Source: Candidatus Merdivicinus intestinigallinarum | GTDB lineage: Bacteria > Bacillota > Clostridia > Oscillospirales > Ruminococcaceae | Assembly: GCA_018713335.1 (NCBI GenBank) | Contig: DVOW01000032.1 | Coordinates: 1-64,000, forward strand | Length of the DNA stretch: 64,000 nucleotides | Direction: 5' to 3' | Shown: piece by piece, positions 1 to 64,000 of the stretch | Position numbering within the stretch: position 1 is the first letter of the stretch | How the letters are laid out: every line of letters starts with the position of its first letter | The notes under the pieces: model-generated | Told to the model about the DNA's origin: nothing | What the model saw: only the letters and a program-made list of their open reading frames with translations | Database searches by the model: none | Position numbers and translations under genes: made by a program

Positions 1-2
1 TT

Positions 3-686
3 CATCAAGCTATTGTAATTAACTCTTTAATTTGGGAACATGCTGCTTATGAATATATGAACATAATGAAAATTTCGTTAGAAGAATTTCCAATACAAAA
101 ATTTAATGACAAATCATTACCTCTTGTTATCCATGAAATAGGGCATATTATTGATAATGAAATTCAATATAAGATGTTTGGAACCATAAATACTAAAATA
201 ACATATGATCTTAGATATGAATATGATGAGTATGTAAAACAAATGGCGTTAAGCCTATGGGGGGAATATTACGCAGAAGCGTTTGCTTATCAAATTATTC
301 AAGCTCATGATGATATAACTCTAGATATGGAAAAAGAATTAATAAATTGCATTAATCATTACTCTTTAGGTACGAATAGCAATGCTCTTTGGGAACGAGT
401 TTACAGAATTCTATATTATTTTGTTATTAGGCTCGCTTTTATTCATCATTATAAAAAAAGACCTCAGACTTTCGATTATGCTACTTTTAAGCAAATAGAC
501 GTTGTCTCCGATTATACTCCCTTTTTGGCAAGGACAGAACTGGCGATAATAAATCTATACTCAGATTATCCCAAATGGGGGACGAGTGAACAATTAAATG
601 AGCTTTCGTTTATAATTAATGATTTTTTTACTTTCGAACGAGAAAGGCAACAGGAAAATAATAATTCTTTCAACAAAATAATGTGA
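3..686 (+). CDS. HEXXH metalloprotease-like protein, 5'-truncated by the window edge
   Basis: The frame stays open to the first base of the window, upstream of the first ATG at 57, so the gene probably starts outside and only its C-terminal part is visible. The motif HEIGHIID is a gluzincin-type zinc site (HEXXH). About 50 residues later EYYAEAF supplies a plausible third ligand (ExxAE), an arrangement that recalls anthrax-lethal-factor-like (ATLF) and Pro-Pro endopeptidase metallopeptidases. No signal peptide can be judged because the N terminus is missing. Base composition is much more AT-rich than the genes from 2 kb on, suggesting acquisition, perhaps the tail of a mobile element. A strong terminator follows. 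The protease fold is inferred from motifs only; the substrate is unknown. Confidence 0.6.
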   Translation, partial: HQAIVINSLIWEHAAYEYMNIMKISLEEFPIQKFNDKSLPLVIHEIGHIIDNEIQYKMFGTINTKITYDLRYEYDEYVKQMALSLWGEYYAEAFAYQIIQAHDDITLDMEKELINCINHYSLGTNSNALWERVYRILYYFVIRLAFIHHYKKRPQTFDYATFKQIDVVSDYTPFLARTELAIINLYSDYPKWGTSEQLNELSFIINDFFTFERERQQENNNSFNKIM

Positions 687-797
687 GATGTCTTAACAGC
701 ATTCGAACCGATAAGTTGAATCTAGAGCTAAAAAACTCTTTATTATGCGTATTTTTTTCAATCTGATACCGCCAGTAATTTTGTACAGTAAACACAA

Positions 798-852
798 CGG
801 CGAATCGCCGCAGATGGATACGCACTTACTTTAGTAAGTGCGTATTGTTTTT
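798..852 (+). terminator. Double-hairpin rho-independent terminator
   Basis: A short hairpin (CGGCG/CGCCG, 798-810) is followed by an 11-bp perfect stem TACGCACTTAC/GTAAGTGCGTA (819-844) and a T-rich tail. It closes the truncated protease unit. The same two-hairpin plan recurs at 1776-1830. Confidence 0.8.
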
Positions 853-940
853 ATTTCGCGGTGATATAAAGCCAGTATATTTAAGAAAGGACTGGTCTTT
901 GATGAAAAGTTTATCTTTGAGAGGTCATCTATTATAAGCT

Positions 941-963
941 GGGCAAAATGATCCATTTTGCCC
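941..963 (+). promoter_or_regulatory. Perfect hairpin just upstream of the methyltransferase RBS
   Basis: GGGCAAAATG-ATC-CATTTTGCCC is a 10-bp perfect inverted repeat with a 3-nt loop. It ends 22 bases before the start codon and just before the AGAGAGG ribosome site. It could be an operator or a leader hairpin that affects translation; nothing in the sequence decides between them. Confidence 0.4.
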
Positions 964-984
964 GGGCAGAAAGAGAGGATAAAA

Positions 985-1698
985 ATGGATCATCAAAAAC
1001 AGATCGACAGACTTCAGGAAAGCCAATTCCTGATCAGCATGACGCCCATTGACAGTATCCTGGAAATCGGTTTTTCTTCCGGAATGAACAGCTCGTCATC
1101 CGTGCTGGATCTATGCTGCGGATACGGCGAGATGCTGAAAATATGGCACGAGGCTTTTGGAATCCGGGGGACCGGGGTGGATATTTGCGGCGAGTTCATC
1201 GAACAGGGCAGCAAACGGCTGGCCGCGTCCGGGATCACCGATGTGACTCTAATCGAATCCGATATTTTCAAATGGCATACGGATGAGAAGTATGATTACG
1301 CCTGCCTTTCCGGCGAGGAGTTCGGCGGGCTGAAAAGCACCATTTCCCTGCTGGAGGGCTTTGTGAAGCCGGGCGGGAAGCTGATTATCGGAACCCGTTT
1401 TTCCAAAGTGGAAAATCCGCCCCAGGAGCTAATTGATTTTGAAGGCGAATTGCTGACGTTAAATGAAATCAATGCCGTCTTCCAATCAAAGGAATATTTT
1501 ATTACAGCAATGGCAAGCGATACGCATCAGGAATGGGAACGATACATTATGTGGAGCGCCAGGCGGCACTTGGCGGAGCTGAGAAAGAACCTGAACAATC
1601 CGTCCCAAATGGAATGGTGCAAAAAATGGTATGATATGTATTTCCGTCTGAGAAGGCCGCTGGAGGGCTATGGGACCTTTGTGATAGAAAAAATCTGA
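985..1698 (+). CDS. Class I SAM-dependent methyltransferase
   Basis: The Rossmann motif I VLDLCCGYGEM (about residues 40-50) followed by an acidic residue ending strand 2 (GTGVDICG) marks a class I S-adenosylmethionine methyltransferase. The 237-residue length fits a stand-alone small-molecule or protein methyltransferase. The ATG at 985 is preferred over 958 in the ORF track because AGAGAGG lies 7-8 bases upstream and the earlier ATG falls in the leader hairpin. The gene stands alone between two related terminators (798-852 and 1776-1830), so it may have moved as a cassette. The substrate cannot be inferred. Confidence 0.8.
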   Translation: MDHQKQIDRLQESQFLISMTPIDSILEIGFSSGMNSSSSVLDLCCGYGEMLKIWHEAFGIRGTGVDICGEFIEQGSKRLAASGITDVTLIESDIFKWHTDEKYDYACLSGEEFGGLKSTISLLEGFVKPGGKLIIGTRFSKVENPPQELIDFEGELLTLNEINAVFQSKEYFITAMASDTHQEWERYIMWSARRHLAELRKNLNNPSQMEWCKKWYDMYFRLRRPLEGYGTFVIEKI

Positions 1699-1775
1699 TC
1701 CAAAGGAACTGCGGCGCTCCCCCTCCGGGTCAGTTCCGCAGGACATTTGATGTGGGTTCGTCAGCTAAAATACAC

Positions 1776-1830
1776 CGGCAAACTGCCGCAGAGAAACGCA
1801 CGCACGTTTTTGTGGGTGCGTTTTATTTTT
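1776..1830 (+). terminator. Double-hairpin terminator, relative of the one at 798-852
   Basis: CGGCA-AAC-TGCCG (1776-1788) is followed by AAACGCACGCAC/GTGGGTGCGTTT (1794-1823, one mismatch) and a T-run. The layout and bases (CRGC hairpin, then CAGA, then CGCAC stem) match the element upstream of the methyltransferase. Confidence 0.75.
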
Positions 1831-1904
1831 TCTCTTCGCCGCAGTATCGGTCATTCAGCACCAAATTTCGCGCTGAATCCGCAAAAAAACGGTCGAAGGT
1901 TATA

Positions 1905-1933
1905 TTGACAGGATTTTATTTGTGTGGTAAAAT
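1905..1933 (+). promoter_or_regulatory. Sigma-A promoter of marR
   Basis: TTGACA at 1905-1910, a 17-bp spacer and TAAAAT at 1928-1933, close to full consensus. Confidence 0.8.
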
Positions 1934-1937
1934 TTGT

Positions 1938-1951
1938 TTGTTTCCGAACAA
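1938..1951 (+). promoter_or_regulatory. Candidate MarR operator
   Basis: TTGTT-TCCG-AACAA is a short perfect dyad starting 5 bases after the -10, over the likely transcription start. That position suits autorepression by the MarR-type product encoded next. Confidence 0.45.
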
Positions 1952-1992
1952 TCCTGCATGTGCCTTGCAACCGGAGAGGGGGAAGGTTTTCG

Positions 1993-2418
1993 ATGGAAAA
2001 GGACTGTGGTCTGTGGATCAACGTCCTGTCGCACAAGCTAAAAAAACGGATGAACGCCAATATGCAAAGCCTGGGCCTCACTGGAGTGCAGGGCCGCGTC
2101 ATGCACTATATTCTTGTAAAGTGCGCCGACGGGCCGGTGTTCCAGCGTGATGTGGAAAACGCTTTCGATTTGAGCCGTTCCACAGCTACCGGCATTTTGC
2201 AGCTCATGGAAAAGAATGGTTTGATCCTGCGGGAGAACATGGCCAGCGACGCGCGTTTAAAAAGCCTGATCCCTACTGAAAAGGCGGCGCGTCTGGATGC
2301 ACAGATTGGCGAGTATCTTCAGCAGACCGAGCAGCGCCTCACCCAGGGGGTGCCGGAGGAACAGCTCCTGCTGTTTTTAGAAACCGCCGCGCGGATGTCC
2401 GCGAATCTGGATGAATAG
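1993..2418 (+). CDS. MarR family transcriptional regulator
   Basis: This 141-residue winged-helix protein has the MarR pattern: a helical N terminus, then the DNA-recognition segment FDLSRSTATGILQLMEKNG (about residues 63-81) and the wing around SDARLKSLIPTEKA. The ATG at 1993 is chosen because GGAGAGGGGGAAGG lies just upstream; the earlier start at 1924 in the track overlaps the promoter. It is followed by a heterodimeric ABC exporter, a common MarR-exporter pairing in which the regulator usually represses until a toxic ligand binds. A weak hairpin separates the two, so partial read-through is likely. Confidence 0.88.
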   Translation: MEKDCGLWINVLSHKLKKRMNANMQSLGLTGVQGRVMHYILVKCADGPVFQRDVENAFDLSRSTATGILQLMEKNGLILRENMASDARLKSLIPTEKAARLDAQIGEYLQQTEQRLTQGVPEEQLLLFLETAARMSANLDE

Positions 2419-2463
2419 CCAGCGCAAGCCCCATATCTTTTCCCAGTCGTTATGATGATGCCG

Positions 2464-2488
2464 GACGCACCGGCTGCGTCATATTTTT
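2464..2488 (+). terminator. Weak hairpin/attenuator between marR and the ABC genes
   Basis: GACGCA-CCGGC-TGCGTC followed by ATATTTTT. The stem is only 6 bp, so it may lower rather than abolish transcription into the exporter genes. Confidence 0.45.
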
Positions 2489-2505
2489 AAGGAGGAATGC
2501 CACAT

Positions 2506-4254
2506 ATGATAAAAACCCTTGCTCGCAGCATCCGCGAGTTCAAAAAACCAGCCATCCTAACGCCGATCCTCGTTACGGTGGAAGTCATTCTGGAATGTAT
2601 CATTCCGTTTATTATCGCCAACCTGGTGAACCAGATGCAGGCCGGCTGCGGAATGGACGTCATTGTCAATTACGGCGTCCAGCTGCTCATCATGGCCGTA
2701 CTGTCCCTGGTTTTCGGCGTAGCGGCCGGGAACACCTGCGCCACCGCGTCCACGGGCTTTGCCCGCAACCTGCGCAAGGACATGTTCTACCGCATCCAGG
2801 ATTATTCCTTTGAGAATATCGACAAATTCTCAGTATCCAGCCTGGTCACCCGTATGACCACCGACGTGGTAAACGTTCAGATGTCCTTCATGATGATCAT
2901 CCGCGTGGCCATCCGCGGCCCGCTGATGCTGATTTTCTCTTTCATTATGGGCTTTGCCATGGGCGGCCGTTTGGCCATGATCTTCTTGGTCACCATTCCG
3001 CTTCTGAGCGTGGGGCTCATCCTGGTCATCCGCAAGGCCACCCCCATTTTCCGCCGGGTATTCCGCAAGTATGACGCATTGAACGACTCCGTGCAGGAAA
3101 ACGTTCAGGCCATGCGGGTCGTGAAGAGCTATGTGCGGGAGGAATACGAGAAGAAGAAATTCGGCGCCGCCGCTGAGGATGTCTGCAGCGACTTCACCCG
3201 GGCTGAACGCATTATGGCCCTCAACAGCCCCCTGATGCAGATCTGCGTGTATGCAGGCATGGCCTTTGTGCTGTCCTTCGGCTCCTACGCGGTTATCACC
3301 AGCCAGGGCATGGAAGTAGCCGTGGGCCAGATGTCCGCCATCCTTACATACAGCTTCCAGATCCTCATGAGCCTCATGACTGTGTCCATGGTATTCGTCA
3401 TGATCACCATGTCCATGGAATCGGCCGAGCGTATCGTGGAGGTCCTTACGGAAAAGAGCAATTTGACCAGCCCCGAAAACGCGGTCACCGAAGTAAAGGA
3501 CGGCTCCATCGACTTCGAGGGCGTCAGCTTCAAATACTCCAAAAAGGCCGAGCGCATGGCTCTGGCGGATGTGGACCTGCACATTAAATCCGGCGAGATC
3601 ATCGGCGTTTTGGGCGGCACGGGTTCCTCCAAATCCACCCTGGTGCAGCTCATACCCCGCCTGTACGACGCCACTGAAGGCTGCGTCAAGGTAGGCGGCG
3701 TGGACGTCCGCAAGTACGACCTGGAAACTCTGCGCAACAACGTTGCCGTGGTGCTTCAGAAAAACGTGCTGTTTTCCGGCACCATCAAGGACAACCTGCG
3801 CTGGGGCAACCCCGACGCCACCGACGAGGAAATGCTGGAAGCCTGCAAGCTGGCCCAGGCCGACGAGTTCATCCAGCAGTTCCCCAACAAGTACGACACC
3901 TGGATCGAGCAGGGCGGCTCCAACGTTTCCGGCGGCCAGAAGCAGCGTTTGTGCATCGCCCGGGCGCTGATGAAAAAGCCCAAGGTCCTGATCCTAGACG
4001 ACTCCACCAGCGCTGTGGATACGCGCACCGACGCGCTGATCCGCCAGGGCTTCCGCGAATTTATCCCCGAAACGACCAAGATCATTATCGCCCAGCGTGT
4101 GGCCTCTGTGCAGGACGCTGACCGCATCATCGTCATGGACGGCGGCCGCATCTGCGCCATCGGCACCCATGAGGAGCTGCTGAAAACGAGCGAGATCTAT
4201 CGGGAAGTGTATACTACCCAGAATAAGGCAGGTGATCAAGATGGCGAAGAATAA
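2506..4254 (+). CDS. ABC exporter subunit with a degenerate ATPase site (heterodimer half 1)
   Basis: A fused permease-ATPase of 582 residues: six membrane helices in the first ~310 residues, then a nucleotide-binding domain with Walker A GGTGSSKST, signature VSGGQKQR and Walker B VLILDDSTSAVD. The catalytic glutamate after Walker B is Asp, and the H-loop histidine is replaced (IIAQRVAS), the pattern of the non-hydrolysing site in heterodimeric multidrug exporters such as BmrCD. The start at 2506 sits a proper distance from GGAGG, whereas the ATG at 2497 is directly adjacent to it. The 3' end overlaps the next gene by 14 bases, implying translational coupling. The substrate is unknown; drug or peptide export is inferred from the MarR context. 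Confidence 0.88.
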   Translation: MIKTLARSIREFKKPAILTPILVTVEVILECIIPFIIANLVNQMQAGCGMDVIVNYGVQLLIMAVLSLVFGVAAGNTCATASTGFARNLRKDMFYRIQDYSFENIDKFSVSSLVTRMTTDVVNVQMSFMMIIRVAIRGPLMLIFSFIMGFAMGGRLAMIFLVTIPLLSVGLILVIRKATPIFRRVFRKYDALNDSVQENVQAMRVVKSYVREEYEKKKFGAAAEDVCSDFTRAERIMALNSPLMQICVYAGMAFVLSFGSYAVITSQGMEVAVGQMSAILTYSFQILMSLMTVSMVFVMITMSMESAERIVEVLTEKSNLTSPENAVTEVKDGSIDFEGVSFKYSKKAERMALADVDLHIKSGEIIGVLGGTGSSKSTLVQLIPRLYDATEGCVKVGGVDVRKYDLETLRNNVAVVLQKNVLFSGTIKDNLRWGNPDATDEEMLEACKLAQADEFIQQFPNKYDTWIEQGGSNVSGGQKQRLCIARALMKKPKVLILDDSTSAVDTRTDALIRQGFREFIPETTKIIIAQRVASVQDADRIIVMDGGRICAIGTHEELLKTSEIYREVYTTQNKAGDQDGEE

Positions 4255-6178
4255 GACCAATACCCCTTCTGCCCCCGCCACAACGGCCCGGGGCCAAAAG
4301 GCGCCCAAAGGCGTGCTGGGCCGGCTGCTGAAAACCTTGTTTGAGTTCTATCCGGTGCTGCTGCCTATTACCCTGGTATGTATCCTCATCAACGCCATTG
4401 TCAGCTCTGTCCCCGCGGTGTTTATGCAGAATATCATCGCCATTGTGGACGACACTTATAAATCCGGCGACTGGGCCGCTGTATCCGGCCAAATCTTAGG
4501 CCTGGTGGGAATCCTGATTGCCATGTATGTAATCAGCCTCATCGCTGGTTTCGCTTACACCCAGCTTATGGCCGTTATCACCCAAGGCTCCCTGAAAAAA
4601 ATGCGGGAGAAAATGTTCAACCACATGCAGGATCTTCCCATCCGGTATTTCGACACCCATGGGCACGGCGATATTATGAGCTACTACACCAACGACGTAG
4701 ACACCCTGCGCCAGATGATCAGCCAGAGCTTGCCCCAGACGCTGATTTCCGGCGTAACCCTGTTCACCGTGTTCTGCATCATGATGTATTACAGCGTGAT
4801 CCTGGGCCTGGTGGTGGTACTGGGCGTCGTCTGTATGGTGCTCTCAGCCCGTTATGTCACCAGCCATTCTTCCAAATACTTCCTGCGCCAGCAGGTCACT
4901 ATCGCAAAAGCCGAGGCGTTTATGGAAGAAATGATGACCGGCCAGAAGGTCATCAAGGTGTTCTGCCATGAAGAGGGGGCGAAAGCTGACTTTGACAAGG
5001 TAAACGAAGAGATTTTTTACAACGCCCGAAACGGCAACCGCTTCGCCAATATCCTGATGCCGCTGCTGGGGAATATCGGCAATGTCATGTATGTCGTGGT
5101 CGCCTTAGTAGGCGGCGCGTTAATGCTGACGGACATCCCCAATATCAGCATTGCCGGCATGGCTTTCAGCATCAGCATCGTGGTGCCCTTCTTAAACATG
5201 ACCAAACAGTTCGCCGGCGCCATCGGGCAGGTGTCCAACCAGGTCAACATGGTCATCATGGGCCTGGCCGGCGCACACCGCCTGTTCGCCCTGCTGGACG
5301 AGGAGCCGGAGGCCGACGAGGGTTATGTCACTCTGGTCAACGCCAAGGAGAACGCCGACGGCAGCCTGACGGAATGCAAAGAGCGCACCAACGTCTGGGC
5401 ATGGAAGCATCCCCATCACGACGGCTCCGTCACCTACACCCGCCTGGAAGGCGACGTGCGGTTCTTTGACGTGGACTTCGGCTACACGCCGGAAAAGACC
5501 GTGCTGCACAATGTGTCCCTGTACGCGAAGCCCGGCCAGAAGCTGGCTTTCGTTGGCTCCACCGGCGCGGGCAAAACCACCATTACGAACCTCATCAACC
5601 GCTTCTACGACATTGAGGACGGTAAGATCCGTTACGACGGCATCAATATCAACAAGATTAAGAAAGCGGACCTGCGCCACAGCTTAGGCATCATTTTGCA
5701 GGATACCAACCTCTTTACCGGCACCGTTATGGAAAACATCCGTTACGGCAACCTGGACGCCAGTGATGAAGAATGCATGGCTGCGGCAGAACTGGCCGGT
5801 GCGGACGACTTTATCCGCCGCCTGCCGGAAGGCTACAACACCATGCTGACCGGTAACGGCGCGAACCTCTCTCAGGGCCAGCGCCAGCTGCTGGCCATTG
5901 CCCGGGCGGCTGTGGCCGACCCGCCTGTTATGATTATGGACGAGGCCACATCCTCCATCGACACCCGCACCGAGGCTATTGTCCAGCGGGGCATGGACGC
6001 CCTGATGTATGGGCGCACCGTCTTTGTCATCGCCCACCGCCTTTCCACCGTCCAGAACTCCAACGCCATTATGGTGCTGGACCATGGCCGCATCATCGAA
6101 CGCGGCACCCACGAGGACCTGATAAAGCAGAAAGGCACCTACTATCAGCTGTACACCGGCGCGCTGGAACTGGATTGA
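4241..6178 (+). CDS. ABC exporter subunit with consensus ATPase site (heterodimer half 2)
   Basis: A 645-residue fused permease-ATPase partner of the preceding gene. The ATPase part has Walker A GSTGAGKTT, signature LSQGQRQLL, Walker B VMIMDEATSSID with the catalytic Glu, and the H-loop VIAHRLS. About 50 extra residues, rich in charged and aromatic residues, sit between the last membrane helix and the ATPase domain; this linker makes it longer than half 1. The ATG at 4241 follows AGGCAGG; a GTG at 4232 in the same frame is possible. Together the two halves should form one exporter with one active and one degenerate ATP site. Confidence 0.88.
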   Translation: MAKNKTNTPSAPATTARGQKAPKGVLGRLLKTLFEFYPVLLPITLVCILINAIVSSVPAVFMQNIIAIVDDTYKSGDWAAVSGQILGLVGILIAMYVISLIAGFAYTQLMAVITQGSLKKMREKMFNHMQDLPIRYFDTHGHGDIMSYYTNDVDTLRQMISQSLPQTLISGVTLFTVFCIMMYYSVILGLVVVLGVVCMVLSARYVTSHSSKYFLRQQVTIAKAEAFMEEMMTGQKVIKVFCHEEGAKADFDKVNEEIFYNARNGNRFANILMPLLGNIGNVMYVVVALVGGALMLTDIPNISIAGMAFSISIVVPFLNMTKQFAGAIGQVSNQVNMVIMGLAGAHRLFALLDEEPEADEGYVTLVNAKENADGSLTECKERTNVWAWKHPHHDGSVTYTRLEGDVRFFDVDFGYTPEKTVLHNVSLYAKPGQKLAFVGSTGAGKTTITNLINRFYDIEDGKIRYDGININKIKKADLRHSLGIILQDTNLFTGTVMENIRYGNLDASDEECMAAAELAGADDFIRRLPEGYNTMLTGNGANLSQGQRQLLAIARAAVADPPVMIMDEATSSIDTRTEAIVQRGMDALMYGRTVFVIAHRLSTVQNSNAIMVLDHGRIIERGTHEDLIKQKGTYYQLYTGALELD

Positions 6179-6209
6179 TCTGTCCCCGCCCGCAAATCCC
6201 AGACCAACT

Positions 6210-6240
6210 AAAAAACCCGGGCCGCGGCCCGGGTTTTGTG
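6210..6240 (+). terminator. Rho-independent terminator after the ABC operon
   Basis: AAAACCCGGGCC/GGCCCGGGTTTT, a strong GC-rich stem flanked by A and T tracts. Confidence 0.9.
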
Positions 6241-6448
6241 TTTGAGCAGAAAGAATGGATCAGCTATTTTTCCGCAAAAAGAAAGATCGAAAAATTTTCA
6301 TAAAAGTCCGTAAGAAATTCAATGGCGTACCAGCTGAAAGTGTGGTTTAATCAGAATAGCGGCCGCGTCTTGACTGGGTGCTGCAAAATGGCAGCCAAAT
6401 TTTGGCGGCAGTACGGCAGTTATGACCGGCATTAAGGAGGAAAACACT

Positions 6449-9127
6449 ATGGAAAAATTAAAACTCTACATCATTTCCCACACCCACTGGGACCGGGAAT
6501 GGTACCAGTCCTTTCAAAACTACCGCTACCGGCTGGTGCGGGTTATAGACGATCTGATCGAGGGCCTGGAAAAGGACCCGGAATACAAAGTGTTCCATAT
6601 GGACGGCCAGACCATCGTCCTGGAGGACTACCTGGAAATCCGGCCGGAAAACGCCGACCGGCTGGCGAAACTCATCCGGGACGGCCGGATCCTCATCGGG
6701 CCCTGGTACGTCATGCCCGATGAATTTTTGATCAGCGGCGAGTCCCTGGTGAAGAACCTGCGGATGGGCCACAAGATCTGCAAGGATTACGGTGTGTCTC
6801 CCATGAAAAATGGCTATGTCACCGATATTTTCGGCCACAACAGCCAGTTCCCCCAGATCTTGAACGGCTTTGACATCCATTCCGCTACCCTGTACCGGGG
6901 TATCGGGGACTACGAAAAGGACGCCTTCCGCTGGCGTTCCCCCGACGGCAGTGAAGTCATTGCCGCCAAGCTGGAAGCGGAGCGTTCCTACTCCAACTTC
7001 TACTTCGCTGTCCGCTGGCCCTATGAGGAAAGGGGCTTTGACCCGGAAGACGCCGTGAAACGGATGCAGGTCCTGGTGGACCGGGCCCGGAAGATGGCGG
7101 CCACCGACATGGTGCTGATGATGGACGGCGTGGACCACTGCGGCATGGAGCATCATCTGCCGGAAATGCTCCGGCTCTTTGCAGAAAAGATCCCGGACAT
7201 TGAAATCGTCCACACCAAGCTGGAGGACTATTTTGCCCGGATCAAAGAGGAAACCCTGGACGTTATCGAAGGTTCCCTGTACAATGTGGCCAAAGAGGGC
7301 CTCAACAATCAGGTGCTGAAAAACGTCCTGTCCTCCATGGTCCATGTGAAGCAGGCCAACGACCGCTGCGAAACCCAGCTGACCGCCGTCACCGAGCCTT
7401 TGAACGCCTACTGCGAAATGCTGGGGGATGATTTGAAAGCCTACCGGGAGGACGATTACTCCTTGTCCCCCCGCCGGACATACCTGGATAAAGCCTGGAA
7501 AACCCTGATCCAGAACCACCCCCACGACTCCATCTGCGGATGCTCCCTGTCCGACGTACACCGGGACAACATCTACCGCTACCGCCAGGCCCAGCAGATG
7601 GCGGAAATCGCCGCCCAGGACTGTATTAACGTCCTGACCCGCAACATCCGCTGCAATGGGGAACATCAGGAGGCCGTCCTCCTTTACAACCCCTCCCAGA
7701 AGCCGGTGAAGGGCGTTCATGTCTTTGAACTGCCGGTGGCGGCCCATCCCAACCCCAACCGCCGGTTCTACGACGCCAACAATAATCCCCTGGAAGTCCA
7801 GATCCTGGACCAGCGGGAGGAAACCTTCGCCAACGAGCGCCTTCGCCAGCTGATCCGGTTCGATCCCATGTCGGTGCTGAAAGTTGCCGCCCATGTGGAA
7901 ATTCCCGCCCTCGGCTATACGGTCATTTACTGCGACAACCTGCAAAGCGAATTCCATCCGGAGCGCAAAGCATACGGCCACGACGTCTATTATCCGCCTC
8001 TGCGGCTTTCCGGCAGCCAGATGGTTTCCCACGGCCGCCTGGACAACGGTGCGCTGGTTGTGGAACTGAACAGCCGGGGCCTTTTGGATGTGACGGTGAA
8101 ATCCACCGGCAAGACCTACCGGAACCTGCACCTTCTGGAGGACCGTTCCGACGCCGGAGAAGGCTGGAACTGGCGGCCGGTGCGGTATGATTCCGCGGTT
8201 TACGGGGACAACGCTTTAGAGCAGTTCCAGGTGACGGCGGACGGCCCCTTCTGCACCGTCTGGAAACTCACCTACAACGTAAAGCTCCCTCACGGCCTGG
8301 CGGCGGACGGCATGCACCGGGGCGAAGGGGAGAAATTCCAGCGGGTCACCACCTGGCTCACCATCCCCAAAGACAGCGTACAGCTCACTTTCCGCACTGT
8401 GGTGGAAAACGAAACGGAAAACCACCGGCTGCGGGTGCTGTTCCCCACGGAACTGAAAACCGACTGCTTCTACACCAGGACCCCCTTCGATATGACCAAA
8501 TGGCCGGTGGCCCATCCCGACAACCGGCACCATGCGGAACTGGAAACCAAGGTGCACCCCTCCCAGGGCGTGACCTGGATAACGGACGGCAAGGACAGCG
8601 CTGCTATGTACGCCAAGGGCCTTTACGAGGTGGAAGTGACGGACAACGAGGAGCGGGCCATGGCCCTGACCCTGTTCCGGGCGGCCCAGCATGAAACCGG
8701 CACCTGCCATCCCGAGGACATCAAAATGCTCCGGAAGATGGAATTTGAATATGCCCTGGATTTTGGCACGGCAGAACAGGCCGCCGCTTTGGCAGAGGGC
8801 GAAGCTTACCGGGCAGGCGTCCGCGGCTACCGCTTTGAGCAGAACCCCGCCGCCGGCCCTCTGGGCCCCACAGGCCAGATGCTGGAAATCAGCGGGGACC
8901 AGATCGTGTCCGCTATCTTTGAGGACAGCGGCCGGACTTATGTCCGCCTTTACGACGTCAGCGGCAAGGACGGCAAAAGCGTCCTCACCTTCCCCCGGAA
9001 GGTGAAAGGGGCCCAATATGTCAACCTGAACCTGGAGCCTCAGTCCGATGCTGCTTTTGACAAAAATTCTGTCACCCTTTCCTGCCCGGCCCACAAGATC
9101 GTCACCGTAGCGGTGGAACTGGAATAA
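6449..9127 (+). CDS. Alpha-mannosidase, glycoside hydrolase family 38
   Basis: This 892-residue enzyme carries the GH38 zinc and active-site set: SHTHWDREWY near the N terminus (metal His and Asp), TDIFGHNSQ around residue 130 (the Asp nucleophile region), and NHPHDSICG around residue 350 (metal His), followed by the long beta-sandwich C-terminal half. No signal peptide is visible, so it is probably cytoplasmic and trims imported mannosides. Length and motifs also fit the MngB (mannosylglycerate hydrolase) branch, which the sequence alone does not separate. The start at 6449 follows TAAGGAGG. It is monocistronic, ended by the terminator at 9206; no sugar transporter is adjacent. The 270 bases upstream hold only the terminator at 6210 and no clear promoter. 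Confidence 0.9.
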   Translation: MEKLKLYIISHTHWDREWYQSFQNYRYRLVRVIDDLIEGLEKDPEYKVFHMDGQTIVLEDYLEIRPENADRLAKLIRDGRILIGPWYVMPDEFLISGESLVKNLRMGHKICKDYGVSPMKNGYVTDIFGHNSQFPQILNGFDIHSATLYRGIGDYEKDAFRWRSPDGSEVIAAKLEAERSYSNFYFAVRWPYEERGFDPEDAVKRMQVLVDRARKMAATDMVLMMDGVDHCGMEHHLPEMLRLFAEKIPDIEIVHTKLEDYFARIKEETLDVIEGSLYNVAKEGLNNQVLKNVLSSMVHVKQANDRCETQLTAVTEPLNAYCEMLGDDLKAYREDDYSLSPRRTYLDKAWKTLIQNHPHDSICGCSLSDVHRDNIYRYRQAQQMAEIAAQDCINVLTRNIRCNGEHQEAVLLYNPSQKPVKGVHVFELPVAAHPNPNRRFYDANNNPLEVQILDQREETFANERLRQLIRFDPMSVLKVAAHVEIPALGYTVIYCDNLQSEFHPERKAYGHDVYYPPLRLSGSQMVSHGRLDNGALVVELNSRGLLDVTVKSTGKTYRNLHLLEDRSDAGEGWNWRPVRYDSAVYGDNALEQFQVTADGPFCTVWKLTYNVKLPHGLAADGMHRGEGEKFQRVTTWLTIPKDSVQLTFRTVVENETENHRLRVLFPTELKTDCFYTRTPFDMTKWPVAHPDNRHHAELETKVHPSQGVTWITDGKDSAAMYAKGLYEVEVTDNEERAMALTLFRAAQHETGTCHPEDIKMLRKMEFEYALDFGTAEQAAALAEGEAYRAGVRGYRFEQNPAAGPLGPTGQMLEISGDQIVSAIFEDSGRTYVRLYDVSGKDGKSVLTFPRKVKGAQYVNLNLEPQSDAAFDKNSVTLSCPAHKIVTVAVELE

Positions 9128-9205
9128 GACGGGAATATCCCTGACGATTGCAAAGCGGGGTACCAGTTATCCCCCTGAAGATTTTGGCTGTGATCTTTCA
9201 TCGGT

Positions 9206-9243
9206 CCCCTCCATGCTTTTACAGAGCATGGAGGGGATTTTTT
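9206..9243 (+). terminator. Terminator of the alpha-mannosidase gene
   Basis: CCCCTCCATGCT/AGCATGGAGGGG, a 12-bp perfect stem with a 7-nt loop, followed by ATTTTTTT. Confidence 0.92.
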
Positions 9244-9266
9244 GCCGGGAGATACCGCATATTCCC

Positions 9267-9324
9267 GCAATTAATATTTCTCAAATAATTTACAAGCACT
9301 TCCCAAACAATCAGCCTCTATAAT
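9267..9324 (+). promoter_or_regulatory. Activator-type promoter with four 11-bp direct repeats (site 1)
   Basis: Units start at 9267, 9278, 9289 and 9300: GCAATTAATAT, TTCTCAAATAA, TTTACAAGCAC, TTCCCAAACAA. The -10 TATAAT starts at 9319, 19 bases after the last unit begins. No -35 hexamer is present at the usual place. The site aligns without gaps to those at 10627 and 14019. Tandem repeats with an 11-bp period suit an OmpR/PhoB-type regulator, and one is encoded at 11690. Confidence 0.72.
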
Positions 9325-9357
9325 AAAGCCATCATCACAGGGACGAGGTGAAAACGG

Positions 9358-10062
9358 ATGGACGCAAGGACCGCAGGAAATTGGGAACGGGCCGTTCCAC
9401 TGAAAAAGAGGACGGGATCGGGGTGCCCGAAGATTTCATACGCTAGTCTCTTCTGGCTGTTTCTGTTTGGCAGTGTGGCGGGCTTTGTCCTGGAGGGGCT
9501 TTGGTGCATTTTGAAAAAGGGCTATTGGGAGAGCCATCCCGCCACTGTCTGGGGCCCCTTCTGCATCATCTACGGTATCGGCGCGGTGGCGGTCTACCTT
9601 CTGTCGATTCCTTTGAAAGGCAGGGGCCTGCCGGTCCAGTTCCTGGCCTTTTCGGCCGCAGGCGCCGCGGTGGAGTATTTGGCAAGCCTTTTCCAGGAGC
9701 TCTGCTTCGGCTCGGTGTCCTGGAACTACAGCAAGCATTTTTTGAACCTGGGCGGATGGGTCAGCCTGAAGATGTCGCTGATGTGGGGCGTTTTGGGGAT
9801 CGCCTTTGTGTGGCTCGTTTTTCCGCTGCTCACCCGGCTGTTCGCCAAAATGCAGGGGAAGGGCTGGCGGATCGCCAGCGTTGTCCTCACGGTTTTTATG
9901 GCGGTCGATCTGGCGGTGACTGCCGCCGCTGTGGCCAGGTGGCGGGATCGGATCACGGACGGCATACCGTCTGACAGCAAGGTTGTCCAGTTTTTGGATA
10001 CCGCTTATGATGACGAAACCATGGCCCGGCTGTTCCCTAACATGAAATTTTGCCAGGAGTGA
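9358..10062 (+). CDS. Multi-pass membrane protein, putative ABC-transporter type IV (PF06541-like)
   Basis: 234 residues with about five hydrophobic segments starting at residue ~26. The stretches GFVLEGLWC and VWGPFCIIYGIG match the conserved features I know from the CmpB-like family annotated as putative ABC-transporter type IV; no ATPase partner is nearby and the true function of this family is unclear. The start follows GAGGTG. It is the first gene under the repeat-bearing promoter at 9267, so it probably belongs to the two-component regulon of this region. Confidence 0.75.
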   Translation: MDARTAGNWERAVPLKKRTGSGCPKISYASLFWLFLFGSVAGFVLEGLWCILKKGYWESHPATVWGPFCIIYGIGAVAVYLLSIPLKGRGLPVQFLAFSAAGAAVEYLASLFQELCFGSVSWNYSKHFLNLGGWVSLKMSLMWGVLGIAFVWLVFPLLTRLFAKMQGKGWRIASVVLTVFMAVDLAVTAAAVARWRDRITDGIPSDSKVVQFLDTAYDDETMARLFPNMKFCQE

Positions 10063-10163
10063 CGGCGCGTCCCTGTAAGGGGCGTGATGGGATGTTTGGT
10101 AGCCCTGAGTCAAAACGCAAATAACGCCGCGGCAAAACAGCGGCATCGAAGGAGGTCCATGAT

Positions 10164-10241
10164 ATGAAAAACGTTTGGTTACCGGCAGCGGGAGCTGCTG
10201 TGCTGGCTGGGATCGCGGCGATCATTACCGCAGTGGTCTGA
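10164..10241 (+). CDS. 25-residue single-span membrane peptide
   Basis: Too short for the ORF track. ATG at 10164 follows a strong AAGGAGG at 10149-10155. The product starts MKNVWLPAAGAAVLAG and is almost wholly hydrophobic, i.e. one transmembrane span with a single basic residue at the N terminus. It lies 45 bases before the YQKIED-repeat gene and likely shares its transcript. I do not recognise it. The strong ribosome site is the main evidence that it is real; a small envelope-stress peptide is only a guess. Confidence 0.55.
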   Translation: MKNVWLPAAGAAVLAGIAAIITAVV

Positions 10242-10286
10242 AAGCGGAAAAAATTGTATAACAGATAGGCAAAAGGAGGAAGAGTC

Positions 10287-10562
10287 ATGAGCGAATATCA
10301 GCTGAAGCCCGGGAAAATCGGGGAGAAGATCATCGAGGGATACCAAAAAATCGAGGATAAATTTACGGAGACCTTCCTGGAAGAGGACAGTTCCCTGAAA
10401 ACCGGCGGCATGGCCCAAAAGGTTACGGCCGCTTACCAGAAAATTGAGGACACCATTGTCGGCGGTTACCAAAAGATCGAAGACACCTTCGTGGACAGGT
10501 TCCTGGAAAAGTCCGGGGAACCTTCCTCGGACGGGCAAAAACCGGCTGACCCGAAAAATTGA
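10287..10562 (+). CDS. Small protein with three YQKIED repeats
   Basis: 91 residues, charged, with no signal peptide. The motif YQKIED occurs three times (EGYQKIEDKF, AAYQKIEDTI, GGYQKIEDTF) within related amphipathic units that twice end in FxxxFLEE/K, so the protein is probably an elongated helical repeat. I have seen such repeat proteins beside two-component systems in gut Firmicutes but know no function. AGGAGG precedes the start and a clean terminator follows at 10573. It probably belongs with the 25-residue peptide upstream. Confidence 0.72.
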   Translation: MSEYQLKPGKIGEKIIEGYQKIEDKFTETFLEEDSSLKTGGMAQKVTAAYQKIEDTIVGGYQKIEDTFVDRFLEKSGEPSSDGQKPADPKN

Positions 10563-10572
10563 ACCATATGTC

Positions 10573-10602
10573 CAAAGACAGTATCCGTGGCTGCTGTCTT
10601 TG
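10573..10602 (+). terminator. Terminator after the YQKIED-repeat gene
   Basis: CAAAGACAG/CTGTCTTTG, a 9-bp perfect stem with a 12-nt loop, followed by an A/T-rich tail. Confidence 0.7.
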
Positions 10603-10626
10603 AATATATTTCTCCTTGACAAATTT

Positions 10627-10684
10627 TTCATTAACAATTCTCAAACAATTCTGAAACCAAGCCAAAACAAAAGTATTTTACCAT
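10627..10684 (+). promoter_or_regulatory. Activator-type promoter with four 11-bp direct repeats (site 2)
   Basis: Units at 10627, 10638, 10649 and 10660: TTCATTAACAA, TTCTCAAACAA, TTCTGAAACCA, AGCCAAAACAA. In the same register as site 1, the -10 would be TACCAT at 10679; TATTTT at 10674 is an alternative. It precedes the operon that encodes the two-component system itself, which suggests autoregulation. Confidence 0.7.
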
Positions 10685-10733
10685 AGATCTGCACTGGAAG
10701 AAGCGATTGCGGTAATATTGCGGAGGGATACTG

Positions 10734-11627
10734 ATGGAACGGCTCAAAAAAGTATGGCGCAGAATCCTGTTTCCCGGCGGGAAGGCCATGATCTGCCTGG
10801 CCATTGCCAGCGCGGTTTTGCTGGCCTGCATTTTTGCCTTTGATTTTCGGAACAACATTTTTGCCTACCTGTCCTATATCCTGTCCGCGTATACCCTGAC
10901 GGTAATCTGCCTGGCGGCATACAAGCAGGTCAGAAAAGGCATTGCCGTCGTGGAAAGCAAAAACAAGCATATCAGCCGCTATCTGAACGATGTGCCCTTC
11001 CGCACCCATGTTTCCCTCTATACCTCGTTGGCCATCAATGTGATTTACGCCATCGCCAAATTCTTTTCCGGCATATTCTACCATTCCTTCTGGTTCGGCA
11101 GCATCGCCGTCTACTATATCTGCCTGGCCGTCATGCGCTTCCTGCTGCTCCGCCACGCAAACCGGCACGCTTTTGGGCAGGACCAGGCAGCGGAATACCG
11201 GAAATACCGGCTCTGCGGCGTTGTTTTGATGGTGCTGAACCTGGCCCTGACCGGCATGGTCATCCTTGTGGTCACCAAAAATCATACCTATCATTATCCC
11301 GGCACCATGATCTACGCTATGGGGGCCTACGCCTTTTACAGCATGATCACCGCTGTGGTCAATGTGGTCAAGTTCCGCAAGCACAACAGCCCTGCCCTTT
11401 CCGCTGCCAAGGCCATCAATCTGGCCTCCGCCCTGGTCTCCATGCTGGCTCTGGAAACGGCCATGCTGTCCCAGTTTGGGGGCGATGATTCCCCCCTGTT
11501 CCGGCGGGCCATGACGTCGGCCACCGGCGGCTTCGTCTGCCTGGCTGTTTTGGGGATGGCGGTATATATGATCGTCCGTTCCATCAAAAAATTAAAGGAA
11601 CTGAAAAGCAGCACAGCAGTTCAATAA
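10734..11627 (+). CDS. Multi-pass membrane protein of unknown function
   Basis: 297 residues with about seven or eight hydrophobic segments and short basic loops (for example RKGIAVVESKNKH). I recognise no family motif. It is the first gene of an operon with the response regulator, kinase and a small membrane protein, under the repeat-bearing promoter at 10627, so it may be a sensor partner or an output of the system. The start is supported by GCGGAGGG upstream. Confidence 0.75.
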   Translation: MERLKKVWRRILFPGGKAMICLAIASAVLLACIFAFDFRNNIFAYLSYILSAYTLTVICLAAYKQVRKGIAVVESKNKHISRYLNDVPFRTHVSLYTSLAINVIYAIAKFFSGIFYHSFWFGSIAVYYICLAVMRFLLLRHANRHAFGQDQAAEYRKYRLCGVVLMVLNLALTGMVILVVTKNHTYHYPGTMIYAMGAYAFYSMITAVVNVVKFRKHNSPALSAAKAINLASALVSMLALETAMLSQFGGDDSPLFRRAMTSATGGFVCLAVLGMAVYMIVRSIKKLKELKSSTAVQ

Positions 11628-11689
11628 TGGGGATGATTATGGTACAATAAAGAAAAGAGCACGGCTGCCTGCCGGGAAAGGAAGGAAAT

Positions 11690-12361
11690 ATGGTCCATAT
11701 TCTTGTTTTGGAAGACGACTTAAAGCTCAACCAGACGGTCTGCACCTACTTAAACGACAGCGGGTTCCAGGCAAAGGGGTGTTTAAACGCCAATGACGCC
11801 TATGAGGAGATGTACAACAACCTTTACGACCTGATTATCTCGGACATTATGCTGCCGGGGATTGACGGCTTTGAATTTGCTGAAAACGTGCGGCGGTTGA
11901 ACAAGCACATCCCTATCCTCTTTATGTCCGCGAAGGACGACCTGCCCTCCAAGCAGAAGGGGTTCCAGCTGGGCATCGACGACTACATGGTAAAGCCCAT
12001 TGAGCTGGACGAGCTGCTTTTACGGGTACGGGCCCTGCTGCGCCGGGCCAACATCGAGATGGAGCGCAGGCTGGTGGTAGGGAACCTGGAGCTGGACGCG
12101 GACGGCATGACCGCTTCCATTGACGGGGAGGAAATCCCTGTCACCACCCGGGAATTCAACATCCTCTACAAACTGCTTTCCTACCCCAAAAAGACCTTTT
12201 CCCGTGCCCAGCTCATGGACGAGTTCTGGGGCATCGAAAGCAGCACCAGCCTGCGGGCGGTGGACGTCTATGTGACCAAGCTGCGGGACAAATTCTCCGC
12301 CTGCGACGGCTTTAAGATCGTAACGGTCCGGGGACTGGGATATAAGGCGGTGCTGGAATGA
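11690..12361 (+). CDS. OmpR/PhoB-family response regulator
   Basis: 223 residues: an N-terminal receiver with acidic pair LEDD, phosphoacceptor Asp in IISDIMLPG (about residue 52) and the conserved Lys in YMVKPIE (about 104); then a C-terminal winged-helix DNA-binding domain ending TVRGLGYK. The gene overlaps the kinase gene by ATGA, a typical coupled pair. A possible extra -10 (TACAAT, 11643) lies just upstream. It is the obvious candidate to bind the repeats at 9267, 10627 and 14019. Confidence 0.92.
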   Translation: MVHILVLEDDLKLNQTVCTYLNDSGFQAKGCLNANDAYEEMYNNLYDLIISDIMLPGIDGFEFAENVRRLNKHIPILFMSAKDDLPSKQKGFQLGIDDYMVKPIELDELLLRVRALLRRANIEMERRLVVGNLELDADGMTASIDGEEIPVTTREFNILYKLLSYPKKTFSRAQLMDEFWGIESSTSLRAVDVYVTKLRDKFSACDGFKIVTVRGLGYKAVLE

Positions 12362-13437
12362 AAAGTACAAAATCCGCGGTGCGCCAGTCCCATTTCCCGG
12401 GGAGTTTGTGCGTCGTGTATTTCGTGTCCCTGCTCCTCATGTCCGGGGTCCACATGGGGCTGGTGACGCTGATTAACACCAAAGGGTGGAACGACATCGT
12501 CGCGGTCCTCATCCCAACTGTTTACTGGGCTTTGGTGGCGGTGGCGCTGACCCTGTACGCCCGGTGGCAGATCAAGAAGACCTACGAGGAACCCATGCAC
12601 CGGCTGGCCAAAGCCACCGCCAAGGTGGCCCAGGGGGATTTTTCCGTCTATGTGCCGCCCCTGCACACCGCCGACAAGCTGGACTACCTGGACGTTATGA
12701 TTTTGGATTTCAACACCATGGTGGAGGAGTTGGGGAGCATTGAAACCCTGAAAACCGACTTTTTCTCCAATGTTTCCCACGAGATGAAAACGCCCCTGGC
12801 CGTCATCCAGAATTACGCCCAGCTTCTCCAGAAGGAGAACCTGACGGAGGAGGAGCGCCGGGAATACGCGGATTCCATTTTGCAGTCCACCAGGAAACTG
12901 TCCAGCCTGATTACCAATATTCTCAAGCTGAACAAGCTGGAAAAGCAAACCATCCGTCCGGTGCCGGAGCAGTACGACCTGTGCCAGCAGCTCTGCGACT
13001 GCGCCCTGCAGTTTGAGGACGCCTGGGAAAAGAAGGATATTGAATTCATCGCGGAACTGGAAGACCGAGCCATCATCGAAGCAGATCCGGGACTTTTGGA
13101 ACTGGTCTGGACCAACCTCCTCTCCAACGCCGTCAAATTTACGCCGCCGGGCGGGACGGTGACTCTGACCCAGACCTCTGATGAGAAAGAGATCACGGTT
13201 TCCGTTTCCGACACCGGCTGCGGCATGGACGAAAAGACTCTGCGCCACATTTACGATAAATTCTACCAGGGCGACACCTCCCATTCCACCGAAGGGAACG
13301 GGTTAGGCCTGGCGCTGGTGCAGCGGATCTTGCAGCTTTCCAACGGGACCATTACCGTGAAAAGCCGCGTTGGGCAGGGCAGCACCTTTACCGTCCGGCT
13401 GCCCGCGCCGATTCACAGGGAGGAAATCAGTCAATGA
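12358..13437 (+). CDS. Membrane sensor histidine kinase
   Basis: 359 residues: two N-terminal membrane spans close together (about residues 18-38 and 48-67) with almost no extracellular loop, a HAMP-like linker (PMHRLAKATAKVAQGDF), the HisKA box FFSNVSHEMKTPLA with phospho-acceptor His, then HATPase motifs N-box (WTNLLSNAVKF), G1 (DTGCGMD) and G2 (GNGLGLAL). The tiny sensor loop suggests an intramembrane-sensing kinase that responds to the envelope or to a membrane partner, possibly one of its operon neighbours. It overlaps the regulator before it and the small gene after it. Confidence 0.92.
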   Translation: MKSTKSAVRQSHFPGSLCVVYFVSLLLMSGVHMGLVTLINTKGWNDIVAVLIPTVYWALVAVALTLYARWQIKKTYEEPMHRLAKATAKVAQGDFSVYVPPLHTADKLDYLDVMILDFNTMVEELGSIETLKTDFFSNVSHEMKTPLAVIQNYAQLLQKENLTEEERREYADSILQSTRKLSSLITNILKLNKLEKQTIRPVPEQYDLCQQLCDCALQFEDAWEKKDIEFIAELEDRAIIEADPGLLELVWTNLLSNAVKFTPPGGTVTLTQTSDEKEITVSVSDTGCGMDEKTLRHIYDKFYQGDTSHSTEGNGLGLALVQRILQLSNGTITVKSRVGQGSTFTVRLPAPIHREEISQ

Positions 13438-13955
13438 GTGAACAGAAAGATTTTGTGGGATACGAATACAAGGAGATCACCGGGCCGGACAGCCGGGTTT
13501 CTCAATACTTAGACTGCTATGAGTGCTTTGGGTGGCAGGCCGATGGAAATCTGCCCGCCGGAAGCCGCATGGGCCAGACCACTATCCGCATGAAGCGGGA
13601 CCGGAAAATCGTCAACAAAATGGAACTGACGCGCTTGCAGCGACATTTTGAAGCCTGCATCAGGGAGACGGAAGCGTTGGAGAAATCCAAGACTTCTGCC
13701 GCTACTATTTGGGCCTTGGTTGTCGGCATCATCGGCACTGCCTTTATGGCGGGGGCCACTTTTGCCGTGACGCATGAGCCGCCGCTGATCCCCCTGTGCA
13801 TCCTGCTGGCGGTGCCGGGCTTTCTCGGGTGGATCCTGCCCTATTTCCTGTACCGGCGCATTGCAGCCAGGCAGGCCAAAAAGCTCCAGCCGGTCATTGA
13901 GGCCAAGGAGGAAGAAATTTACGCAATCTGTGAAAAGGGGCACTCCCTGCTGTGA
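13434..13955 (+). CDS. Two-span membrane protein, paralogue of the gene at 14496
   Basis: 173 residues. It starts FVGYEYKEI, followed by a conserved soluble region (MKRDRKIVNKMELTRLQRHF) and two membrane spans near residues 86-135. The same plan and many identical residues occur in the product at 14496, so the two are paralogues inside one module. I do not recognise the family. ATGA overlap with the kinase gene means translational coupling. A terminator follows at 13971. Confidence 0.8.
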   Translation: MSEQKDFVGYEYKEITGPDSRVSQYLDCYECFGWQADGNLPAGSRMGQTTIRMKRDRKIVNKMELTRLQRHFEACIRETEALEKSKTSAATIWALVVGIIGTAFMAGATFAVTHEPPLIPLCILLAVPGFLGWILPYFLYRRIAARQAKKLQPVIEAKEEEIYAICEKGHSLL

Positions 13956-13970
13956 CAGGGAACGCCCGCA

Positions 13971-14009
13971 GCCGGCATCCGGGATTCGGGTGCCGGCATT
14001 TTTGTTTTC
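13971..14009 (+). terminator. Terminator of the two-component operon
   Basis: GCCGGCA/TGCCGGC stem followed by ATTTTTGTTTTC. Confidence 0.85.
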
Positions 14010-14018
14010 AAAAAAGTT

Positions 14019-14076
14019 CCGATTAATTTTACGCAAACAATTCTGAAGCAATCCGCAAATATTCCGGCGGTACAAT
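14019..14076 (+). promoter_or_regulatory. Activator-type promoter with four 11-bp direct repeats (site 3)
   Basis: Units at 14019, 14030, 14041 and 14052: CCGATTAATTT, TACGCAAACAA, TTCTGAAGCAA, TCCGCAAATAT; the -10 TACAAT starts at 14071. The distance from first unit to -10 (52 bases) is the same as in sites 1 and 2. Confidence 0.72.
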
Positions 14077-14131
14077 GTAGACATCAAAGGGAACAGATGG
14101 TCCCAATCAAATCAAAAAAGGAGAATCGGTT

Positions 14132-14506
14132 ATGAACACTTATCAGGCAAGCGAAAGAGATCAGAGAAAAGCGGAGGATATCCGCCGCCAGTATGTTTCC
14201 CGGGAGGAAAACAAGATGGAGCAGCTCCAGAAGCTGGACAGCAAGGTAAAGCTGCCGGGAAAGATCGTCGGCAGTATCCTGGGGGTCATCGGGGCCCTGG
14301 TGATGGGGGCTGGCATGTCGCTGGTGATGGTGTGGGGCAATATGACCATGGGTCTGGCCCTCAGCATCCCCGGACTGGCCGTCCTTCTGCTGGGATTCCT
14401 CTCCTACTATCTGATTACCGGCAGCCGGAAGAAAAAATATGCCGCGGAAATCATGCGGCTGAGCAATGATGTGATGAACAAGGAGGGCGCGCAGAATGAG
14501 CGATAA
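14132..14506 (+). CDS. Small two-span membrane protein of unknown function
   Basis: 124 residues: a charged N-terminal half (possible coiled coil, QYVSREENKMEQLQKLDSK) followed by two hydrophobic spans rich in Gly and Leu (about residues 48-92) and a basic tail. AAAAGGAG precedes the ATG. It overlaps the next gene by 11 bases and is transcribed from the repeat-bearing promoter at 14019. No function recognised. Confidence 0.72.
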   Translation: MNTYQASERDQRKAEDIRRQYVSREENKMEQLQKLDSKVKLPGKIVGSILGVIGALVMGAGMSLVMVWGNMTMGLALSIPGLAVLLLGFLSYYLITGSRKKKYAAEIMRLSNDVMNKEGAQNER

Positions 14507-15020
14507 GGGTTTTGTCGGGTATGAATACCAGGAGGTGGCCGTCAAAAACGGCATGACCTCCGTTTACGCGGACGGGTATGAAAATTTCGGATGGAAGCTG
14601 GAAAATTCCGACATGGCTTTGGGGAAACCGGATTCTGTGGTCATGCGGTTCAAGCGCGACCGCAAGATCCGGAACAAACCGGAACTCACCCGGCTCCAGC
14701 GGCAGTTTGACGCCATTGTTTCCGAGATTGTTTCCCTGGAATCCTCCAAACGGCTGAAAGCCTCCATCGCCGCTTTTACCGTTGGGATTTTGGGGACGGC
14801 ATTCATGGCGGGTTCCGTTTTCGCCATTACCTCCGGCCTGCTCCTCCCCTGTATCATCCTTGCAGTCCCCGCCTTTATCGGCTGGATTGTCCCCTATTTC
14901 CTTTACCGTTCTATTGAGAAGAAAAAGACCGCATCCGTCACTCCGCTGATCGATTCCAAATATGACGAGCTGTACACCGTCTGTGAAAGGGCCAACGGCT
15001 TATTGGACCAGGCGGGATGA
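14496..15020 (+). CDS. Two-span membrane protein, paralogue of the gene at 13434
   Basis: 174 residues with the same layout as the product at 13434: GFVGYEYQEV at the start, the soluble motif FKRDRKIRNKPELTRLQRQF, two membrane spans, then a charged tail. Both paralogues sit in the same regulon but in different transcription units. Their function is unknown; a common soluble motif plus membrane anchor could mean hetero-oligomers. The start is fixed by GGAGGGCGC 8 bases upstream. Confidence 0.8.
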   Translation: MSDKGFVGYEYQEVAVKNGMTSVYADGYENFGWKLENSDMALGKPDSVVMRFKRDRKIRNKPELTRLQRQFDAIVSEIVSLESSKRLKASIAAFTVGILGTAFMAGSVFAITSGLLLPCIILAVPAFIGWIVPYFLYRSIEKKKTASVTPLIDSKYDELYTVCERANGLLDQAG

Positions 15021-15130
15021 GCACAAAAAACTCCTGTCTGTGGAAGGCTTCCCGGGCAGGATTTCCGTTTGTTCCTTTACAAAAGTATTGGTATTACCTA
15101 TGCAGGCTTGCTGTGCTGAAAATAGAACAA

Positions 15131-15159
15131 GGACCTGGAACATATTTCGTTCCAGGTCC
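15131..15159 (-). terminator. Intergenic hairpin, probable terminator of the NUDIX gene
   Basis: GGACCTGGAA/TTCCAGGTCC is a 10-bp perfect stem. On the minus strand it is followed by TTGTTCTATTTTC, so it fits termination of the leftward NUDIX gene; on the plus side the tail is poor. Confidence 0.6.
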
Positions 15160-15211
15160 AATCTGTGTTTGGTGCCCCAATTATTGGAAACGGCAAACTG
15201 AATATATACTT

Positions 15212-15715
15212 TTAGCTTTGCGCGAATAACTCATCTATATAATCAAATTTAATAAAAATGTTTTGATCCATCATTTGTTTGATCTGTTCTTTGCTTGCCC
15301 ATTTCACATCACAGGTTTCCTCTTTTTGAAGGACGACCGTTTCGATATCAATGTTTTGCCGGAACAGCCATACCTCTATATACGCTGCCCCATCGCCGCT
15401 GCTGTGAGGGTAAGTGTAGGATTTTAATACTCTGCCATTTTCAGGGTAAAGTGTGACCCCCAGTTCTTCCTTAGTTTCGCGCAAGGCCGCAGATAGACTG
15501 TCTTCACCGCTGATTGCAGCGCCTCCTGTAGTTTCCCACATATTAGGGGCGATTTTGGTCGGTACTCTTTGGGATACCAGATAGTCCCCCGCATCGTTCT
15601 GAATCCACACACTAACAGATAAATGGTATTCACCTTTTTTCATCGGGGTCCCTTTTACCATCGTTTTTCCGGTTCGATTCCCATGTTCATCAACAATATC
15701 CCACAGTTCTATCAT
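15212..15715 (-). CDS. NUDIX hydrolase
   Basis: 167 residues with a full Nudix box (start GGAAISGEDS, core REtkEELGV), which hydrolyses nucleoside diphosphates linked to another group. The N terminus (MIELWDIVDEHGNRTGK) resembles the isopentenyl-isomerase-like branch of small Nudix proteins; the actual substrate is unknown. The second ATG (15715) is better spaced from GGAGGG than the first (15721), which directly abuts it. The gene is more AT-rich than its surroundings and shares this with its neighbour at 15757, suggesting acquisition. A second, unrelated-looking NUDIX gene lies at 36842. Confidence 0.85.
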   Translation of the reverse strand: MIELWDIVDEHGNRTGKTMVKGTPMKKGEYHLSVSVWIQNDAGDYLVSQRVPTKIAPNMWETTGGAAISGEDSLSAALRETKEELGVTLYPENGRVLKSYTYPHSSGDGAAYIEVWLFRQNIDIETVVLQKEETCDVKWASKEQIKQMMDQNIFIKFDYIDELFAQS

Positions 15716-15756
15716 GATCATCCCTCCTCATCCAATGAATAATAGCATTTATAAAA

Positions 15757-16629
15757 TTATCTATGAGGCTTTTTCCAATGATAGATGTCCCCTTGGCAGC
15801 CATGTAAGATGATTTCTTGGTCGTTATAAGAGCTCAAGGACCAATATACGCTTCGATCGTTCCATCTACATGAATCGCTTGAAAACAGAGATTCATCATA
15901 TGAAAGAGGTAAGTGTGCCTCCATATTATCCTGTATCATATATGCTTCAAATCCCTGTCGGAAATTTTGATTGAATATCACACCTTGATTGGTTGCGGCA
16001 AACCTGGCCGCCCGGCAGTAAATTGAATCCTCAAATAATTCAAAGATATACATATGCTTGTTCGTGTTAATGGTGACGCCGATCAATTGGGAGGCTCCGT
16101 TTACGGGAAGATATTCTTCTTGGACTCCCATATTCCACAGGCGTAAACATTCCCCGATATTATCCTCACATATCGAAGGGGCGGTCGGGTGCAGCGTTTC
16201 ATCCGTAAATTCTTCATCTAATATAAAAGAATACTGGGCGCCGTCAGGAAATGTTACGGTACAGTTCTCAGGCTGTATGTCCAAATCGAAGGGTGCCCCA
16301 ATAAATCGCTTCATCTGTTCACTGGCTATATCTTCATATACAGGAGGGCAATCTCGGGATGCGTTACGGCTTGATTTCAATACTTTGCATTTGCATATGG
16401 CTTCCCCATTAGAGGCAAACGCTGTCTTCCAGCATATCGGCAGTACAAATTTCTTTGTTTCCATAGGACTGGACTGACAGATGCCAATACATAGAAAAGT
16501 CTGATCGTTCTTCTGATACAATCTCGATTCCAATAGATCCAATTTTTTATCCCTTCGATAAGTAATGATGTACCTTTCTGTAACAACCATTTCAAAATCG
16601 GTACCGATATATACACCAGTATGTAACAT
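15757..16629 (-). CDS. Hypothetical protein, AT-rich island
   Basis: 290 residues, no signal peptide or membrane span, several Cys (SSRNASRDCPP, DSIYCRAA). I recognise no domain. It reads like a cytosolic beta-rich protein with aromatic residues near the C terminus (VYWSLSSYNDQEI). AGGGAGGG precedes the start. It is 35 bases upstream of the NUDIX gene on the same strand and both are AT-rich, so they probably arrived together. A large palindrome lies just upstream. Confidence 0.6.
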   Translation of the reverse strand: MLHTGVYIGTDFEMVVTERYIITYRRDKKLDLLESRLYQKNDQTFLCIGICQSSPMETKKFVLPICWKTAFASNGEAICKCKVLKSSRNASRDCPPVYEDIASEQMKRFIGAPFDLDIQPENCTVTFPDGAQYSFILDEEFTDETLHPTAPSICEDNIGECLRLWNMGVQEEYLPVNGASQLIGVTINTNKHMYIFELFEDSIYCRAARFAATNQGVIFNQNFRQGFEAYMIQDNMEAHLPLSYDESLFSSDSCRWNDRSVYWSLSSYNDQEIILHGCQGDIYHWKKPHR

Positions 16630-16671
16630 TTCACATCCCTCCCTAAAAGTCCATGCTGTAAATTTATATTA

Positions 16672-16709
16672 ATAATGCACGACCGGTTATATAATCGGTC
16701 ATGCATTAT
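16672..16709. repeat. 38-bp near-perfect palindrome
   Basis: ATAATGCA ... TGCATTAT arms, with GACCG/CGGTC inside and a self-complementary TTATATAA centre; one mismatched pair. It could be an operator for the leftward gene at 15757 or a bidirectional terminator. No T-run decides it. Confidence 0.55.
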
Positions 16710-16730
16710 ATCTTTATTAATCATTTCATA

Positions 16731-16790
16731 TGACATTGATATTAGTTGCAGATTTTTGGCTTGTAATTTAAAATAATCAATTTTATCCAT
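16731..16790 (-). pseudogene. Possible N-terminal remnant of a KLQAKNL-type hypothetical protein
   Basis: A minus-strand start at 16790 with GGGG upstream reads MDKIDYFKLQAKNL before the sequence loses sense. I associate DYFKLQAKNL with the start of a widespread unknown protein in Clostridia. The rest of that protein is not here, so if the match is real this is a decayed fragment. The link is from memory and weak. Confidence 0.25.
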
Positions 16791-16982
16791 AAAAGATACC
16801 CCAAAAATAATTATTTTCAGTGCGCCTGTAATCACTAACATAACATAATTATCATTGGCAGGGATATGGACAACGTATGGCTGATCAAATCTTTGCACAG
16901 GCGAGCAGGCTTGCCAAATAACCAACTTCATTATAACAATATGGCAAGAGCCTGTCAAGAAAATTTATTTAACGGTAAAACA

Positions 16983-17009
16983 AAAACCAGAACAAATTGT
17001 TCTGGTTTT
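16983..17009 (-). terminator. Terminator downstream of the tRNA cluster
   Basis: AAAACCAGAAC-AAATT-GTTCTGGTTTT, a symmetric stem with A and T tails, immediately after the tRNA-Tyr 3' end on the minus strand. Confidence 0.85.
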
Positions 17010-17011
17010 TA

Positions 17012-17097
17012 TGGTGGACGAGGGTGGATTCGGACCACCGAAGCTGAAAAGCAACAGATTTACAGTCTGCCCCCTTTGGCCACTCGGGAACTCGTCC
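17012..17097 (-). tRNA. tRNA-Tyr (GTA)
   Basis: The minus strand begins GGACGAGTTCCCGAGTGGCC and folds with a long variable arm; the anticodon loop CTGTAAAT gives GTA. The acceptor GGACGAG pairs with CTCGTCC, and CCA is encoded. Length 86, class II as expected for bacterial tRNA-Tyr. The ORF at 16866-17156 in the track is an artefact across it. Confidence 0.95.
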
Positions 17098-17118
17098 ATA
17101 TTCAATTAAGGAAGAAAG

Positions 17119-17194
17119 TGGAGCTGGTGGACGGACTCGAACCCCCGACCTGCTGATTACAAATCAGCTGCTCTACCAACTGAGCTACACCAGC
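17119..17194 (-). tRNA. tRNA-Thr (TGT)
   Basis: The minus strand starts GCTGGTGTAGCTCAGTTGGT; anticodon loop TTTGTAA gives TGT. The acceptor GCTGGTG pairs with CACCAGC; CCA encoded. 76 nt. Confidence 0.95.
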
Positions 17195-17217
17195 AAATTT
17201 TTTGCCCTTGCCCCAAA

Positions 17218-17294
17218 TGGTCGGGGCGACAGGACTCGAACCTGCGGCATCTTGGTCCCAAACCAAGCACTCTACCAAACTGAGCTACGCCCCG
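17218..17294 (-). tRNA. tRNA-Pro (TGG)
   Basis: The minus strand starts CGGGGCGTAGCTCAGTTTGG; anticodon loop TTTGGGA gives TGG. The acceptor CGGGGCG pairs with CGCCCCG; CCA encoded. 77 nt. Confidence 0.95.
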
Positions 17295-17364
17295 GCGTTG
17301 GTCCTTGCGACAGCTTAACCATTATATCACAACAAGATGATCTTGTCAAGCACTTTCTTTTAAA

Positions 17365-17399
17365 ATGCAAACCGTAAATTCAGCATTTACGGTTTGCAT
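17365..17399 (-). terminator. Hairpin between tRNA-Arg and tRNA-Pro
   Basis: ATGCAAACCGTAAA/TTTACGGTTTGCAT, a 14-bp perfect stem followed on the minus strand by TTTTAAAAG. It probably ends the tRNA-Arg transcript, so the Pro-Thr-Tyr genes may be a separate unit. Confidence 0.75.
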
Positions 17400-17401
17400 C
17401 A

Positions 17402-17478
17402 TGGCGCGCCCGGAGGGATTCGAACCCGCGACCTTTTGATTCGTAGTCAAACACTCTATCCAACTGAGCTACGAGCGC
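17402..17478 (-). tRNA. tRNA-Arg (ACG)
   Basis: The minus strand starts GCGCTCGTAGCTCAGTTGGA; anticodon loop CTACGAA gives ACG. The acceptor GCGCTCG pairs with CGGGCGC (one G-T); CCA encoded. 77 nt. Confidence 0.95.
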
Positions 17479-17639
17479 GTAAATTGCCGTGAACGTTGTT
17501 GTTCCTGACAACGTACTACATTATATCATAAGAAATTTGGTTTGTCAACAAGATTTTGAAACTTTTTTGGATTTTTACAAATAGAATAAAATTTAAGCGG
17601 GAAATCTGCGGAATCCATTGAAATAGCCGCCGGACCGCC

Positions 17640-17668
17640 TTGCCATCATCCGGTTTCCGTGATATGAT
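17640..17668 (+). promoter_or_regulatory. Sigma-A promoter of the alcohol dehydrogenase gene
   Basis: TTGCCA, 17-bp spacer, TATGAT. Its -10 is 23 bases before the GTG start, giving a very short leader. Confidence 0.7.
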
Positions 17669-17691
17669 GAAACCATAGAAAGGATGATTGT

Positions 17692-18738
17692 GTGAAAGCG
17701 TATATTTGGCATCAGGACGGAACAGCCGGGCTGGCCGAACGGCCTATGCCCGAGATCCGGCACCCTCGGGACGCCATCGTGCGGGTCACGTTGTCCACCA
17801 TTTGCACCAGCGACCTGCATATCCTCCACGGGGCCGTCCCCAGGGCCGTGCCGGAAACCGCCCTGGGCCATGAATTCGTCGGGGAGATTGTGGAAACAGG
17901 CGGGGATGTCCGGGGGCTTGCTCCCGGGGACCGGGTGGCCGCCAACTGCATCACCTTCTGCGGGGAATGTTGGTTCTGCCGCCGGGGATACATCAACAAC
18001 TGCGAAAAAGGCGGCTGGGAACTGGGCTGCCGAATCGACGGCTGCCAGGCGGAATACGTCCGGGTGCCCTTCGCGGACATGGGGCTCACCAAAATCCCGG
18101 ACAGCGTCACCGATGAAAACGCCCTGTTTTTGGGGGACATTCTGGCTTCGGGCTACTTTGGCGCGGAGCTTTGCGCGTTAAAACCTGGCGACACCGCCGC
18201 CGTCATCGGCGCGGGGCCGGTGGGACTCTGCGCCATGCAGGCCGCAAGGCTTTTCGGCGCGGCCAAGGTCATCGCCATTGACATCGACCAGTCCCGGCTG
18301 GACTTGGCAAAATGGGAAGGGCTGGCGGACGTGTTTTTGAATCCCCTGGAAACTCCGGACCTGGAAGGGGCGGTCAAAGCCGTGACCCACGGCCGGGGCG
18401 CCGACGGCGTCATCGAGGCGGCCGGCGGGGAGGACACCCTCCAGACGGCCTGGAAGATCGCCCGGCCCAATGCGGTGGTGGCTTTAGTGGCCATGTATGA
18501 AAAAGACCAGGTCCTGCCCCTTCCCTCCATGTACGGCAAGAACCTGATCTTTAAAACCGGCGGGGTGGACGCCACCCGGTCGGAAGAGCTGATGGCGCTG
18601 CTGGAAAGCGGCCGCATCCGCACCGATTTCCTCATCACCCACCGGGCGCCCTTAAACGACATCGCGGAGGGTTATCGAGTGTTTGCAAACAAACTGGACG
18701 GCTGCGTCAAATGGGCGGTTACGCCTTATGTTCGCTGA
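17692..18738 (+). CDS. Zinc-dependent alcohol dehydrogenase (MDR family)
   Basis: 348 residues. Catalytic zinc ligands are visible as the Cys of STICTSDLH and as GHEF; the structural-zinc lobe reads CGECWFCRRGYINNC; the Rossmann motif is VIGAGPVGLCA. The layout resembles clostridial secondary-alcohol/threonine-type dehydrogenases that interconvert alcohols and ketones or aldehydes with NAD(P)H. GTG start at 17692 after AAAGGA. The last 20 bases overlap the end of proS on the opposite strand, a tail-to-tail overlap with no terminator between them. The substrate is not determinable. Confidence 0.85.
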   Translation: MKAYIWHQDGTAGLAERPMPEIRHPRDAIVRVTLSTICTSDLHILHGAVPRAVPETALGHEFVGEIVETGGDVRGLAPGDRVAANCITFCGECWFCRRGYINNCEKGGWELGCRIDGCQAEYVRVPFADMGLTKIPDSVTDENALFLGDILASGYFGAELCALKPGDTAAVIGAGPVGLCAMQAARLFGAAKVIAIDIDQSRLDLAKWEGLADVFLNPLETPDLEGAVKAVTHGRGADGVIEAAGGEDTLQTAWKIARPNAVVALVAMYEKDQVLPLPSMYGKNLIFKTGGVDATRSEELMALLESGRIRTDFLITHRAPLNDIAEGYRVFANKLDGCVKWAVTPYVR

Positions 18739-20455
18739 ATCCCAGGAGCTTTTCCCGGATGAGCCCGGCGATCCTTGCGGGGGCCTCCTCCAGGGGGATC
18801 TGCTCCGAAAAGCTCTTGTCCCGGGCGGACAGCTCGCAGACGCCGTTTTTTAAGTTCCGAGGGCTGACAATGACCCGGTAGGGGATCCCCAGCAGGTCGG
18901 CGTCGGAGAACATGACCCCGGCGCTGACGGCCCGGTCGTCATAAAGGACTTCCACCCCGGCTTTTTCCAGGGCGTCGTAAAGCTCGTCGGCCTTGGCGTG
19001 GGTTTCGGCGTTGTCCGCCCGCATACAGCACAAATGCACCTGCCAGGGGGCGATGGACAGGGGCCAGATGGGGCCGTACTCGTCGTGATGGGCCTCGCAG
19101 ACCGACGCCGCCAGCCGCCCCACGCCGATGCCGTAGCAGCCCATAATGGGGTATTGGGCCTGGCCGTTCTGGTCCAGATACTGCATCCCCATGGACTTGG
19201 TGTATTTGGTCCCCAGCTGGAAGATGTTGCCCACTTCGATCCCCCGGGAAATCCGGATTCTGGGCTTTCCGCACTGGGGGCAGACGCCGCCCTCTTTGAT
19301 TTTGGCGAAGTCCCGGTACTCTGCCTCCGGGAACTCCCGATTCATGTCCAGGCCGGTGTAGTGGTACTCCTCCCGGTTGCCGCCGCAGCAAAGGTTGTTG
19401 GCCCCTTTTAAGGACTGGTCCAGCAGCACCGTAACTCCCTCCGGCAGGCCCACCGGCCCCATATAGCCGGGGTGCAGGCCGGATTCCGGGGTCAGGCTGG
19501 CGGGATGGACGCCGCAGCCCAGGAAATTGGTGAGCTTGGTTTCGTTGACGTCCAGATCCCCCCGGATAAAAAGGGCCACAATGCCGCCTTCCGGGATCTC
19601 CTTTTCGTATACCACGGCCTTGCAGCTTTTTTCCGGCGGCAGCCGGAGAAAATCGCAGACCTCCTCAATGGTGTGGACGTTGGGGGTGTATACCAGCTCC
19701 AGGGGCGAGGAAATGTCGTCCCGGGCGTTTTCCACAATGCTTTGGGCCGCTTCCATATTGGCCCGGAAGCCGCATTCCGGGCAGATGGCGATGGAGTCCT
19801 CCCCAACGGGGGTCAGCAGCATGAACTCGTGGGAAAGGTTCCCGCCCATCATGCCGGAGTCCGAGGCAACGGCCACCGTTTCCGGGATGCCGGCCCGGGC
19901 GAAGATCCGTTCATAGGCTTCATAGCAGCGGGCGTAATAGGCCTCCAGGTCCTCCTGGGAGGTGTGGAAGGAGTAGGCGTCCTTCATGGTGAACTCCCGC
20001 ACCCGGATCATGCCGCCCCGGGGCCGGGCCTCGTCCCGGAACTTGGTCTGGATCTGGTAGATCATAAAGGGGTATTTGTTGTAGCTCTGGCCGTACTCCC
20101 GCACCAGCTGGACGGCGGCTTCCTCGTGGGTCATGCCTAAGACCATGGGCGCGCCGTTCCGGTCGGAGAGGCGCATCAGCTCCGCACCCACGCTTTCATA
20201 GCGGCCGGATTCCTGCCAAAGGGAGGCGGGGAGCACCACGGGAAACTGCACCTCCTGGCCGTCGATGGCGTCCATTTCTTCCCGGATGATCTGCTCGATT
20301 TTCCGGGTGATCCGCCGCAGGGGCAGGTAGGAGGAGTAGATCCCGTTGGCCACCCCTTTCATGTACCCGCCCCGAATGAAAAAGGCGTGGCTGTCGATGA
20401 CGCAGTCCGAGGGGCGTTCCTTGAACCGTTCCCCCACTAATTTTTCCAGCTTCAT
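18719..20455 (-). CDS. proS: Proline--tRNA ligase
   Basis: 578 residues of the bacterial prolyl-tRNA synthetase type: class II motif 2 (KFRDEARPRGGMIRVREF), motif 3 (GCYGIGVGRL), a ~180-residue editing insertion between them and the C-terminal anticodon-binding domain. It charges tRNA-Pro with proline. The ATG at 20455 follows GGAGGG; the track start at 20542 lies inside the T-box terminator. Expression is controlled by the T-box leader upstream. A tRNA-Pro gene lies 1.4 kb away. Confidence 0.95.
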   Translation of the reverse strand: MKLEKLVGERFKERPSDCVIDSHAFFIRGGYMKGVANGIYSSYLPLRRITRKIEQIIREEMDAIDGQEVQFPVVLPASLWQESGRYESVGAELMRLSDRNGAPMVLGMTHEEAAVQLVREYGQSYNKYPFMIYQIQTKFRDEARPRGGMIRVREFTMKDAYSFHTSQEDLEAYYARCYEAYERIFARAGIPETVAVASDSGMMGGNLSHEFMLLTPVGEDSIAICPECGFRANMEAAQSIVENARDDISSPLELVYTPNVHTIEEVCDFLRLPPEKSCKAVVYEKEIPEGGIVALFIRGDLDVNETKLTNFLGCGVHPASLTPESGLHPGYMGPVGLPEGVTVLLDQSLKGANNLCCGGNREEYHYTGLDMNREFPEAEYRDFAKIKEGGVCPQCGKPRIRISRGIEVGNIFQLGTKYTKSMGMQYLDQNGQAQYPIMGCYGIGVGRLAASVCEAHHDEYGPIWPLSIAPWQVHLCCMRADNAETHAKADELYDALEKAGVEVLYDDRAVSAGVMFSDADLLGIPYRVIVSPRNLKNGVCELSARDKSFSEQIPLEEAPARIAGLIREKLLGFSEHKA

Positions 20456-20483
20456 AAAAATCCCTCCAAATAAAATAAAAAAC

Positions 20484-20746
20484 GCCCCAAACCAGTGTGA
20501 AACTGGTTCAGGACGGATGATTCTGACGATCCGCGGTACCACCTGAATTCGGATTGCTCCGCACTTTGCCGCACAGGGGGACTCCCGATGCGTTTCTCTG
20601 TGACGGGAGGACCCGGCGAGGCTTACTGGAAGTTTCAGCCCGCAGCTCCAAGGGGGGTTCCCAAATCCGTTCCCGAAGGCTTACACCGGCCGCCTTCTCT
20701 CTGCGCGTCCCGGAAATGGTACTGGTTCTTTTCATTGCTTTGTTTC
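20484..20746 (-). promoter_or_regulatory. T-box riboswitch of proS
   Basis: On the minus strand the leader contains the T-box sequence AGGTGGTACCGCGG (20532-20545), an AG-rich stem I (CAGAGAGAAGG), and GGGAACCCCCCTTGG (about 20649-20662), whose CCC/CCN run fits a proline specifier. It ends in a terminator hairpin (CCTGAACCAG/CTGGTTTGGGG, then CGTTTTTT). Uncharged tRNA-Pro should stabilise the antiterminator and turn proS on. Confidence 0.92.
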
Positions 20747-20775
20747 AATATAGCATACCGGGTCCATTTTGTCAA
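20747..20775 (-). promoter_or_regulatory. Sigma-A promoter of the T-box/proS transcript
   Basis: On the minus strand: TTGACA, 17-bp spacer, TATATT, directly before the T-box leader. Confidence 0.85.
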
Positions 20776-20835
20776 TAACAAAGGCGCGTCAAAAAATTTT
20801 GACAGGGCTTTTGGGGCGTTGTCAAGGAGTTTTGC

Positions 20836-20864
20836 TGGACTTTCGGAAGGCGGTATGATATAAT
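20836..20864 (+). promoter_or_regulatory. Promoter of the XRE-membrane regulator
   Basis: TGGACT, 17-bp spacer, TATAAT, 25 bases before the start codon. Confidence 0.7.
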
Positions 20865-20888
20865 CCAGGCAGAAAGGGGAGTTGGGGT

Positions 20889-21548
20889 ATGGAAATCGGG
20901 CAGAAACTCAAAAACGCCCGGGCGGCGGCAGGCCTCACACAGGAAGCCGCCGCGGAAAAGATCGGCGTCAGCAGGCAGACGGTATCCAATTGGGAAAACA
21001 ACCGGTCCTATCCGGACATTCTCTCCGTTCTATCTATGAGCGAGCTTTACGACGTCAGCCTGGATGAGCTGTTAAAGGGGGACCCGGGCATGACGGCCCA
21101 TTTGGAGGACAGCACCAATCTGGTAAAAAGCAGGAAACGCCTGGCGAAAACAGTGTGGTTTGCCTGTTATCTGCTGGTTTGGGCACTGTGTATCCTGTTT
21201 TTCTGGCTGGGCGGGCGTTCCGACGCCATGGGCTACTCTTTGTCGGTTTTGTATCTCGTCCTGCCGGCGGCCACCATTGCCTTTTCCGTGTTTATGGGAC
21301 AGGCGGAGTGCGGTCCCAATGAACGGTGGCTCCTGCTGCTCCTGTGCGGCTTCCTATACATGTGCGTCCCTTACGCCACGTTCTCCCTTTCCAATATGGC
21401 GCATACCTCTGTGTTCCGCCTGCCGGAGCTTTGGACCATGCTGCCGGGGCTGCTTTGCGCGGCGGCTGGGATGGGGGCCGGAGCTGGGGTGAAAGCCCTC
21501 CGGAACAGGAAAGCCGTTCTTCCTTCCCAAAATGAGGAAGGGCAGTAG
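20889..21548 (+). CDS. XRE-family helix-turn-helix protein with membrane domain
   Basis: 219 residues. Residues ~5-60 form a Cro/CI-type HTH (GLTQEAAAEKIGVSRQTVSNWE). After a linker there are four hydrophobic spans to the C terminus. The combination is common in Firmicutes, where such proteins are thought to regulate from the membrane, but targets are rarely known. The start is supported by GGGGAG. It is divergent from proS and convergent with the flavodoxin operon, with a shared terminator. Confidence 0.82.
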   Translation: MEIGQKLKNARAAAGLTQEAAAEKIGVSRQTVSNWENNRSYPDILSVLSMSELYDVSLDELLKGDPGMTAHLEDSTNLVKSRKRLAKTVWFACYLLVWALCILFFWLGGRSDAMGYSLSVLYLVLPAATIAFSVFMGQAECGPNERWLLLLLCGFLYMCVPYATFSLSNMAHTSVFRLPELWTMLPGLLCAAAGMGAGAGVKALRNRKAVLPSQNEEGQ

Positions 21549-21564
21549 AATGCTTCAACAATCA

Positions 21565-21602
21565 AAACAGGCAGCCTGTTTTAAACAGACTGCCCGTTTT
21601 TT
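21565..21602. terminator. Bidirectional terminator
   Basis: AAACAGGCAG ... CTGCCCGTTTTTT with an inner CTGTTTTAAACAG; A- and T-rich on both sides, between convergent genes. Confidence 0.8.
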
Positions 21603-21612
21603 AATGCCTATT

Positions 21613-22029
21613 TTACATAGCCGCCAAATCGGCCCCCAGCTTTTGGCAGGCGGCAAGCCCGTCGGCGTCCGGCGTTTCGTTGAGGATCAGCCCTTCGCCG
21701 CCGCAGAGCTGCGCCCCGGCGCTGACGGCCCGTTCCTGCCATTCCCGCATCCACTGGCCGTCGCCCCAGCCGTAGGAGCCGAAAAGGGCCACCTTTTTTC
21801 CTGCCAGGCTGGCTTCCAGTTCACTGAAAAACGGCTCGAACTCGTTTTCCTCCAGCACCTCGTCCCCCATGGCGGGGCATCCCAGGGCCAGGGCGTCGTA
21901 AGCGGCGGCCTCCGCGGCGGAAATTTCCGAAACGGCAAACAGCTGCCCGCCCGCCCCTTGGGCCACGGCCTCTGCCATGGCCTGGGTGTTGCCGGTTCCG
22001 GACCAATAAATCACAGCGGTTTTGTTCAT
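21613..22029 (-). CDS. Flavodoxin
   Basis: 138 residues. The FMN phosphate loop YWSGTGNTQAMAE is at residues 8-20, and later loops (GCPAMGDE, GSYGWGDGQWM) flank the isoalloxazine ring. Flavodoxins are small cytosolic electron carriers that replace ferredoxin, typically when iron is scarce. It lies 21 bases downstream of the DUF3793 gene and shares its promoter and palindromic operator, consistent with iron-responsive control (inferred). Confidence 0.93.
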   Translation of the reverse strand: MNKTAVIYWSGTGNTQAMAEAVAQGAGGQLFAVSEISAAEAAAYDALALGCPAMGDEVLEENEFEPFFSELEASLAGKKVALFGSYGWGDGQWMREWQERAVSAGAQLCGGEGLILNETPDADGLAACQKLGADLAAM

Positions 22030-22050
22030 AAAGCTCCTCCTTTAAAACAG

Positions 22051-22608
22051 TTATGCAGTGGCGAACAGCCGGGCCAGGGTCTGCCCCTGGCAGATCCTCT
22101 GGCAAAGGGCCGCGCGGCAGCGGTCGTACTGGGCGAACCGGCGCTTGGCCGCGCCTACATCCCCGTACACCTTCCAATGGCCGCAGTACCGGCAGTTTTT
22201 CCCCTGGTTTTCCCAAAAGCCCAGGACATCCTCCACCGGGTACCCTAAAAACAAGCCGATTTCATGGGGGAACTCCTCCTGCCGGAACCGCAGGCCCAGA
22301 TAGTCCAGCATGGCTGAAGTCCCGGCCTTGACCGGATATCCCAGCTTGTTCAGCAGGGCCGACACAGCGGGTTCCGAAAGCTGCCGTTCCAGGCGGTCCG
22401 TCCGGTACACCAGCAAAAGCTGCCGGCTCTTGCAGGAGCAGAGGATGGTGAACCGGATCTTTGCCCCCGCCAGCGCCCGGTTGTACTCGTCCGCCATTCG
22501 GGAAAGCTCCGGGTAGTCCGCAAGCGAGCAGGAAAGCAGGTTGGAGGGCTTGATCCCGGCCAGGGCCGGGGCGCAGAAAAATGCCAGATCTTTTTCAAAT
22601 TGTTCCAT
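22051..22608 (-). CDS. DUF3793 family protein
   Basis: 185 residues, cytosolic, with Cys pair NCRYCGHWKVYGD near residue 140 and a Cys/Arg-rich tail (YDRCRAALCQRIC). The features fit DUF3793, a family of unknown function I know to occur next to flavodoxin in anaerobic Firmicutes. The Cys/His set could bind metal or haem, but this is speculation. First gene of the operon; GAGGTG precedes the start. Confidence 0.75.
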   Translation of the reverse strand: MEQFEKDLAFFCAPALAGIKPSNLLSCSLADYPELSRMADEYNRALAGAKIRFTILCSCKSRQLLLVYRTDRLERQLSEPAVSALLNKLGYPVKAGTSAMLDYLGLRFRQEEFPHEIGLFLGYPVEDVLGFWENQGKNCRYCGHWKVYGDVGAAKRRFAQYDRCRAALCQRICQGQTLARLFATA

Positions 22609-22631
22609 GAAATCACCTCGGCTGTCCTTTA

Positions 22632-22651
22632 AAGTTAATTATGATTAACTT
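22632..22651 (-). promoter_or_regulatory. Perfect palindromic operator of the DUF3793-flavodoxin operon
   Basis: AAGTTAAT-TATG-ATTAACTT: two perfect 8-base arms around TATG, 9 bases downstream of the -10, over the transcription start. Position implies repression. Fur- or DtxR-type iron control is inferred from the flavodoxin; the half-site spacing does not fit Rex. Confidence 0.65.
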
Positions 22652-22660
22652 CTTGCTTTT

Positions 22661-22689
22661 ATCATAGCAGATCCCATAGGAGAAGTCAA
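22661..22689 (-). promoter_or_regulatory. Promoter of the DUF3793-flavodoxin operon
   Basis: On the minus strand: TTGACT, 17-bp spacer, TATGAT. Confidence 0.8.
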
Positions 22690-22729
22690 GGCAAACTGTT
22701 AGCGTTTACAAACTTTTAAGAAATGAAAG

Positions 22730-22754
22730 CTCCCGGCCGCAGAACAGCCGGGAG
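22730..22754 (-). terminator. Terminator of the gene at 22765
   Basis: CTCCCGGC/GCCGGGAG stem, followed on the minus strand by CTTTCATTTC. Confidence 0.6.
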
Positions 22755-22764
22755 ATGGAACAGG

Positions 22765-23154
22765 TTATTTTACATAATCCAGCAAATCGATGGTTTCCTT
22801 CTGCCCTGCATACCCAATATCCAGAGTCAGTTCCGTGTATGCCGGGTCGTAGGGGATGGAATAGACCTGGCCGGGCTGCCAGTTCCCGTTTTCCTCCTCC
22901 AGAAAATGCAGGCTGGCGCTGAAGCCGTCCTCATATTCGGCCCGGCCCGCCGCGTGAAGGTTCAATTCTTTGGGGTTTTCCAAGCCCGCGGGAATTTGAA
23001 AAATAATTTGCTCGTTCGCGTAAACAATGCTGCTGGCGAGCTGCTTCACCACAGCTTGTTCCATTGGCCGGAGGAACGCCGCGCAGGCTGCGGCTGCGCC
23101 CATCAGTACAACCGCGGCCGCCCCTATGCCCCAAATGGCTCTCTTTGCTTTCAT
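22765..23154 (-). CDS. Hypothetical exported or membrane-anchored protein
   Basis: 129 residues. The N terminus (KAKRAIWGIGAAAVVLMG) is a signal-anchor or signal peptide; AAAC after it only weakly resembles a lipobox. The rest is a small beta-rich domain. The ATG at 23154 is chosen because AAGGAGGG precedes it; the upstream start in the track leaves no ribosome site. It lies 92 bases after rex with no clear terminator between, so it may be a distal member of the acn-icd-rex transcript. Function unknown. Confidence 0.6.
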   Translation of the reverse strand: MKAKRAIWGIGAAAVVLMGAAAACAAFLRPMEQAVVKQLASSIVYANEQIIFQIPAGLENPKELNLHAAGRAEYEDGFSASLHFLEEENGNWQPGQVYSIPYDPAYTELTLDIGYAGQKETIDLLDYVK

Positions 23155-23246
23155 CACAACGCCCTCCTTCCAGTATGATAACGCCGGAAGGAGCACGGTT
23201 GTGACGGAGCAGGCCGCATAAGAGGGGATTTGCGGAAAAATGGGGC

Positions 23247-23894
23247 CTATTCGCTTTCCGCCTGTTCCAGTTCATTGACCCGGAAGCAGAGTGTGGATAG
23301 GCTGTCCCCCAGGTGGACGTTTTCCACGGCAATACCGTCGTAGTCCAGGGTCAGGTCGTAGTGGCTGAAGTTCCAGAAGCCCCGGATGCCGTGGCGGACC
23401 AGCATGGGCGCCACGGCCTTGGCGGCCTCTTTGGGGATGCAGAGGATGGCGATGTCCGGCCGGTGCAGCTTGCAGAAGGCTTCCAGCCCCGCGCTGTCCT
23501 GCACCGCCTGGTCCCCCACCGCAAGGCCCATCAAAGCGGGGTTGGAATCAAAGATGCCCATGAGCTCAAAGCCCCGGGAAGAAAAGTCCATGTGCAGGGC
23601 AATGGCCCGGCCCAGGTTCCCGGCCCCCAGAAGGATGGCCTTCCGGTGCTTGCCAAGGCCCAGGATCTTGCTGATCTCCTCGTAAAGGTCCCGGACATTG
23701 TAGCCGTACCCCTGCTGCCCGAACCCGCCGAAGCAGTTCAGATCCTGCCGGATCTGGGAAGCGGTGAGGCCCATTTTGGCCGACAGGTCGCCGGAGGAGA
23801 TCCGTACCGTTCCGGCGTTCAATAGGTCCTTTAAAAATCGGTGATACCGCGGCAGCCGGCGGATAACAGAGAGTGAAACGTTGCCTTTCGCCAA
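23247..23894 (-). CDS. rex: Redox-sensing transcriptional repressor Rex
   Basis: 215 residues: N-terminal winged helix (LSAKMGLTASQIRQDL) and C-terminal NAD(H)-binding Rossmann domain (LLGAGNLGRAIA). Rex binds TTGTTAAnnnnTTAACAA when NADH is low and releases it when NADH rises. The TTG at 23894 is preferred because AGGGAGG lies 7 bases upstream; the ATG at 23915 has no ribosome site. It is the last gene of an acn-icd-rex operon whose promoter carries a Rex-like box, and a perfect box precedes adhE at 34096. Confidence 0.93.
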   Translation of the reverse strand: MAKGNVSLSVIRRLPRYHRFLKDLLNAGTVRISSGDLSAKMGLTASQIRQDLNCFGGFGQQGYGYNVRDLYEEISKILGLGKHRKAILLGAGNLGRAIALHMDFSSRGFELMGIFDSNPALMGLAVGDQAVQDSAGLEAFCKLHRPDIAILCIPKEAAKAVAPMLVRHGIRGFWNFSHYDLTLDYDGIAVENVHLGDSLSTLCFRVNELEQAESE

Positions 23895-23925
23895 GGTAAA
23901 ACCTCCCTTGATCATTCCATGAGAA

Positions 23926-25137
23926 TCAGGCCATCAGTTCGTCCAGGTGCCGGCCGATGGCAGCCATAAACTCCTCGGTGCCCACCACCTGTTTGCCCGG
24001 GATGGTGCAGAGGGCGGCCAGGTCCCCGGACATGATGCCGTCCCGGATGGTGCCGATGGTGGCTTTTTCCAGCTTGCCGGCGTAATCTACCAGCTCCGGA
24101 ATGCCGTCCAGCTCGCCGCGCTTGCGGAAGGCCCCGGACCAGGCGAAGATGGTGGCGACGGGGTTGGAGGAGGTGGGCTCGCCTTTCAGGTATTTGTAAT
24201 AATGCCGCTGGATGGTGCCGTGGGCGGCCTCGTATTCGTAAACGCCGTCGGGAGAAACCAGGACGGAGGTCATCATGGACAGGCTGCCGTAGGCGGTGGC
24301 AACCATGTCGGACATGACGTCGCCGTCGTAGTTTTTGCAGGCCCAGATGTAGCCGCCGTTAGAACGGACAGTGCGGGCCACAGCGTCGTCAATGAGGGTG
24401 TAGAAGTATTCGATGCCCGCGGCCTCGAATTTTTCCTTGTATTCCTTCTCGTAAATCTCGGCGAAAATGTCCTTGAACCGGTGGTCGTACTTTTTGGAGA
24501 TGGTGTCCTTGGTGGCGAACCAAAGGTCCTGCTTCTGGTCCAGGGCGTAGTTCATGCAGGCCCGGGCGAAGCTCTCAATGGACTTGTCGATGTTGTGGAC
24601 GCCCTGGATGATGCCGGGGGTCTTGAAATCGTGGATCAGCTCCCGGGTTTCAGTGCCGTCGGGGTGGGTCACCACCAGTTCCGCCTTGCAGCCGGCGTCC
24701 ACCCGCATTTCGGTGTTTTTATAAACGTCGCCGTAGGCGTGACGGGCGATGGTGATGGGTTTGGTCCAGCCGGGGATGTAGGGGTTGATGCCCTCCACCA
24801 GGATGGGGGCCCGGAACACGGTGCCGTCCAGCATGGCGCGGATGGTGCCGTTGGGGGATTTCCACATTTCCTTCAGGTTATATTCTTCCACGCGGGCGGC
24901 GTTGGGGGTGATAGTGGCGCACTTGACGGCCACGCCGTATTTTTTGGTGGCGTTTGCGGAGTCAACAGTCACCTGGTCGTTGGTTTCATTGCGGTGGGCC
25001 AGGCCCAGGTCGTAATACTCGGATTTCAAATCCACATAGGGGAGGATGAGGGTGTCCTTAATCATCTTCCACAAGACGCGGGTCATCTCGTCGCCGTCCA
25101 TTTCTACCAGCGGCGTTTTCATTTGGATTTTAGCCAT
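23926..25137 (-). CDS. icd: Isocitrate dehydrogenase (NADP-type)
   Basis: 402 residues of the homodimeric type-II isocitrate dehydrogenase: substrate loop [18 protein letters not shown] (about residues 95-112), metal-binding region with NYDGDVMSD, and the cofactor-side loop [14 protein letters not shown]. It converts isocitrate to 2-oxoglutarate and CO2, feeding glutamate synthesis in fermenters. The ATG at 25137 follows AAAGGA. It lies 22 bases after the aconitase gene and 31 before rex. Confidence 0.93.
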
Positions 25138-25159
25138 GGGAATCATCCTTTCTTCAAAA

Positions 25160-27421
25160 TCAGTCCCGGCCGTAGCCGGCGGCGTAGTAGTTGATGAGGC
25201 AGCCTTCCAGGATGATGGTCTTTTCATCGTTGGTCAGTCCCTTGACGTACAGGGTGATGTCCTGGACGCCGTTTTTAGAAACAACCTTGCCGGGGATCAC
25301 TTCCGCGCCGTTTTTCACGGCCTCCCGGATGCCGGGGACATACAGGAAATCGCCGGGTTCGTAATCAAAGGGGGTGTTTTCGTCCAGGGTGAAGGGGAGG
25401 ATGCCCCAGTTGATGCAGTTGGAACGGTACCGCTTGGTGGCGTAGCTGTAAGCGATATTGGCGACGCCTCCCAGCACCTTCTGGCAGGAGGCCGCCTGTT
25501 CCCGGGCGGAGCCGTCGCCGGGGCGGTTGGCGAACACGCCGGAACCTACGGTGGTTTCCTTTAAGGTATCGGCAGGCAGGCTCAGTTTGTCCATGACGGC
25601 GGCCAGCTCTGCGGGGATTTCTCCATTCCGGACAGCGTCGGCCATGTCACGGGCGGCTTTGGAGCGTCCCACATATTCGGGGACACGGCGGGACAGGGCG
25701 AACTCGGAGAGCTTCACCGGGTTGGAACGGTAGGAGGAGGTTTCGCCGGAGGGGATCAGCTCGTCGGTGGTAGTGACCGGGTCGTCGATGACGGCGGCCA
25801 GCTTCACCAGCAGGTTCTCCTGGAGGGGGTACATCTTGGGCCAGTCGGCGATGTTGGGCCCCAGTTTCAGCTGGGCGTCCGGATCGGCCTTGCCGAAGCC
25901 GTAGTAGCAGCGTTTTTTGTAGATTTCCCCGTCATACTCGTAGGGCATGTCCGGCACGTTGTAGTCGATCTCGGTGGCTGCTGTCAGCACGCCGCCGTTT
26001 TTGGCGGTGGCCGCGATGGAACGGGCGTCCATCAGAGCAACGGAGGAAATCTGGCCCTGGCCGGGTTTAGAGCCTTCCCGGTTGGGGAAGTTGCGGGTGG
26101 TGTGGCGGATGGAGAAGCCGTTGTGGGAGGGCACGTCGCCCGCACCGAAACAGGGGCCGCAGAAGGCGGTCTTCATAATGGCGCCGGCTTCCAGCAGATC
26201 GGCGGCCACGCCGTTTCTGGTGACAGCCATGCTCACCGGGACAGAGGCCGGGTAAACGCTCAAGGAGAAGTAATCGCTGCCGGTGGAGCCGCCCTTTAAG
26301 ATGGCCGCCGCTTCCACCAGGTTTTCATACAGGCCGCCTGCGCACCCGGCGATGATGCCCTGGTCCACATGGACCTTGCCGTCTACGATCTTGTCGGTGA
26401 GGCGGAAATCTACCTGTCCGGCGAACTGCTTCTTGCCCTCTTCCTCGATTCTGCCCAAAATGGCGTAGGGGTCGGCCTGCAGTTCCCGGATGGTTACTGC
26501 GTTGGAGGGGTGGAAGGGCAGGGCGATCATGGGTTCGATTTCGGAAAGATCGATTTTCACCATCCGGTCGTAGTAAGCGATTTTGCCGGGCTGCAGTTTC
26601 TGATAGCGTTCCGGCTTGCCGTGGACTTTATAGAAGTTCTCTACCACCTCGTCGGTTTCCCAGATGGAGGTGAGGCAGGCGGTTTCAGTGGTCATAACGT
26701 CAATGCCAAGCCGGAAGTCGGCGGACAAACTTTTGACGCCGGGGCCTGCAAATTCCAGCACCCGGTTGGTGACAAAGCCCTGCTTGAATACCGCGCCGCA
26801 GAGGGCGATAGCCACGTCGTGGGGGCCCACGCCCCGTTTGGGCACACCTTCTAAGTAAACCAGGACCACTTCCGGGGCGTCTACATCGTAGGTGTTTTCC
26901 AAAAGCTGTTTCACCAGCTCCGGGCCGCCTTCGCCCACGCCCATGCAGCCGATGGCGCCGTAGCGGGTGTGGCTGTCGGAACCTAAGATCATTTTGCCGC
27001 AGCCGGCCATTTCTTCCCGGGCGTACTGGTGGATGACGGACTGATGGGCCGGGACATAGATGCCGCCGTATTTTTTGGCCGCGGACAGGCCGAATACGTG
27101 GTCGTCCTCGTTGATGGTGCCGCCCACGGCGCACAGGGAGTTGTGGCAGTTGGTCAGAGCATAGGGAATGGGGAATTTCTGCAAACCGGAAGCTCTGGCC
27201 GTCTGGATAATGCCCACATAGGTGATGTCGTGGGACATGAGGGCGTCAAACCTGATCCGCATTTTCTTGGGGTCCGCGGATTTGGAATGGGCCCGCATAA
27301 TCTGGTAGGCAATGGTTTCTTCCCGGGCCTTTTCCGGGGCGGGAAGATCCGCGCCGGAATCAGCGGGGATGATTTGCACGCCGTCCTTTAAATAGACGCC
27401 GGACTGACAAAGTTCGATCAT
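25160..27421 (-). CDS. Aconitate hydratase
   Basis: 753 residues. The [4Fe-4S] ligands appear as GCAGGLYEN (first Cys, about residue 360) and CGPCFGAGD (second and third, about 425); active-site segments include [14 protein letters not shown] and the C-terminal swivel domain with [13 protein letters not shown]. It isomerises citrate and isocitrate. The length is shorter than the ~900-residue AcnA type and matches the clostridial hydratase/aconitase branch. AGGAGG precedes the start. First gene of the acn-icd-rex operon; no citrate synthase is in the window. Confidence 0.9.
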
Positions 27422-27513
27422 GGAAAAACCTCCTGTTCATTTCCGCCGGGCGGCGGGGTGTTTATGCTGTTAAGGATGGCCAATGGCGCCCTTATTGAGA
27501 ACCATACAGTTTT

Positions 27514-27549
27514 ATTTTATCACAAAATGGATTGATAAGCAATTAACAA
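27514..27549 (-). promoter_or_regulatory. Promoter of acn-icd-rex with a Rex-like box
   Basis: On the minus strand TTGCTT, 17-bp spacer and TAAAAT form the promoter (27514-27542). The 18-mer at 27532-27549, TTGATAA-GCAA-TTAACAA, matches the Rex consensus except one base and overlaps the -35. Rex would thus control its own operon. Confidence 0.65.
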
Positions 27550-27581
27550 TTCTGGATATTTCCAAAAAAATAACATTTCTA

Positions 27582-27610
27582 TTGTAAAAACTGTTTTTTA
27601 ATGTTATAAT
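27582..27610 (+). promoter_or_regulatory. Promoter of the glycosyltransferase operon
   Basis: TTGTAA, 17-bp spacer, TATAAT, divergent from the acn promoter. Confidence 0.75.
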
Positions 27611-27687
27611 ATATAAGCTTATAGAGAAAAGAAAAAATCGGAACGCTGCGGCAGATTTCGGAAAATGGGCGAAAGGGGATAGATTTT

Positions 27688-28617
27688 ATGACCAAAGTGG
27701 CAGTGTTGATTCCATGCTACAACGAGGAAAAAACCATCGGGAAGGTGGTGGCGGACTACAAAGCGGCCTTGCCGGAGGCGGATATTTATGTTTACAACAA
27801 CAATTCCACCGACCGGACCGCGGAAATCGCGGAAAAAGCGGGAGCCATTGTCCGCAACGAGTACCGCCAGGGCAAGGGCAACGTGGTGCGCAGCATGTTC
27901 CGGCAGATTGACGCCGACTGCTACCTGATGATCGACGGGGACGACACCTACCCGGCGGAAAACGCCCGGGATATGGTGGAATATGTCCTTTCCGGCCAGG
28001 CCGATATGGTCATCGGCGACCGGCTCTCCTCCACCTATTTTACCGAAAACAAGCGGCCCTTCCACAATATGGGAAATGTGCTGGTGCGAAAGCTCATCAA
28101 CTGGCTGTTCCACTCCAATATCAACGACATTATGACCGGCTACCGGGCCTTCAGCAAGGCCTTTGTCAAAGGGTTCCCGGTTCTGTCCCGAGGGTTTGAA
28201 ATTGAAACGGAAATGTCCATCCACGCTGTGGACAAGAACTTCCTCTTAAAGGAGATCCCGGTGACATACCGGGACCGCCCCGACGGCAGCGAGTCGAAGC
28301 TCAATACCTATTCCGATGGCTTCAAGGTGCTGAAAACCATTTTCCGTCTGTTCCGGGAGTACCGGCCCCTGGCCTTTTTCAGCGCCTTTGCCCTTTTATT
28401 CCTGCTGATTACCCTGATTTTGTTCCTGCCGGTGTTTGTGGATTACCTGCGCACCGGGCTTGTAGACCGGGTTCCCACACTGGTAGTGTCCGGCGTGTTC
28501 GGCACCTGCTCCCTGCTTTCCTTCCTGGTGGGCGTCATTTTGGACGTGGTGGTAAAGAAAGACCGGCAGATGTACGAGATCCTTATGAACCTCCGCACAG
28601 AATTGCAGGACAAATAA
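27688..28617 (+). CDS. Family 2 glycosyltransferase, polyprenyl-phosphate-sugar synthase type
   Basis: 309 residues. The GT-A domain starts VAVLIPCYNEEKTIG and holds the DXD-like motif DGDDTYP (about residue 90). The middle (IMTGYRAFSKAF, GFEIETEMS) fits dolichyl/undecaprenyl-phosphate mannose or glucose synthases. Two C-terminal membrane spans (about 230-290) anchor it. It would make a lipid-linked sugar on the inner membrane face for envelope glycosylation. It is followed after 16 bases by a large membrane protein. Confidence 0.88.
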   Translation: MTKVAVLIPCYNEEKTIGKVVADYKAALPEADIYVYNNNSTDRTAEIAEKAGAIVRNEYRQGKGNVVRSMFRQIDADCYLMIDGDDTYPAENARDMVEYVLSGQADMVIGDRLSSTYFTENKRPFHNMGNVLVRKLINWLFHSNINDIMTGYRAFSKAFVKGFPVLSRGFEIETEMSIHAVDKNFLLKEIPVTYRDRPDGSESKLNTYSDGFKVLKTIFRLFREYRPLAFFSAFALLFLLITLILFLPVFVDYLRTGLVDRVPTLVVSGVFGTCSLLSFLVGVILDVVVKKDRQMYEILMNLRTELQDK

Positions 28618-28633
28618 CGGGGACAGACAGGCT

Positions 28634-29851
28634 ATGAAACAACATTTGCGGAATTTTGGGTGGAGCTGCGCCGTCTTTATCCTTTGCATCGCGATTTTTA
28701 CCGGCGCCATGGCCGCCGCCTTTGCCATCCCCAACAGCGCCATCGAAAGCAACCAGCGGCAGGCTGTGGCGGTGATCGAATCGGAGGGCCAGTACCCCCG
28801 GTACTTTTTCGACACACCGGCCTGCCAGCTGGACAACTTTACCGACGGCCTGATGCTGGACCGGGCTATCAATCCGGACGAAAGCCGGGGACCTCTGGTG
28901 TCGGCCATGGACATTGAGGGGTATTCCCGGTACTGGCACGGCTATCAGGTGTTTTTGCGGCCGGCTCTGACCCTCCTCAATTATAAGCAGATCCGGTATC
29001 TGAACATGATGGTGTTTTTCATCCTGCTGGCCGGGGCCTTCGCGCTGATGCAGCGGAAAATGGGGACCCGTCCGGCAGTGGGATTTTTGGTTTCCGTGGC
29101 GGCCTGCTACGCCATTATCATTCCGCTGTCCATGCAGTTTATGTCGGTGTTCGTTCTGATGCTCCTGGGCTGTATCTGGGTTCTGTGGCGGCATGGAAAG
29201 ACGACTCCTTCGGAGGCCGTCCTCTTTTTTATGGTGCTGGGGATGACCACGAATTTCCTGGACCTGCTGACGGCCCCTCTTTTGACCCTGGGGATGCCCC
29301 TGGCCGTGTATCTGTACCTGGAGATCGCCTCCCATCCGGAAAATGGCTGGTTTACCGGTTTTAAGCGGCTCTTTTTCCCGTCCCTGGCCTGGGGGCTGGG
29401 CTACGGCGGCTGCTGGGTATGCAAATGGGCGGTAGGGTCCCTGGTTCTCCGCCGGAACGTCTTTGCGGAAGCCGTTTCCCAGATTTTCTTCCGGGTGTCC
29501 GGCAGCGAGGACTACCCCTTGGACCGGATGGAGGCCCTTTCCAAAAATTTTGACCGGATGTTTGTGGACCCCGGCAAGCGGCTGCTTTTGCTGCTGGGGA
29601 TCATCCTGGGGCTGTGGCTTCTGCTGGCCCTTCTGTTCCGGAAATCATGGAAACAGCTGCTGAATGGGACGGTGCTGCTCCTTGCGGCCCTGTACCCTTA
29701 CGCCTGGATTCTGGTCATGGCCAACCACTGCCAGATCCACTACTGGTTCACCTACCGGATACAGGCTGTGGCTCTCTTTGCCGTCGTCTGCTGGCTGGAT
29801 TTATCGGTGGACGCCGGGAAGATCCGGAGGCTTTTTCAAAAGAAAAACTGA
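28634..29851 (+). CDS. Multi-pass membrane protein, possible glycan-processing partner
   Basis: 405 residues: one N-terminal span, a ~90-residue extracytoplasmic loop (containing ESEGQYPRYFFDTPACQLDNF), then about eight spans. I do not recognise a named family; the topology and co-transcription with a polyprenyl-phosphate-sugar synthase suggest a membrane glycosyltransferase or flippase-like partner. This is inference from context. A terminator follows. Confidence 0.75.
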   Translation: MKQHLRNFGWSCAVFILCIAIFTGAMAAAFAIPNSAIESNQRQAVAVIESEGQYPRYFFDTPACQLDNFTDGLMLDRAINPDESRGPLVSAMDIEGYSRYWHGYQVFLRPALTLLNYKQIRYLNMMVFFILLAGAFALMQRKMGTRPAVGFLVSVAACYAIIIPLSMQFMSVFVLMLLGCIWVLWRHGKTTPSEAVLFFMVLGMTTNFLDLLTAPLLTLGMPLAVYLYLEIASHPENGWFTGFKRLFFPSLAWGLGYGGCWVCKWAVGSLVLRRNVFAEAVSQIFFRVSGSEDYPLDRMEALSKNFDRMFVDPGKRLLLLLGIILGLWLLLALLFRKSWKQLLNGTVLLLAALYPYAWILVMANHCQIHYWFTYRIQAVALFAVVCWLDLSVDAGKIRRLFQKKN

Positions 29852-29862
29852 ATCTTCATAGC

Positions 29863-29899
29863 AAAACCCGGGGCAGATAATGGTGTCTGTCCCGGGTTT
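29863..29899 (+). terminator. Terminator of the glycosyltransferase operon
   Basis: AAAACCCGGGGCAGA ... TCTGTCCCGGGTTT, a strong stem. Its left arm repeats almost exactly at 30209, on the other side of the hairpin array. Confidence 0.8.
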
Positions 29900-29975
29900 C
29901 GTCTGGCAATTTATATAAGGGTTTATGCTTTGCTAACGCAAATGCACCGCAGATAAAATTTTAGGAGATTCTAAA

Positions 29976-30165
29976 CCGCCATTTTGCAAGCAAAATGGCG
30001 GTGGCGGGTCATCGCCAGGCGCTCTGCGGAGCGCCTTTTTTCTTGATAGTTCGCGCCCGGGGCGCGAAAAGATTGGATTTCGCCCATTGCGATGGGCGAC
30101 CAAAGGCGTTGCCTTTGGAAACCACAAGCTTTTGAAAAAGCTTGACCAAAACTTTTTATTTTCCC
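29976..30165 (+). repeat. Intergenic multi-hairpin array, copy A
   Basis: Seven consecutive hairpins fill this gene-free stretch: CCGCCATTTTG/CAAAATGGCGG (29976-30001); TGGCG/CGCCA; GGCGCTC/GAGCGCC plus a T-run (30018-30041); TTCGCGCC/GGCGCGAA; TCGCCCAT-TGCG-ATGGGCGA (30080-30099); CCAAAGGC-GTT-GCCTTTGG; CAAGCTTTT/AAAAGCTTG (30125-30144), then ACCAAAACTTTTTATTTT. The last three hairpins and the tail match copy B at 43550 in order, loop and spacing, although stem bases differ. No ORF runs through it. It resembles an intergenic repeat family; I know no function. Confidence 0.7.
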
Positions 30166-30208
30166 TCATCATGCGAATTTATTCTGAAAGGAACCGTTCA
30201 ACAACTCG

Positions 30209-30243
30209 AAACCCGGGGCAGACCTTCTATCTGCTCCGGGTTG
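30209..30243. terminator. Terminator hairpin facing the aminotransferase 3' end
   Basis: AACCCGGGGCAGA/TCTGCTCCGGGTT with a 7-nt loop and TTGTTTT on the plus side; near-duplicate of 29863-29899. Confidence 0.7.
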
Positions 30244-30261
30244 TTTTCACTGTTCCAAAAT

Positions 30262-31554
30262 TTACGCGGCCTGTTCCTGGAGCAGCTTTTCCACTGCGGC
30301 CAGCTTCACGCACAGGCAGAGGATTTCCGCCGCCTTTTCCAGGTCTTCCATGGAAGGATAGGTGGGGGCGATGCGGATGTTGGTGTCCTCCGGGTCCACG
30401 CCGTAGGGGAAGGAAGCGCCGGCGCCGGTCAGGGTGACGCCCGCCTCTTTGCAGAGGGAAACCACCCGTTTGGCGCAGCCGGGCAGGACGTTTAAAGAGA
30501 AGAAATATCCGCCGTTGGGCCGGGTCCAGCTGGCGATGCCGAGGCCGCCCAGCTCTTTTTCCAGCATATTCAGCACCAGCTCGAACCGGGGCTGGATCAA
30601 GGCTTTGTGCTTGGCCATGTGGGCCTTCATGCCCTCGGCGCTGCCGAAGAACCGGACGTGGCGGAGCTGGTTTATCTTGTCAAAGCCGATGGTCTGCATG
30701 GACAGGAATTTTTTCGCCCAGGCAAGGTTTTTCTCGCTCATGCCCATAACGGCCACGCCCGCGCCGCTGAAGGAAATTTTAGAGGTGGAGGCGAAAATGT
30801 ACACCATGTCCTCAGAGCCCAGCTTTTTGCACTCGTCCATAATGTTTAACAGGGTGTCCGGGGTGTCGGTCAGGTCGTGGATGCAGTAGGCGTTGTCCCA
30901 GAAGATCCGGAAGTCCCGGGCCGCGGGCTTTAAGGCGGCGAAGCGGCGGACGGTTTCGTCCGAATAGGTGATGCCGTCGGGGTTGGAATATTTGGGCACG
31001 CACCAGATGCCTTTGACAGACGGGTCGGAGGACACCAGTTTTTCCACCATGTCCATATCCGGGCCGTTTTCCGTCATGGGGATGTTGATCATCTCGATGC
31101 CAAAGGTTTCCGTAACGGCAAAATGGCGGTCGTAGCCGGGGACGGGGCAGAGGAATTTCAGTTTGCCCTGCCGGTTCCAGGGGGCTTCCCCTTGGCAGGT
31201 CCCAAACTGCATGGCACGGGCCACGGTGTCGTACATGAGGTTTAAGCTGGAGTTGCCCCCCACAAAGATTTCAGAGGGTTTTAAGCCCAACAGGTCGGCA
31301 AAAAGCTGCCGCGCTTCCGGGATACCCTCCAGAAGGCCGTAGTTCCGGGCGTCTTCCCCGGCGGCCGTTTGAAGAAGGTCCTTGGAGGTTAGGCAGTCCA
31401 TCATGCCCATGGACAGGTCCAGCTGTTCCGCCGAGGGTTTCCCCCGGGACATATCCAGTTTCAGCCCCTGGGCCTGCACTGCCCGGTACTGCGCATCCAG
31501 TTCTTTTTTCTGCTCCGCCAGCTGTCCGGCGGAAACGCTGCTCATCAACGCCAT
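30262..31554 (-). CDS. Class I/II aminotransferase
   Basis: 430 residues of a PLP-dependent fold-type I aminotransferase. The PLP lysine is in ASTSKISFSGAG (about residue 250), preceded by the ring-stacking and Asp region WDNAYCIHDL. The enzyme resembles the distinct aspartate-aminotransferase-like family (PF12897) more than classical AspC. The ATG at 31554 is better spaced from GGAGGG than the one at 31560. Donor and acceptor are not determinable. It stands alone between a terminator and the helicase gene. Confidence 0.85.
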   Translation of the reverse strand: MALMSSVSAGQLAEQKKELDAQYRAVQAQGLKLDMSRGKPSAEQLDLSMGMMDCLTSKDLLQTAAGEDARNYGLLEGIPEARQLFADLLGLKPSEIFVGGNSSLNLMYDTVARAMQFGTCQGEAPWNRQGKLKFLCPVPGYDRHFAVTETFGIEMINIPMTENGPDMDMVEKLVSSDPSVKGIWCVPKYSNPDGITYSDETVRRFAALKPAARDFRIFWDNAYCIHDLTDTPDTLLNIMDECKKLGSEDMVYIFASTSKISFSGAGVAVMGMSEKNLAWAKKFLSMQTIGFDKINQLRHVRFFGSAEGMKAHMAKHKALIQPRFELVLNMLEKELGGLGIASWTRPNGGYFFSLNVLPGCAKRVVSLCKEAGVTLTGAGASFPYGVDPEDTNIRIAPTYPSMEDLEKAAEILCLCVKLAAVEKLLQEQAA

Positions 31555-31763
31555 ATTCATACCCTCCAAATGATTCTCCAGTTGCGAATGACTGTATTTT
31601 TTATTATACACCTTTTGAAAATTTTTGCAAGAACTATTTTGAAATCCTGCAAAAAACTCCCTCCAAAGAATTGTATGTATCCAGCGCCGAAACTGTTCAT
31701 GTTGGATAAAATGGCCTTTTCAGAGCAGATTTACAGAAATTATATGAATAAACATTCAGCGGA

Positions 31764-33815
31764 TTATTCTTTTCGGCGGAGAAAACCCATTTTGACGCAG
31801 TGGGCCAGGCTGAGAGTTTTTTCGCCGCAGCTTTCAAAAAAGACCTTGGCCCCGCCGTTTTTGAAGGATTGGATGACGCCTGCGCCAAAAAGACGGTGGG
31901 ACACCGGGTCCCCGACGGCGAATCCATCGTCTTTTGAGGGCCGTTTCGAGGAAGCGGACAAAAAGGCGTACCCAAACCGGGAGAGCCGCAGGTTTGGCAG
32001 CGCTTCCGGCGGGTCAAAGAGCACCAGCCGGTCCCTGGCCCGGGTGGCCCCCACGTAAAACAGCCGCATTTCCTCCCAGTAAGGCCCGTCGTCCTGGTAT
32101 TTGCGGGCCAGCAGGGCGGATTTTCCAGGCAGAACCCCGTCAAAGCAGTCCCAGAGGATGACCGTGTCGAATTCCAGCCCCTTGGCCGAGTGGATGGTGG
32201 AGAGGGTGACCCGGGCCTCCTCCGGCCGGTAAGCCGCCGGGGCGGAGGCCGCCTCCATCCGGACAAAGAGGGTGGGGAAGTCCGGCGAGGTTTCACAGAG
32301 CCACCGAAGCTGGCTGTAACGCATCCGGATCAGCGGGTCGCCCTTTTCCCACCGCTGCCGCAGCCGTTTCCCCAGGGCCAGCTTGGTTTCCAGGGCTTCC
32401 AGGGCCTTATAAGGGGAAAGGGTCTGGCAGGCTTCCAAAACCTCCGCCATATTCAAGGCGGAGCCTCCCCGGGGAGAAAGGGGGGCGGCTTCCCTTAAAA
32501 GCTCCGGCACAGATTTTAAGCCGTCCGCCCTGAGAAGGACGTTTTGGTAAAGAAGCTGGTCCAGGTCCGGCCGGTAATCCAAATACCGGAAGGCCTCCAG
32601 ATCGTAGGGGTTCGCGCAGAGGAACAACAGGGCCGCCATGGTTTTGGCATGGTATTTGATGAGGGAAACTGGCCCGGCGTCCAGGCGGAAGGGAATATGG
32701 GCCTCCTGCAAATACAGGGACAGGGCGCAGGCCGAAAGGTTGTTGCGGTATAAAATCCCCACCGTTTCATTTGGCGGCGTTTCCCGGATGATGGCGGCGG
32801 CCTCCTGGAAAGCGTCGGACATGTCCCGAGGGGAAACCCGTTCCACCGCGCCCCCTTCCGGCCTGGTGGGGATCAGGAGCTTGTCGAAGCGCTCCGGGCT
32901 TTGGCGGATAAAGCCTTCGCAGAGGGAGAGAATCTCCGGCCGGCTGCGGTGATTGTGCTCCATTTTCAGCACCCGGGCATTGGGAAAGGTTTTGGGGAAC
33001 CGCAGGATGCCGCCGGGGTCCGCCCCGCGGAAGCCGTAGATGCTCTGGTCCTCGTCCCCCACCAGGAAAAGGCCATTCCCTTCTGGGGCCAGCAGCTCCA
33101 AAAGGGCGGTCTGCACCGGGGAAAGGTCCTGGCCCTCGTCCACGTTCCAGTAGTCGTACCGTTCCCGCCAGCTTTGCAGGAAGGCCGGGCGCTTTACCAG
33201 GATTTCCCGGGAAAACAGCAGCAGGTCGTCGTAGTCCATGAGGCGCTCCGCCTTTTTTACCGCCTCGTACCGGGTGAAAATGGACAGGAAATAGGGCGGC
33301 AGGTCCGGAAGGGAGGAAATTTCCCCTTTGGAAAGCATCCGGTTTTTGCAAAGGCCGGTTTTGGAAAGCAGGTCGGACAAAAGCTCCTCATCCGGGGACG
33401 CGCCGGTCACCTCCTCCGCGCACCGGCGCATAATGGCCGCGGAACCGGGGGATTCCTCGCTGCCGGCAAGCCTTGGGAGGGGACGCCCCGACTGCCGGGA
33501 AAAATCGGTTAAAATCCGCAGGCAGAGGCTGTGGATGGTGCTGATGTCCGGGGCTTTCGGGAACAGGTCCCCAAACAGTTCCGAGAACCGCCGCCCCATG
33601 TCCCCGGCGGATTCCCGGGAAAAGGAAAGGCAGCAGATCCGTTCCGGCGCAGCACCCCGTTCCAAAAGGGCCGCCAGCCGCGCCACCAGCACCGTGGTTT
33701 TGCCGGAGCCGGGCACTGCCAGCAGCAGGGTGGGGGTCCTGCCGGTGGTCAGGGCCTGGGCCTGTACCGGGTTAAAGTAAATGCCTTTTTCCTCTAAATG
33801 CCGCAGGAGCTCCAT
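31764..33815 (-). CDS. UvrD/Rep-type superfamily 1 helicase
   Basis: 683 residues. Motif I AVPGSGKTT (about residue 33), motif II NVDEGQDLSPVQ, motif III DEDQSIYGFRGAD, and motif V STIHSAKGLEFDTVI are clear; it is a 3'-5' DNA helicase of the UvrD-like group, acting in repair or replication restart. A short C-terminal region (VSHRLFGAGVIQSF) resembles the tail found in UvrD/PcrA. The ATG at 33815 is followed by MELLRHLEEKG; upstream, GGAAAGGGGGG serves as ribosome site. The chromosome may also encode PcrA elsewhere, so no symbol is given. Confidence 0.87.
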   Translation of the reverse strand: MELLRHLEEKGIYFNPVQAQALTTGRTPTLLLAVPGSGKTTVLVARLAALLERGAAPERICCLSFSRESAGDMGRRFSELFGDLFPKAPDISTIHSLCLRILTDFSRQSGRPLPRLAGSEESPGSAAIMRRCAEEVTGASPDEELLSDLLSKTGLCKNRMLSKGEISSLPDLPPYFLSIFTRYEAVKKAERLMDYDDLLLFSREILVKRPAFLQSWRERYDYWNVDEGQDLSPVQTALLELLAPEGNGLFLVGDEDQSIYGFRGADPGGILRFPKTFPNARVLKMEHNHRSRPEILSLCEGFIRQSPERFDKLLIPTRPEGGAVERVSPRDMSDAFQEAAAIIRETPPNETVGILYRNNLSACALSLYLQEAHIPFRLDAGPVSLIKYHAKTMAALLFLCANPYDLEAFRYLDYRPDLDQLLYQNVLLRADGLKSVPELLREAAPLSPRGGSALNMAEVLEACQTLSPYKALEALETKLALGKRLRQRWEKGDPLIRMRYSQLRWLCETSPDFPTLFVRMEAASAPAAYRPEEARVTLSTIHSAKGLEFDTVILWDCFDGVLPGKSALLARKYQDDGPYWEEMRLFYVGATRARDRLVLFDPPEALPNLRLSRFGYAFLSASSKRPSKDDGFAVGDPVSHRLFGAGVIQSFKNGGAKVFFESCGEKTLSLAHCVKMGFLRRKE

Positions 33816-33849
33816 GGCGCGCCCCCCTTTCCGTCTGTTTTTCCATACT

Positions 33850-33878
33850 ATTATACCCTGTTTTTCCGCAGGAAACAA
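33850..33878 (-). promoter_or_regulatory. Promoter of the helicase gene
   Basis: On the minus strand: TTGTTT, 17-bp spacer, TATAAT. Confidence 0.7.
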
Positions 33879-34062
33879 GCGGCGGGAAGCTTTAGCGTGT
33901 TTGCGCAAGAATATTTTGGAGAGTTATGGGGATGATACCAATAAAAACCCTTGCTGAATCCCTGGGAATGAGTTAAAATAAAAGGGAAGGCAATTGTGCT
34001 GTTTGCCTAAAAATATGCTGCCCCTCTTGTGAAAGATTGGCCGCGTATTTGCTTTCATTCTG

Positions 34063-34091
34063 TTGACAGAAAGGGGGAAAACCAGTATAAT
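34063..34091 (+). promoter_or_regulatory. Consensus sigma-A promoter of adhE
   Basis: TTGACA, 17-bp spacer, TATAAT: both hexamers fully consensus, implying very strong expression when not repressed. The rest of the 33815-34160 interval holds only the helicase promoter and no gene. Confidence 0.92.
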
Positions 34092-34095
34092 AGAA

Positions 34096-34113
34096 TTGTT
34101 AAAAGATTAACAA
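34096..34113 (+). promoter_or_regulatory. Perfect Rex box at adhE
   Basis: TTGTTAA-AAGA-TTAACAA is an exact match to the consensus Rex operator and covers the transcription start of adhE, ideal for repression relieved by high NADH. Confidence 0.88.
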
Positions 34114-34159
34114 TCATTCCCCGAAGGAAAGTTTGGAACGAATAACAGGAGGTTTTGAA

Positions 34160-36775
34160 ATGGTTCAGGAAAAAGCAACTCCCACCGCACCCGTTGTGGA
34201 CGTACAGGCAATGATCAACCACCTGGCTCAGAAAGCCAAAGCCGCGCTGGCCGAGTATATGAAGCTCGATCAGGAACAGGTGGACAAGATTGCCCATGCC
34301 ATGGCTCTGGCCGGCCTGGATAACCACACCAAGCTGGCGAAGCTGGCGGTCGAGGAAACCGGCCGCGGCGTTTACGAAGACAAAATCATTAAAAACCTGT
34401 TTGCTACCGAATATATCTGGCACGACATCAAGGATCAGAAAACCGTGGGCATCATTGAAGACGATGAGCTGGCCGGCCTCATGCAGGTAGCAGAGCCTGT
34501 TGGTATCGTGGCTGGCGTTACTCCCGTAACCAACCCCACTTCCACCACCATGTTCAAATCCATGATCGCGGCCAAAGCCCGCTGCCCCATCATTTTCGGC
34601 TTCCATCCCTCCGCCCAGAAGTGCTCCGCTGAGGCTGCCCGCGTCGTCCGTGACGCCGCCGTCGCCGCCGGCGCTCCCGAAAACTGCGTGCAGTGGATCG
34701 AAACCCCCTCTCTGGAAGCTACCAACGCTTTGATGAACCATCCTGACGTGGCCCTGGTTCTGGCTACCGGCGGCGCCGGCATGGTAAAGGCCGCGTACTC
34801 CACCGGGAAACCCGCCCTGGGCGTAGGCCCCGGCAACGTGCCCTGCTATGTGGAGAAAACCTGCAATGTGGAGCGCGCCTGCAACGACATCATGCTGTCC
34901 AAGACCTTCGACAACGGAATGATCTGCGCTTCCGAGCAGGCTGTCATCGTGGACAGGGAAGTTTCCGCCCAGTTTGAGAAATATATGAAGGACAACGGCT
35001 GCTACTTTGTCAACGCTGAGGAAGAAAAGAAGCTGGTGGACTACGCGTTCCCCGAAGCGAAAAACCGCGCGCTGAACTCCGCCATCGTCGGCAAGCCCGC
35101 CGCTTGGATCGCGGAACAGGCAGGCCTGAAGGTCCCTGCGGACACTAAAATCCTCATCGGCCGCATTCAGGATGTTGGCCCCGACCAGCCTCTGTCCAAA
35201 GAGAAGCTGTCCCCCATTCTGGCCTATATCGTGGTGAATTCCACGGAGGAAGGCTTCGCCATGGCCAAGAAGATGCTGTACAACGGGGGGTTGGGCCACT
35301 CTGCCGCCATCCATTCCGGCAGCGAGGAAATCATTGAGGCTTACGGCGAGGCCATGGAAGTCGGCCGCGTCATCGTCAACTCGCCTTCTTCTCAGGGCGG
35401 CATCGGCGACATCTACAACGAAAATACGCCTTCTCTGACTCTGGGCTGCGGCTCCTTTGGTAAAAACTCCACCACCTCCAACGTTTCCGCCCTGAACCTG
35501 GTCAACGTGAAACGCATTGCCAAGAGGAGAGTCAATATGCAGTGGTTCAAGATCCCCCCGAAAATCTACTTTGAATATAACGCCATCCAGTATCTGGAGA
35601 AAATGCCCGATATCTCCCGCGCCTTCATCGTCACCGACGAAACCATGGTAAAGCTGGGCAACGTGGACATCCTGCTCCACTACCTCCGGAAACGCAGCAC
35701 CTACTGCCATGCGGAAATCTTCGCGGAAGTTGAGCCCGACCCGTCTGTTGACACCATCATGCGCGGCGTTGAGGCTATGAACCACTTCCAGCCCGATGTC
35801 ATCATCGCGCTGGGCGGCGGCTCCGCTATGGACGCCGCCAAGGGCATGTGGATGTTCTACGAACACCCCGACATCTCCTTCACCGGCATGAAGCAGAAAT
35901 TCTTCGACATCCGCAAGAGAACCTACCACTTCCCCAAGCTGGGCAACAAAGCGCAGCTGGTCTGCGTTCCTACCACCTCCGGCACCGGTTCTGAGGTTAC
36001 CTCCTTCGCGGTAATTACCGACAAGAAGGCCAACATCAAGTACCCTCTGGCCGACTACGAGCTGACTCCCGACGTTGCCATCGTTGACCCGCAGTTCGTG
36101 ATGTCCGTCCCCAAATCCGTGACTGCGGACACCGGTCTGGACGTTCTGACCCACGCCATCGAGGCTTACGTTTCCGTTCTGGCTTCCGACTACACCGACG
36201 GCCTGGCCCTCCATGCCATCCGGCTGGTCTTCAAGTACCTGAAGCGCGCCTACGACAACGGCAACGACCGGGAAGCCCGCGAGAAGATGCACAATGCGTC
36301 CTGCATCGCCGGTATGGCCTTCACCAACGCGTTCTTGGGCATCAACCACTCCCTGGCCCACAAGCTTGGCTCCGCTTACCACATCCCCCACGGCCGCGCC
36401 AACGCCATCCTGCTGCCTTACGTCATCGCTTACAACGCCCAGAAGCCGAAGAAATTCGCCACCTGGCCGAAGTACGAGAAGTTTGTGGCTGACAAGCGTT
36501 ACGCGGAAATCGCCGAGATGCTGGGCCTGCCCTGCCGGACCACGGAGGAGGGCGTCCAGAGCCTGATCAAAGCCATCGTTGACCTGGAGCGCTCCATGAA
36601 CATTGTGAAATCCATCAAGGATTGCGGCGTTGATGAAAAGACCTTCATGGACAACGTGGAAGCTCTGGCGGACGAGGCCCACAGCGACCAGTGCACCCCC
36701 GCGAATCCCCGTTACCCCCTGGTTTCCGAGCTGAAAGAGCTGTATATCAAAGCTTACTACGGTGAAGAGAAATAA
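34160..36775 (+). CDS. adhE: Bifunctional acetaldehyde-CoA/alcohol dehydrogenase
   Basis: 871 residues. The N-terminal half is a CoA-acylating aldehyde dehydrogenase with catalytic Cys in NGMICASEQ (about residue 247). The C-terminal half is an iron-type alcohol dehydrogenase: GGGSAMDAAKG, PTTSGTGSEVTSFA and the iron His segment GINHSLAHKLG. It reduces acetyl-CoA to ethanol in two steps, oxidising 2 NADH. AdhE commonly forms spirosome filaments. The ATG at 34160 follows AGGAGG; the track start at 34133 is a TTG overlapping the leader. Regulation by Rex is strongly suggested by the operator at 34096. Confidence 0.97.
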   Translation: MVQEKATPTAPVVDVQAMINHLAQKAKAALAEYMKLDQEQVDKIAHAMALAGLDNHTKLAKLAVEETGRGVYEDKIIKNLFATEYIWHDIKDQKTVGIIEDDELAGLMQVAEPVGIVAGVTPVTNPTSTTMFKSMIAAKARCPIIFGFHPSAQKCSAEAARVVRDAAVAAGAPENCVQWIETPSLEATNALMNHPDVALVLATGGAGMVKAAYSTGKPALGVGPGNVPCYVEKTCNVERACNDIMLSKTFDNGMICASEQAVIVDREVSAQFEKYMKDNGCYFVNAEEEKKLVDYAFPEAKNRALNSAIVGKPAAWIAEQAGLKVPADTKILIGRIQDVGPDQPLSKEKLSPILAYIVVNSTEEGFAMAKKMLYNGGLGHSAAIHSGSEEIIEAYGEAMEVGRVIVNSPSSQGGIGDIYNENTPSLTLGCGSFGKNSTTSNVSALNLVNVKRIAKRRVNMQWFKIPPKIYFEYNAIQYLEKMPDISRAFIVTDETMVKLGNVDILLHYLRKRSTYCHAEIFAEVEPDPSVDTIMRGVEAMNHFQPDVIIALGGGSAMDAAKGMWMFYEHPDISFTGMKQKFFDIRKRTYHFPKLGNKAQLVCVPTTSGTGSEVTSFAVITDKKANIKYPLADYELTPDVAIVDPQFVMSVPKSVTADTGLDVLTHAIEAYVSVLASDYTDGLALHAIRLVFKYLKRAYDNGNDREAREKMHNASCIAGMAFTNAFLGINHSLAHKLGSAYHIPHGRANAILLPYVIAYNAQKPKKFATWPKYEKFVADKRYAEIAEMLGLPCRTTEEGVQSLIKAIVDLERSMNIVKSIKDCGVDEKTFMDNVEALADEAHSDQCTPANPRYPLVSELKELYIKAYYGEEK

Positions 36776-36795
36776 GTTTCCCATACGGGAATCAC

Positions 36796-36830
36796 AAAGC
36801 CCCCGGACCGAAAGGCCCGGGGGCTTTTGC
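36796..36830. terminator. Terminator between adhE and the NUDIX gene
   Basis: AAAGCCCCCGG ... CCGGGGGCTTTT, GC-rich stem with A and T flanks, serving convergent genes. Confidence 0.88.
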
Positions 36831-36841
36831 GTGCGGAAAAA

Positions 36842-37354
36842 TCAATAGGGGAAAAACGCAAAGGGCTGCGCTTTAAAGGGCGCCAGCTCTCCGGCTTCTT
36901 CCATCTGCCGCAGGGCTTCCTCAGTTACCCATTTGGCGTCCGCCACTTCCTCCGGCTGGAGGGTCAGGGCTTCCAGTGGGATGTCCCGTTCAAAGAGGTA
37001 CACGTCATAATGGGCGCTGTATTGGCCCGGTACCTCCCGGCGGATGGAAAGGGAGGCAAGCAGGACGCCGGGGTTTCCATGAGTCAAATCCACCCCGATT
37101 TCCTCCTTGACCTCCCGCATGGCGGCGGCCAGGGATTCTTCCCCGGCCAAAACGGAGCCGCCGGTGCATTCCCACAAACCGCCGTAATGTTTCTCCGGGT
37201 GCCGTTTGGTCAGCAGGACTTCCCCTTTGGAATTGCGGAGCCAGATCTCCACCACCAGGTGGTAGTCCTCCGGGGATGCGGGGGGCTTGCCCCGTTCCTG
37301 GAACCGGCCGGTTTTCCTGCGGTCCTTGTCGTAAATATCCCAGTATTCCGGCAT
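36842..37354 (-). CDS. NUDIX hydrolase
   Basis: 170 residues with a complete Nudix box: GGSVLAGEES followed by REVKEEIGV. The start YWDIYDKDRRKTGR matches the isopentenyl-isomerase-like Nudix group. The ATG at 37354 lies 2 bases after the GNAT stop codon, and its ribosome site (AGGAG) is inside the GNAT gene's end, so translation is probably coupled to that broken gene. Substrate unknown. Confidence 0.87.
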   Translation of the reverse strand: MPEYWDIYDKDRRKTGRFQERGKPPASPEDYHLVVEIWLRNSKGEVLLTKRHPEKHYGGLWECTGGSVLAGEESLAAAMREVKEEIGVDLTHGNPGVLLASLSIRREVPGQYSAHYDVYLFERDIPLEALTLQPEEVADAKWVTEEALRQMEEAGELAPFKAQPFAFFPY

Positions 37355-37356
37355 GG

Positions 37357-37917
37357 TTACTCCTCCTTTGCCCGGATTTCCCGCCATTCATCCTCCAGTA
37401 TGGCCATGAGGACGTCGTCAGCATAGCTGTTCCCATCCTTTACGGCGTCCCGTAGCGCCCCTTCCTGCCGGAATCCTGCCTTCCGGTAAGCGGCAATGGC
37501 TCGGTGGTTAAAGGAAAAAACATCCAGCGCCAGCCGGTGGAGCTTTAAGGTTTCAAAGGCAAAATCCCGGGTTTTCCGGATAACCCAGGAGCCGATTCCT
37601 TTGCCGCAGTCCTCCGGATGAAAAATCCCGATGCGGAAATTGGCGCTGCGGGTTTCCGGGTCAATCTCATTGATGACGCTTTCCCCGATGATCCGCCCGT
37701 CCGGGGAAATCAGCAGAAAATCGTACCGGCTTTCGTCCGCTAGTCACCGGGCAAAATAGCCGGTGACTTCTTCCCGGGTGAATTGGGTTTTGCAGCCTGT
37801 CAGCCGGGCAGTTTCCGGGGGAAGGGGGTCAAAATTCTGGGAAAAATAGGCGTTCGCGTCATCGGCCTTGGCCGGGCGCAGCACATAGCCCTGGCTTTCC
37901 CAAACAGGAATTTCCAT
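37357..37917 (-). pseudogene. GNAT acetyltransferase interrupted by one in-frame TGA
   Basis: From the ATG at 37917 (after AGGAGG) the frame reads MEIPVWESQGYVLRPAKADD, meets TGA at 37744-37746 (codon 58, after TGYFAR), and continues in the same frame with LADESRYDFLLISPDG, the acetyl-CoA site (HPEDCGKGIGSWV) and FNHRAIAAYRKAGF to a TAA at 37357. Apart from that codon the gene is intact, about 186 residues, like RimJ/RimL-type N-acetyltransferases. One base change (TGG or TGC/TGT to TGA) explains it. It is missing from the ORF track for this reason. It may be a recent pseudogene, a sequencing error or read-through. Confidence 0.85.
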
Positions 37918-37929
37918 GAAATCCTCCTT

Positions 37930-38961
37930 TTACTCGATGAATCCGCCGCCTAACACCACATCCCCCTGGTAGATAGCCCCTGTCTGGCCGGGGGCCGGGG
38001 CCCGCTGAGGTTCCGCAAAGCGCACCTGCACCAGGCCGTTTTCCAGGGTCAGAGTGGCTTTGGCGGGGTTGGCCCGGGAACGGATTTTCACCTCCGCCTC
38101 CATGCCGCTATGGATGGAATCCGGGAAGGTGCAGGACAGGTCGGTCAGGAACACTTCCTCCTCAAAGGAATCCGCCGCATCCGCCAGATATACCCGGTTT
38201 GTGGCAGGGTCGATGGATTTTACAAAGACCGGACGGCCCAGGGCGATCCCTAAGCCCTTGCGCTGACCGATGGTGTAGTGGATGATCCCCTGATGGATGC
38301 CGCAGGGAAGGCCTTCCGGGGAGATAAATTCCCCGGGTTCGCTTTTGCCCAGGCGTTCCTCAATGAACCGGGCGTAGTCGTTGTCCGGGATAAAGCAGAT
38401 TTCCTGGCTGTCCGGCTTTTTAGCGCAGGAAAGCCCCGCCTTCTCGGCAATTTCCCGTACCTGCGGTTTGGGCAGATGGGATAAGGGGAACATCAGCCGG
38501 GACAGGACGTCCTGCCCCAAACGGCAGAGCATATAGGACTGGTCCCGTTCCAGGTTTTCGCCCTTGGTCAGGTAGGTGACCCCGTTTTCCCGGCGCAGTC
38601 CGGCGTAATGGCCGGTGGCAATCCAATCATACCCTTCTGCGTTTGCCGTATCCAGCAGGGCTTTGAATTTCAGCTTGGGGTTGCAGACAACGCAGGGATT
38701 GGGGGTGCGCCCCTTGCGGTATTCGGCGGCAAAATAGCTGACCACCTCCCGGTCAAATTCCGCGGTCATATTTTTCACAAATAAAGGGATCCCCAGCTGG
38801 CTGGCGGCGGTTTTGGCGTCCTCCACCGTTTGCCCGTGGGCAGGCGACATTTTTAAGACCACCCCGGCGACCTCATAGCCCTGCTCCCGCAGCAGGACCG
38901 CGGCGGCGGAACTGTCCACCCCGCCACTCATGGCCAGCAATACCCGCTTATTTTCGTTCAT
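37930..38961 (-). CDS. mnmA: tRNA-specific 2-thiouridylase
   Basis: 343 residues. The PP-loop SGGVDSS (residues ~10-16) activates U34 with ATP; the two catalytic cysteines appear in NPCVVCNP and SQEICFIP. It installs the 2-thio group on the wobble uridine of Lys, Glu and Gln tRNAs, taking sulfur from cysteine desulfurase, which is encoded two genes upstream (iscS). The ATG at 38961 is spaced properly from AGGAGG; the in-frame ATG at 38967 is too close. Confidence 0.95.
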   Translation of the reverse strand: MNENKRVLLAMSGGVDSSAAAVLLREQGYEVAGVVLKMSPAHGQTVEDAKTAASQLGIPLFVKNMTAEFDREVVSYFAAEYRKGRTPNPCVVCNPKLKFKALLDTANAEGYDWIATGHYAGLRRENGVTYLTKGENLERDQSYMLCRLGQDVLSRLMFPLSHLPKPQVREIAEKAGLSCAKKPDSQEICFIPDNDYARFIEERLGKSEPGEFISPEGLPCGIHQGIIHYTIGQRKGLGIALGRPVFVKSIDPATNRVYLADAADSFEEEVFLTDLSCTFPDSIHSGMEAEVKIRSRANPAKATLTLENGLVQVRFAEPQRAPAPGQTGAIYQGDVVLGGGFIE

Positions 38962-38980
38962 TCTCATTCCTCCTAATGCC

Positions 38981-39013
38981 AAAAAGGCGGCGTGGAAAAA
39001 CCATGCCGCCTTG
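38981..39013 (-). terminator. Terminator after iscU
   Basis: On the minus strand AAGGCGGC ... GCCGCCTT followed by TTTGG; separates iscS-iscU from mnmA, perhaps only partly. Confidence 0.7.
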
Positions 39014-39029
39014 TTTTTGGTTGTCCGTC

Positions 39030-39482
39030 TTAGTGGCCGCAGCTGCAGGATTCCGCGTCGTGGCCGCAGGCCTCGCACTCTTCCAGCTTGCCCACAAAGG
39101 GGGTGGGGTCGATGCCCTGACGCTTGTAGTAGTCCGCAATGGCCGCTTTGATGGCCTGCTCCGCCAAGACAGAGCAGTGGATTTTCACCGCCGGCAGGCC
39201 GTCCAAGGCTTCTACAACGGCCTTGTTGGTGAGCTTCAAGGCTTCGCTCAGGGGTTTGCCCTTAATCAGGTCGGTGGCCATGGAGGAGGTGGCGATGGCG
39301 GCGCCGCATCCAAAGGTCATGAAGCTGACGTCGGTGATAACGTCATTTTCCACCTTGATATACATTTTCATGATGTCGCCGCATTTCTGGTTGCCCACTT
39401 CTCCGACGCCGTTGGCGTCTTTCAGTTCGCCCACATTGTGGGGGTTCGCAAAATGCTCCATTACTTTCGCGCTGTATAACAT
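39030..39482 (-). CDS. iscU: Iron-sulfur cluster scaffold, IscU/NifU N-terminal type
   Basis: 150 residues. The three cluster cysteines are in NQKCGDIM, FGCGAA and IHCSVLAEQ, with the conserved Asp next to the first. It assembles [2Fe-2S]/[4Fe-4S] clusters with sulfur from the desulfurase encoded just upstream (24-base gap). An added C-terminal tail rich in Cys and His (CEACGHDAESCSCGH) is unusual relative to the core IscU and may bind metal. AAGGGAG precedes the start. Confidence 0.92.
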   Translation of the reverse strand: MLYSAKVMEHFANPHNVGELKDANGVGEVGNQKCGDIMKMYIKVENDVITDVSFMTFGCGAAIATSSMATDLIKGKPLSEALKLTNKAVVEALDGLPAVKIHCSVLAEQAIKAAIADYYKRQGIDPTPFVGKLEECEACGHDAESCSCGH

Positions 39483-39505
39483 GAAGATTCTCCCTTCCTT
39501 TTTCC

Positions 39506-40705
39506 TTACAGATTTTTACCGGCCCGTTCATCGTCGGACCATTCCTGCCACACCGGGGACATGGCCCGGAGGCGTTCCACAACTTTGGGCACCACGCTTA
39601 AGGTGTAGTCAATGTCTTCTTCCGTGGTATCCGCACCAAGGCTCAGCCGCAGGGAGCCGTGGGCGATGCCGTGTTCCAGCCCGATGGACAGCAGCACATG
39701 GGACGGGTCCAGGGAGCCGGAGGTGCAGGCGGAACCGGAGGAGCCCGCCACGCCGTTCATATCCAGCAGCAGGAGCAGGCCTTCGCCCTCAATGCCGCCG
39801 AAGGAGATGTTCACATTGGTGCACAGGCGGTTTTCCCGGCCGCCGTTTAAGCGGGTGCAGGGGATTTGCAGCAGGCCGTCCATGAGCTTATCCCGCAGGG
39901 CGGTCATTTTTGCTACCTTCTGGTCAAAGTTTTCATAGGTTTCCACAATGGCTTCGCCTAAGCCCACAATGGACGCCAGGTTTTCCGTGCCGGCCCGTTT
40001 GCCGGATTCCTGGGCGCCGCCGTCGATAAAGTTGTCCAGGTAAACGCCCCGGCGGATATACAAAGCGCCCACGCCCTTTGGCCCGTGAATTTTATGGGCG
40101 GAAAGGGACAGCATATCAATGTTCTGTTCCTGCACGTCGATGCGGATGTTTCCAACGGCCTGCACCGCGTCGGTGTGGAACAGCACTTTATGCGCCCGGC
40201 AGATTTTCCCGATTTCCCCAATGGGCTGGATAGTGCCGATTTCGTTGTTGGCATACATCACCGAAACAATGGCGGTGTCCGGGCGGATGGCCGCCTCAAT
40301 ATCCGCGGGGTTTACAAAGCCCAGCTTGTCCACCGGCACATAAGTGACCTCAAAGCCCTCTTTTTCCAGGGCCTGGCAGGTGTGGAGGACGGCGTGGTGC
40401 TCAAAAACGGTGGTGATGATGTGCTTTTTCCCCTGCATTCTGGCAAGGCGGCGAGCCGCGCCCTTAATGGCCCAGTTGTCCGATTCGCTGCCGCAGCCGG
40501 TGAAATAAATTTCCTCGGGACGTGCGTTAAAAGCGGCGGCGACTTTTCCTCTGGCCTCCTCAATGGCGGAACGGGCTTCCCGGCCGATGGAGTAAATGCT
40601 GGAGGGGTTGCCGTAATGCTCCGTAAGGTAGGGGACCATGGCTTTGAAAACCCGGTCCGAAATTTTTGTGGTTGCGGAATTGTCCAGATAGACAAAACGA
40701 TCCAT
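39506..40705 (-). CDS. iscS: Cysteine desulfurase
   Basis: 399 residues of fold-type I. The PLP lysine is in [10 protein letters not shown] (about residue 206) and the catalytic Cys in [11 protein letters not shown] (about 330). It removes sulfur from cysteine as a persulfide and hands it to IscU and MnmA, both encoded directly downstream. The ATG at 40705 follows GAAAGGA. The symbol could equally be nifS; group I (longer active loop) is favoured by the SGSACTSG loop. Confidence 0.93.
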
Positions 40706-40763
40706 AGCGATTTCCTTTCTTCTATGACTTGCCTTGACGGCGGTAACATCTGTTGACAATCTT

Positions 40764-40792
40764 ATTATATACCTGCCGGGTATAATTTACAA
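40764..40792 (-). promoter_or_regulatory. Promoter of iscS with internal dyad
   Basis: On the minus strand TTGTAA, 17-bp spacer, TATAAT. The spacer contains an ATACC/GGTAT dyad between the hexamers, where a repressor would block polymerase. An Rrf2/IscR-type regulator is possible, but none is seen in the window. Confidence 0.6.
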
Positions 40793-40815
40793 GAGCGTTC
40801 ACAAAAAATTTTCAT

Positions 40816-41253
40816 TTATCGGAACCGCTGGCACTGGGCTACGGCCATTTGGTCGCAGCGCTCGTTTTCCGGGTGGCCGGCGTGGCCCTTGACCCACTGG
40901 TAGGTCATCTGGTGCCGGTCCAGCTGAGGGAGCAGCTTTTCCCACAAGTCAACGTTCAGGGCGGGGGATTTGTCGGCCTTGCGCCAGCCCTTGGCCTTCC
41001 AGGAATAGACCCATCCTTTGGTGATGGCGTCGATCACATATTTGGAATCGCTGACCAGCGTCACGGCGCAGCTGAATTTCAAAGCCGAAAGGCCCTCGAT
41101 GACGGCGGTCAGCTCCATGCGGTTGTTGGTGGTGCTGGCTTCGCCGCCGGAAAGCTCTTTCCGATGGCCCTCGCACTCTAAAATGGCACCCCAGCCGCCG
41201 GGGCCTGGGTTGCCGCTGCACGCGCCGTCGGTGTACAGGGTAACTTGCTTCAT
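40816..41253 (-). CDS. rnhA: Ribonuclease HI
   Basis: 145 residues. Catalytic acidic residues are visible: Asp in [14 protein letters not shown], Glu in NNRMELTAV, Asp in VSDSKYV and a late Asp in NERCDQMA. It degrades the RNA strand of RNA-DNA hybrids. AGGAGGG precedes the start. Confidence 0.95.
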
Positions 41254-41355
41254 ATGGGTCCCTCCTGATTAGTTCCTGACACTTCAGTATACCCCGTTTT
41301 TCAGAAAAAAACAAGAGAAAAGGGGCTGTTTTGCCGGAAAGATGAAAAAGTCCGG

Positions 41356-42024
41356 TTATTCCGGCAGTTTCCAGCAGAGAGGCTCCCCGTATTTTTGGCA
41401 AAATTCCGAGGCTTTGGAAAAATGGCGGCAGCCGAAAAAGCCCTGGTGGGCCGAAAGGGGGCTGGGGTGCGCCGCTTCCAGCACCAAATGGTCGGGATTG
41501 GTGATCAGGGCATTTTTCTCCCGGGCGCTGGCTCCCCACAGAAGAAAGGCCACAGGTTCTTCCCGGCTGTTCAAAGCGCCGATGACCGCGTCTGTAAAAG
41601 TTTCCCAGCCAAGTTTCCGGTGGGAGTTTGCCATTCCCGCCCGGACGGTCAGGACAGTGTTTAAAAGCAGGACGCCGTTTTCCGCCCAGGCGGTCAAATC
41701 CCCGTGGGCTGGAGGCGAAATGCCGCAGTCCGCCTCCAATTCCTTGTAAATGTTCCGCAGGGAGGGCGGGATCCGCACGCCCCGGGGCACAGAAAAGGCC
41801 AGGCCGTTGGCCTGTCCCGGGCCATGGTACGGGTCCTGGCCCAGGATTACTGCCCGCACTTTGGAAAATGGGGTCAGCTCCAGCGCCCGGAACAGCAGGG
41901 GACGGGGCGGGTAGACATCGCCGTTTTGATATGCCGCGTTGGCCCGTGCCATGATCCGCCCCATGGTGGATATGGAAAGGGACTTATCCAGCTCATCCTG
42001 CCAATCATTTCCAAGTAAAATCAT
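41356..42024 (-). CDS. ung: Uracil-DNA glycosylase
   Basis: 222 residues, family 1. The water-activating loop GQDPYHGPGQANGLAFSV (about residues 62-79) and the minor-groove loop HPSPLSAHQGFFG are both complete. It removes uracil from DNA. The ATG at 42024 follows GGAAGGGAG. Confidence 0.96.
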   Translation of the reverse strand: MILLGNDWQDELDKSLSISTMGRIMARANAAYQNGDVYPPRPLLFRALELTPFSKVRAVILGQDPYHGPGQANGLAFSVPRGVRIPPSLRNIYKELEADCGISPPAHGDLTAWAENGVLLLNTVLTVRAGMANSHRKLGWETFTDAVIGALNSREEPVAFLLWGASAREKNALITNPDHLVLEAAHPSPLSAHQGFFGCRHFSKASEFCQKYGEPLCWKLPE

Positions 42025-42107
42025 GGAATCTCCCTTCCTGTATGTAATCTTCATTATTTTAACCTGTTTTCCGGGAAATGTAAAGATGAGGTTCTATCAA
42101 TTTTCTT

Positions 42108-42136
42108 TTGCTTTTTGGGGCAAAGTATTATATAAT
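42108..42136 (+). promoter_or_regulatory. Promoter of the sensor-kinase-like gene
   Basis: TTGCTT, 17-bp spacer, TATAAT. Confidence 0.75.
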
Positions 42137-42234
42137 GATTTTATTACGCCAAACGGAAAAAGATATAAGGATTTTTAAATGAATCGGACAAATAATAACA
42201 GGAATCGACAAAATACGGCAAAGGAGGGCAAGAA

Positions 42235-43326
42235 GTGAAAAAAGAACAGCTATTGATCCAGCTGTATCAGGAAGAACAGCGGCCGGCTGTGGTGTTTGAC
42301 AGCGGCCTGCGGGTGATATGGATGAACAGTGCCTGCATCCAGCGGTTCCCGTCCATTGTGGAGGAAGCAAGCCTTCAGGACTTTTTTCCGGGGCTGAAAT
42401 TTGAGGAGCTGGCCGCCGGGCAGCCTGCGCCGTCCCGGGTTTTGCAGGACCCGGAAGGCGGGGGACAGATGACAGTGACCGCGTATCCCGGCGAGCCTTG
42501 CTTATTTGCAGGCGTCTGGCAGGACGGTACGTCCTTTTGTCCGGGGCGGGACGGCATCGGGCCGGAAGGGGTCCAGCTGATGGACGCCTGGATCCGCCAG
42601 AACGTGTTCCGGATCTTTAATAATCTGGACCAGCTGGGGGAATATCTGGAACGGGCCAACGTCCCCCAGGGGGAGGAGAACCTGGGGCGGATCGAAAGGC
42701 ACTGCCAGCAGCTCCTGCGGCTGGGCCTTGTCCTGTCCGGCTGCTATGGGCCGGAGGAAAGCAGCGTCCCGGCCCCGGTGGATATGGAGCAGCTTCTGGA
42801 GCAGCTTTTCCGGGATGTAGATTTCCGCCTTGCCCCTTTGGGGATTTTCTTAGAACGGAAGGGCCATTGCCGGGGGGCGGTGTGTATGCTGGACCGGCGG
42901 CAGTTTGTCAGCGCCCTTCTCTGCCTCATCGACCTGTCCGCGGGCCAGATGGAAAAGGGCGGCGTGATGCGGGTGGAGCTTTCCAAAACCCAGAGGGAAT
43001 TTCAGCTGAGCTTTTCGGACAGCACCACTTCCTTTTCCGCCATTGCCCGGCAGAAAGGGGAGATTTCCGCCGAGGAGGGGATGATTGCCGAAAACGGCGG
43101 CTTTTCCCGGCTGGCGGCGGCGTTTCTGGAACGGGTTGTGCGGGAAAGCGGCGGCCAGTGCATGATGGCCGACGGGAAACCCGGCATTCGGGTCACCCTC
43201 CGTCTGCCGCTGACCTTTTCGGAGCAGCCGCCCGCCGTATTCGACCAGCCGGCCTACACGGTCCGGTACCGGCGGCAGGCGCGTTCCAGCCTGGTGAGCA
43301 TCATCCTCTCCGACTTGCCCCGGTAA
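42235..43326 (+). CDS. Degenerate sensor-kinase-like protein
   Basis: 363 residues. The N terminus (VVFDSGLRVIWMNSACI) reads like a PAS domain; the middle (QNVFRIFNNLDQLGEYLERA) resembles a dimerisation helix but has no phospho-accepting His in an H-box; the last third has the size and some features of an HATPase fold but lacks clear N, G1 and G2 boxes. It is probably a diverged, possibly inactive, signalling protein with no membrane span. GTG start after AGGAGGG. No response regulator is adjacent. Its stop codon is the first base of inverted repeat R1. Confidence 0.6.
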   Translation: MKKEQLLIQLYQEEQRPAVVFDSGLRVIWMNSACIQRFPSIVEEASLQDFFPGLKFEELAAGQPAPSRVLQDPEGGGQMTVTAYPGEPCLFAGVWQDGTSFCPGRDGIGPEGVQLMDAWIRQNVFRIFNNLDQLGEYLERANVPQGEENLGRIERHCQQLLRLGLVLSGCYGPEESSVPAPVDMEQLLEQLFRDVDFRLAPLGIFLERKGHCRGAVCMLDRRQFVSALLCLIDLSAGQMEKGGVMRVELSKTQREFQLSFSDSTTSFSAIARQKGEISAEEGMIAENGGFSRLAAAFLERVVRESGGQCMMADGKPGIRVTLRLPLTFSEQPPAVFDQPAYTVRYRRQARSSLVSIILSDLPR

Positions 43327-43436
43327 TCCGGCGGGGAAGCCCCGCGGCTAATCCGACGCGGCCGCACAGCCTCACACCAACCGCTGGAACGGCGAAAATG
43401 TTCGCCGTATGGGAAGGTGTTGGTTCCTTACGCACG
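43324..43436 (+). repeat. Inverted repeat R1 (partner of 44121-44234)
   Basis: Starting at the TAA of the preceding gene, this ~110-bp stretch aligns with the reverse complement of 44121-44234: TAATCCG, GCGGGG.A.CCCCGC, TAATYCGACGCGG, CCGCTGG, TCGCCGTATGGGAAGG and TTCCT are shared. Similarity is highest at both ends and low in the middle third. Confidence 0.65.
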
Positions 43437-43465
43437 GTTTATAAACTGTTTTATAGAAAAGATTA

Positions 43466-43492
43466 CAGGGACGCCCGGAAAGGGCGTCCCTG
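43466..43492 (+). terminator. Terminator downstream of R1
   Basis: CAGGGACGCCC-GGAAA-GGGCGTCCCTG, 11-bp perfect stem, then CGGTTTTG. Confidence 0.75.
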
Positions 43493-43549
43493 CGGTTTTG
43501 ATGAGATTTATTTTTCCGTTTTTCTGAAAGGTACCGACGTTAAATATTT

Positions 43550-43722
43550 GGGGAACCCCTTGATAGGGTTCCCCACGGTGGAACAGTCCACCGGACTGTT
43601 CCACCTCCCTTCCTGATTTTTTTATCATAAAGATTTCGCTCGTTGCGACGAGCGAGAAGGGACTCCGTCCCCTTCACCCCTGCCACCTTTTAAAAAAGGT
43701 GGACCAAAATTTTTATGATTTT
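43550..43722 (+). repeat. Intergenic multi-hairpin array, copy B
   Basis: Five hairpins in a row: GGGGAACCC/GGGTTCCCC (43550-43574); GGTGGAACAGTC/GACTGTTCCACC (43577-43605); TCGCTCGT-TGCG-ACGAGCGA (43636-43655); AGGGAC-TCC-GTCCC(C); CCACCTTTT/AAAAGGTGG (43683-43702), then ACCAAAATTTTTATGATTTT. The last three and the tail match copy A at 29976 (same TGCG loop, 3-base loop, AAAA-rich loop and ACCAAAA tail) with compensating changes in the stems. A further hairpin TTTTCTGC-TTCA-GCAGAAAA follows at 43740. The 43327-43812 gap otherwise holds R1 and a terminator and no gene. Confidence 0.7.
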
Positions 43723-43812
43723 GACGCAATTTGCATCGTTTTTCTGCTTCAGCAGAAAATTTTGCTATGATAAAATACGGGGTGCAATTTTTTATGAAAA
43801 GGCAGGGATTCT

Positions 43813-44040
43813 GTGTATTACAGGCGAATTAAAGAATTACGGGAAGATCAGGACATCAAACAAAGAGAAATCAGCGAGGCTCTTTCCATTACGCAGAAAT
43901 GCTACGCGAATTATGAAAACGGCCACCGGGGGATCCCCACGGAGATTTTGTGCCAGCTGGCGGATTACCATCACACCTCCGTGGATTACCTGCTGGGGCG
44001 GACAGACAAAAAAGAACCGTACCCGCCTGCCAAACGCTGA
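43813..44040 (+). CDS. Small XRE-family DNA-binding protein
   Basis: 75 residues, essentially one Cro/CI-type helix-turn-helix (IKQREISEALSITQKCYANYE) with a short tail ending TSVDYLLGRTDKK, the standard end of this fold. No effector domain. GTG start after AGGCAGGG. It lies between the hairpin array and R2, inside a region bounded by inverted repeats, so it may belong to that element. Targets unknown. Confidence 0.82.
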   Translation: MYYRRIKELREDQDIKQREISEALSITQKCYANYENGHRGIPTEILCQLADYHHTSVDYLLGRTDKKEPYPPAKR

Positions 44041-44120
44041 AAACAGGGAGAAAATTGCAGGGGACGATGCCCAGATTTAACGCCCCCTGCAAAGTTTGTT
44101 TTCGTTTGATTTCCCAAAAC

Positions 44121-44234
44121 GATAGGAAATAAAACCTTCCCATACGGCGAGTTTATCGAGCCGTCCAGCGGGCGGATAGGAAATGAAACACCGCGTCGAA
44201 TTAACAGCGGGGTTACCCCGCCCGCGGCGGATTA
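44121..44234 (-). repeat. Inverted repeat R2 (partner of 43324-43436)
   Basis: Read on the minus strand it starts at the murC stop codon (TAATCCG) and follows R1: a GCGGGG/CCCCGC hairpin, AATTCGACGCGG, CCGCTGG and TCGCCGTATGGGAAGG. It contains two copies of ATTTCCTATC that R1 lacks in full. Confidence 0.65.
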
Positions 44235-45602
44235 GCCGCCGTATTTTTTAGAGAGCATTTCCACCATCATATGGGCGCATTTGTTCACGTCCCCGCAGCC
44301 CAGGGTGATAATCAAATCGCCGGGCTCCGCGTGCTCCACCACATAACCGGCGATTTCCGGGAATTCCGGGAACCAGACGCAGCCGGGGATCTTCTCCGCC
44401 AAATCTTTGGCGTAAATGTTCCAGGTGTTCTTTTCCCGGGACCCCATGATCTCCGACAGCACCACCCGGTCGGCAATGGACAGGGCCTTGGCGAAATCGT
44501 CCAAAAGCATGGCCGTCCGGGAGTAGGTGAAGGGCTGGTGCACCGCCCAGACCCGTTTAAAGGGCAGCTTTTTGGCGGCGGTTAAGGTTGCGGTGATTTC
44601 GGTGGGATGGTGGCCGTAGTCGTCCGCCACAGTAATGCCGCCGAATTTCCCCAGCACCTCGAACCGGCGCTGGGCCCCGTGGAACGCGTCCAATCCCTTG
44701 GCGCACTGCTCCCATCTGGCCCCGGCTTCATGGGCTGCAATGCAGGCGGCAATGGCGTTTAAGATGTTGTGGTCCCCGGGAACATGGAGCCGGATGGGAG
44801 TAAGGATCTCCGAATCCCGGCAAAGGTCAAAGGAGATGGTGACCCCGTCCACATGCTCGATGTTGGCGGGATAATAGTCGTTAATAGAGGCGTATCCAAA
44901 GGTAATAATCCGCCTATCCAAATCTTTCAATGCCTTCAGAGTGTTTTGGTCGTCCCCGTTGGCGATGACCGCCCGGGTGGCCATGGAAGCGAATTTGTGG
45001 AAGGAGGCAATGAGGTTTTCCATGGTTTTGAAGTAGTCCAGATGGTCGGCGTCAATGTTCAAAATCACGGCAATATCCGGGTGCAGCTTCAAAAAGGTGT
45101 CCACAAATTCGCAGGCTTCGCAGACCATGGTGCCGCTTTTGCCGATGCGGCCGCCGCCGTGGATGGCCGGCAGCTTGCCGCCGATGACGCAGGTGGGGTC
45201 TAAGCCCGCGTCCAGCAGGATCTGGGTGGTCATGGAGGAGGTGGTGGTTTTGCCGTGGGTGCCGCTGACGCAGATGGCCGCCGGGTACCAGGCGGAAATC
45301 TCCCCTAACAGGACGCTGCGCTCAATGGTGGGCACGCCGCTTGCCCGGGCGGCGATCAATTCGGGATTGTCGTCCATAATGGCGGCGGTGTGGACGATCA
45401 GGTCCGCCCCCTCAATGTTCTCCGCCTTCTGGCCCAGGGTGACGGGGATGCCCATTTCCCGGACCATTTGCAGGGTGTCGGTTTCGTTGTTGTCGGAACC
45501 GGTCAGGTAATAGCCCTTTCCGTGCAGAATCTGGGCCAGCGGGAACATGCCGGACCCGCCGATGCCGATAAAATGGATATGTTTTTTATTCTCAAGAAGC
45601 AT
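44232..45602 (-). CDS. murC: UDP-N-acetylmuramate--L-alanine ligase
   Basis: 456 residues. The N-terminal UDP-binding loop GIGGSGM (residues ~14-20), the ATP loop GTHGKTTTSSM (about 110-120) and the Mur-ligase C-terminal domain with DDYGHHPTE are all present. It adds L-alanine to UDP-MurNAc, the first peptide step of peptidoglycan synthesis. The ATG at 45602 follows GGAAGGAG. It lies 22 bases after recG on the same strand. Confidence 0.96.
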   Translation of the reverse strand: MLLENKKHIHFIGIGGSGMFPLAQILHGKGYYLTGSDNNETDTLQMVREMGIPVTLGQKAENIEGADLIVHTAAIMDDNPELIAARASGVPTIERSVLLGEISAWYPAAICVSGTHGKTTTSSMTTQILLDAGLDPTCVIGGKLPAIHGGGRIGKSGTMVCEACEFVDTFLKLHPDIAVILNIDADHLDYFKTMENLIASFHKFASMATRAVIANGDDQNTLKALKDLDRRIITFGYASINDYYPANIEHVDGVTISFDLCRDSEILTPIRLHVPGDHNILNAIAACIAAHEAGARWEQCAKGLDAFHGAQRRFEVLGKFGGITVADDYGHHPTEITATLTAAKKLPFKRVWAVHQPFTYSRTAMLLDDFAKALSIADRVVLSEIMGSREKNTWNIYAKDLAEKIPGCVWFPEFPEIAGYVVEHAEPGDLIITLGCGDVNKCAHMMVEMLSKKYGG

Positions 45603-45624
45603 AGTGATTCTCCTTCCGTCGCGT

Positions 45625-47670
45625 CTAATTCCAACCGTCTTTATTCTGGTCAAAAATCCGGTCGATAATCACCTTTAAGGGATGATTTTCCAATTTTTCC
45701 AGTTCCGGGTCGTCTTTTAACAGGGCTCGGGCCGCCTCCTGTGCCTCGGCGAACATCCCGGCGTCCTCAAAAAGGTCGGCGATGGCCAAAGCGGGCATCC
45801 CCGACTGGCGGCTCCCGAAAAAGTCCCCGGAGCCCCGGAGCTTTAAGTCCTCCCGGGCAATGACAAAGCCGTCGGCGGTGGATTTCATGACCTTTAACCG
45901 CTTCCGGTTCTCCTCCCCATCGTTGTCGGAAACCAGGATACAGTAGGATTTTTTGCTGCCCCGGCCAACCCGGCCCCGCAGCTGGTGCAGCTGGGCCAAG
46001 CCGAACCGTTCAGCGTTTTCCACCATCATGACGGTGGCGTTGGGGACGTCCACCCCCACTTCCACCACGGTGGTGGAAACCAGGAGCTGGATCTCGTTTT
46101 TCTGGAAGGCAGACATGACCGCGTCCTTTTCCGCCGGGCGCATTTTGCCGTGCAGAAGCCCTACCGAAATCCCCGGGAAGGCCCCGGCGATCTGGTCCTT
46201 ATACTGGGAGGCCGCCAGCAGGCCGCTGTCGGATTCCTCCACCAAGGGGCAGACAATGTAAGCCTGCTCGCCTGCGGCAATGTGCTCTTTGACAAAGCCC
46301 AAGGCCCGGTTCCGCTTGTCGGAATGGATCACCAGGGTTTCCACCGTCTGGCGGCCTTTGGGCAATTCGTCCAGGACGGACAAATCCAAATCCCCGTACA
46401 CGATCAGGGCCAGGGTCCGGGGGATGGGGGTGGCCGACATGACCAGGCTGTGAGGGCTTTCCCCCTTGCCCGCCAGCCGCCGCCGCTGTTCCACCCCGAA
46501 CCGGTGCTGTTCGTCGGTGATGACCAGCCCCAGGTTGTGGAAAACAGTGGAATTCTGCACCAAAGCGTGGGTTCCCACCACCGTGTCATAGGTCCCGGCG
46601 GCGATTTCCTCTTTTAACAGCTCTTTCTGCCGGGGGGTCAGGGAGCCGGTGAGCAGGCAGACCTTGACGCCCAAAGGCTCCAAAACCTTGGAAAAGGTGG
46701 CGAAATGCTGGGCGGCTAAGATTTCTGTCGGGGCCATGACCGCCGACTGGTAGCCGTTTTTGGCCGCCGCGTAAACTGCCGCCGCCGCCACCATGGTTTT
46801 TCCGGAGCCAACGTCCCCCTGTAAGAGCCGGTTCATAGGATAGGATTTTTTCATATCCGCCAAAATTTCCCCAATGGCCCGCCGCTGGGCGCCGGTTAGG
46901 GCAAAGGGCAGAGAGGCTTCAAAAGGGGTGATGTCTGTGTTGGCCAACTGCACCGCTGTGGCCGCCTTTTCCCTTCCCCGGAGCTTGATGAGGGCCAGGG
47001 ACATGGTGAAAAACTCCTCAAAAACCAGCCGCCGCCGGGCGATTTCGTAGGCTTCCCGGCCGTTGGGAAAGTGGATATTCTCAATGGCGTACCGCAGCTG
47101 GCAGAGCTTTTGGTCCTGCAAAAGCTCTTTGGGCAGGGGATCTTCCAGCTGGTCGGCGCAGACGATTGCCTCCGTCAGGTTATTGACCACCATGCCGTTT
47201 GTGAGCCCCTCCGTCAGGTTATAAACAGGCCGCAGGATCCCCGCATCCTCCGCCGGCAGGTAAGAGGTCATGGCCAGCTGGAACACCCGGCCCTTGGCGG
47301 AAAACTTCCCGGCAAAAACATATTCCTCCCCGGTCTTGATGCCATAATATGCGTACTCGTTGTTGAATATGGTCACCTGGAAGTTGGAAAGGCCGTCGTT
47401 GGCCAGGATTTTGTAAATCACCAATCCCTTGCGGATGGGGGCGGGCTGGAGTTTTTTCAGGACGTATCCCTTGATGACGCAGGATTCCCCCTCCTGGCCG
47501 TCGGCGGCCATAATGGGGGAGGTGTAGTCGATATAGCTGCGGGGATAAAACCGGAGAAGGTCGGAAACCGTTCGGATCCCCAGCTTTTCATACAGGGCGG
47601 CCCGTTTGGCCCCCACGTTTTTTAAGGCAGTCACCGGGGAATCCAGCGAAAGGCTTACGGTTTTTTCCAA
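45625..47670 (-). CDS. recG: ATP-dependent DNA helicase RecG
   Basis: 681 residues: N-terminal wedge/OB domain (INGREFs region SCVIKGYVL), Walker A LQGDVGSGKTMVAAAA (about residue 285), DEQHRFG box, and C-terminal helicase domain with QLHQLRGRVGRG and the TRG-like motif AREDLKLRGSGDFFG. It reverses stalled replication forks. The TTG start at 47670 is chosen because GGAAGGAGG lies just upstream; the track start at 47724 runs into the neighbouring terminator. Confidence 0.94.
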   Translation of the reverse strand: MEKTVSLSLDSPVTALKNVGAKRAALYEKLGIRTVSDLLRFYPRSYIDYTSPIMAADGQEGESCVIKGYVLKKLQPAPIRKGLVIYKILANDGLSNFQVTIFNNEYAYYGIKTGEEYVFAGKFSAKGRVFQLAMTSYLPAEDAGILRPVYNLTEGLTNGMVVNNLTEAIVCADQLEDPLPKELLQDQKLCQLRYAIENIHFPNGREAYEIARRRLVFEEFFTMSLALIKLRGREKAATAVQLANTDITPFEASLPFALTGAQRRAIGEILADMKKSYPMNRLLQGDVGSGKTMVAAAAVYAAAKNGYQSAVMAPTEILAAQHFATFSKVLEPLGVKVCLLTGSLTPRQKELLKEEIAAGTYDTVVGTHALVQNSTVFHNLGLVITDEQHRFGVEQRRRLAGKGESPHSLVMSATPIPRTLALIVYGDLDLSVLDELPKGRQTVETLVIHSDKRNRALGFVKEHIAAGEQAYIVCPLVEESDSGLLAASQYKDQIAGAFPGISVGLLHGKMRPAEKDAVMSAFQKNEIQLLVSTTVVEVGVDVPNATVMMVENAERFGLAQLHQLRGRVGRGSKKSYCILVSDNDGEENRKRLKVMKSTADGFVIAREDLKLRGSGDFFGSRQSGMPALAIADLFEDAGMFAEAQEAARALLKDDPELEKLENHPLKVIIDRIFDQNKDGWN

Positions 47671-47704
47671 AAAATTCCTCCTTCCGGACAATTTCAACAC
47701 AAAG

Positions 47705-47746
47705 CGGCAAAACCCCCTCGCCAATACCGGCAGGGGGCTTTGGTTT
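47705..47746 (-). terminator. Terminator after the fakA-like gene
   Basis: On the minus strand AAAGCCCCCTGCC ... GGCGAGGGGGTTTTG, a stable stem just past the stop codon. Confidence 0.75.
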
Positions 47747-47748
47747 TC

Positions 47749-49395
47749 TTATTCCACCGAGATGATATAGTAATAAACCGGCTGTCCGCCGTTGATGAGG
47801 CTGATCTCCAAATTGGGGGAGAGCTTGGATTTGAGCAGTTCGCAGGCCGCCTCCGCCTGGCCGTCGGTCACGTCCGACCCGTAGATCAGGGTGACAAAGC
47901 TGGAATCCCGCTTGACCATGGAACGGGTCAGCTTGTAGACCGCCTTTTCCAGGTCCTTTTCCACAAAGGCCAGCTTGCCGTTTTCCATGGCCAGGATCTC
48001 CCCGGCCTTGATGTTGTGGCCGTCGTAATCGCTGTCCCGGGCCGCGAAGGTGATCTGCCCGGACTGGACCCTGGAGGCCGCTTCGGTCATGTTCACCTGG
48101 TTGTCCGCAAAGGACGCCTCCGGGTCAAAGGCCAGCATGGCCGAGATCCCCTGGGGGATAGTGACTGTCTGCAAAACGCAGACCCGCCGGTCGGCCAGCT
48201 TCACCGCCTGCTCCGCCGCCATAATGATGTTTTTATTATTGGGCAGGACGAATACCGTCTGGGCCGGTGTGGCATGGATGGCGTTCAAAATGTCGTCGGT
48301 GCTGGGGTTCATGGTCTGGCCCCCGGTCACCACGTTGTTGACGCCCAGATCCTCAAACAGGGACTGCACCCCCATACCGGCGGCCACTGCCACAAAGCCG
48401 TAGGGAATATCCGGGTCAACGGGGACATAGCTGGCGTTTTCCGCCATCTGTTCCGCCTCCGTCACCTGGGCGGTGTGCTGTTCCTTCATGTTTTCGATCT
48501 TCAGCTTGGTGAGCATCCCGAATTTGAGCCCCGCTTCCAGGGCGTTGCCGGGATGGTTGGTGTGGACATGGACCTTGATGATCTCCTCGTCGTCCACCAC
48601 CACAACGGAATCGCCGATGGATTCCAGATAGGCCCGGAGCTTCAAGGCGTCCTCGCAGCCGGGGGCCTTCAGGACGATAAATTCCGTACAGTAAGTAAAC
48701 AGGATGTCCCCGTCCGCTTCCGCCACAGCGGAGCGTTTGGGTTTGGCCGCGCTCCCGCCTGCCGGGGCCGCTTCCGGTTTTTTCACAGGGCCGCCCTCGA
48801 ACACGTCCAGCATGGCCTGGAGGATAATCACCAGCCCCTGACCGCCTGCGTCCACTACCCCGGCCTTTTTTAAGACCGGCAGCATTTCCGGGGTGCGGGC
48901 CAGGGTTTCCTTGGCCTGGGCCACAGCGGCCCGGAAAACCGTCAAGGCGTCGTTGTCATCCATGGCTACGCTGCGGGCTTTTTCCGAAGCCTCTCTTGCC
49001 ACAGTCAGGATGGTGCCCTCTGTGGGCTTCATCACCGCTTTATACGCGGCGGTAACGCCTTCTACTAACGCGTCCGCAAGGTCGGCGCCGCTGGCCTCGC
49101 TTTTCCCCTGCAAGCCTTTGGAGATTCCCCGGAACAGCAGGGAGAGGATAACGCCGGAGTTGCCCCTGGCGCCCCGCAGCAGGGCGGAAGCCGCCACCTT
49201 GGAGGTTTCCGAAACCGCGGGGTCCTTGAGCATTTCCAGCTCCCGGGCGGCCGCGCCGATGGTCATGGACATATTGGTTCCCGTATCGCCGTCCGGAACA
49301 GGGAAGACGTTCAATTCGTCCACCGACTGTTTCTGGCTGGCCAGGGTATATGCCGCGGAAAGGATTGCGTCCCGCAGCAGACTTCCGTTAATCAC
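47749..49395 (-). CDS. fakA: DAK2-domain protein, fatty acid kinase catalytic subunit-like (FakA/YloV)
   Basis: 548 residues. The N-terminal DAK2 domain contains NVFPVPDGDTGTNM (Mg-ATP site) and GARGNSGVILS; the middle and C-terminal domains match the YloV/FakA architecture with the HVHTNHPG segment. In staphylococci FakA phosphorylates fatty acids carried by FakB. It is paired here with a Gls24/Asp23 gene, the usual order. GTG start after AAAGGAG. No FakB (DegV) is in the window, so the substrate assignment is by family. Confidence 0.88.
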   Translation of the reverse strand: MINGSLLRDAILSAAYTLASQKQSVDELNVFPVPDGDTGTNMSMTIGAAARELEMLKDPAVSETSKVAASALLRGARGNSGVILSLLFRGISKGLQGKSEASGADLADALVEGVTAAYKAVMKPTEGTILTVAREASEKARSVAMDDNDALTVFRAAVAQAKETLARTPEMLPVLKKAGVVDAGGQGLVIILQAMLDVFEGGPVKKPEAAPAGGSAAKPKRSAVAEADGDILFTYCTEFIVLKAPGCEDALKLRAYLESIGDSVVVVDDEEIIKVHVHTNHPGNALEAGLKFGMLTKLKIENMKEQHTAQVTEAEQMAENASYVPVDPDIPYGFVAVAAGMGVQSLFEDLGVNNVVTGGQTMNPSTDDILNAIHATPAQTVFVLPNNKNIIMAAEQAVKLADRRVCVLQTVTIPQGISAMLAFDPEASFADNQVNMTEAASRVQSGQITFAARDSDYDGHNIKAGEILAMENGKLAFVEKDLEKAVYKLTRSMVKRDSSFVTLIYGSDVTDGQAEAACELLKSKLSPNLEISLINGGQPVYYYIISVE

Positions 49396-49419
49396 AACAG
49401 CTGCACTCCTTCTTTTGGC

Positions 49420-49773
49420 CTAGTTGGTCCGCATCCCGTCCACAAAAACATTGACATGCTCCACGGGGATGCCGGTGACATCCTCCACGGTATAGCTCAC
49501 CTTGTGCATAATGCTTTTGACAATGGCGGCGATGTTGACGCCGTAGGTGACGATGATATGGAGGTCGATAATGAGCCCGCTGCCGCGGGTGCGGATGCGG
49601 ACGCCCCGGGTATCCTCATGACGCCCCTTCAGCCGGCTGAAAAGGTCCGCTGCCGGATGGACCCCGGCCATAGCGGCAACGCCGAAGCAGCTGGACGCGG
49701 CGGACGCCACAAGGTTCACAAAGAAATTCTGGGAAATGGAGATCGTACCCAGATGGTTTTTCAGTCTGACCAT
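49420..49773 (-). CDS. Asp23/Gls24 family envelope stress protein
   Basis: 117 residues with the Asp23/Gls24 pattern: a conserved N-terminal segment (GTISISQNFFVNLVASAA) and the alternating beta strands LIIDLHIIVTYGVNIAAI and YTVEDVTGIPVEHVNVFVDG. Members coat the inner membrane face and respond to envelope stress. It precedes the fakA-like gene by 24 bases and is co-transcribed. Confidence 0.88.
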   Translation of the reverse strand: MVRLKNHLGTISISQNFFVNLVASAASSCFGVAAMAGVHPAADLFSRLKGRHEDTRGVRIRTRGSGLIIDLHIIVTYGVNIAAIVKSIMHKVSYTVEDVTGIPVEHVNVFVDGMRTN

Positions 49774-49907
49774 ATCGAACCCCCCTGGTTTAATTTATCA
49801 CGAAAACTATCATTCTTATAATACAGTTTAAACAAAACCCGCCTGTTTGTCAAGGGAAACGGCCCCTTTTTGAGATTTCCCACAAGAAACGGCGCGGATT
49901 TTTTCCG

Positions 49908-49936
49908 GTATAGAAAAGCGCTCTGCCGCATAGTCT
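49908..49936 (+). promoter_or_regulatory. Possible sigma-E-type sporulation promoter of spoIIP
   Basis: GTATAGA, 14-base spacer and CATAGTCT resemble a mother-cell sigma-E promoter. The -10 core CATA is right, the rest is degenerate, so this is tentative. Confidence 0.35.
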
Positions 49937-49966
49937 AATAGCGGTTCATAGAAAGGGGAGGTTGCC

Positions 49967-51136
49967 ATGCGGACACATTTGCGGAGGAAATACCGGCTTC
50001 AGCGGATCTTCGCGGCTTTAGCCGCCGCAGCCGGAGTGGCCGGGTGCGCGGCCATGTTATTTTACAGCCTGCCGGGGATTTCCGGATATATGGTAAAAGC
50101 GGGGGTAATCTCGGCGGGCTTTGCTTTGCCGGAAGGCGGACTGGCTGTGCTGGAAGGCGGGCTGAACCAGGAGGAGCCCCAGTCGGTTCCTGCGGCAGAG
50201 CCCATTCCGGAAAGCTCCGCTTTGCCGGAGGAATCTGAGGCGGCGGAGGAGCCGGCTCCCCAGGAGGAAAGCGAACCGGCGGAAGCCTCCTATCCGCCCA
50301 TTGAAGTCAGCGTCCCTGCCGTTGCCGATGAAAACAAAGCGGAGCTGGTCCATAAAACCTATACGGTTTCGCCCTCTAATATTTATATTCCCCTGGAAAA
50401 CGGATATATTAAAAACTGCACCAGCATTTCCAAGGCGGATATTGAGGCCCAGGTCCAAAACCCGCCGTATTTTACCATCGAGGATACAGACGAACCCCAG
50501 GTGCTGATTATGCACACCCACACAACGGAAAGCTATGTCCCCTTTACCGGGGATTATTACGACAAAACCATGTCCTTCCGTTCCACCGACAACAGCCGGA
50601 ACATGGCGGTGGTAGGGGACCGGATCGCCTCTGAGCTGGAGGCGGCGGGGATCGGGGTCATCCACGACACCACCCAGCACGATTACCCCTCCTACAACGG
50701 GGCCTATGACCGTTCCCAGAAAACCGTGGAGCAGTATTTGGCGGAATACCCTTCCATTAAGATCGTGCTGGACGTCCACCGGGACGCCATCGCCTCCGGG
50801 GACCAGGTGATCTCCGCCGAAACGGAGATCGACGGGAAAAAGGCCGCCCAGGTGATGATCATTTCCGGCTGCGACGACGGCACCATGGGCTATCCCGATT
50901 ATATGAAAAATCTGAGCTTTGCCGCCGCGCTGCAAAACCAGCTGGAGGGGGACTATCCCACCTTGACCCGGCCCATTCTCTTTGATTACCGGAAATACAA
51001 CCAGCAGCTGACCACCGGCTCCCTGCTTCTGGAAATCGGCAGCCACGGCAACACTTTAGAGCAGGCGGCCTATACCGGGGAGCTCATCGGCAAATCCCTG
51101 GGGCGGCTGCTGAATGAAATGAAAACTGCCGAATAA
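49967..51136 (+). CDS. spoIIP: Stage II sporulation protein P
   Basis: 389 residues: basic N terminus, one membrane span (about residues 14-36), a Pro/Glu-rich linker (about 65-105), then the SpoIIP amidase/endopeptidase domain with MHTHTTESY and VLDVHRDAI, whose His and Glu residues bind zinc. It degrades septal peptidoglycan during forespore engulfment with SpoIID and SpoIIM. Its presence is the best evidence that the host makes spores. GGGGAGG precedes the start. The neighbour 11 bases downstream is likely co-transcribed. Confidence 0.93.
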   Translation: MRTHLRRKYRLQRIFAALAAAAGVAGCAAMLFYSLPGISGYMVKAGVISAGFALPEGGLAVLEGGLNQEEPQSVPAAEPIPESSALPEESEAAEEPAPQEESEPAEASYPPIEVSVPAVADENKAELVHKTYTVSPSNIYIPLENGYIKNCTSISKADIEAQVQNPPYFTIEDTDEPQVLIMHTHTTESYVPFTGDYYDKTMSFRSTDNSRNMAVVGDRIASELEAAGIGVIHDTTQHDYPSYNGAYDRSQKTVEQYLAEYPSIKIVLDVHRDAIASGDQVISAETEIDGKKAAQVMIISGCDDGTMGYPDYMKNLSFAAALQNQLEGDYPTLTRPILFDYRKYNQQLTTGSLLLEIGSHGNTLEQAAYTGELIGKSLGRLLNEMKTAE

Positions 51137-51147
51137 CGAGGATTTTT

Positions 51148-51489
51148 ATGAAAACATGGATGTGGAACCTGCGGTATTTTCTTCTGGGCTTTATCCCCAC
51201 TCTGTGCCTGTTCGGGCTGGTGGGGGGCATTTTGACGGTGTGGCTCCGTTCGGCTGCCGCCCTGATGCCGGAAACGCCCTCCCTTACCCTGGAAAGGGCG
51301 GAAAACGGCTGGACTGTCACGGCTTTCGGGGAGGAGCACACCCTTTCCCTGCCCGGACAGAAGCTGGAAACCGCCGTGTCCCGTTTCCCCACCCTTGTCC
51401 CAAGGGAGCTGCGGCTGGCGGCCTGGGGCGCGGATGAAATTTTTGGGGAAAACTGGCAGGAATATCTGGAGGAAAAGCTCCCACAATAA
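51148..51489 (+). CDS. Small membrane-anchored protein of the spoIIP locus
   Basis: 113 residues: one N-terminal span (YFLLGFIPTLCLFGLVGGIL) and a soluble C-terminal part. It starts 11 bases after spoIIP. No family recognised; co-transcription suggests a sporulation role. Confidence 0.65.
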   Translation: MKTWMWNLRYFLLGFIPTLCLFGLVGGILTVWLRSAAALMPETPSLTLERAENGWTVTAFGEEHTLSLPGQKLETAVSRFPTLVPRELRLAAWGADEIFGENWQEYLEEKLPQ

Positions 51490-51529
51490 CAAGGGGATTT
51501 CCCCCAGTACAAAAAAGGAGGCTGTCGCC

Positions 51530-51715
51530 ATGCCGCAATTAACTGCCAAAGAGCTGACCGCCCTGGGCGACCAGCTGGGAATGGAATGTTCCCTGGTCAA
51601 AAAATACGAGATGTATGCCCAAGTATGCGCCGACCCGCAGCTCCGCACCAAGTGCGAGGAAACCGCCGCCAAGCATCGGAACCACTACCAGGCCCTGCTG
51701 GGCCTGCTGGGCTGA
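51530..51715 (+). CDS. Small helical protein, possible spore coat component
   Basis: 61 residues, helical, charged, no membrane span; MPQLTAKELTALGDQLGME and repeated acidic/basic helices recall the short N-terminal half of CotF-type coat proteins. The ATG at 51530 follows AAAGGAGG; the longer frame in the track (51395) overlaps the preceding gene. It is 14 bases before a CotF-like gene. In related genomes the two halves are often separate small genes. Confidence 0.65.
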   Translation: MPQLTAKELTALGDQLGMECSLVKKYEMYAQVCADPQLRTKCEETAAKHRNHYQALLGLLG

Positions 51716-51729
51716 GGAAAGGAGCCGCT

Positions 51730-52008
51730 ATGCAAGCCACTGTGAACACTGCGAATTTTGACGACAAGGAGATTTTGACAGACGCCTTAGCGTCGGAGAA
51801 GTTTGCCGCAGACAGCTACAATACCTTCAGCTGTGAAGCGGCCACCCCCCAGGTAAGGCAGAATTTTCTTTCCCTCCTGTCGGAGGAGCACGAGATCCAA
51901 AACAGTATTTTCCTGGAAATGAGCAAACGGGGCTGGTACCCCACACCTGCCGCCGAACAGCAGAAGATCGACGACGCCAGAGTCAAATACCGCAATATGG
52001 CGCCGTAA
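51730..52008 (+). CDS. CotF-like spore coat protein
   Basis: 92 residues. The pattern ILTDALASEKFAADSYNTF followed by LLSEEHEIQNSIFLEMSKRG fits the ferritin-like helical fold of the CotF family, and the end (KRGWYPTPAAEQQKI) matches its typical GWYPT close. It would be a coat or mother-cell protein. AAAGGAG precedes the ATG at 51730. A strong terminator follows. Confidence 0.8.
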   Translation: MQATVNTANFDDKEILTDALASEKFAADSYNTFSCEAATPQVRQNFLSLLSEEHEIQNSIFLEMSKRGWYPTPAAEQQKIDDARVKYRNMAP

Positions 52009-52010
52009 AC

Positions 52011-52044
52011 AAAGCCTCCGGAGAAAGGTTCTCCGGAGGCTTTT
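52011..52044 (+). terminator. Terminator of the spore gene cluster
   Basis: AAAGCCTCCGGAGAA/TTCTCCGGAGGCTTTT, a long perfect stem. Confidence 0.92.
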
Positions 52045-52081
52045 GTGTGTTTGGATCAAGGGGGAAAACGTCCGGCGGCTT

Positions 52082-52258
52082 TTATAAGACGCCGCAGTCC
52101 TCGTAGTCCTTCCATTTGTTGCGGTAGGCGCGTTCCGTCAGGAAATGATTGATCAGGTAAGCGCCGCCCATGATGAGGGTCAGCATCCCAAGGACCAGAG
52201 AAATGACCGACATGACTGTCATGCCGCCGTCCCCAGAACAGTTGCGGTTAGATTTCAT
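52082..52258 (-). CDS. 58-residue single-span membrane protein
   Basis: Below the ORF-track cut-off. The ATG at 52258 directly follows the TAA of the ttcA-like gene, and GGAGG sits 8 bases upstream inside that gene's end, so it is translationally coupled. The product starts MKSNRNCSGDGGMTV, has one span (SLVLGMLTLIMGGAYLI) and a charged tail (RNKWKDYEDCG). No family recognised. Confidence 0.65.
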   Translation of the reverse strand: MKSNRNCSGDGGMTVMSVISLVLGMLTLIMGGAYLINHFLTERAYRNKWKDYEDCGVL

Positions 52259-53008
52259 TTAAAAAACCTCCTTCACAGGCTCCGTCTGATCGGGAAAGCC
52301 CCAGCCGTCCAGGCCGCTGCGCCGCAATGCGCCGAACACCCGGTACTGGAAGCCGCTGCTTTCCCGTTCTTTCTGGGCCAGAAATTCCTTCATCACCTGC
52401 CGCTGGGTGTGGCCGTCGGCAGGGCATTTGCTTTTGACAACCGGAAGCCCCGTCCGTTCCACCGCCCGGCGGATCTCCTTTTCCGGGGCGAACACCAGGG
52501 GACGGATCATCCAAAGGTCCTTCCGGGACAGATAGGACTTGGGGGAGAAGCACCCCAGCCGCCCTTCGTTGAACAAATTCATCATAAAGGTCTCAATGAC
52601 GTCGTTATAGTGGTGCCCCAAGGCAATCTTGTTGCAGCCTGCTTCCTTGGCCGCGTCATGCAAAGCCCCCCGGCGCATCCGGGCGCAGAGGCTGCAGGGA
52701 TTCGTTTCCTGCCGGGCGTCAAAGACGATCTCCCCGATCTGGGTTTTTTTGACCACATAGGGGATCTCCAGTTCCTCGCATATTTTTCCTATGGCGGAAT
52801 AGTCCCCTGGGGCCCCATGGAACTGCGGGTCCAGCGTAATTGCCGTCAGGCTGTAATCAATGCCGATAAAACGCCGCAGCCGGGCAAGCCCCACTAAAAG
52901 CGCCACGGAATCCTTCCCGCCGGAAATGCCCACGGCGATCCGGTCGCCGTCCTGGATCAAGTCAAATTCCTGAATGGCCTTCCGCATATATCCCAAAACT
53001 CGCTGCAT
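52259..53008 (-). CDS. TtcA-like tRNA sulfur-transfer PP-loop ATPase
   Basis: 249 residues. PP-loop SGGKDSVAL (about residues 30-38), cluster/catalytic cysteines in NPCSLCARMRRG, and GHHYNDVIET match the TtcA group that thiolates cytidine 32 of tRNA and binds an Fe-S cluster. Clostridial TtcA-like proteins are not always true orthologues, so no symbol is given. It shares sulfur chemistry with mnmA/iscS in this window. GGGAGG precedes the start. Confidence 0.85.
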   Translation of the reverse strand: MQRVLGYMRKAIQEFDLIQDGDRIAVGISGGKDSVALLVGLARLRRFIGIDYSLTAITLDPQFHGAPGDYSAIGKICEELEIPYVVKKTQIGEIVFDARQETNPCSLCARMRRGALHDAAKEAGCNKIALGHHYNDVIETFMMNLFNEGRLGCFSPKSYLSRKDLWMIRPLVFAPEKEIRRAVERTGLPVVKSKCPADGHTQRQVMKEFLAQKERESSGFQYRVFGALRRSGLDGWGFPDQTEPVKEVF

Positions 53009-53111
53009 AAAACCTCCCGGTTACGAAAAAATGCCTGTGCTTTGATTATAGCCCATTTCCCGGAGAAAAGCAAGGCCGCAAATCATAAGATTCCTTTAAT
53101 CTTATAAAAAT

Positions 53112-53138
53112 AAGGGACGGGCCGAAGCGCCGTCCCTT
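53112..53138 (-). terminator. Terminator of the beta-propeller gene
   Basis: On the minus strand AAGGGACGG/CCGTCCCTT then ATTTTT. Confidence 0.88.
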
Positions 53139-53150
53139 GGGGATCCTGAA

Positions 53151-55268
53151 TTATTCCGCTTGTGCTTTCAGCTGCGCCATATCAAAGGACAGCATCCGGT
53201 CCGGCGCGGCCAGGTAGAAGGTTTCCCCGTCAAAAATCCCGGTCCGGTAATCCAGGTACTGGCTGCCGTCGGTTTCCATGGGCTGATCCAGCAGCTTCAC
53301 AAAGCCGTTCCGGCTGTCATAGGAGTACAGGACATATCGGATGGGGGTCTCCGCGCCGTAATCCACCACGGAGAAGCCGATCAGGCCGTTTTCCTCGTCC
53401 AGATAGAGGCTTGCCGGATCGTCCCAGCCCAAAAGGCTTACCGGCCCTTCCAGGGTCACGGAATGGAGCTCCTCAAACCCGACAGGGGTCCGGTCCCGGT
53501 ACATGATCAGCTGCAAGCCGGTCTGAACGCCGGTTTCATCGTAAACCGGGGTGACCTTCAGCACCTGGGAGCCAAATTCGTAATACTCGCCGAAGTCCCC
53601 CATCTCCTGGGGCGTTTGATTGAGGAATTCCGGGGATCTTGGCATGGAGCAGTCCACCGAGCAGATAAATTTGCCGGAAGCATCCAGATAGTGGGCAAAA
53701 TACCCGTGGTACCAGACGGACGACACGTTGGTGTCCGGAATAAAGTTCTCCATCTTCCCTAACATATTCAAATTCTTGTCCAGCAGGTAAAGGGAAACGG
53801 AATTCTGGGCGGTGGATACAGACACCCGGATAGAACGGCCGTTGGGGTTTTCGGAAAAACCGTCCATCATCACGCCGTCCACAGTGGCTTCCGCCTCCAG
53901 CCTGATCCGGCTGCCGGTGTAGGAAAACGCGGTGAGGCAGGTTTGGGACTGGCTGGACCGGGCCATGTAGATCTGGCCCTCGTCCAGGTAAAAGGTATCC
54001 CCTTTCCCCAAATAGGAGAGGATATCCTGGAACTCATCGGGCTGCCGCAGGTCTATAAGTCCGATAAAGGTGTACACAGGGGCGTCGGCTTCCGCGCTGA
54101 TCCGGATCTGCTCCTCCGAGGGGAGCACTTCTTCGCCATTTACATAGCATACCGGCAGATAGCTGCTGGTATGCTCCTCAGAAAGCGCCTGGCTGGGGGA
54201 AACCGTATAAGTGGTTACCAGGGCCAGCCGTCCGTTTTGGTTGTAGGAAGCGGTCAGCTGGCCGTCCTGGGCCAGGGTGCTGAGATATACCGGCTTTTGG
54301 GGGTTGCTGATGTCATAGCTGGAAAGTACGGCGACTTCCCGCTGGCGGGTGCCGTTGTCGGACCAGTAATAGGCGGTCCCCACTACTGTTAACGTGTCCT
54401 TTTCCAGATAAAGGCCGGAAAAAGAAACGCTGCTTAAATGCATGCCGTTAAAAACCGGCAGCTGGTATTCCGGCCGGAAAGCGCTGGCCGGGGCTTGAGG
54501 GTTGCTCATGGAGTAAACGCGGACCGTATCGGCGTCTGCGTCTGAGGACAGGGTGCAGATCACAGCTCCGTTCTGCTGTACAGGCAGGGCGGCGGAGCCG
54601 ACCCTGTTCAACTGGACGGAGGTGCCGCGGCTGGAAGCGACGGCAATATCGTTGTTTTCATACACTTCGCTGTTTTGGCGGAAGGCCAGCATGGCCCGGT
54701 AAGCGTCCTCATAAGCGGAGATATCCTGCTGCTGGAGGCTGTCTTCCGGCTGGGAAGGCTCCGGAGCCGGCGCAGAAGACGGTTCCGGGGACTGCGCTTG
54801 GGAAGCGGGAGGCTCCGGCTGCCGGGAAGACGCGCTCCCCTCATCCGAAGCGGCGCCGCCGCTTGATTCCGCCGGCGGTGTTTCAGTGCTTTCCGGCGTT
54901 TCGCCGGAGTTTGCGGGGTCCTGCTGCGGCAGAGATCCCTGGGGGTCCTCATCAGAAGCGGAAGGCTCAGAAGGCTCCGCGGAGGAAGGGCCGCTGCCCG
55001 CCTGGGAAGCGGGGGCGGAGGATTCCGCCTGAATCATGGGGTCGCCGGAAAATTCCCGCAGGAAAAACGTGCCGGAAAGAACCACAAGCAGGCACGCCGC
55101 AGCCGCGGCGGCAGGGATATACCGCCGGATACGGATCATGGGAGCCTGCCGGCGGTCCGGAAGCCTTTTTATGAAGTTTTCCGGTTCCAGCGACGGCGGG
55201 ACCTTGATGGAGTCCGCCATCTCCCGAATGCGCTGCTCCAGCGCATCTTTTTCCGGGGTGTGTTTCAT
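53151..55268 (-). CDS. Membrane-anchored beta-propeller protein, putative anti-sigma partner
   Basis: 705 residues in three parts: a ~45-residue cytosolic N terminus (IKVPPSLEPENFIKRL), one membrane span (IPAAAAAACLLVVLSG, about 50-70), a long Pro/Ser/Glu/Gln-rich linker (about 80-185) and a large outer domain of repeated beta strands that fits the Beta_propel family (PF09826). It is encoded 37 bases after an ECF sigma factor. By analogy with other ECF pairs, the cytosolic tail may hold the sigma factor and the propeller may sense an envelope signal; this is inferred, as no classical zinc anti-sigma motif is seen. Confidence 0.75.
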   Translation of the reverse strand: MKHTPEKDALEQRIREMADSIKVPPSLEPENFIKRLPDRRQAPMIRIRRYIPAAAAAACLLVVLSGTFFLREFSGDPMIQAESSAPASQAGSGPSSAEPSEPSASDEDPQGSLPQQDPANSGETPESTETPPAESSGGAASDEGSASSRQPEPPASQAQSPEPSSAPAPEPSQPEDSLQQQDISAYEDAYRAMLAFRQNSEVYENNDIAVASSRGTSVQLNRVGSAALPVQQNGAVICTLSSDADADTVRVYSMSNPQAPASAFRPEYQLPVFNGMHLSSVSFSGLYLEKDTLTVVGTAYYWSDNGTRQREVAVLSSYDISNPQKPVYLSTLAQDGQLTASYNQNGRLALVTTYTVSPSQALSEEHTSSYLPVCYVNGEEVLPSEEQIRISAEADAPVYTFIGLIDLRQPDEFQDILSYLGKGDTFYLDEGQIYMARSSQSQTCLTAFSYTGSRIRLEAEATVDGVMMDGFSENPNGRSIRVSVSTAQNSVSLYLLDKNLNMLGKMENFIPDTNVSSVWYHGYFAHYLDASGKFICSVDCSMPRSPEFLNQTPQEMGDFGEYYEFGSQVLKVTPVYDETGVQTGLQLIMYRDRTPVGFEELHSVTLEGPVSLLGWDDPASLYLDEENGLIGFSVVDYGAETPIRYVLYSYDSRNGFVKLLDQPMETDGSQYLDYRTGIFDGETFYLAAPDRMLSFDMAQLKAQAE

Positions 55269-55305
55269 GGATGATCGTCCTTTCCGAAGGATAAAAGCGT
55301 TTTAG

Positions 55306-55812
55306 TCAGGCAAGCGCCTCTCGAAGTTTTGCCAGGGCGCGGCTGTGCTTGGACCGTACCGTATTCCGGTTCAGGTTGAGCATCTTCGCGATTTCGCCGC
55401 TGTCGTACCCGCCGAATACCGTCAGGGAAACGATGAGCCGTTCTTCTTCGCTTAACTGCGCCATAGCGCGCCTGAGCTCCAGGGAATCCTCCCTGGAGTC
55501 CGAAACGGGGATTTCCACCTCTGACAGCTCAGTTTCATCCCGCCTCTGGGAGTAGGATTTCATTTTCCGCTTGCATTTGGCCGAGAGAATCTTAAACATC
55601 CAGGCCCGGAACGCCCCGTCCTCCCGCAGTTTTGGAAGGTTTTCCCAGGCGTCCATGACCGCTTCGCTGACGGCGTCCTCGGCGTCCGTTTCGTTTTTCA
55701 GGCAGTAAAAGGCAAATTTGTATAGATCCTTGTAGATTTCCTGGTAAAGCTGTGAAAAGGCGGATTTATCGCCTTCCTTCGCCGCAGGCACAAGGCTGTG
55801 GATTTCTGCCAT
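55306..55812 (-). CDS. ECF-type RNA polymerase sigma factor
   Basis: 168 residues with sigma region 2 (YKFAFYCLKNETDAEDAVSEA) and region 4 (GGYDSGEIAKMLNLNRNTVRS) and no regions 1 or 3, the ECF plan. It directs polymerase to a small set of promoters. The next gene encodes a membrane beta-propeller, its likely regulator. A candidate autoregulated promoter lies at 55866. GAGGTGAGG precedes the start. Confidence 0.93.
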   Translation of the reverse strand: MAEIHSLVPAAKEGDKSAFSQLYQEIYKDLYKFAFYCLKNETDAEDAVSEAVMDAWENLPKLREDGAFRAWMFKILSAKCKRKMKSYSQRRDETELSEVEIPVSDSREDSLELRRAMAQLSEEERLIVSLTVFGGYDSGEIAKMLNLNRNTVRSKHSRALAKLREALA

Positions 55813-55865
55813 TTCCTCACCTCGTATGGAACAGGGCTGTCCCTTTTCCGAATCTGCCAGCTATT

Positions 55866-55897
55866 TATATAGTGTCCGGAAAAGGGGAAACTGTTGC
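55866..55897 (-). promoter_or_regulatory. Candidate ECF-dependent promoter of the sigma factor gene
   Basis: On the minus strand GCAACAGTTT and, about 15 bases on, GACACTATATA. GCAAC is the usual ECF -35 core, and no sigma-A hexamers are present. Self-activation is inferred. Confidence 0.45.
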
Positions 55898-55904
55898 GTG
55901 ATTT

Positions 55905-57650
55905 TTAAAATTTTCCATCCTCTGGCAAGCTATTTTCCACGGGCAGGAAAACGGCCGCCGCCTGGCCCAGCAGGTCCTTCCTGCGGTAATTGAAAAGGCA
56001 GCGGCAGGCCGGGCCGCCGGTCAGGGGATGGAAGGGGAAAAAGTCCAGATGGGCCGTTTTTTCAACCTGCTTCGGGTCCTGGCCCTGATATTCCGGAAGG
56101 AATTTTTGAATGTTTTGGGGGTCCTGAAAGAACTCCCGCCGGGCCTGCCGGATTTGGGGGCCGTCTAACCCCGGCAGCCAGACCGGCAGCTTTTTGGCCT
56201 TTTCGTGGGAATAAAGATCGTACCGGATGCGGAAGCCCAGGGCTTCTCCATCGCATCCGGGAAGGGTCAGGCCGAACCGGCAAAGGATTTCGTATTGGCC
56301 AAGCAGGGAATGGGGAACCAGGTGGAGCCCTTTTTCCCGTCGGAACAGTGCCAGCTTTTCAAAGAAGCGGAAGGGGCTTTCCGCCAGGGGGACCAGGTAC
56401 CCCAAAGCCGCCCGGAACCGGCCGGAATTGTAATAAAGCTCCACCTGCTCCTCGATTTCCTTTAAGCGCAGAAGGTCCGAAAAAGGCAGCTCCCGGGTGG
56501 CCAGCACCTCGTAGGGAGCCTCGTCCCGGCAGACGATGCCGTATTTTGCCGCGTCCCGCCGCAGGCCGGAGCCCTTTAACAGCTTTAAAAAGCCCAGCTG
56601 GAGCTGGTCGGGGCTTAGCCGGTACACCGTATCAAAGGAACGGCCGAAGCTCTCATAATCCTCAAAGGGCAGTCCGGCGATCAGGTCCAGGTGCAGGTGG
56701 ATATTTTTCCCGGCTTTCAAGCGTTTTACCACCTGGGCGAGCTTTTCAAAATCCGTCCGGCGGTCCACGGCCTTCAAGGTTTCCGGGTTGGCCGACTGCA
56801 CCCCGATTTCAAACTGGAAAAGGCCAGGCCGCACAGTTGATAAAAATTCCAGCTGCTCCTCGGTGAACAGGTCCGACTCCATTTCAAAATGGAAGTTGGT
56901 GACCCCATTGTCATGCTCCGCCAAAAACCGCCAGATCTCCATGGCGAATTTCCCGCTGGTGTTGAAGGTCCGGTCCACGAATTTCACCTGGGGGACCTTG
57001 GCGTCCAAAAAACGCTTCAGCTCGGATTTCACCTTTTCCAAAGGCTGGAAGCGGACGCCTTTATCCGTGGAGGAAAGGCAGTACTGGCAGTTGAAGGGAC
57101 ACCCCCGCTGGGCCTCGTAGTAAAGGATGCGGTTTTCAAATAGGGAGAAATCCTCATATACAAAGGGGAGCTTGTCCAAATCCAAGGGCTTGGCCATGGG
57201 GTTTGTCCGGACAGTGCCGCCGTCCTTCCAGGTCAGGGAAGGCACTTCCGCCAAGGGCGTCCCGTGTATCAGGGCCAGGCAGAGCTGGGAAAAAGGCTCC
57301 TCCCCTTCGCCGGATAAAATGAAATCCGCCCCGGTTTCTGCAAGGGCCGCCGGCGCGTCAAAGCTCACCTCCGGCCCGCCCAAGAAAATCAGGGTGTCGG
57401 GCAGCACCTTTTTAATAGACCGAACTAAGCGGCGGATTATTTCATAATTCCAAATATAACAGGAAAACCCCAGCAGCTCCGGGGCCTGCCGGTAGATTTC
57501 CCCCAGGATGGCGTCCTCCGACTGGTTGATGGTGTATTCCGCGGCGGAACACCGGATGCCGTACTGCCGCCGGGCGTACTGGGTCAGAAGATGTACTGCC
57601 AGGCAGGAGTGAATAAATTTTGCGCTGATGCCTGCTAAAAGTATTTTCAT
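55905..57650 (-). CDS. B12-binding domain radical SAM protein
   Basis: 581 residues: N-terminal cobalamin-binding Rossmann-like domain (residues ~1-140, GISAKFIHSCLAVHLL, then LLGFSCYIWNYE), the radical SAM core with the 4Fe-4S motif CPFNCQYCLSS (about 195), and a ~150-residue C-terminal extension like DUF4080. Such proteins do B12-dependent radical methylations or rearrangements; the substrate is unknown. The ATG at 57650 is chosen because the promoter at 57679 rules out the longer frame starting at 57740. Confidence 0.87.
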   Translation of the reverse strand: MKILLAGISAKFIHSCLAVHLLTQYARRQYGIRCSAAEYTINQSEDAILGEIYRQAPELLGFSCYIWNYEIIRRLVRSIKKVLPDTLIFLGGPEVSFDAPAALAETGADFILSGEGEEPFSQLCLALIHGTPLAEVPSLTWKDGGTVRTNPMAKPLDLDKLPFVYEDFSLFENRILYYEAQRGCPFNCQYCLSSTDKGVRFQPLEKVKSELKRFLDAKVPQVKFVDRTFNTSGKFAMEIWRFLAEHDNGVTNFHFEMESDLFTEEQLEFLSTVRPGLFQFEIGVQSANPETLKAVDRRTDFEKLAQVVKRLKAGKNIHLHLDLIAGLPFEDYESFGRSFDTVYRLSPDQLQLGFLKLLKGSGLRRDAAKYGIVCRDEAPYEVLATRELPFSDLLRLKEIEEQVELYYNSGRFRAALGYLVPLAESPFRFFEKLALFRREKGLHLVPHSLLGQYEILCRFGLTLPGCDGEALGFRIRYDLYSHEKAKKLPVWLPGLDGPQIRQARREFFQDPQNIQKFLPEYQGQDPKQVEKTAHLDFFPFHPLTGGPACRCLFNYRRKDLLGQAAAVFLPVENSLPEDGKF

Positions 57651-57678
57651 TGAAAAATCCGCCTTTGCTTTTTCTTTT

Positions 57679-57707
57679 ATCATAGCATATTCTTCGGGGT
57701 TCCACAA
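57679..57707 (-). promoter_or_regulatory. Promoter of the B12/radical SAM gene
   Basis: On the minus strand TTGTGG, 17-bp spacer, TATGAT. Confidence 0.72.
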
Positions 57708-57794
57708 TGTTTGATGCTGAATTTTCACATTTTCCCGCAAAATAAACGCTTTTGTTTCGTCTTTTGTGACACATATCAGTTGGATGAAAAAATA

Positions 57795-57809
57795 TTAGAA
57801 TTTTTCTAA
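57795..57809 (+). promoter_or_regulatory. PerR-like box upstream of reverse rubrerythrin
   Basis: TTAGAATTTTTCTAA matches the 7-1-7 PerR consensus TTATAATnATTATAA at most positions and is a nearly perfect dyad, 8 bases before the -35. Confidence 0.6.
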
Positions 57810-57816
57810 AATGTGC

Positions 57817-57845
57817 TTGACAACGTCTTCGTTTTGCGCTATAAT
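57817..57845 (+). promoter_or_regulatory. Consensus sigma-A promoter of reverse rubrerythrin
   Basis: TTGACA, 17-bp spacer, TATAAT: both hexamers consensus. Confidence 0.92.
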
Positions 57846-57917
57846 AAAGACACAGTCAAGAAAACGACAAAACGGCTGGAAAAGAGATCAATAAAATTAC
57901 ATGAGGAGGAAAATCAT

Positions 57918-58463
57918 ATGAAAAAATTTGTATGCTCCGTTTGCGGTTATGTTCACGAAGGCGATTCCGCCCCTGAATTCTGCCCTCAGTGCAAAGCTCC
58001 TAAAGAGAAATTCAAAGAGCAGGGCGAAGGCAAGACCTGGGCTGCGGAACATGTAGTCGGCGTTGCGGCCGGCGCTCCGGAAGACATCATGGCTGACCTC
58101 CGCGCCAACTTCCAGGGCGAGTGCACCGAAGTGGGCATGTACCTGGCTATGGCCCGGGTCGCTCACCGGGAAGGTTACCCCGAAATCGGCCTGTACTGGG
58201 AAAAAGCCGCTTACGAAGAAGCGGAGCACGCCGCGAAATTCGCAGAGCTGCTGGGCGAAGTCGTTACCGACTCCACCAAGAAGAACCTGGAAATGCGTGT
58301 TGACGCGGAAAACGGCGCTACCGCCGGCAAATTCGACCTGGCCAAACGCGCCAAAGCCCTGAACCTGGACGCTATCCATGACACCGTACATGAAATGGCC
58401 CGCGACGAAGCCCGTCACGGCAAAGCCTTCGAGGGCCTGCTGAACCGTTATTTTAACAAATAA
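57918..58463 (+). CDS. Reverse rubrerythrin (rubredoxin domain first)
   Basis: 181 residues. The rubredoxin-like iron site is at the N terminus (CSVCGY and CPQCKAP), before the di-iron ferritin-like domain with Glu/His helices ([19 protein letters not shown]). This reversed order defines the clostridial revRbr type, an NADH-linked peroxidase that removes H2O2 and O2. Codon use here (GCT/CGC-rich, few rare codons) and the consensus promoter suggest very high expression. The ATG at 57918 follows GAGGAGG. Peroxide control through PerR is inferred from the box upstream. Confidence 0.93.
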
Positions 58464-58517
58464 CCGCTATTTCGGCAAATAATCTTTTCTAATTCTCCAG
58501 AATACAATATCTGCAAA

Positions 58518-58550
58518 ACCCGGAAGGACGCCGCCTTCCGGGTCATTTTT
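58518..58550. terminator. Terminator between rubrerythrin and the DUF1624 gene
   Basis: ACCCGGAAGG/CCTTCCGGGT followed by CATTTTTG; serves convergent genes. Confidence 0.85.
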
Positions 58551-59259
58551 GTATCAGAAGGAGAAAAACGGCTAAAACAGGCTGGTGCAGCAGGTAGATC
58601 CACAAGCTGTGCCGGCCGCAAAGGGACAGGAACGGGAAAGCCGGTTTCCCGGAACGAAGGAGTCCCTGCCGCCGGAGGAGCCGCCCGCCGAAATATCCGG
58701 CCCAGAATAAGAACAGCCAGGGGATCAGGGGGAAATAATCGCTGGAAGAAAACCCTTCCCCCGGAAACCCCAGCCGGTAAAGGCCGTCCCCGTTCAAAGA
58801 AAGCGCCCGCATCCAGGGCGTCAGCAGATATCCCGCCAAAAAACAGGCCGACGCGGCAAAAAGCCCCCTTTTTTCCGGGGTTTTTCCCAGAAAATCCTCC
58901 AAAAGCCCGGTGAGGGTCATGGACCAGCCCAGCAGGTGCAGGATGCCGAAGCGGATGGACATGCCGGGGACCAGGGCGGTGGCCCCTTCTACAAAAACGG
59001 CCGCCAGCAGGCAGGAAACGCCCCTTTTCAGGTTGTTCCGGGAATACAGGCAGCAGATGCCGGAAATCACAATAAAGGCCCCGGCGAAAATGTCCCGGAT
59101 CAGGTTCATCCAGCCGGAAAAGAAAAAGGGCAGATCCCACACTCCCAGCTTTACCAGGTCGTAGGCCAGGTGGTAAAGGATCATGGCCAAAATATCAAAG
59201 CCCCGCACCTCGTCCAAAATCGGGACCCGGAGGCGCTGGGAGTCAAACGCGGCGGTCAT
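58543..59259 (-). CDS. DUF1624/HGSNAT-like membrane acyltransferase
   Basis: 238 residues with about six or seven spans. ILDEVRGFDILAMILYHLAYD at the N terminus and FSGWMNLIRDIFAGAFIVISG match the DUF1624 family related to heparan-alpha-glucosaminide N-acetyltransferase. Such proteins are thought to move acetyl groups across the membrane, but bacterial members are uncharacterised. AAAGGAG precedes the start. Single gene. Confidence 0.8.
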   Translation of the reverse strand: MTAAFDSQRLRVPILDEVRGFDILAMILYHLAYDLVKLGVWDLPFFFSGWMNLIRDIFAGAFIVISGICCLYSRNNLKRGVSCLLAAVFVEGATALVPGMSIRFGILHLLGWSMTLTGLLEDFLGKTPEKRGLFAASACFLAGYLLTPWMRALSLNGDGLYRLGFPGEGFSSSDYFPLIPWLFLFWAGYFGGRLLRRQGLLRSGKPAFPFLSLCGRHSLWIYLLHQPVLAVFLLLIQK

Positions 59260-59462
59260 GGCGGCAGCTCCTTTGCATGGTTTTTAAAAATAGTCTGCCA
59301 CATTCCGGCGGGAATTTTCAGGGATCCTGAAGAACGGCTTTTTTTTGCAAAATTATCGAAAAAGGGACTTTTCACGACCCTAAAAATATTTTATAATAGA
59401 AGGATAAGCAACCTGCCCGATCCCGGCGGGTTTTTGCATAGAGATTATGGGAGGCTGTGAAG

Positions 59463-59816
59463 ATGATGAACCGAGTAAAAGTGGTCGTTTGCGGCAAAAC
59501 CTATACCATCCAGACAGAGGAATCCCCTTCTTACCTGGTGAAGCTGTCCAAGGAACTGGACAAACGCATCAATGATTTTATGGACGCCAATGAGAGCGCC
59601 TCCGTCACTACCGCCGCGGTGATGGTGGGGCTGGAGCTCATGGACGAGAGCGCCAAAACGGTGGAGGACGCGGACCATATCCGTTCCCAGATCAAGGGGT
59701 ATGTGGAGGAGTCCGCCAACGCCCGGCTGGAGGCGGACCAGCTGCGCCGGGAGCTGAACCAGGCCAAGCGGGAACTGGACGCCCTCAAAAAACAGCAGAA
59801 GGAGCCCAAGGAATGA
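59463..59816 (+). CDS. zapA: Cell division protein ZapA
   Basis: 117 residues: the ZapA globular head (VVVCGKTYTIQTEESPSYL) and a long C-terminal coiled coil (about residues 75-115). It bundles FtsZ filaments at the septum. The ATG at 59463 is best spaced from GGGAGG; GTG 59457 and ATG 59466 are alternatives. The 3' end overlaps the U32 gene by 4 bases. Confidence 0.9.
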   Translation: MMNRVKVVVCGKTYTIQTEESPSYLVKLSKELDKRINDFMDANESASVTTAAVMVGLELMDESAKTVEDADHIRSQIKGYVEESANARLEADQLRRELNQAKRELDALKKQQKEPKE

Positions 59817-61885
59817 AAAAACCGGAAATCCTGGCCCCGGCGGGTTCTTTGGAGGCCTTGGAGGCCGCGGTCCGCTGCGGGGCCGACGCGGTGTACCTGG
59901 GGCAGAAAAATTTCAGTGCCCGGGCAAATTCCCGGAACTTTGACGCCAAGGAGCTGCGGGAGGCCGCCGACTACGCCCACCGCTTCGGCGTAAAAATCCA
60001 TCAGGCCTTAAACACTGTAGTTTTTGAACGGGAACTGGAGGCGTTAAAAGAATGTATCCGCACCGCCTGCGAGGCCGGTGTGGACGCTTTGATCGTCCAG
60101 GACTGGGGCGTTGCCGCCGCGGTCAAGGCTTTTGCACCTTCCATGCCCCTCCACGCCTCCACCCAGATGGCCGTCCATTCCCCCATGGGGGTGGAAACCG
60201 CCACCCGGCTGGGATTTTCCCGGGTGGTGCTGGCAAGGGAGCTTTCCCGGGAGGAAATCAAGGCCATCCGGGAATCCACGGAGCTGGAAATCGAAACCTT
60301 TGTCCACGGGGCCCACTGCATGAGCATGTCCGGCCAGTGCTATATGAGCGCCATGTTCGGAGGGAAAAGCGGCAACCGGGGCCAGTGCGCCCAGCCCTGC
60401 CGCCTGCCCTTTTGGGCGGGGTGCCCCTCTGTGCCCAAAACCGGGGAAAACGTCCTGTCCTTAAAGGACATGTCCTTGGTAAAACGCCTGCCGGAGCTGG
60501 CGGCCATGGGGATCGATTCCTTTAAGATCGAAGGGCGGATGAAGCGGCCGGAATATGTGGCCGCCGCCGTGACGGCCTGCAAAAAGGCACTTTCCGGGGA
60601 ACAGACGGATTTGGATACCTTACAGGCGGTGTTTTCCCGCAGCGGCTTCACCTCCGCTTATTTTGACGGGGAAATGGGCCGGGAGATGTTCGGCTTCCGC
60701 CGGAAGGAGGACGTCACCGCCGCCGCCCCGGTTTTCAAGGAGCTGGCCGGGCTCTATCACAAGGACGTGCCCCGGGTGCCGGTTTCCGTGAACCTTTCCA
60801 TGAAGGCCGGAGAACCGGCGGCGCTGACTGTGACCGACGGGGAGCACATCGTTTCCGTTTCCGGAGAAATCCCCCGGGAAGCGGCTTCCGCCCCGGCGGA
60901 TTTGGAGCAGGCCCGGAAATTTTTGGGGAAACTGGGGAATACTCCCTTTTACCTGGAGAGTTTGACCGGGGAAATCGGGGAAGGCCTGACCATGCCCGCC
61001 TCGGCCTTCAACGCCCTGCGCCGGGATGCTGCGGAAAAGCTGGAGGAAGCCCGGAAGGAGCCGCCCGTCCCCTTTACGGACGGGGAGTGGCCTCCATTGC
61101 CCGAGCGCCGGGATTTCACATCATCACCGGAAAAATGGGGAAAATTCCAGATCGCTTCCCAGGTTTCTTCAGAGGTCCTTGGGGAATTTTCCAAAATCCT
61201 GCTGCCGGTTCCGGAACTGGAGGCCCATTGGGAGGCGCTTTCCGACGCCAAAGAACGGCTGGGGGCGGTTCTGCCCCGGTTTTTGTTTGACAGCGAAACA
61301 GAGTTCCTTTCCCGGCTGGGAGCCTTAAAAGAAAGGGGCCTGCGGTACCTCTACTGCGACAACGCCGCCCACATCGCGCTGGCCCGGAAAACCGGCCTGG
61401 AACCCTTAGGCGGGGCGTTTTTGAACCTCAACAATTCCTATGCCGTGCTCCAGGCGGAAAAGCTGGGGCTTACCGCCGCCCTCCTGTCCTTTGAGGGGAA
61501 ACTGGAGGACATGCGGAAAATCCGGGCGGGAATCCCTCTGGGAGCTGTGGTATACGGTTATCTGCCCCTGATGGCGGTCCGCAGCTGCCCGGTGAAGGCC
61601 CAGATCGGCTGCGCAAAATGCGGGAAAAAGGGCTTTGTCACCGACCGGAAGGGGATCTCCTTCCCGGTGCGGTGCGATTACGATAGATCTGTGAGCTTGA
61701 TTTACAACGCCGTGCCCTTGGAAATGTCCGACCGGAAGGCGGAAATAGGATTTTTGAACTTCTGGCTCTTTTCCTTTACCGGGGAAACGGCGGAGGAAGT
61801 TTCGGCGGTAATCAGGCGGTACAATTCCGGCGCAAAGCCCGCCGGGGAATACACCCGGGGCCTTTATTACCGGGGGATCGACTAA
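59813..61885 (+). CDS. Peptidase U32 family protein
   Basis: 690 residues. The U32 core (first ~330 residues) starts EILAPAGSLEALEAAVRCGA and contains the family signature with clustered cysteines (HGAHCMSMSGQC, then NRGQCAQPC), now linked to Fe-S binding. The C-terminal half matches the long U32 form (DUF3656-like), related to RlhA/TrhP hydroxylases of rRNA and tRNA rather than true proteases. ATGA overlap with zapA means coupling. The RNA target is unknown. Confidence 0.88.
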   Translation: MKKPEILAPAGSLEALEAAVRCGADAVYLGQKNFSARANSRNFDAKELREAADYAHRFGVKIHQALNTVVFERELEALKECIRTACEAGVDALIVQDWGVAAAVKAFAPSMPLHASTQMAVHSPMGVETATRLGFSRVVLARELSREEIKAIRESTELEIETFVHGAHCMSMSGQCYMSAMFGGKSGNRGQCAQPCRLPFWAGCPSVPKTGENVLSLKDMSLVKRLPELAAMGIDSFKIEGRMKRPEYVAAAVTACKKALSGEQTDLDTLQAVFSRSGFTSAYFDGEMGREMFGFRRKEDVTAAAPVFKELAGLYHKDVPRVPVSVNLSMKAGEPAALTVTDGEHIVSVSGEIPREAASAPADLEQARKFLGKLGNTPFYLESLTGEIGEGLTMPASAFNALRRDAAEKLEEARKEPPVPFTDGEWPPLPERRDFTSSPEKWGKFQIASQVSSEVLGEFSKILLPVPELEAHWEALSDAKERLGAVLPRFLFDSETEFLSRLGALKERGLRYLYCDNAAHIALARKTGLEPLGGAFLNLNNSYAVLQAEKLGLTAALLSFEGKLEDMRKIRAGIPLGAVVYGYLPLMAVRSCPVKAQIGCAKCGKKGFVTDRKGISFPVRCDYDRSVSLIYNAVPLEMSDRKAEIGFLNFWLFSFTGETAEEVSAVIRRYNSGAKPAGEYTRGLYYRGID

Positions 61886-61896
61886 AGGAGAATGTT

Positions 61897-62355
61897 ATGC
61901 AGCTGAAAATCAAAAAGCTCTGTTCGGAGGCGGTTCTGCCCAAACGGGCCACTCCGGAAAGCGCGGGCCTGGATCTTTGCGCCTGCTTAGAGCATGACCT
62001 GACCATCGAGCCGTTCCAGCTGGTGCGGGTGCCCACCGGGCTGGCCATTGCTTTGGAACCGGGGACGGTGGGGCTTGTTTACGCCCGCAGCGGCCTGGCT
62101 TCCAAATTCGGCGTCACCCTTTCCAACTGCGTTGGGGTCGTCGACAGCGACTACCGGGGGGAGCTTCAGGTGGCCATGACCAACCACTCGAAAACCCCCT
62201 ACACCATTCATCCCGGCGACCGGATCGCCCAGCTGGTGGTAAGCCCTGTCTTCCTGCCGGAAGTGGCGGAGGTTTCGGAATTGGATGAAACAGAACGGGG
62301 GGCCGGCGGCTTCGGCTCTACGGGCTTCGGGGAAAAAGGAGGGAACGGCCGTTGA
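61897..62355 (+). CDS. dut: dUTP diphosphatase
   Basis: 152 residues with all five dUTPase motifs: AGLDLCACL, RSGLASKFGV, GVVDSDYRGELQV, PGDRIAQLVV and RGAGGFGSTG. It converts dUTP to dUMP and keeps uracil out of DNA, complementing ung in this window. AAAGGAG precedes the start. It overlaps the next gene by 4 bases. Confidence 0.96.
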   Translation: MQLKIKKLCSEAVLPKRATPESAGLDLCACLEHDLTIEPFQLVRVPTGLAIALEPGTVGLVYARSGLASKFGVTLSNCVGVVDSDYRGELQVAMTNHSKTPYTIHPGDRIAQLVVSPVFLPEVAEVSELDETERGAGGFGSTGFGEKGGNGR

Positions 62356-62609
62356 AACGCGCTCTTTTGTTGATCCTATACCTGTTCGGCGGGCTGCTCA
62401 TCGGCACCCTGCTGACGGAGATTGCCCGGAACGTATCCTGGCTGTCCTGGCTCTGCTGGGGCAAATCCATCGGCATCAACAGCCTGTCGGTGGACTTATC
62501 GGTGGTGCAGTTTAACTTCGGCATTACTATTTCCATGAACGTGGCGGTACTGATCTGCCTGATTATCGCGGTGGTTTTGTATGTGAAAACCGCCGGGAAA
62601 ATTCACTAA
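62352..62609 (+). CDS. Small two-span membrane protein, DUF4321-like
   Basis: 85 residues: spans near residues 4-22 and 60-79 with a loop containing VDLSVVQFNFG. The layout and position beside maf/mreB fit DUF4321. TTG start, inside the end of dut, with GGAGGG upstream. Role unknown; context suggests cell shape or division. Confidence 0.75.
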   Translation: MKRALLLILYLFGGLLIGTLLTEIARNVSWLSWLCWGKSIGINSLSVDLSVVQFNFGITISMNVAVLICLIIAVVLYVKTAGKIH

Positions 62610-62622
62610 GGAGGGGAAGGGC

Positions 62623-63243
62623 ATGATGGGAGAGTTTTTAAAAGGCCGGAAAATCTGGCTGGCGTCCCGTTCCCCTCGCAGAAAAGAGCTGCTTTCCTTT
62701 ATTACGGAGGATTTTTCCGTGAAAGTTTCCCATTTTGACGAGGAGCCTTTGATGAGAAATGCCGGTTCTATGGCCCCGGAGGAACTGGTGAAGGCATTGT
62801 CTGCTGGGAAGGCCCGGGCGGTTTTGGAGGAGCTGGGCTGCCCGGAAAACAGCCTGGTCATCGGCGGGGACACGGTGGTGGTTTCCCCGGAGGGGGAGAT
62901 TTTCGGCATCCCCAAGGACCGGCAGGACGCGGCCCGGATGCTCCGTTTATTGGCGGGGCGGGAACACCAGGTGACCACCGGCGTCACCCTTTTGGCAAAG
63001 GGAAGGGAAAAGTCCTTTGCCGTCACCACCCGGGTGGAGTTTTACCCCCTGTCGGACGCGGAGATTTCTGACTACTTAGACACCGGCGAGCCCTTCGACA
63101 AAGCCGGGGCCTACGGCATCCAGGGGTACGGCTCCCTTTTGGTCAAAGGGATTTCCGGCAGCTACGACAATGTGGTGGGGCTCCCCACAGCGGAGCTTTT
63201 GAGGGAATTGGCGGCCTTTTTCAAAGAAAAGGAAGAATTATAG
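62623..63243 (+). CDS. maf: Maf family nucleoside triphosphate pyrophosphatase
   Basis: 206 residues with the Maf signature LASRSPRRKELLSF near the N terminus and the catalytic segments IGGDTVV and YGIQGYGSLLV. Bacterial Maf hydrolyses dTTP/UTP or modified nucleotides and is linked to septum control. GGAGGGGAAGGG precedes two tandem ATGs. It is followed by mreB, the common order in Firmicutes. Confidence 0.93.
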   Translation: MMGEFLKGRKIWLASRSPRRKELLSFITEDFSVKVSHFDEEPLMRNAGSMAPEELVKALSAGKARAVLEELGCPENSLVIGGDTVVVSPEGEIFGIPKDRQDAARMLRLLAGREHQVTTGVTLLAKGREKSFAVTTRVEFYPLSDAEISDYLDTGEPFDKAGAYGIQGYGSLLVKGISGSYDNVVGLPTAELLRELAAFFKEKEEL

Positions 63244-63293
63244 AGAAGTTTGACGAAAAAATTGGTTTTTTTACTTATATCATAAATTATGCC

Positions 63294-63322
63294 TTGTGTA
63301 ATCCGACGGGAAGGGGTATAAT
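63294..63322 (+). promoter_or_regulatory. Promoter of mreB
   Basis: TTGTGT, 17-bp spacer, TATAAT, about 100 bases before mreB; a GCCTGCC/GGCAGGC hairpin (63346-63375) lies in the leader. Confidence 0.75.
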
Positions 63323-63420
63323 AAGCATAGGAATGACCATGAATCGGCCTGCCCATACGCAGGGAAACCGGCAGGCAGCGCGTTATCTATATATTACTGA
63401 ATAAAGGGGTACAGAGATTT

Positions 63421-64000
63421 ATGTTTTCAAGGGATATCGGAATCGACCTGGGTACAGCCAACACCCTGGTGTACATGAAGGGCAAGGGCATTATTATCCG
63501 GGAACCCAGCGTAGTGGCTGTGGACACCAAAACCGACAAGGTCAAATGCGTGGGCCAGGAGGCTAAGGATGTCATCGGCCGCACGCCCGGCTCCATTGTC
63601 ACGGTCCGGCCGCTGAAGGACGGCGTCATCGCGGATTTCGACGTGACCACCAGCATGCTGACGGAATTTATCCATAAGGCCATCGGCGGCGGCTTTTTTG
63701 TCCGGCCCCGGGTGGTCATCTGCATCCCCTCCGGCGTCACCGCTGTGGAACGGCGTGCCGTCCGGGACGCGGCGGAGCAGGCCGGAGCCAAGCGGGTTTC
63801 CATCATTGAGGAGCCCATGGCGGCGGCAATCGGCGCGGGACTCCCTGTGGCGGACCCTCAGGGCTCCATGGTAGTGGACATCGGCGGCGGCACCAGCGAG
63901 GTGGCCGTGATTTCCTTAGGGGGCATTGTGGCCTCCAAGTCCGTCCGGGTGGGCGGCGACGAGTTCGACTCCTCCATCATCAACTTCATCAAGAAAAAAT
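63421..64000 (+). CDS. mreB: Rod shape-determining protein MreB, 3' end outside the window
   Basis: 193 residues visible; absent from the ORF track because it runs off the edge. The actin fold is clear: [20 protein letters not shown] (phosphate 1), [15 protein letters not shown], and phosphate 2 [18 protein letters not shown]. It organises lateral peptidoglycan synthesis. The ATG at 63421 has only a weak ribosome site. mreC/mreD probably follow beyond the window. Confidence 0.95.

Follow-up and report, generated by a model that had tools for sequence, protein, structure and literature searches.

The window considered here, i.e., the whole 64,000-nucleotide stretch of DNA that was analysed, belongs to a 2.76-Mb genome represented by a draft assembly of 65 contigs, and all features of the gene cluster described below lie on its forward strand. 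A transcription unit headed by the gene of a 234-residue membrane protein of the ABC_trans_CmpB family (9358–10062; PF06541, E 1e-37, 130 bits at a cut-off of 25.9) ends with two small genes. The first is a 25-codon ORF (10164–10241, from ATG to TGA), preceded by the strong ribosome site aaggaggtccatgat and encoding a single-span membrane peptide, MKNVWLPAAGAAVLAGIAAIITAVV. The second, 45 bases further on, also has a strong ribosome site, aaaaggaggaagagtc, and encodes a protein of 91 residues (10287–10562), in which the hexapeptide YQKIED starts at residues 19, 50, and 61, that is, with spacings of 31 and 11. A terminator-like hairpin of 11 pairs (10573–10602) closes the unit. Both genes are present as the original prediction described them. 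Neither the peptide nor the 91-residue protein, which the prediction called easily missed by annotation, reaches the curated cut-off of a family in Pfam, NCBIfam, or PHROGs.

The second unit comprises the genes of a 297-residue multi-span membrane protein (TM297, 10734–11627), an OmpR-type response regulator with the Pfam domains Response_reg and Trans_reg_C (11690–12361), a sensor kinase with HisKA and HATPase_c (12358–13437), and a 173-residue membrane protein (D173, 13434–13955); the third unit encodes membrane proteins of 124 (D124, 14132–14506) and 174 residues (14496–15020). TM297 and D173, the latter on the 3' side of the kinase gene, are conserved neighbours in relatives. Among the neighbours in the window, only CmpB and the two-component proteins reach the curated cut-off of a family in Pfam, NCBIfam, or PHROGs. 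According to hydropathy, the kinase has two spans, at residues ~15–38 and ~46–68, separated by a loop of ~8 residues, and a weak HAMP is its only Pfam match besides the kinase domains. It thus has the layout of intramembrane-sensing kinases, namely, two predicted spans, a loop shorter than ~25 residues, and no separate sensor domain; many such kinases answer envelope stress. By inspection, the 173- and 174-residue proteins, which sit in two different units and have no family above cut-off, look like paralogues, sharing the FVGYEY start and similar spans. Just upstream of the cluster and outside the regulon, a 901-residue ORF (6422–9127) looks like a GH38-type alpha-mannosidase, with the motif SHTHWDREW seen by inspection.

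The best sites in the window for a triple AAACAA repeat with an 11-base period all fall within this cluster, on the coding strand. Box 1 (9283–9324), with three AAACAA-like repeats 8 bases before TATAAT, precedes the unit of CmpB, the peptide, and the YQKIED protein; box 2 (10632–10684), with four 11-base repeats and the −10 hexamer TACCAT, precedes the genes of the 297-residue protein, the regulator, and the kinase; box 3 (14035–14076) precedes the genes of the 124- and 174-residue proteins. In the inspected sites, 8 bases separate the last repeat from a −10-like hexamer, which places this repeat over the −35 position. The simple motif without the −10 hexamer has background matches elsewhere at the rate of its control, and only the extended motif (repeats plus −10) was used. 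The extended motif has exactly three matches in the genome, at 9283 (CmpB), 10643 (297-residue protein), and 14035 (124-residue protein), and the reversed motif, taken as a control, has none. Eleven other genomes contribute 13 further matches, giving 16 in 12 genomes; the sites checked against gene maps precede repeat-protein, regulator, or neighbouring cluster genes, and no match occurs in the searched genomes without this cluster subtype. Of 69 further related loci, 67 have the best site on the coding strand, the common positions being about −590 or −480 (upstream of the leading gene in the unit), −90 (where the repeat gene comes first), and +300 (before the regulator).

Direct repeats about one helical turn apart near −35 are typical of OmpR-type regulators, and since the regulator of the cluster is of this type, we infer that it binds the promoter repeats. 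The anatomy of the regulon is well supported, and the restriction of the motif to the cluster makes it directly testable. The association of the two small genes with a neighbouring sensor kinase, as originally proposed, stands insofar as promoter boxes absent from the rest of the genome are common to them and the kinase, but the kinase gene lies ~1.8 kb downstream, in another transcription unit.

Cassettes of relatives consist of the same kinds of parts in a different order. In genome G011 (locus L098), a 122-residue membrane protein, a 32-residue peptide, and the repeat protein are followed by the regulator, the kinase, and membrane proteins of 304 and 127 residues; the 124-residue protein of the window has a counterpart in this cassette as well. 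In G014, G346, G250, and G181 the order is the regulator, the kinase, D173 (or its place), the repeat protein, and the 122-residue protein, with a membrane protein of ~300 residues also present in most. In the window, CmpB heads the peptide unit, and a copy of the 122-residue protein is absent from the mapped stretch. In G005, a genome of the same genus, synteny breaks inside the gene of the 297-residue protein (position 11102 of the window, 3211 of L096); the peptide and the repeat protein are missing, their place being taken by an unrelated gene, and the regulator, the kinase, and the third promoter box, the only box retained, are kept at 92% DNA identity. No orthologue of the peptide was found within the genus, G001 having the other subtype only.

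Of 398 genomes from the family to which this genome belongs, 53 encode relatives of the 91-residue protein, and the repeat family is found in 33 of 391 genomes of the class. A scan of species genomes yielded 256 stretches encoding the repeat family, the best 80 of which come mostly from gut Lachnospiraceae, Oscillospiraceae, and unnamed Clostridia. A typical member reads MAKSKLVKANEKIA..V..GYKKIE..VVGGYxKIEDxFVDxFLTxEGETVEEAKxRL, and the repeat unit spans 11 residues. The 91-residue protein has at least two YxK(I/V)E repeats of 11 residues followed by FV(D/E)xFL (GYQKIEDTFVDRFL at residues 60–73), and the profile of the repeat family matches in its own genome at 5.5e-15. It groups with proteins from several genera (45–62% identity) that start with MS(E/T)Y..KPGK.G, have SLKTGGMA or a similar string in the middle, and carry a variable polar tail in place of the second, C-terminal helix GETxEEAKxRL. 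The absence of this helix makes the protein, judged by its sequence, a member of a variant subfamily of an unnamed clostridial family with 11-residue YxKIE repeats. Comparison with solved structures, both by sequence and by fold, gave nothing significant, and the repeat strings turned up in no pertinent setting among the papers searched. The repeat protein and its neighbours are present in many gut Clostridia, and yet matched no curated Pfam or NCBIfam family.

Structure prediction, which had been suggested for the repeat protein, was confident for a relative but not for the protein of the window. A 70-residue relative (L013) is predicted with a pLDDT of 90.5 as a helix at residues 5–44 and a second one at 51–69. 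When the first helix is wound at ~98 degrees per residue, its hydrophobic residues line up in one main strip; the hydrophobic moment peaks at 97.5 degrees, close to the 98.2 of an 11/3 helix, and no shuffle out of 3000 reached this amphipathicity. The fold predicted for the 91-residue protein is of low confidence (pLDDT 53), with helices at residues 11–31 and 42–72, both significantly amphipathic (matched by 0.5% and 0.1% of shuffles, respectively).

At related loci, the repeat gene may be preceded by a conserved peptide gene with its own ribosome site, the product, e.g., MKKLIIPAVVTAVAGAAAAVIAVIRRKTANQY, having ~32 residues, a single membrane span, and a basic tail. A hydrophobic ORF of this kind with a ribosome site was retained at 23 of 79 related loci, after seven of 30 first-pass matches had been dropped on inspection as ends of neighbouring membrane genes; as the loci were picked by similarity to one rabbit-gut genome, this proportion is not a general frequency. 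The same scan matched 0.18% of shuffled upstream regions and one of 282 other genes at the same loci. In 16 copies of equal length, pN/pS is 0.45 in frame versus 0.93 and 0.98 in the other frames, and hence the peptides of the relatives are very likely translated and constrained by purifying selection. The pairing claimed for the window exists as a conserved pair, but the conserved peptide is ~32 residues long with a basic tail, rather than 25.

The peptide of the window shares with these relatives the MKxxxxP start, the single hydrophobic span, the ribosome site, and the slot directly 5' of the repeat gene, and its frame ranks best in its upstream region in a profile scan (9.5 bits). What its open frame lacks is the basic C-terminal tail: the in-frame TGA at 10239–10241 is followed by KRKKLYNR, which corresponds to RRKTANQY of the relatives, and a TAG ending at 10268. 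Against a profile of 21 relatives the 25-residue peptide scores 6.4 bits, and 13.4 bits together with the codons behind the stop; the latter is a modest score, attained by 47 of 5000 shuffles of the same composition, and is supplemented by the tail itself and by the position where the extended frame ends, 18 bases before the ATG at 10287. The comparison of spacing that had been advised with the original prediction bears this out, the gap between the peptide and repeat genes being 17–23 bases (~20) in relatives. In the simplest reading, the peptide looks like a family member cut by a nonsense codon before its basic tail, and statements about it are weaker than those about its relatives. The conservation on which the original prediction had staked the peptide thus applies to the frame but not to the length of 25 codons. 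The case also illustrates how a truncated copy may come with a good ribosome site and a clean ORF, and how it shows up only when loci are compared.

Having lost its tail, this copy is probably weakened or being lost. A rival reading, to which we assign a weight only a little short of even, holds that the peptide is decaying or dispensable here, the 25-codon ORF being a pseudogene remnant with a leftover ribosome site, and that only the YQKIED protein matters. It draws on the TGA, on decayed peptide copies at four other loci (L019, L027, L039, and L059), and on the closest relatives of the 91-residue protein (L100–L102, L104, L107), where the repeat protein is present and the peptide undetectable. 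On the other hand, the start, the ribosome site, and the hydrophobic span are intact in the window, and some relatives have short tails too, e.g., the 28-residue peptide of L032. The closest relatives imply that the peptide is not essential to the repeat protein, and as an accessory to a protein that often does without it, it may easily tolerate the loss of the tail.

A possible second case, in which a stop interrupts a peptide frame immediately ahead of basic residues as in the window (AAAVISAA*EKAKQSK), was seen at L089 upstream of position 210; this is a weak match and may be due to chance. The candidate reading of the window peptide as an LPXTG sortase anchor, suggested by LPAAG, the hydrophobic span, and the basic residues (behind the stop), was rejected: the scores, 12.5 of 20 and 13.5 of 15.9 bits, are under both cut-offs, the 25-residue ORF has no surface domain, and the relatives have IPAVV, not LPxTG.

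Among known systems, the arrangement resembles the LiaI–LiaH/LiaRS system of Bacillus subtilis and the Psp family, with a two-component operon, a small membrane protein, a helical surface protein, and a short-loop kinase. In that system, LiaI anchors and recruits LiaH, a helical protein of the membrane surface, under LiaRS control (PMC9239133). However, the 91-residue protein has no match to PspA_IM30 (PF04012) at E 1, unlike LiaH and PspA; the regulator is OmpR-type (Trans_reg_C) and the kinase HisKA, whereas LiaSR is NarL-type and HisKA_3; and the repeat helix belongs to a protein of 60–90 residues, versus a long coiled coil in LiaH. By these features of sequence, the repeat protein is no member of Lia or Psp. 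Bce/Vra-type detoxification modules of Bacillota have a short-loop kinase and an OmpR-type regulator as well, but the cassette lacks a BceAB-type transporter, its neighbours being CmpB (PF06541) and unnamed membrane proteins. The repeat helix itself follows the pattern of alpha-synuclein, LEA, and perilipin-type helices, i.e., an 11-residue period, a hydrophobic strip at ~98 degrees per residue, and a polar face rich in Lys and Glu; unlike them, it is bacterial, has two to four repeats, and is followed by a second helix in most relatives, so that the likeness is in pattern and no sequence kinship is claimed. The 11-residue repeats of alpha-synuclein form an amphipathic helix that folds on lipid (PMC7430991).

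Taking this into account, we propose, with about even confidence, that gut Clostridia possess a dedicated two-component regulon of the envelope-stress type, of which the peptide and the repeat protein are one output arm; it would be analogous to LiaI/LiaH but built from unrelated parts. The gene module probably responds to damage of the cell membrane. The kinase, with its near-zero outside loop, would detect a perturbation in or at the membrane and then phosphorylate the OmpR-type regulator. The latter would bind three to four direct repeats with an 11-base period that cover the −35 region at three promoters, turning on the CmpB–peptide–YQKIED, 297-residue protein–regulator–kinase–173-residue protein, and 124–174-residue protein units. 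The YQKIED protein would then lie on the inner membrane surface via its amphipathic helix of 11-residue repeats, and the single-span peptide would be its membrane partner, in the manner of LiaI towards LiaH, with a basic cytoplasmic tail that would aid the recruitment or retention of the repeat protein. More tentatively, and at clearly less than even confidence, the whole may be an undescribed membrane-protection system: an intramembrane kinase and an OmpR regulator whose only target, via triple 11-base boxes, is their own cluster would send a short synuclein-like helix of 11-residue repeats, together with a single-span anchor peptide, to the membrane under stress. Should its components function as supposed, this would be an envelope-stress system whose components differ from those of Lia, Psp, and Bce.

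A peptide and a kinase in one regulon, the latter with an intramembrane layout that a single-span peptide could touch, might also suggest that the peptide acts back on the kinase as a feedback regulator and does not partner the repeat protein, small-membrane-protein connectors such as SafA and MgrB being known; we consider this unlikely, as the position of the peptide is fixed beside the repeat protein and not beside the kinase. It is rather improbable that the TGA arose through faulty sequencing or assembly, the peptide gene being an ordinary full-length member: only one codon is concerned, neither the frame nor the gap beyond it is disturbed, and the assembly is a draft, but this explanation has no positive support. 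Finally, a toxin-like or pore-forming, membrane-active peptide with the YQKIED protein as its protective partner would agree with the co-transcription of a small hydrophobic peptide and a soluble protein, and with the presence next to the repeat protein, in three genomes (L115/L077, L130, L132), of another hydrophobic protein bearing a double-glycine-like leader, but is very improbable given that the repeat protein occurs widely in the absence of the peptide, that repeated loss of the peptide with the repeat protein kept fits an accessory, and that no toxin is matched in Pfam, NCBIfam, or PHROG.

The leader-bearing protein just mentioned has ~96 residues, with the leader LPxxxxLMTxEE...GG and a hydrophobic C-terminal part, and is encoded next to the repeat-protein unit at L115 (1134–1433, directly 5' of the repeat gene, as in L077), L130 (5787–6077, reverse strand), and L132 (5941–6240, reverse strand); it may serve as an alternative partner, small and either membrane-located or secreted. 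A second layout (L097, 724–1796; L004, L007, L008, and L009) combines the repeat protein with a membrane protein of ~225 residues, a ~125-residue protein of the form MKKSSFV..LGTVSG.LFALGMCM, and a divergent TetR-type regulator, which replaces the two-component system.
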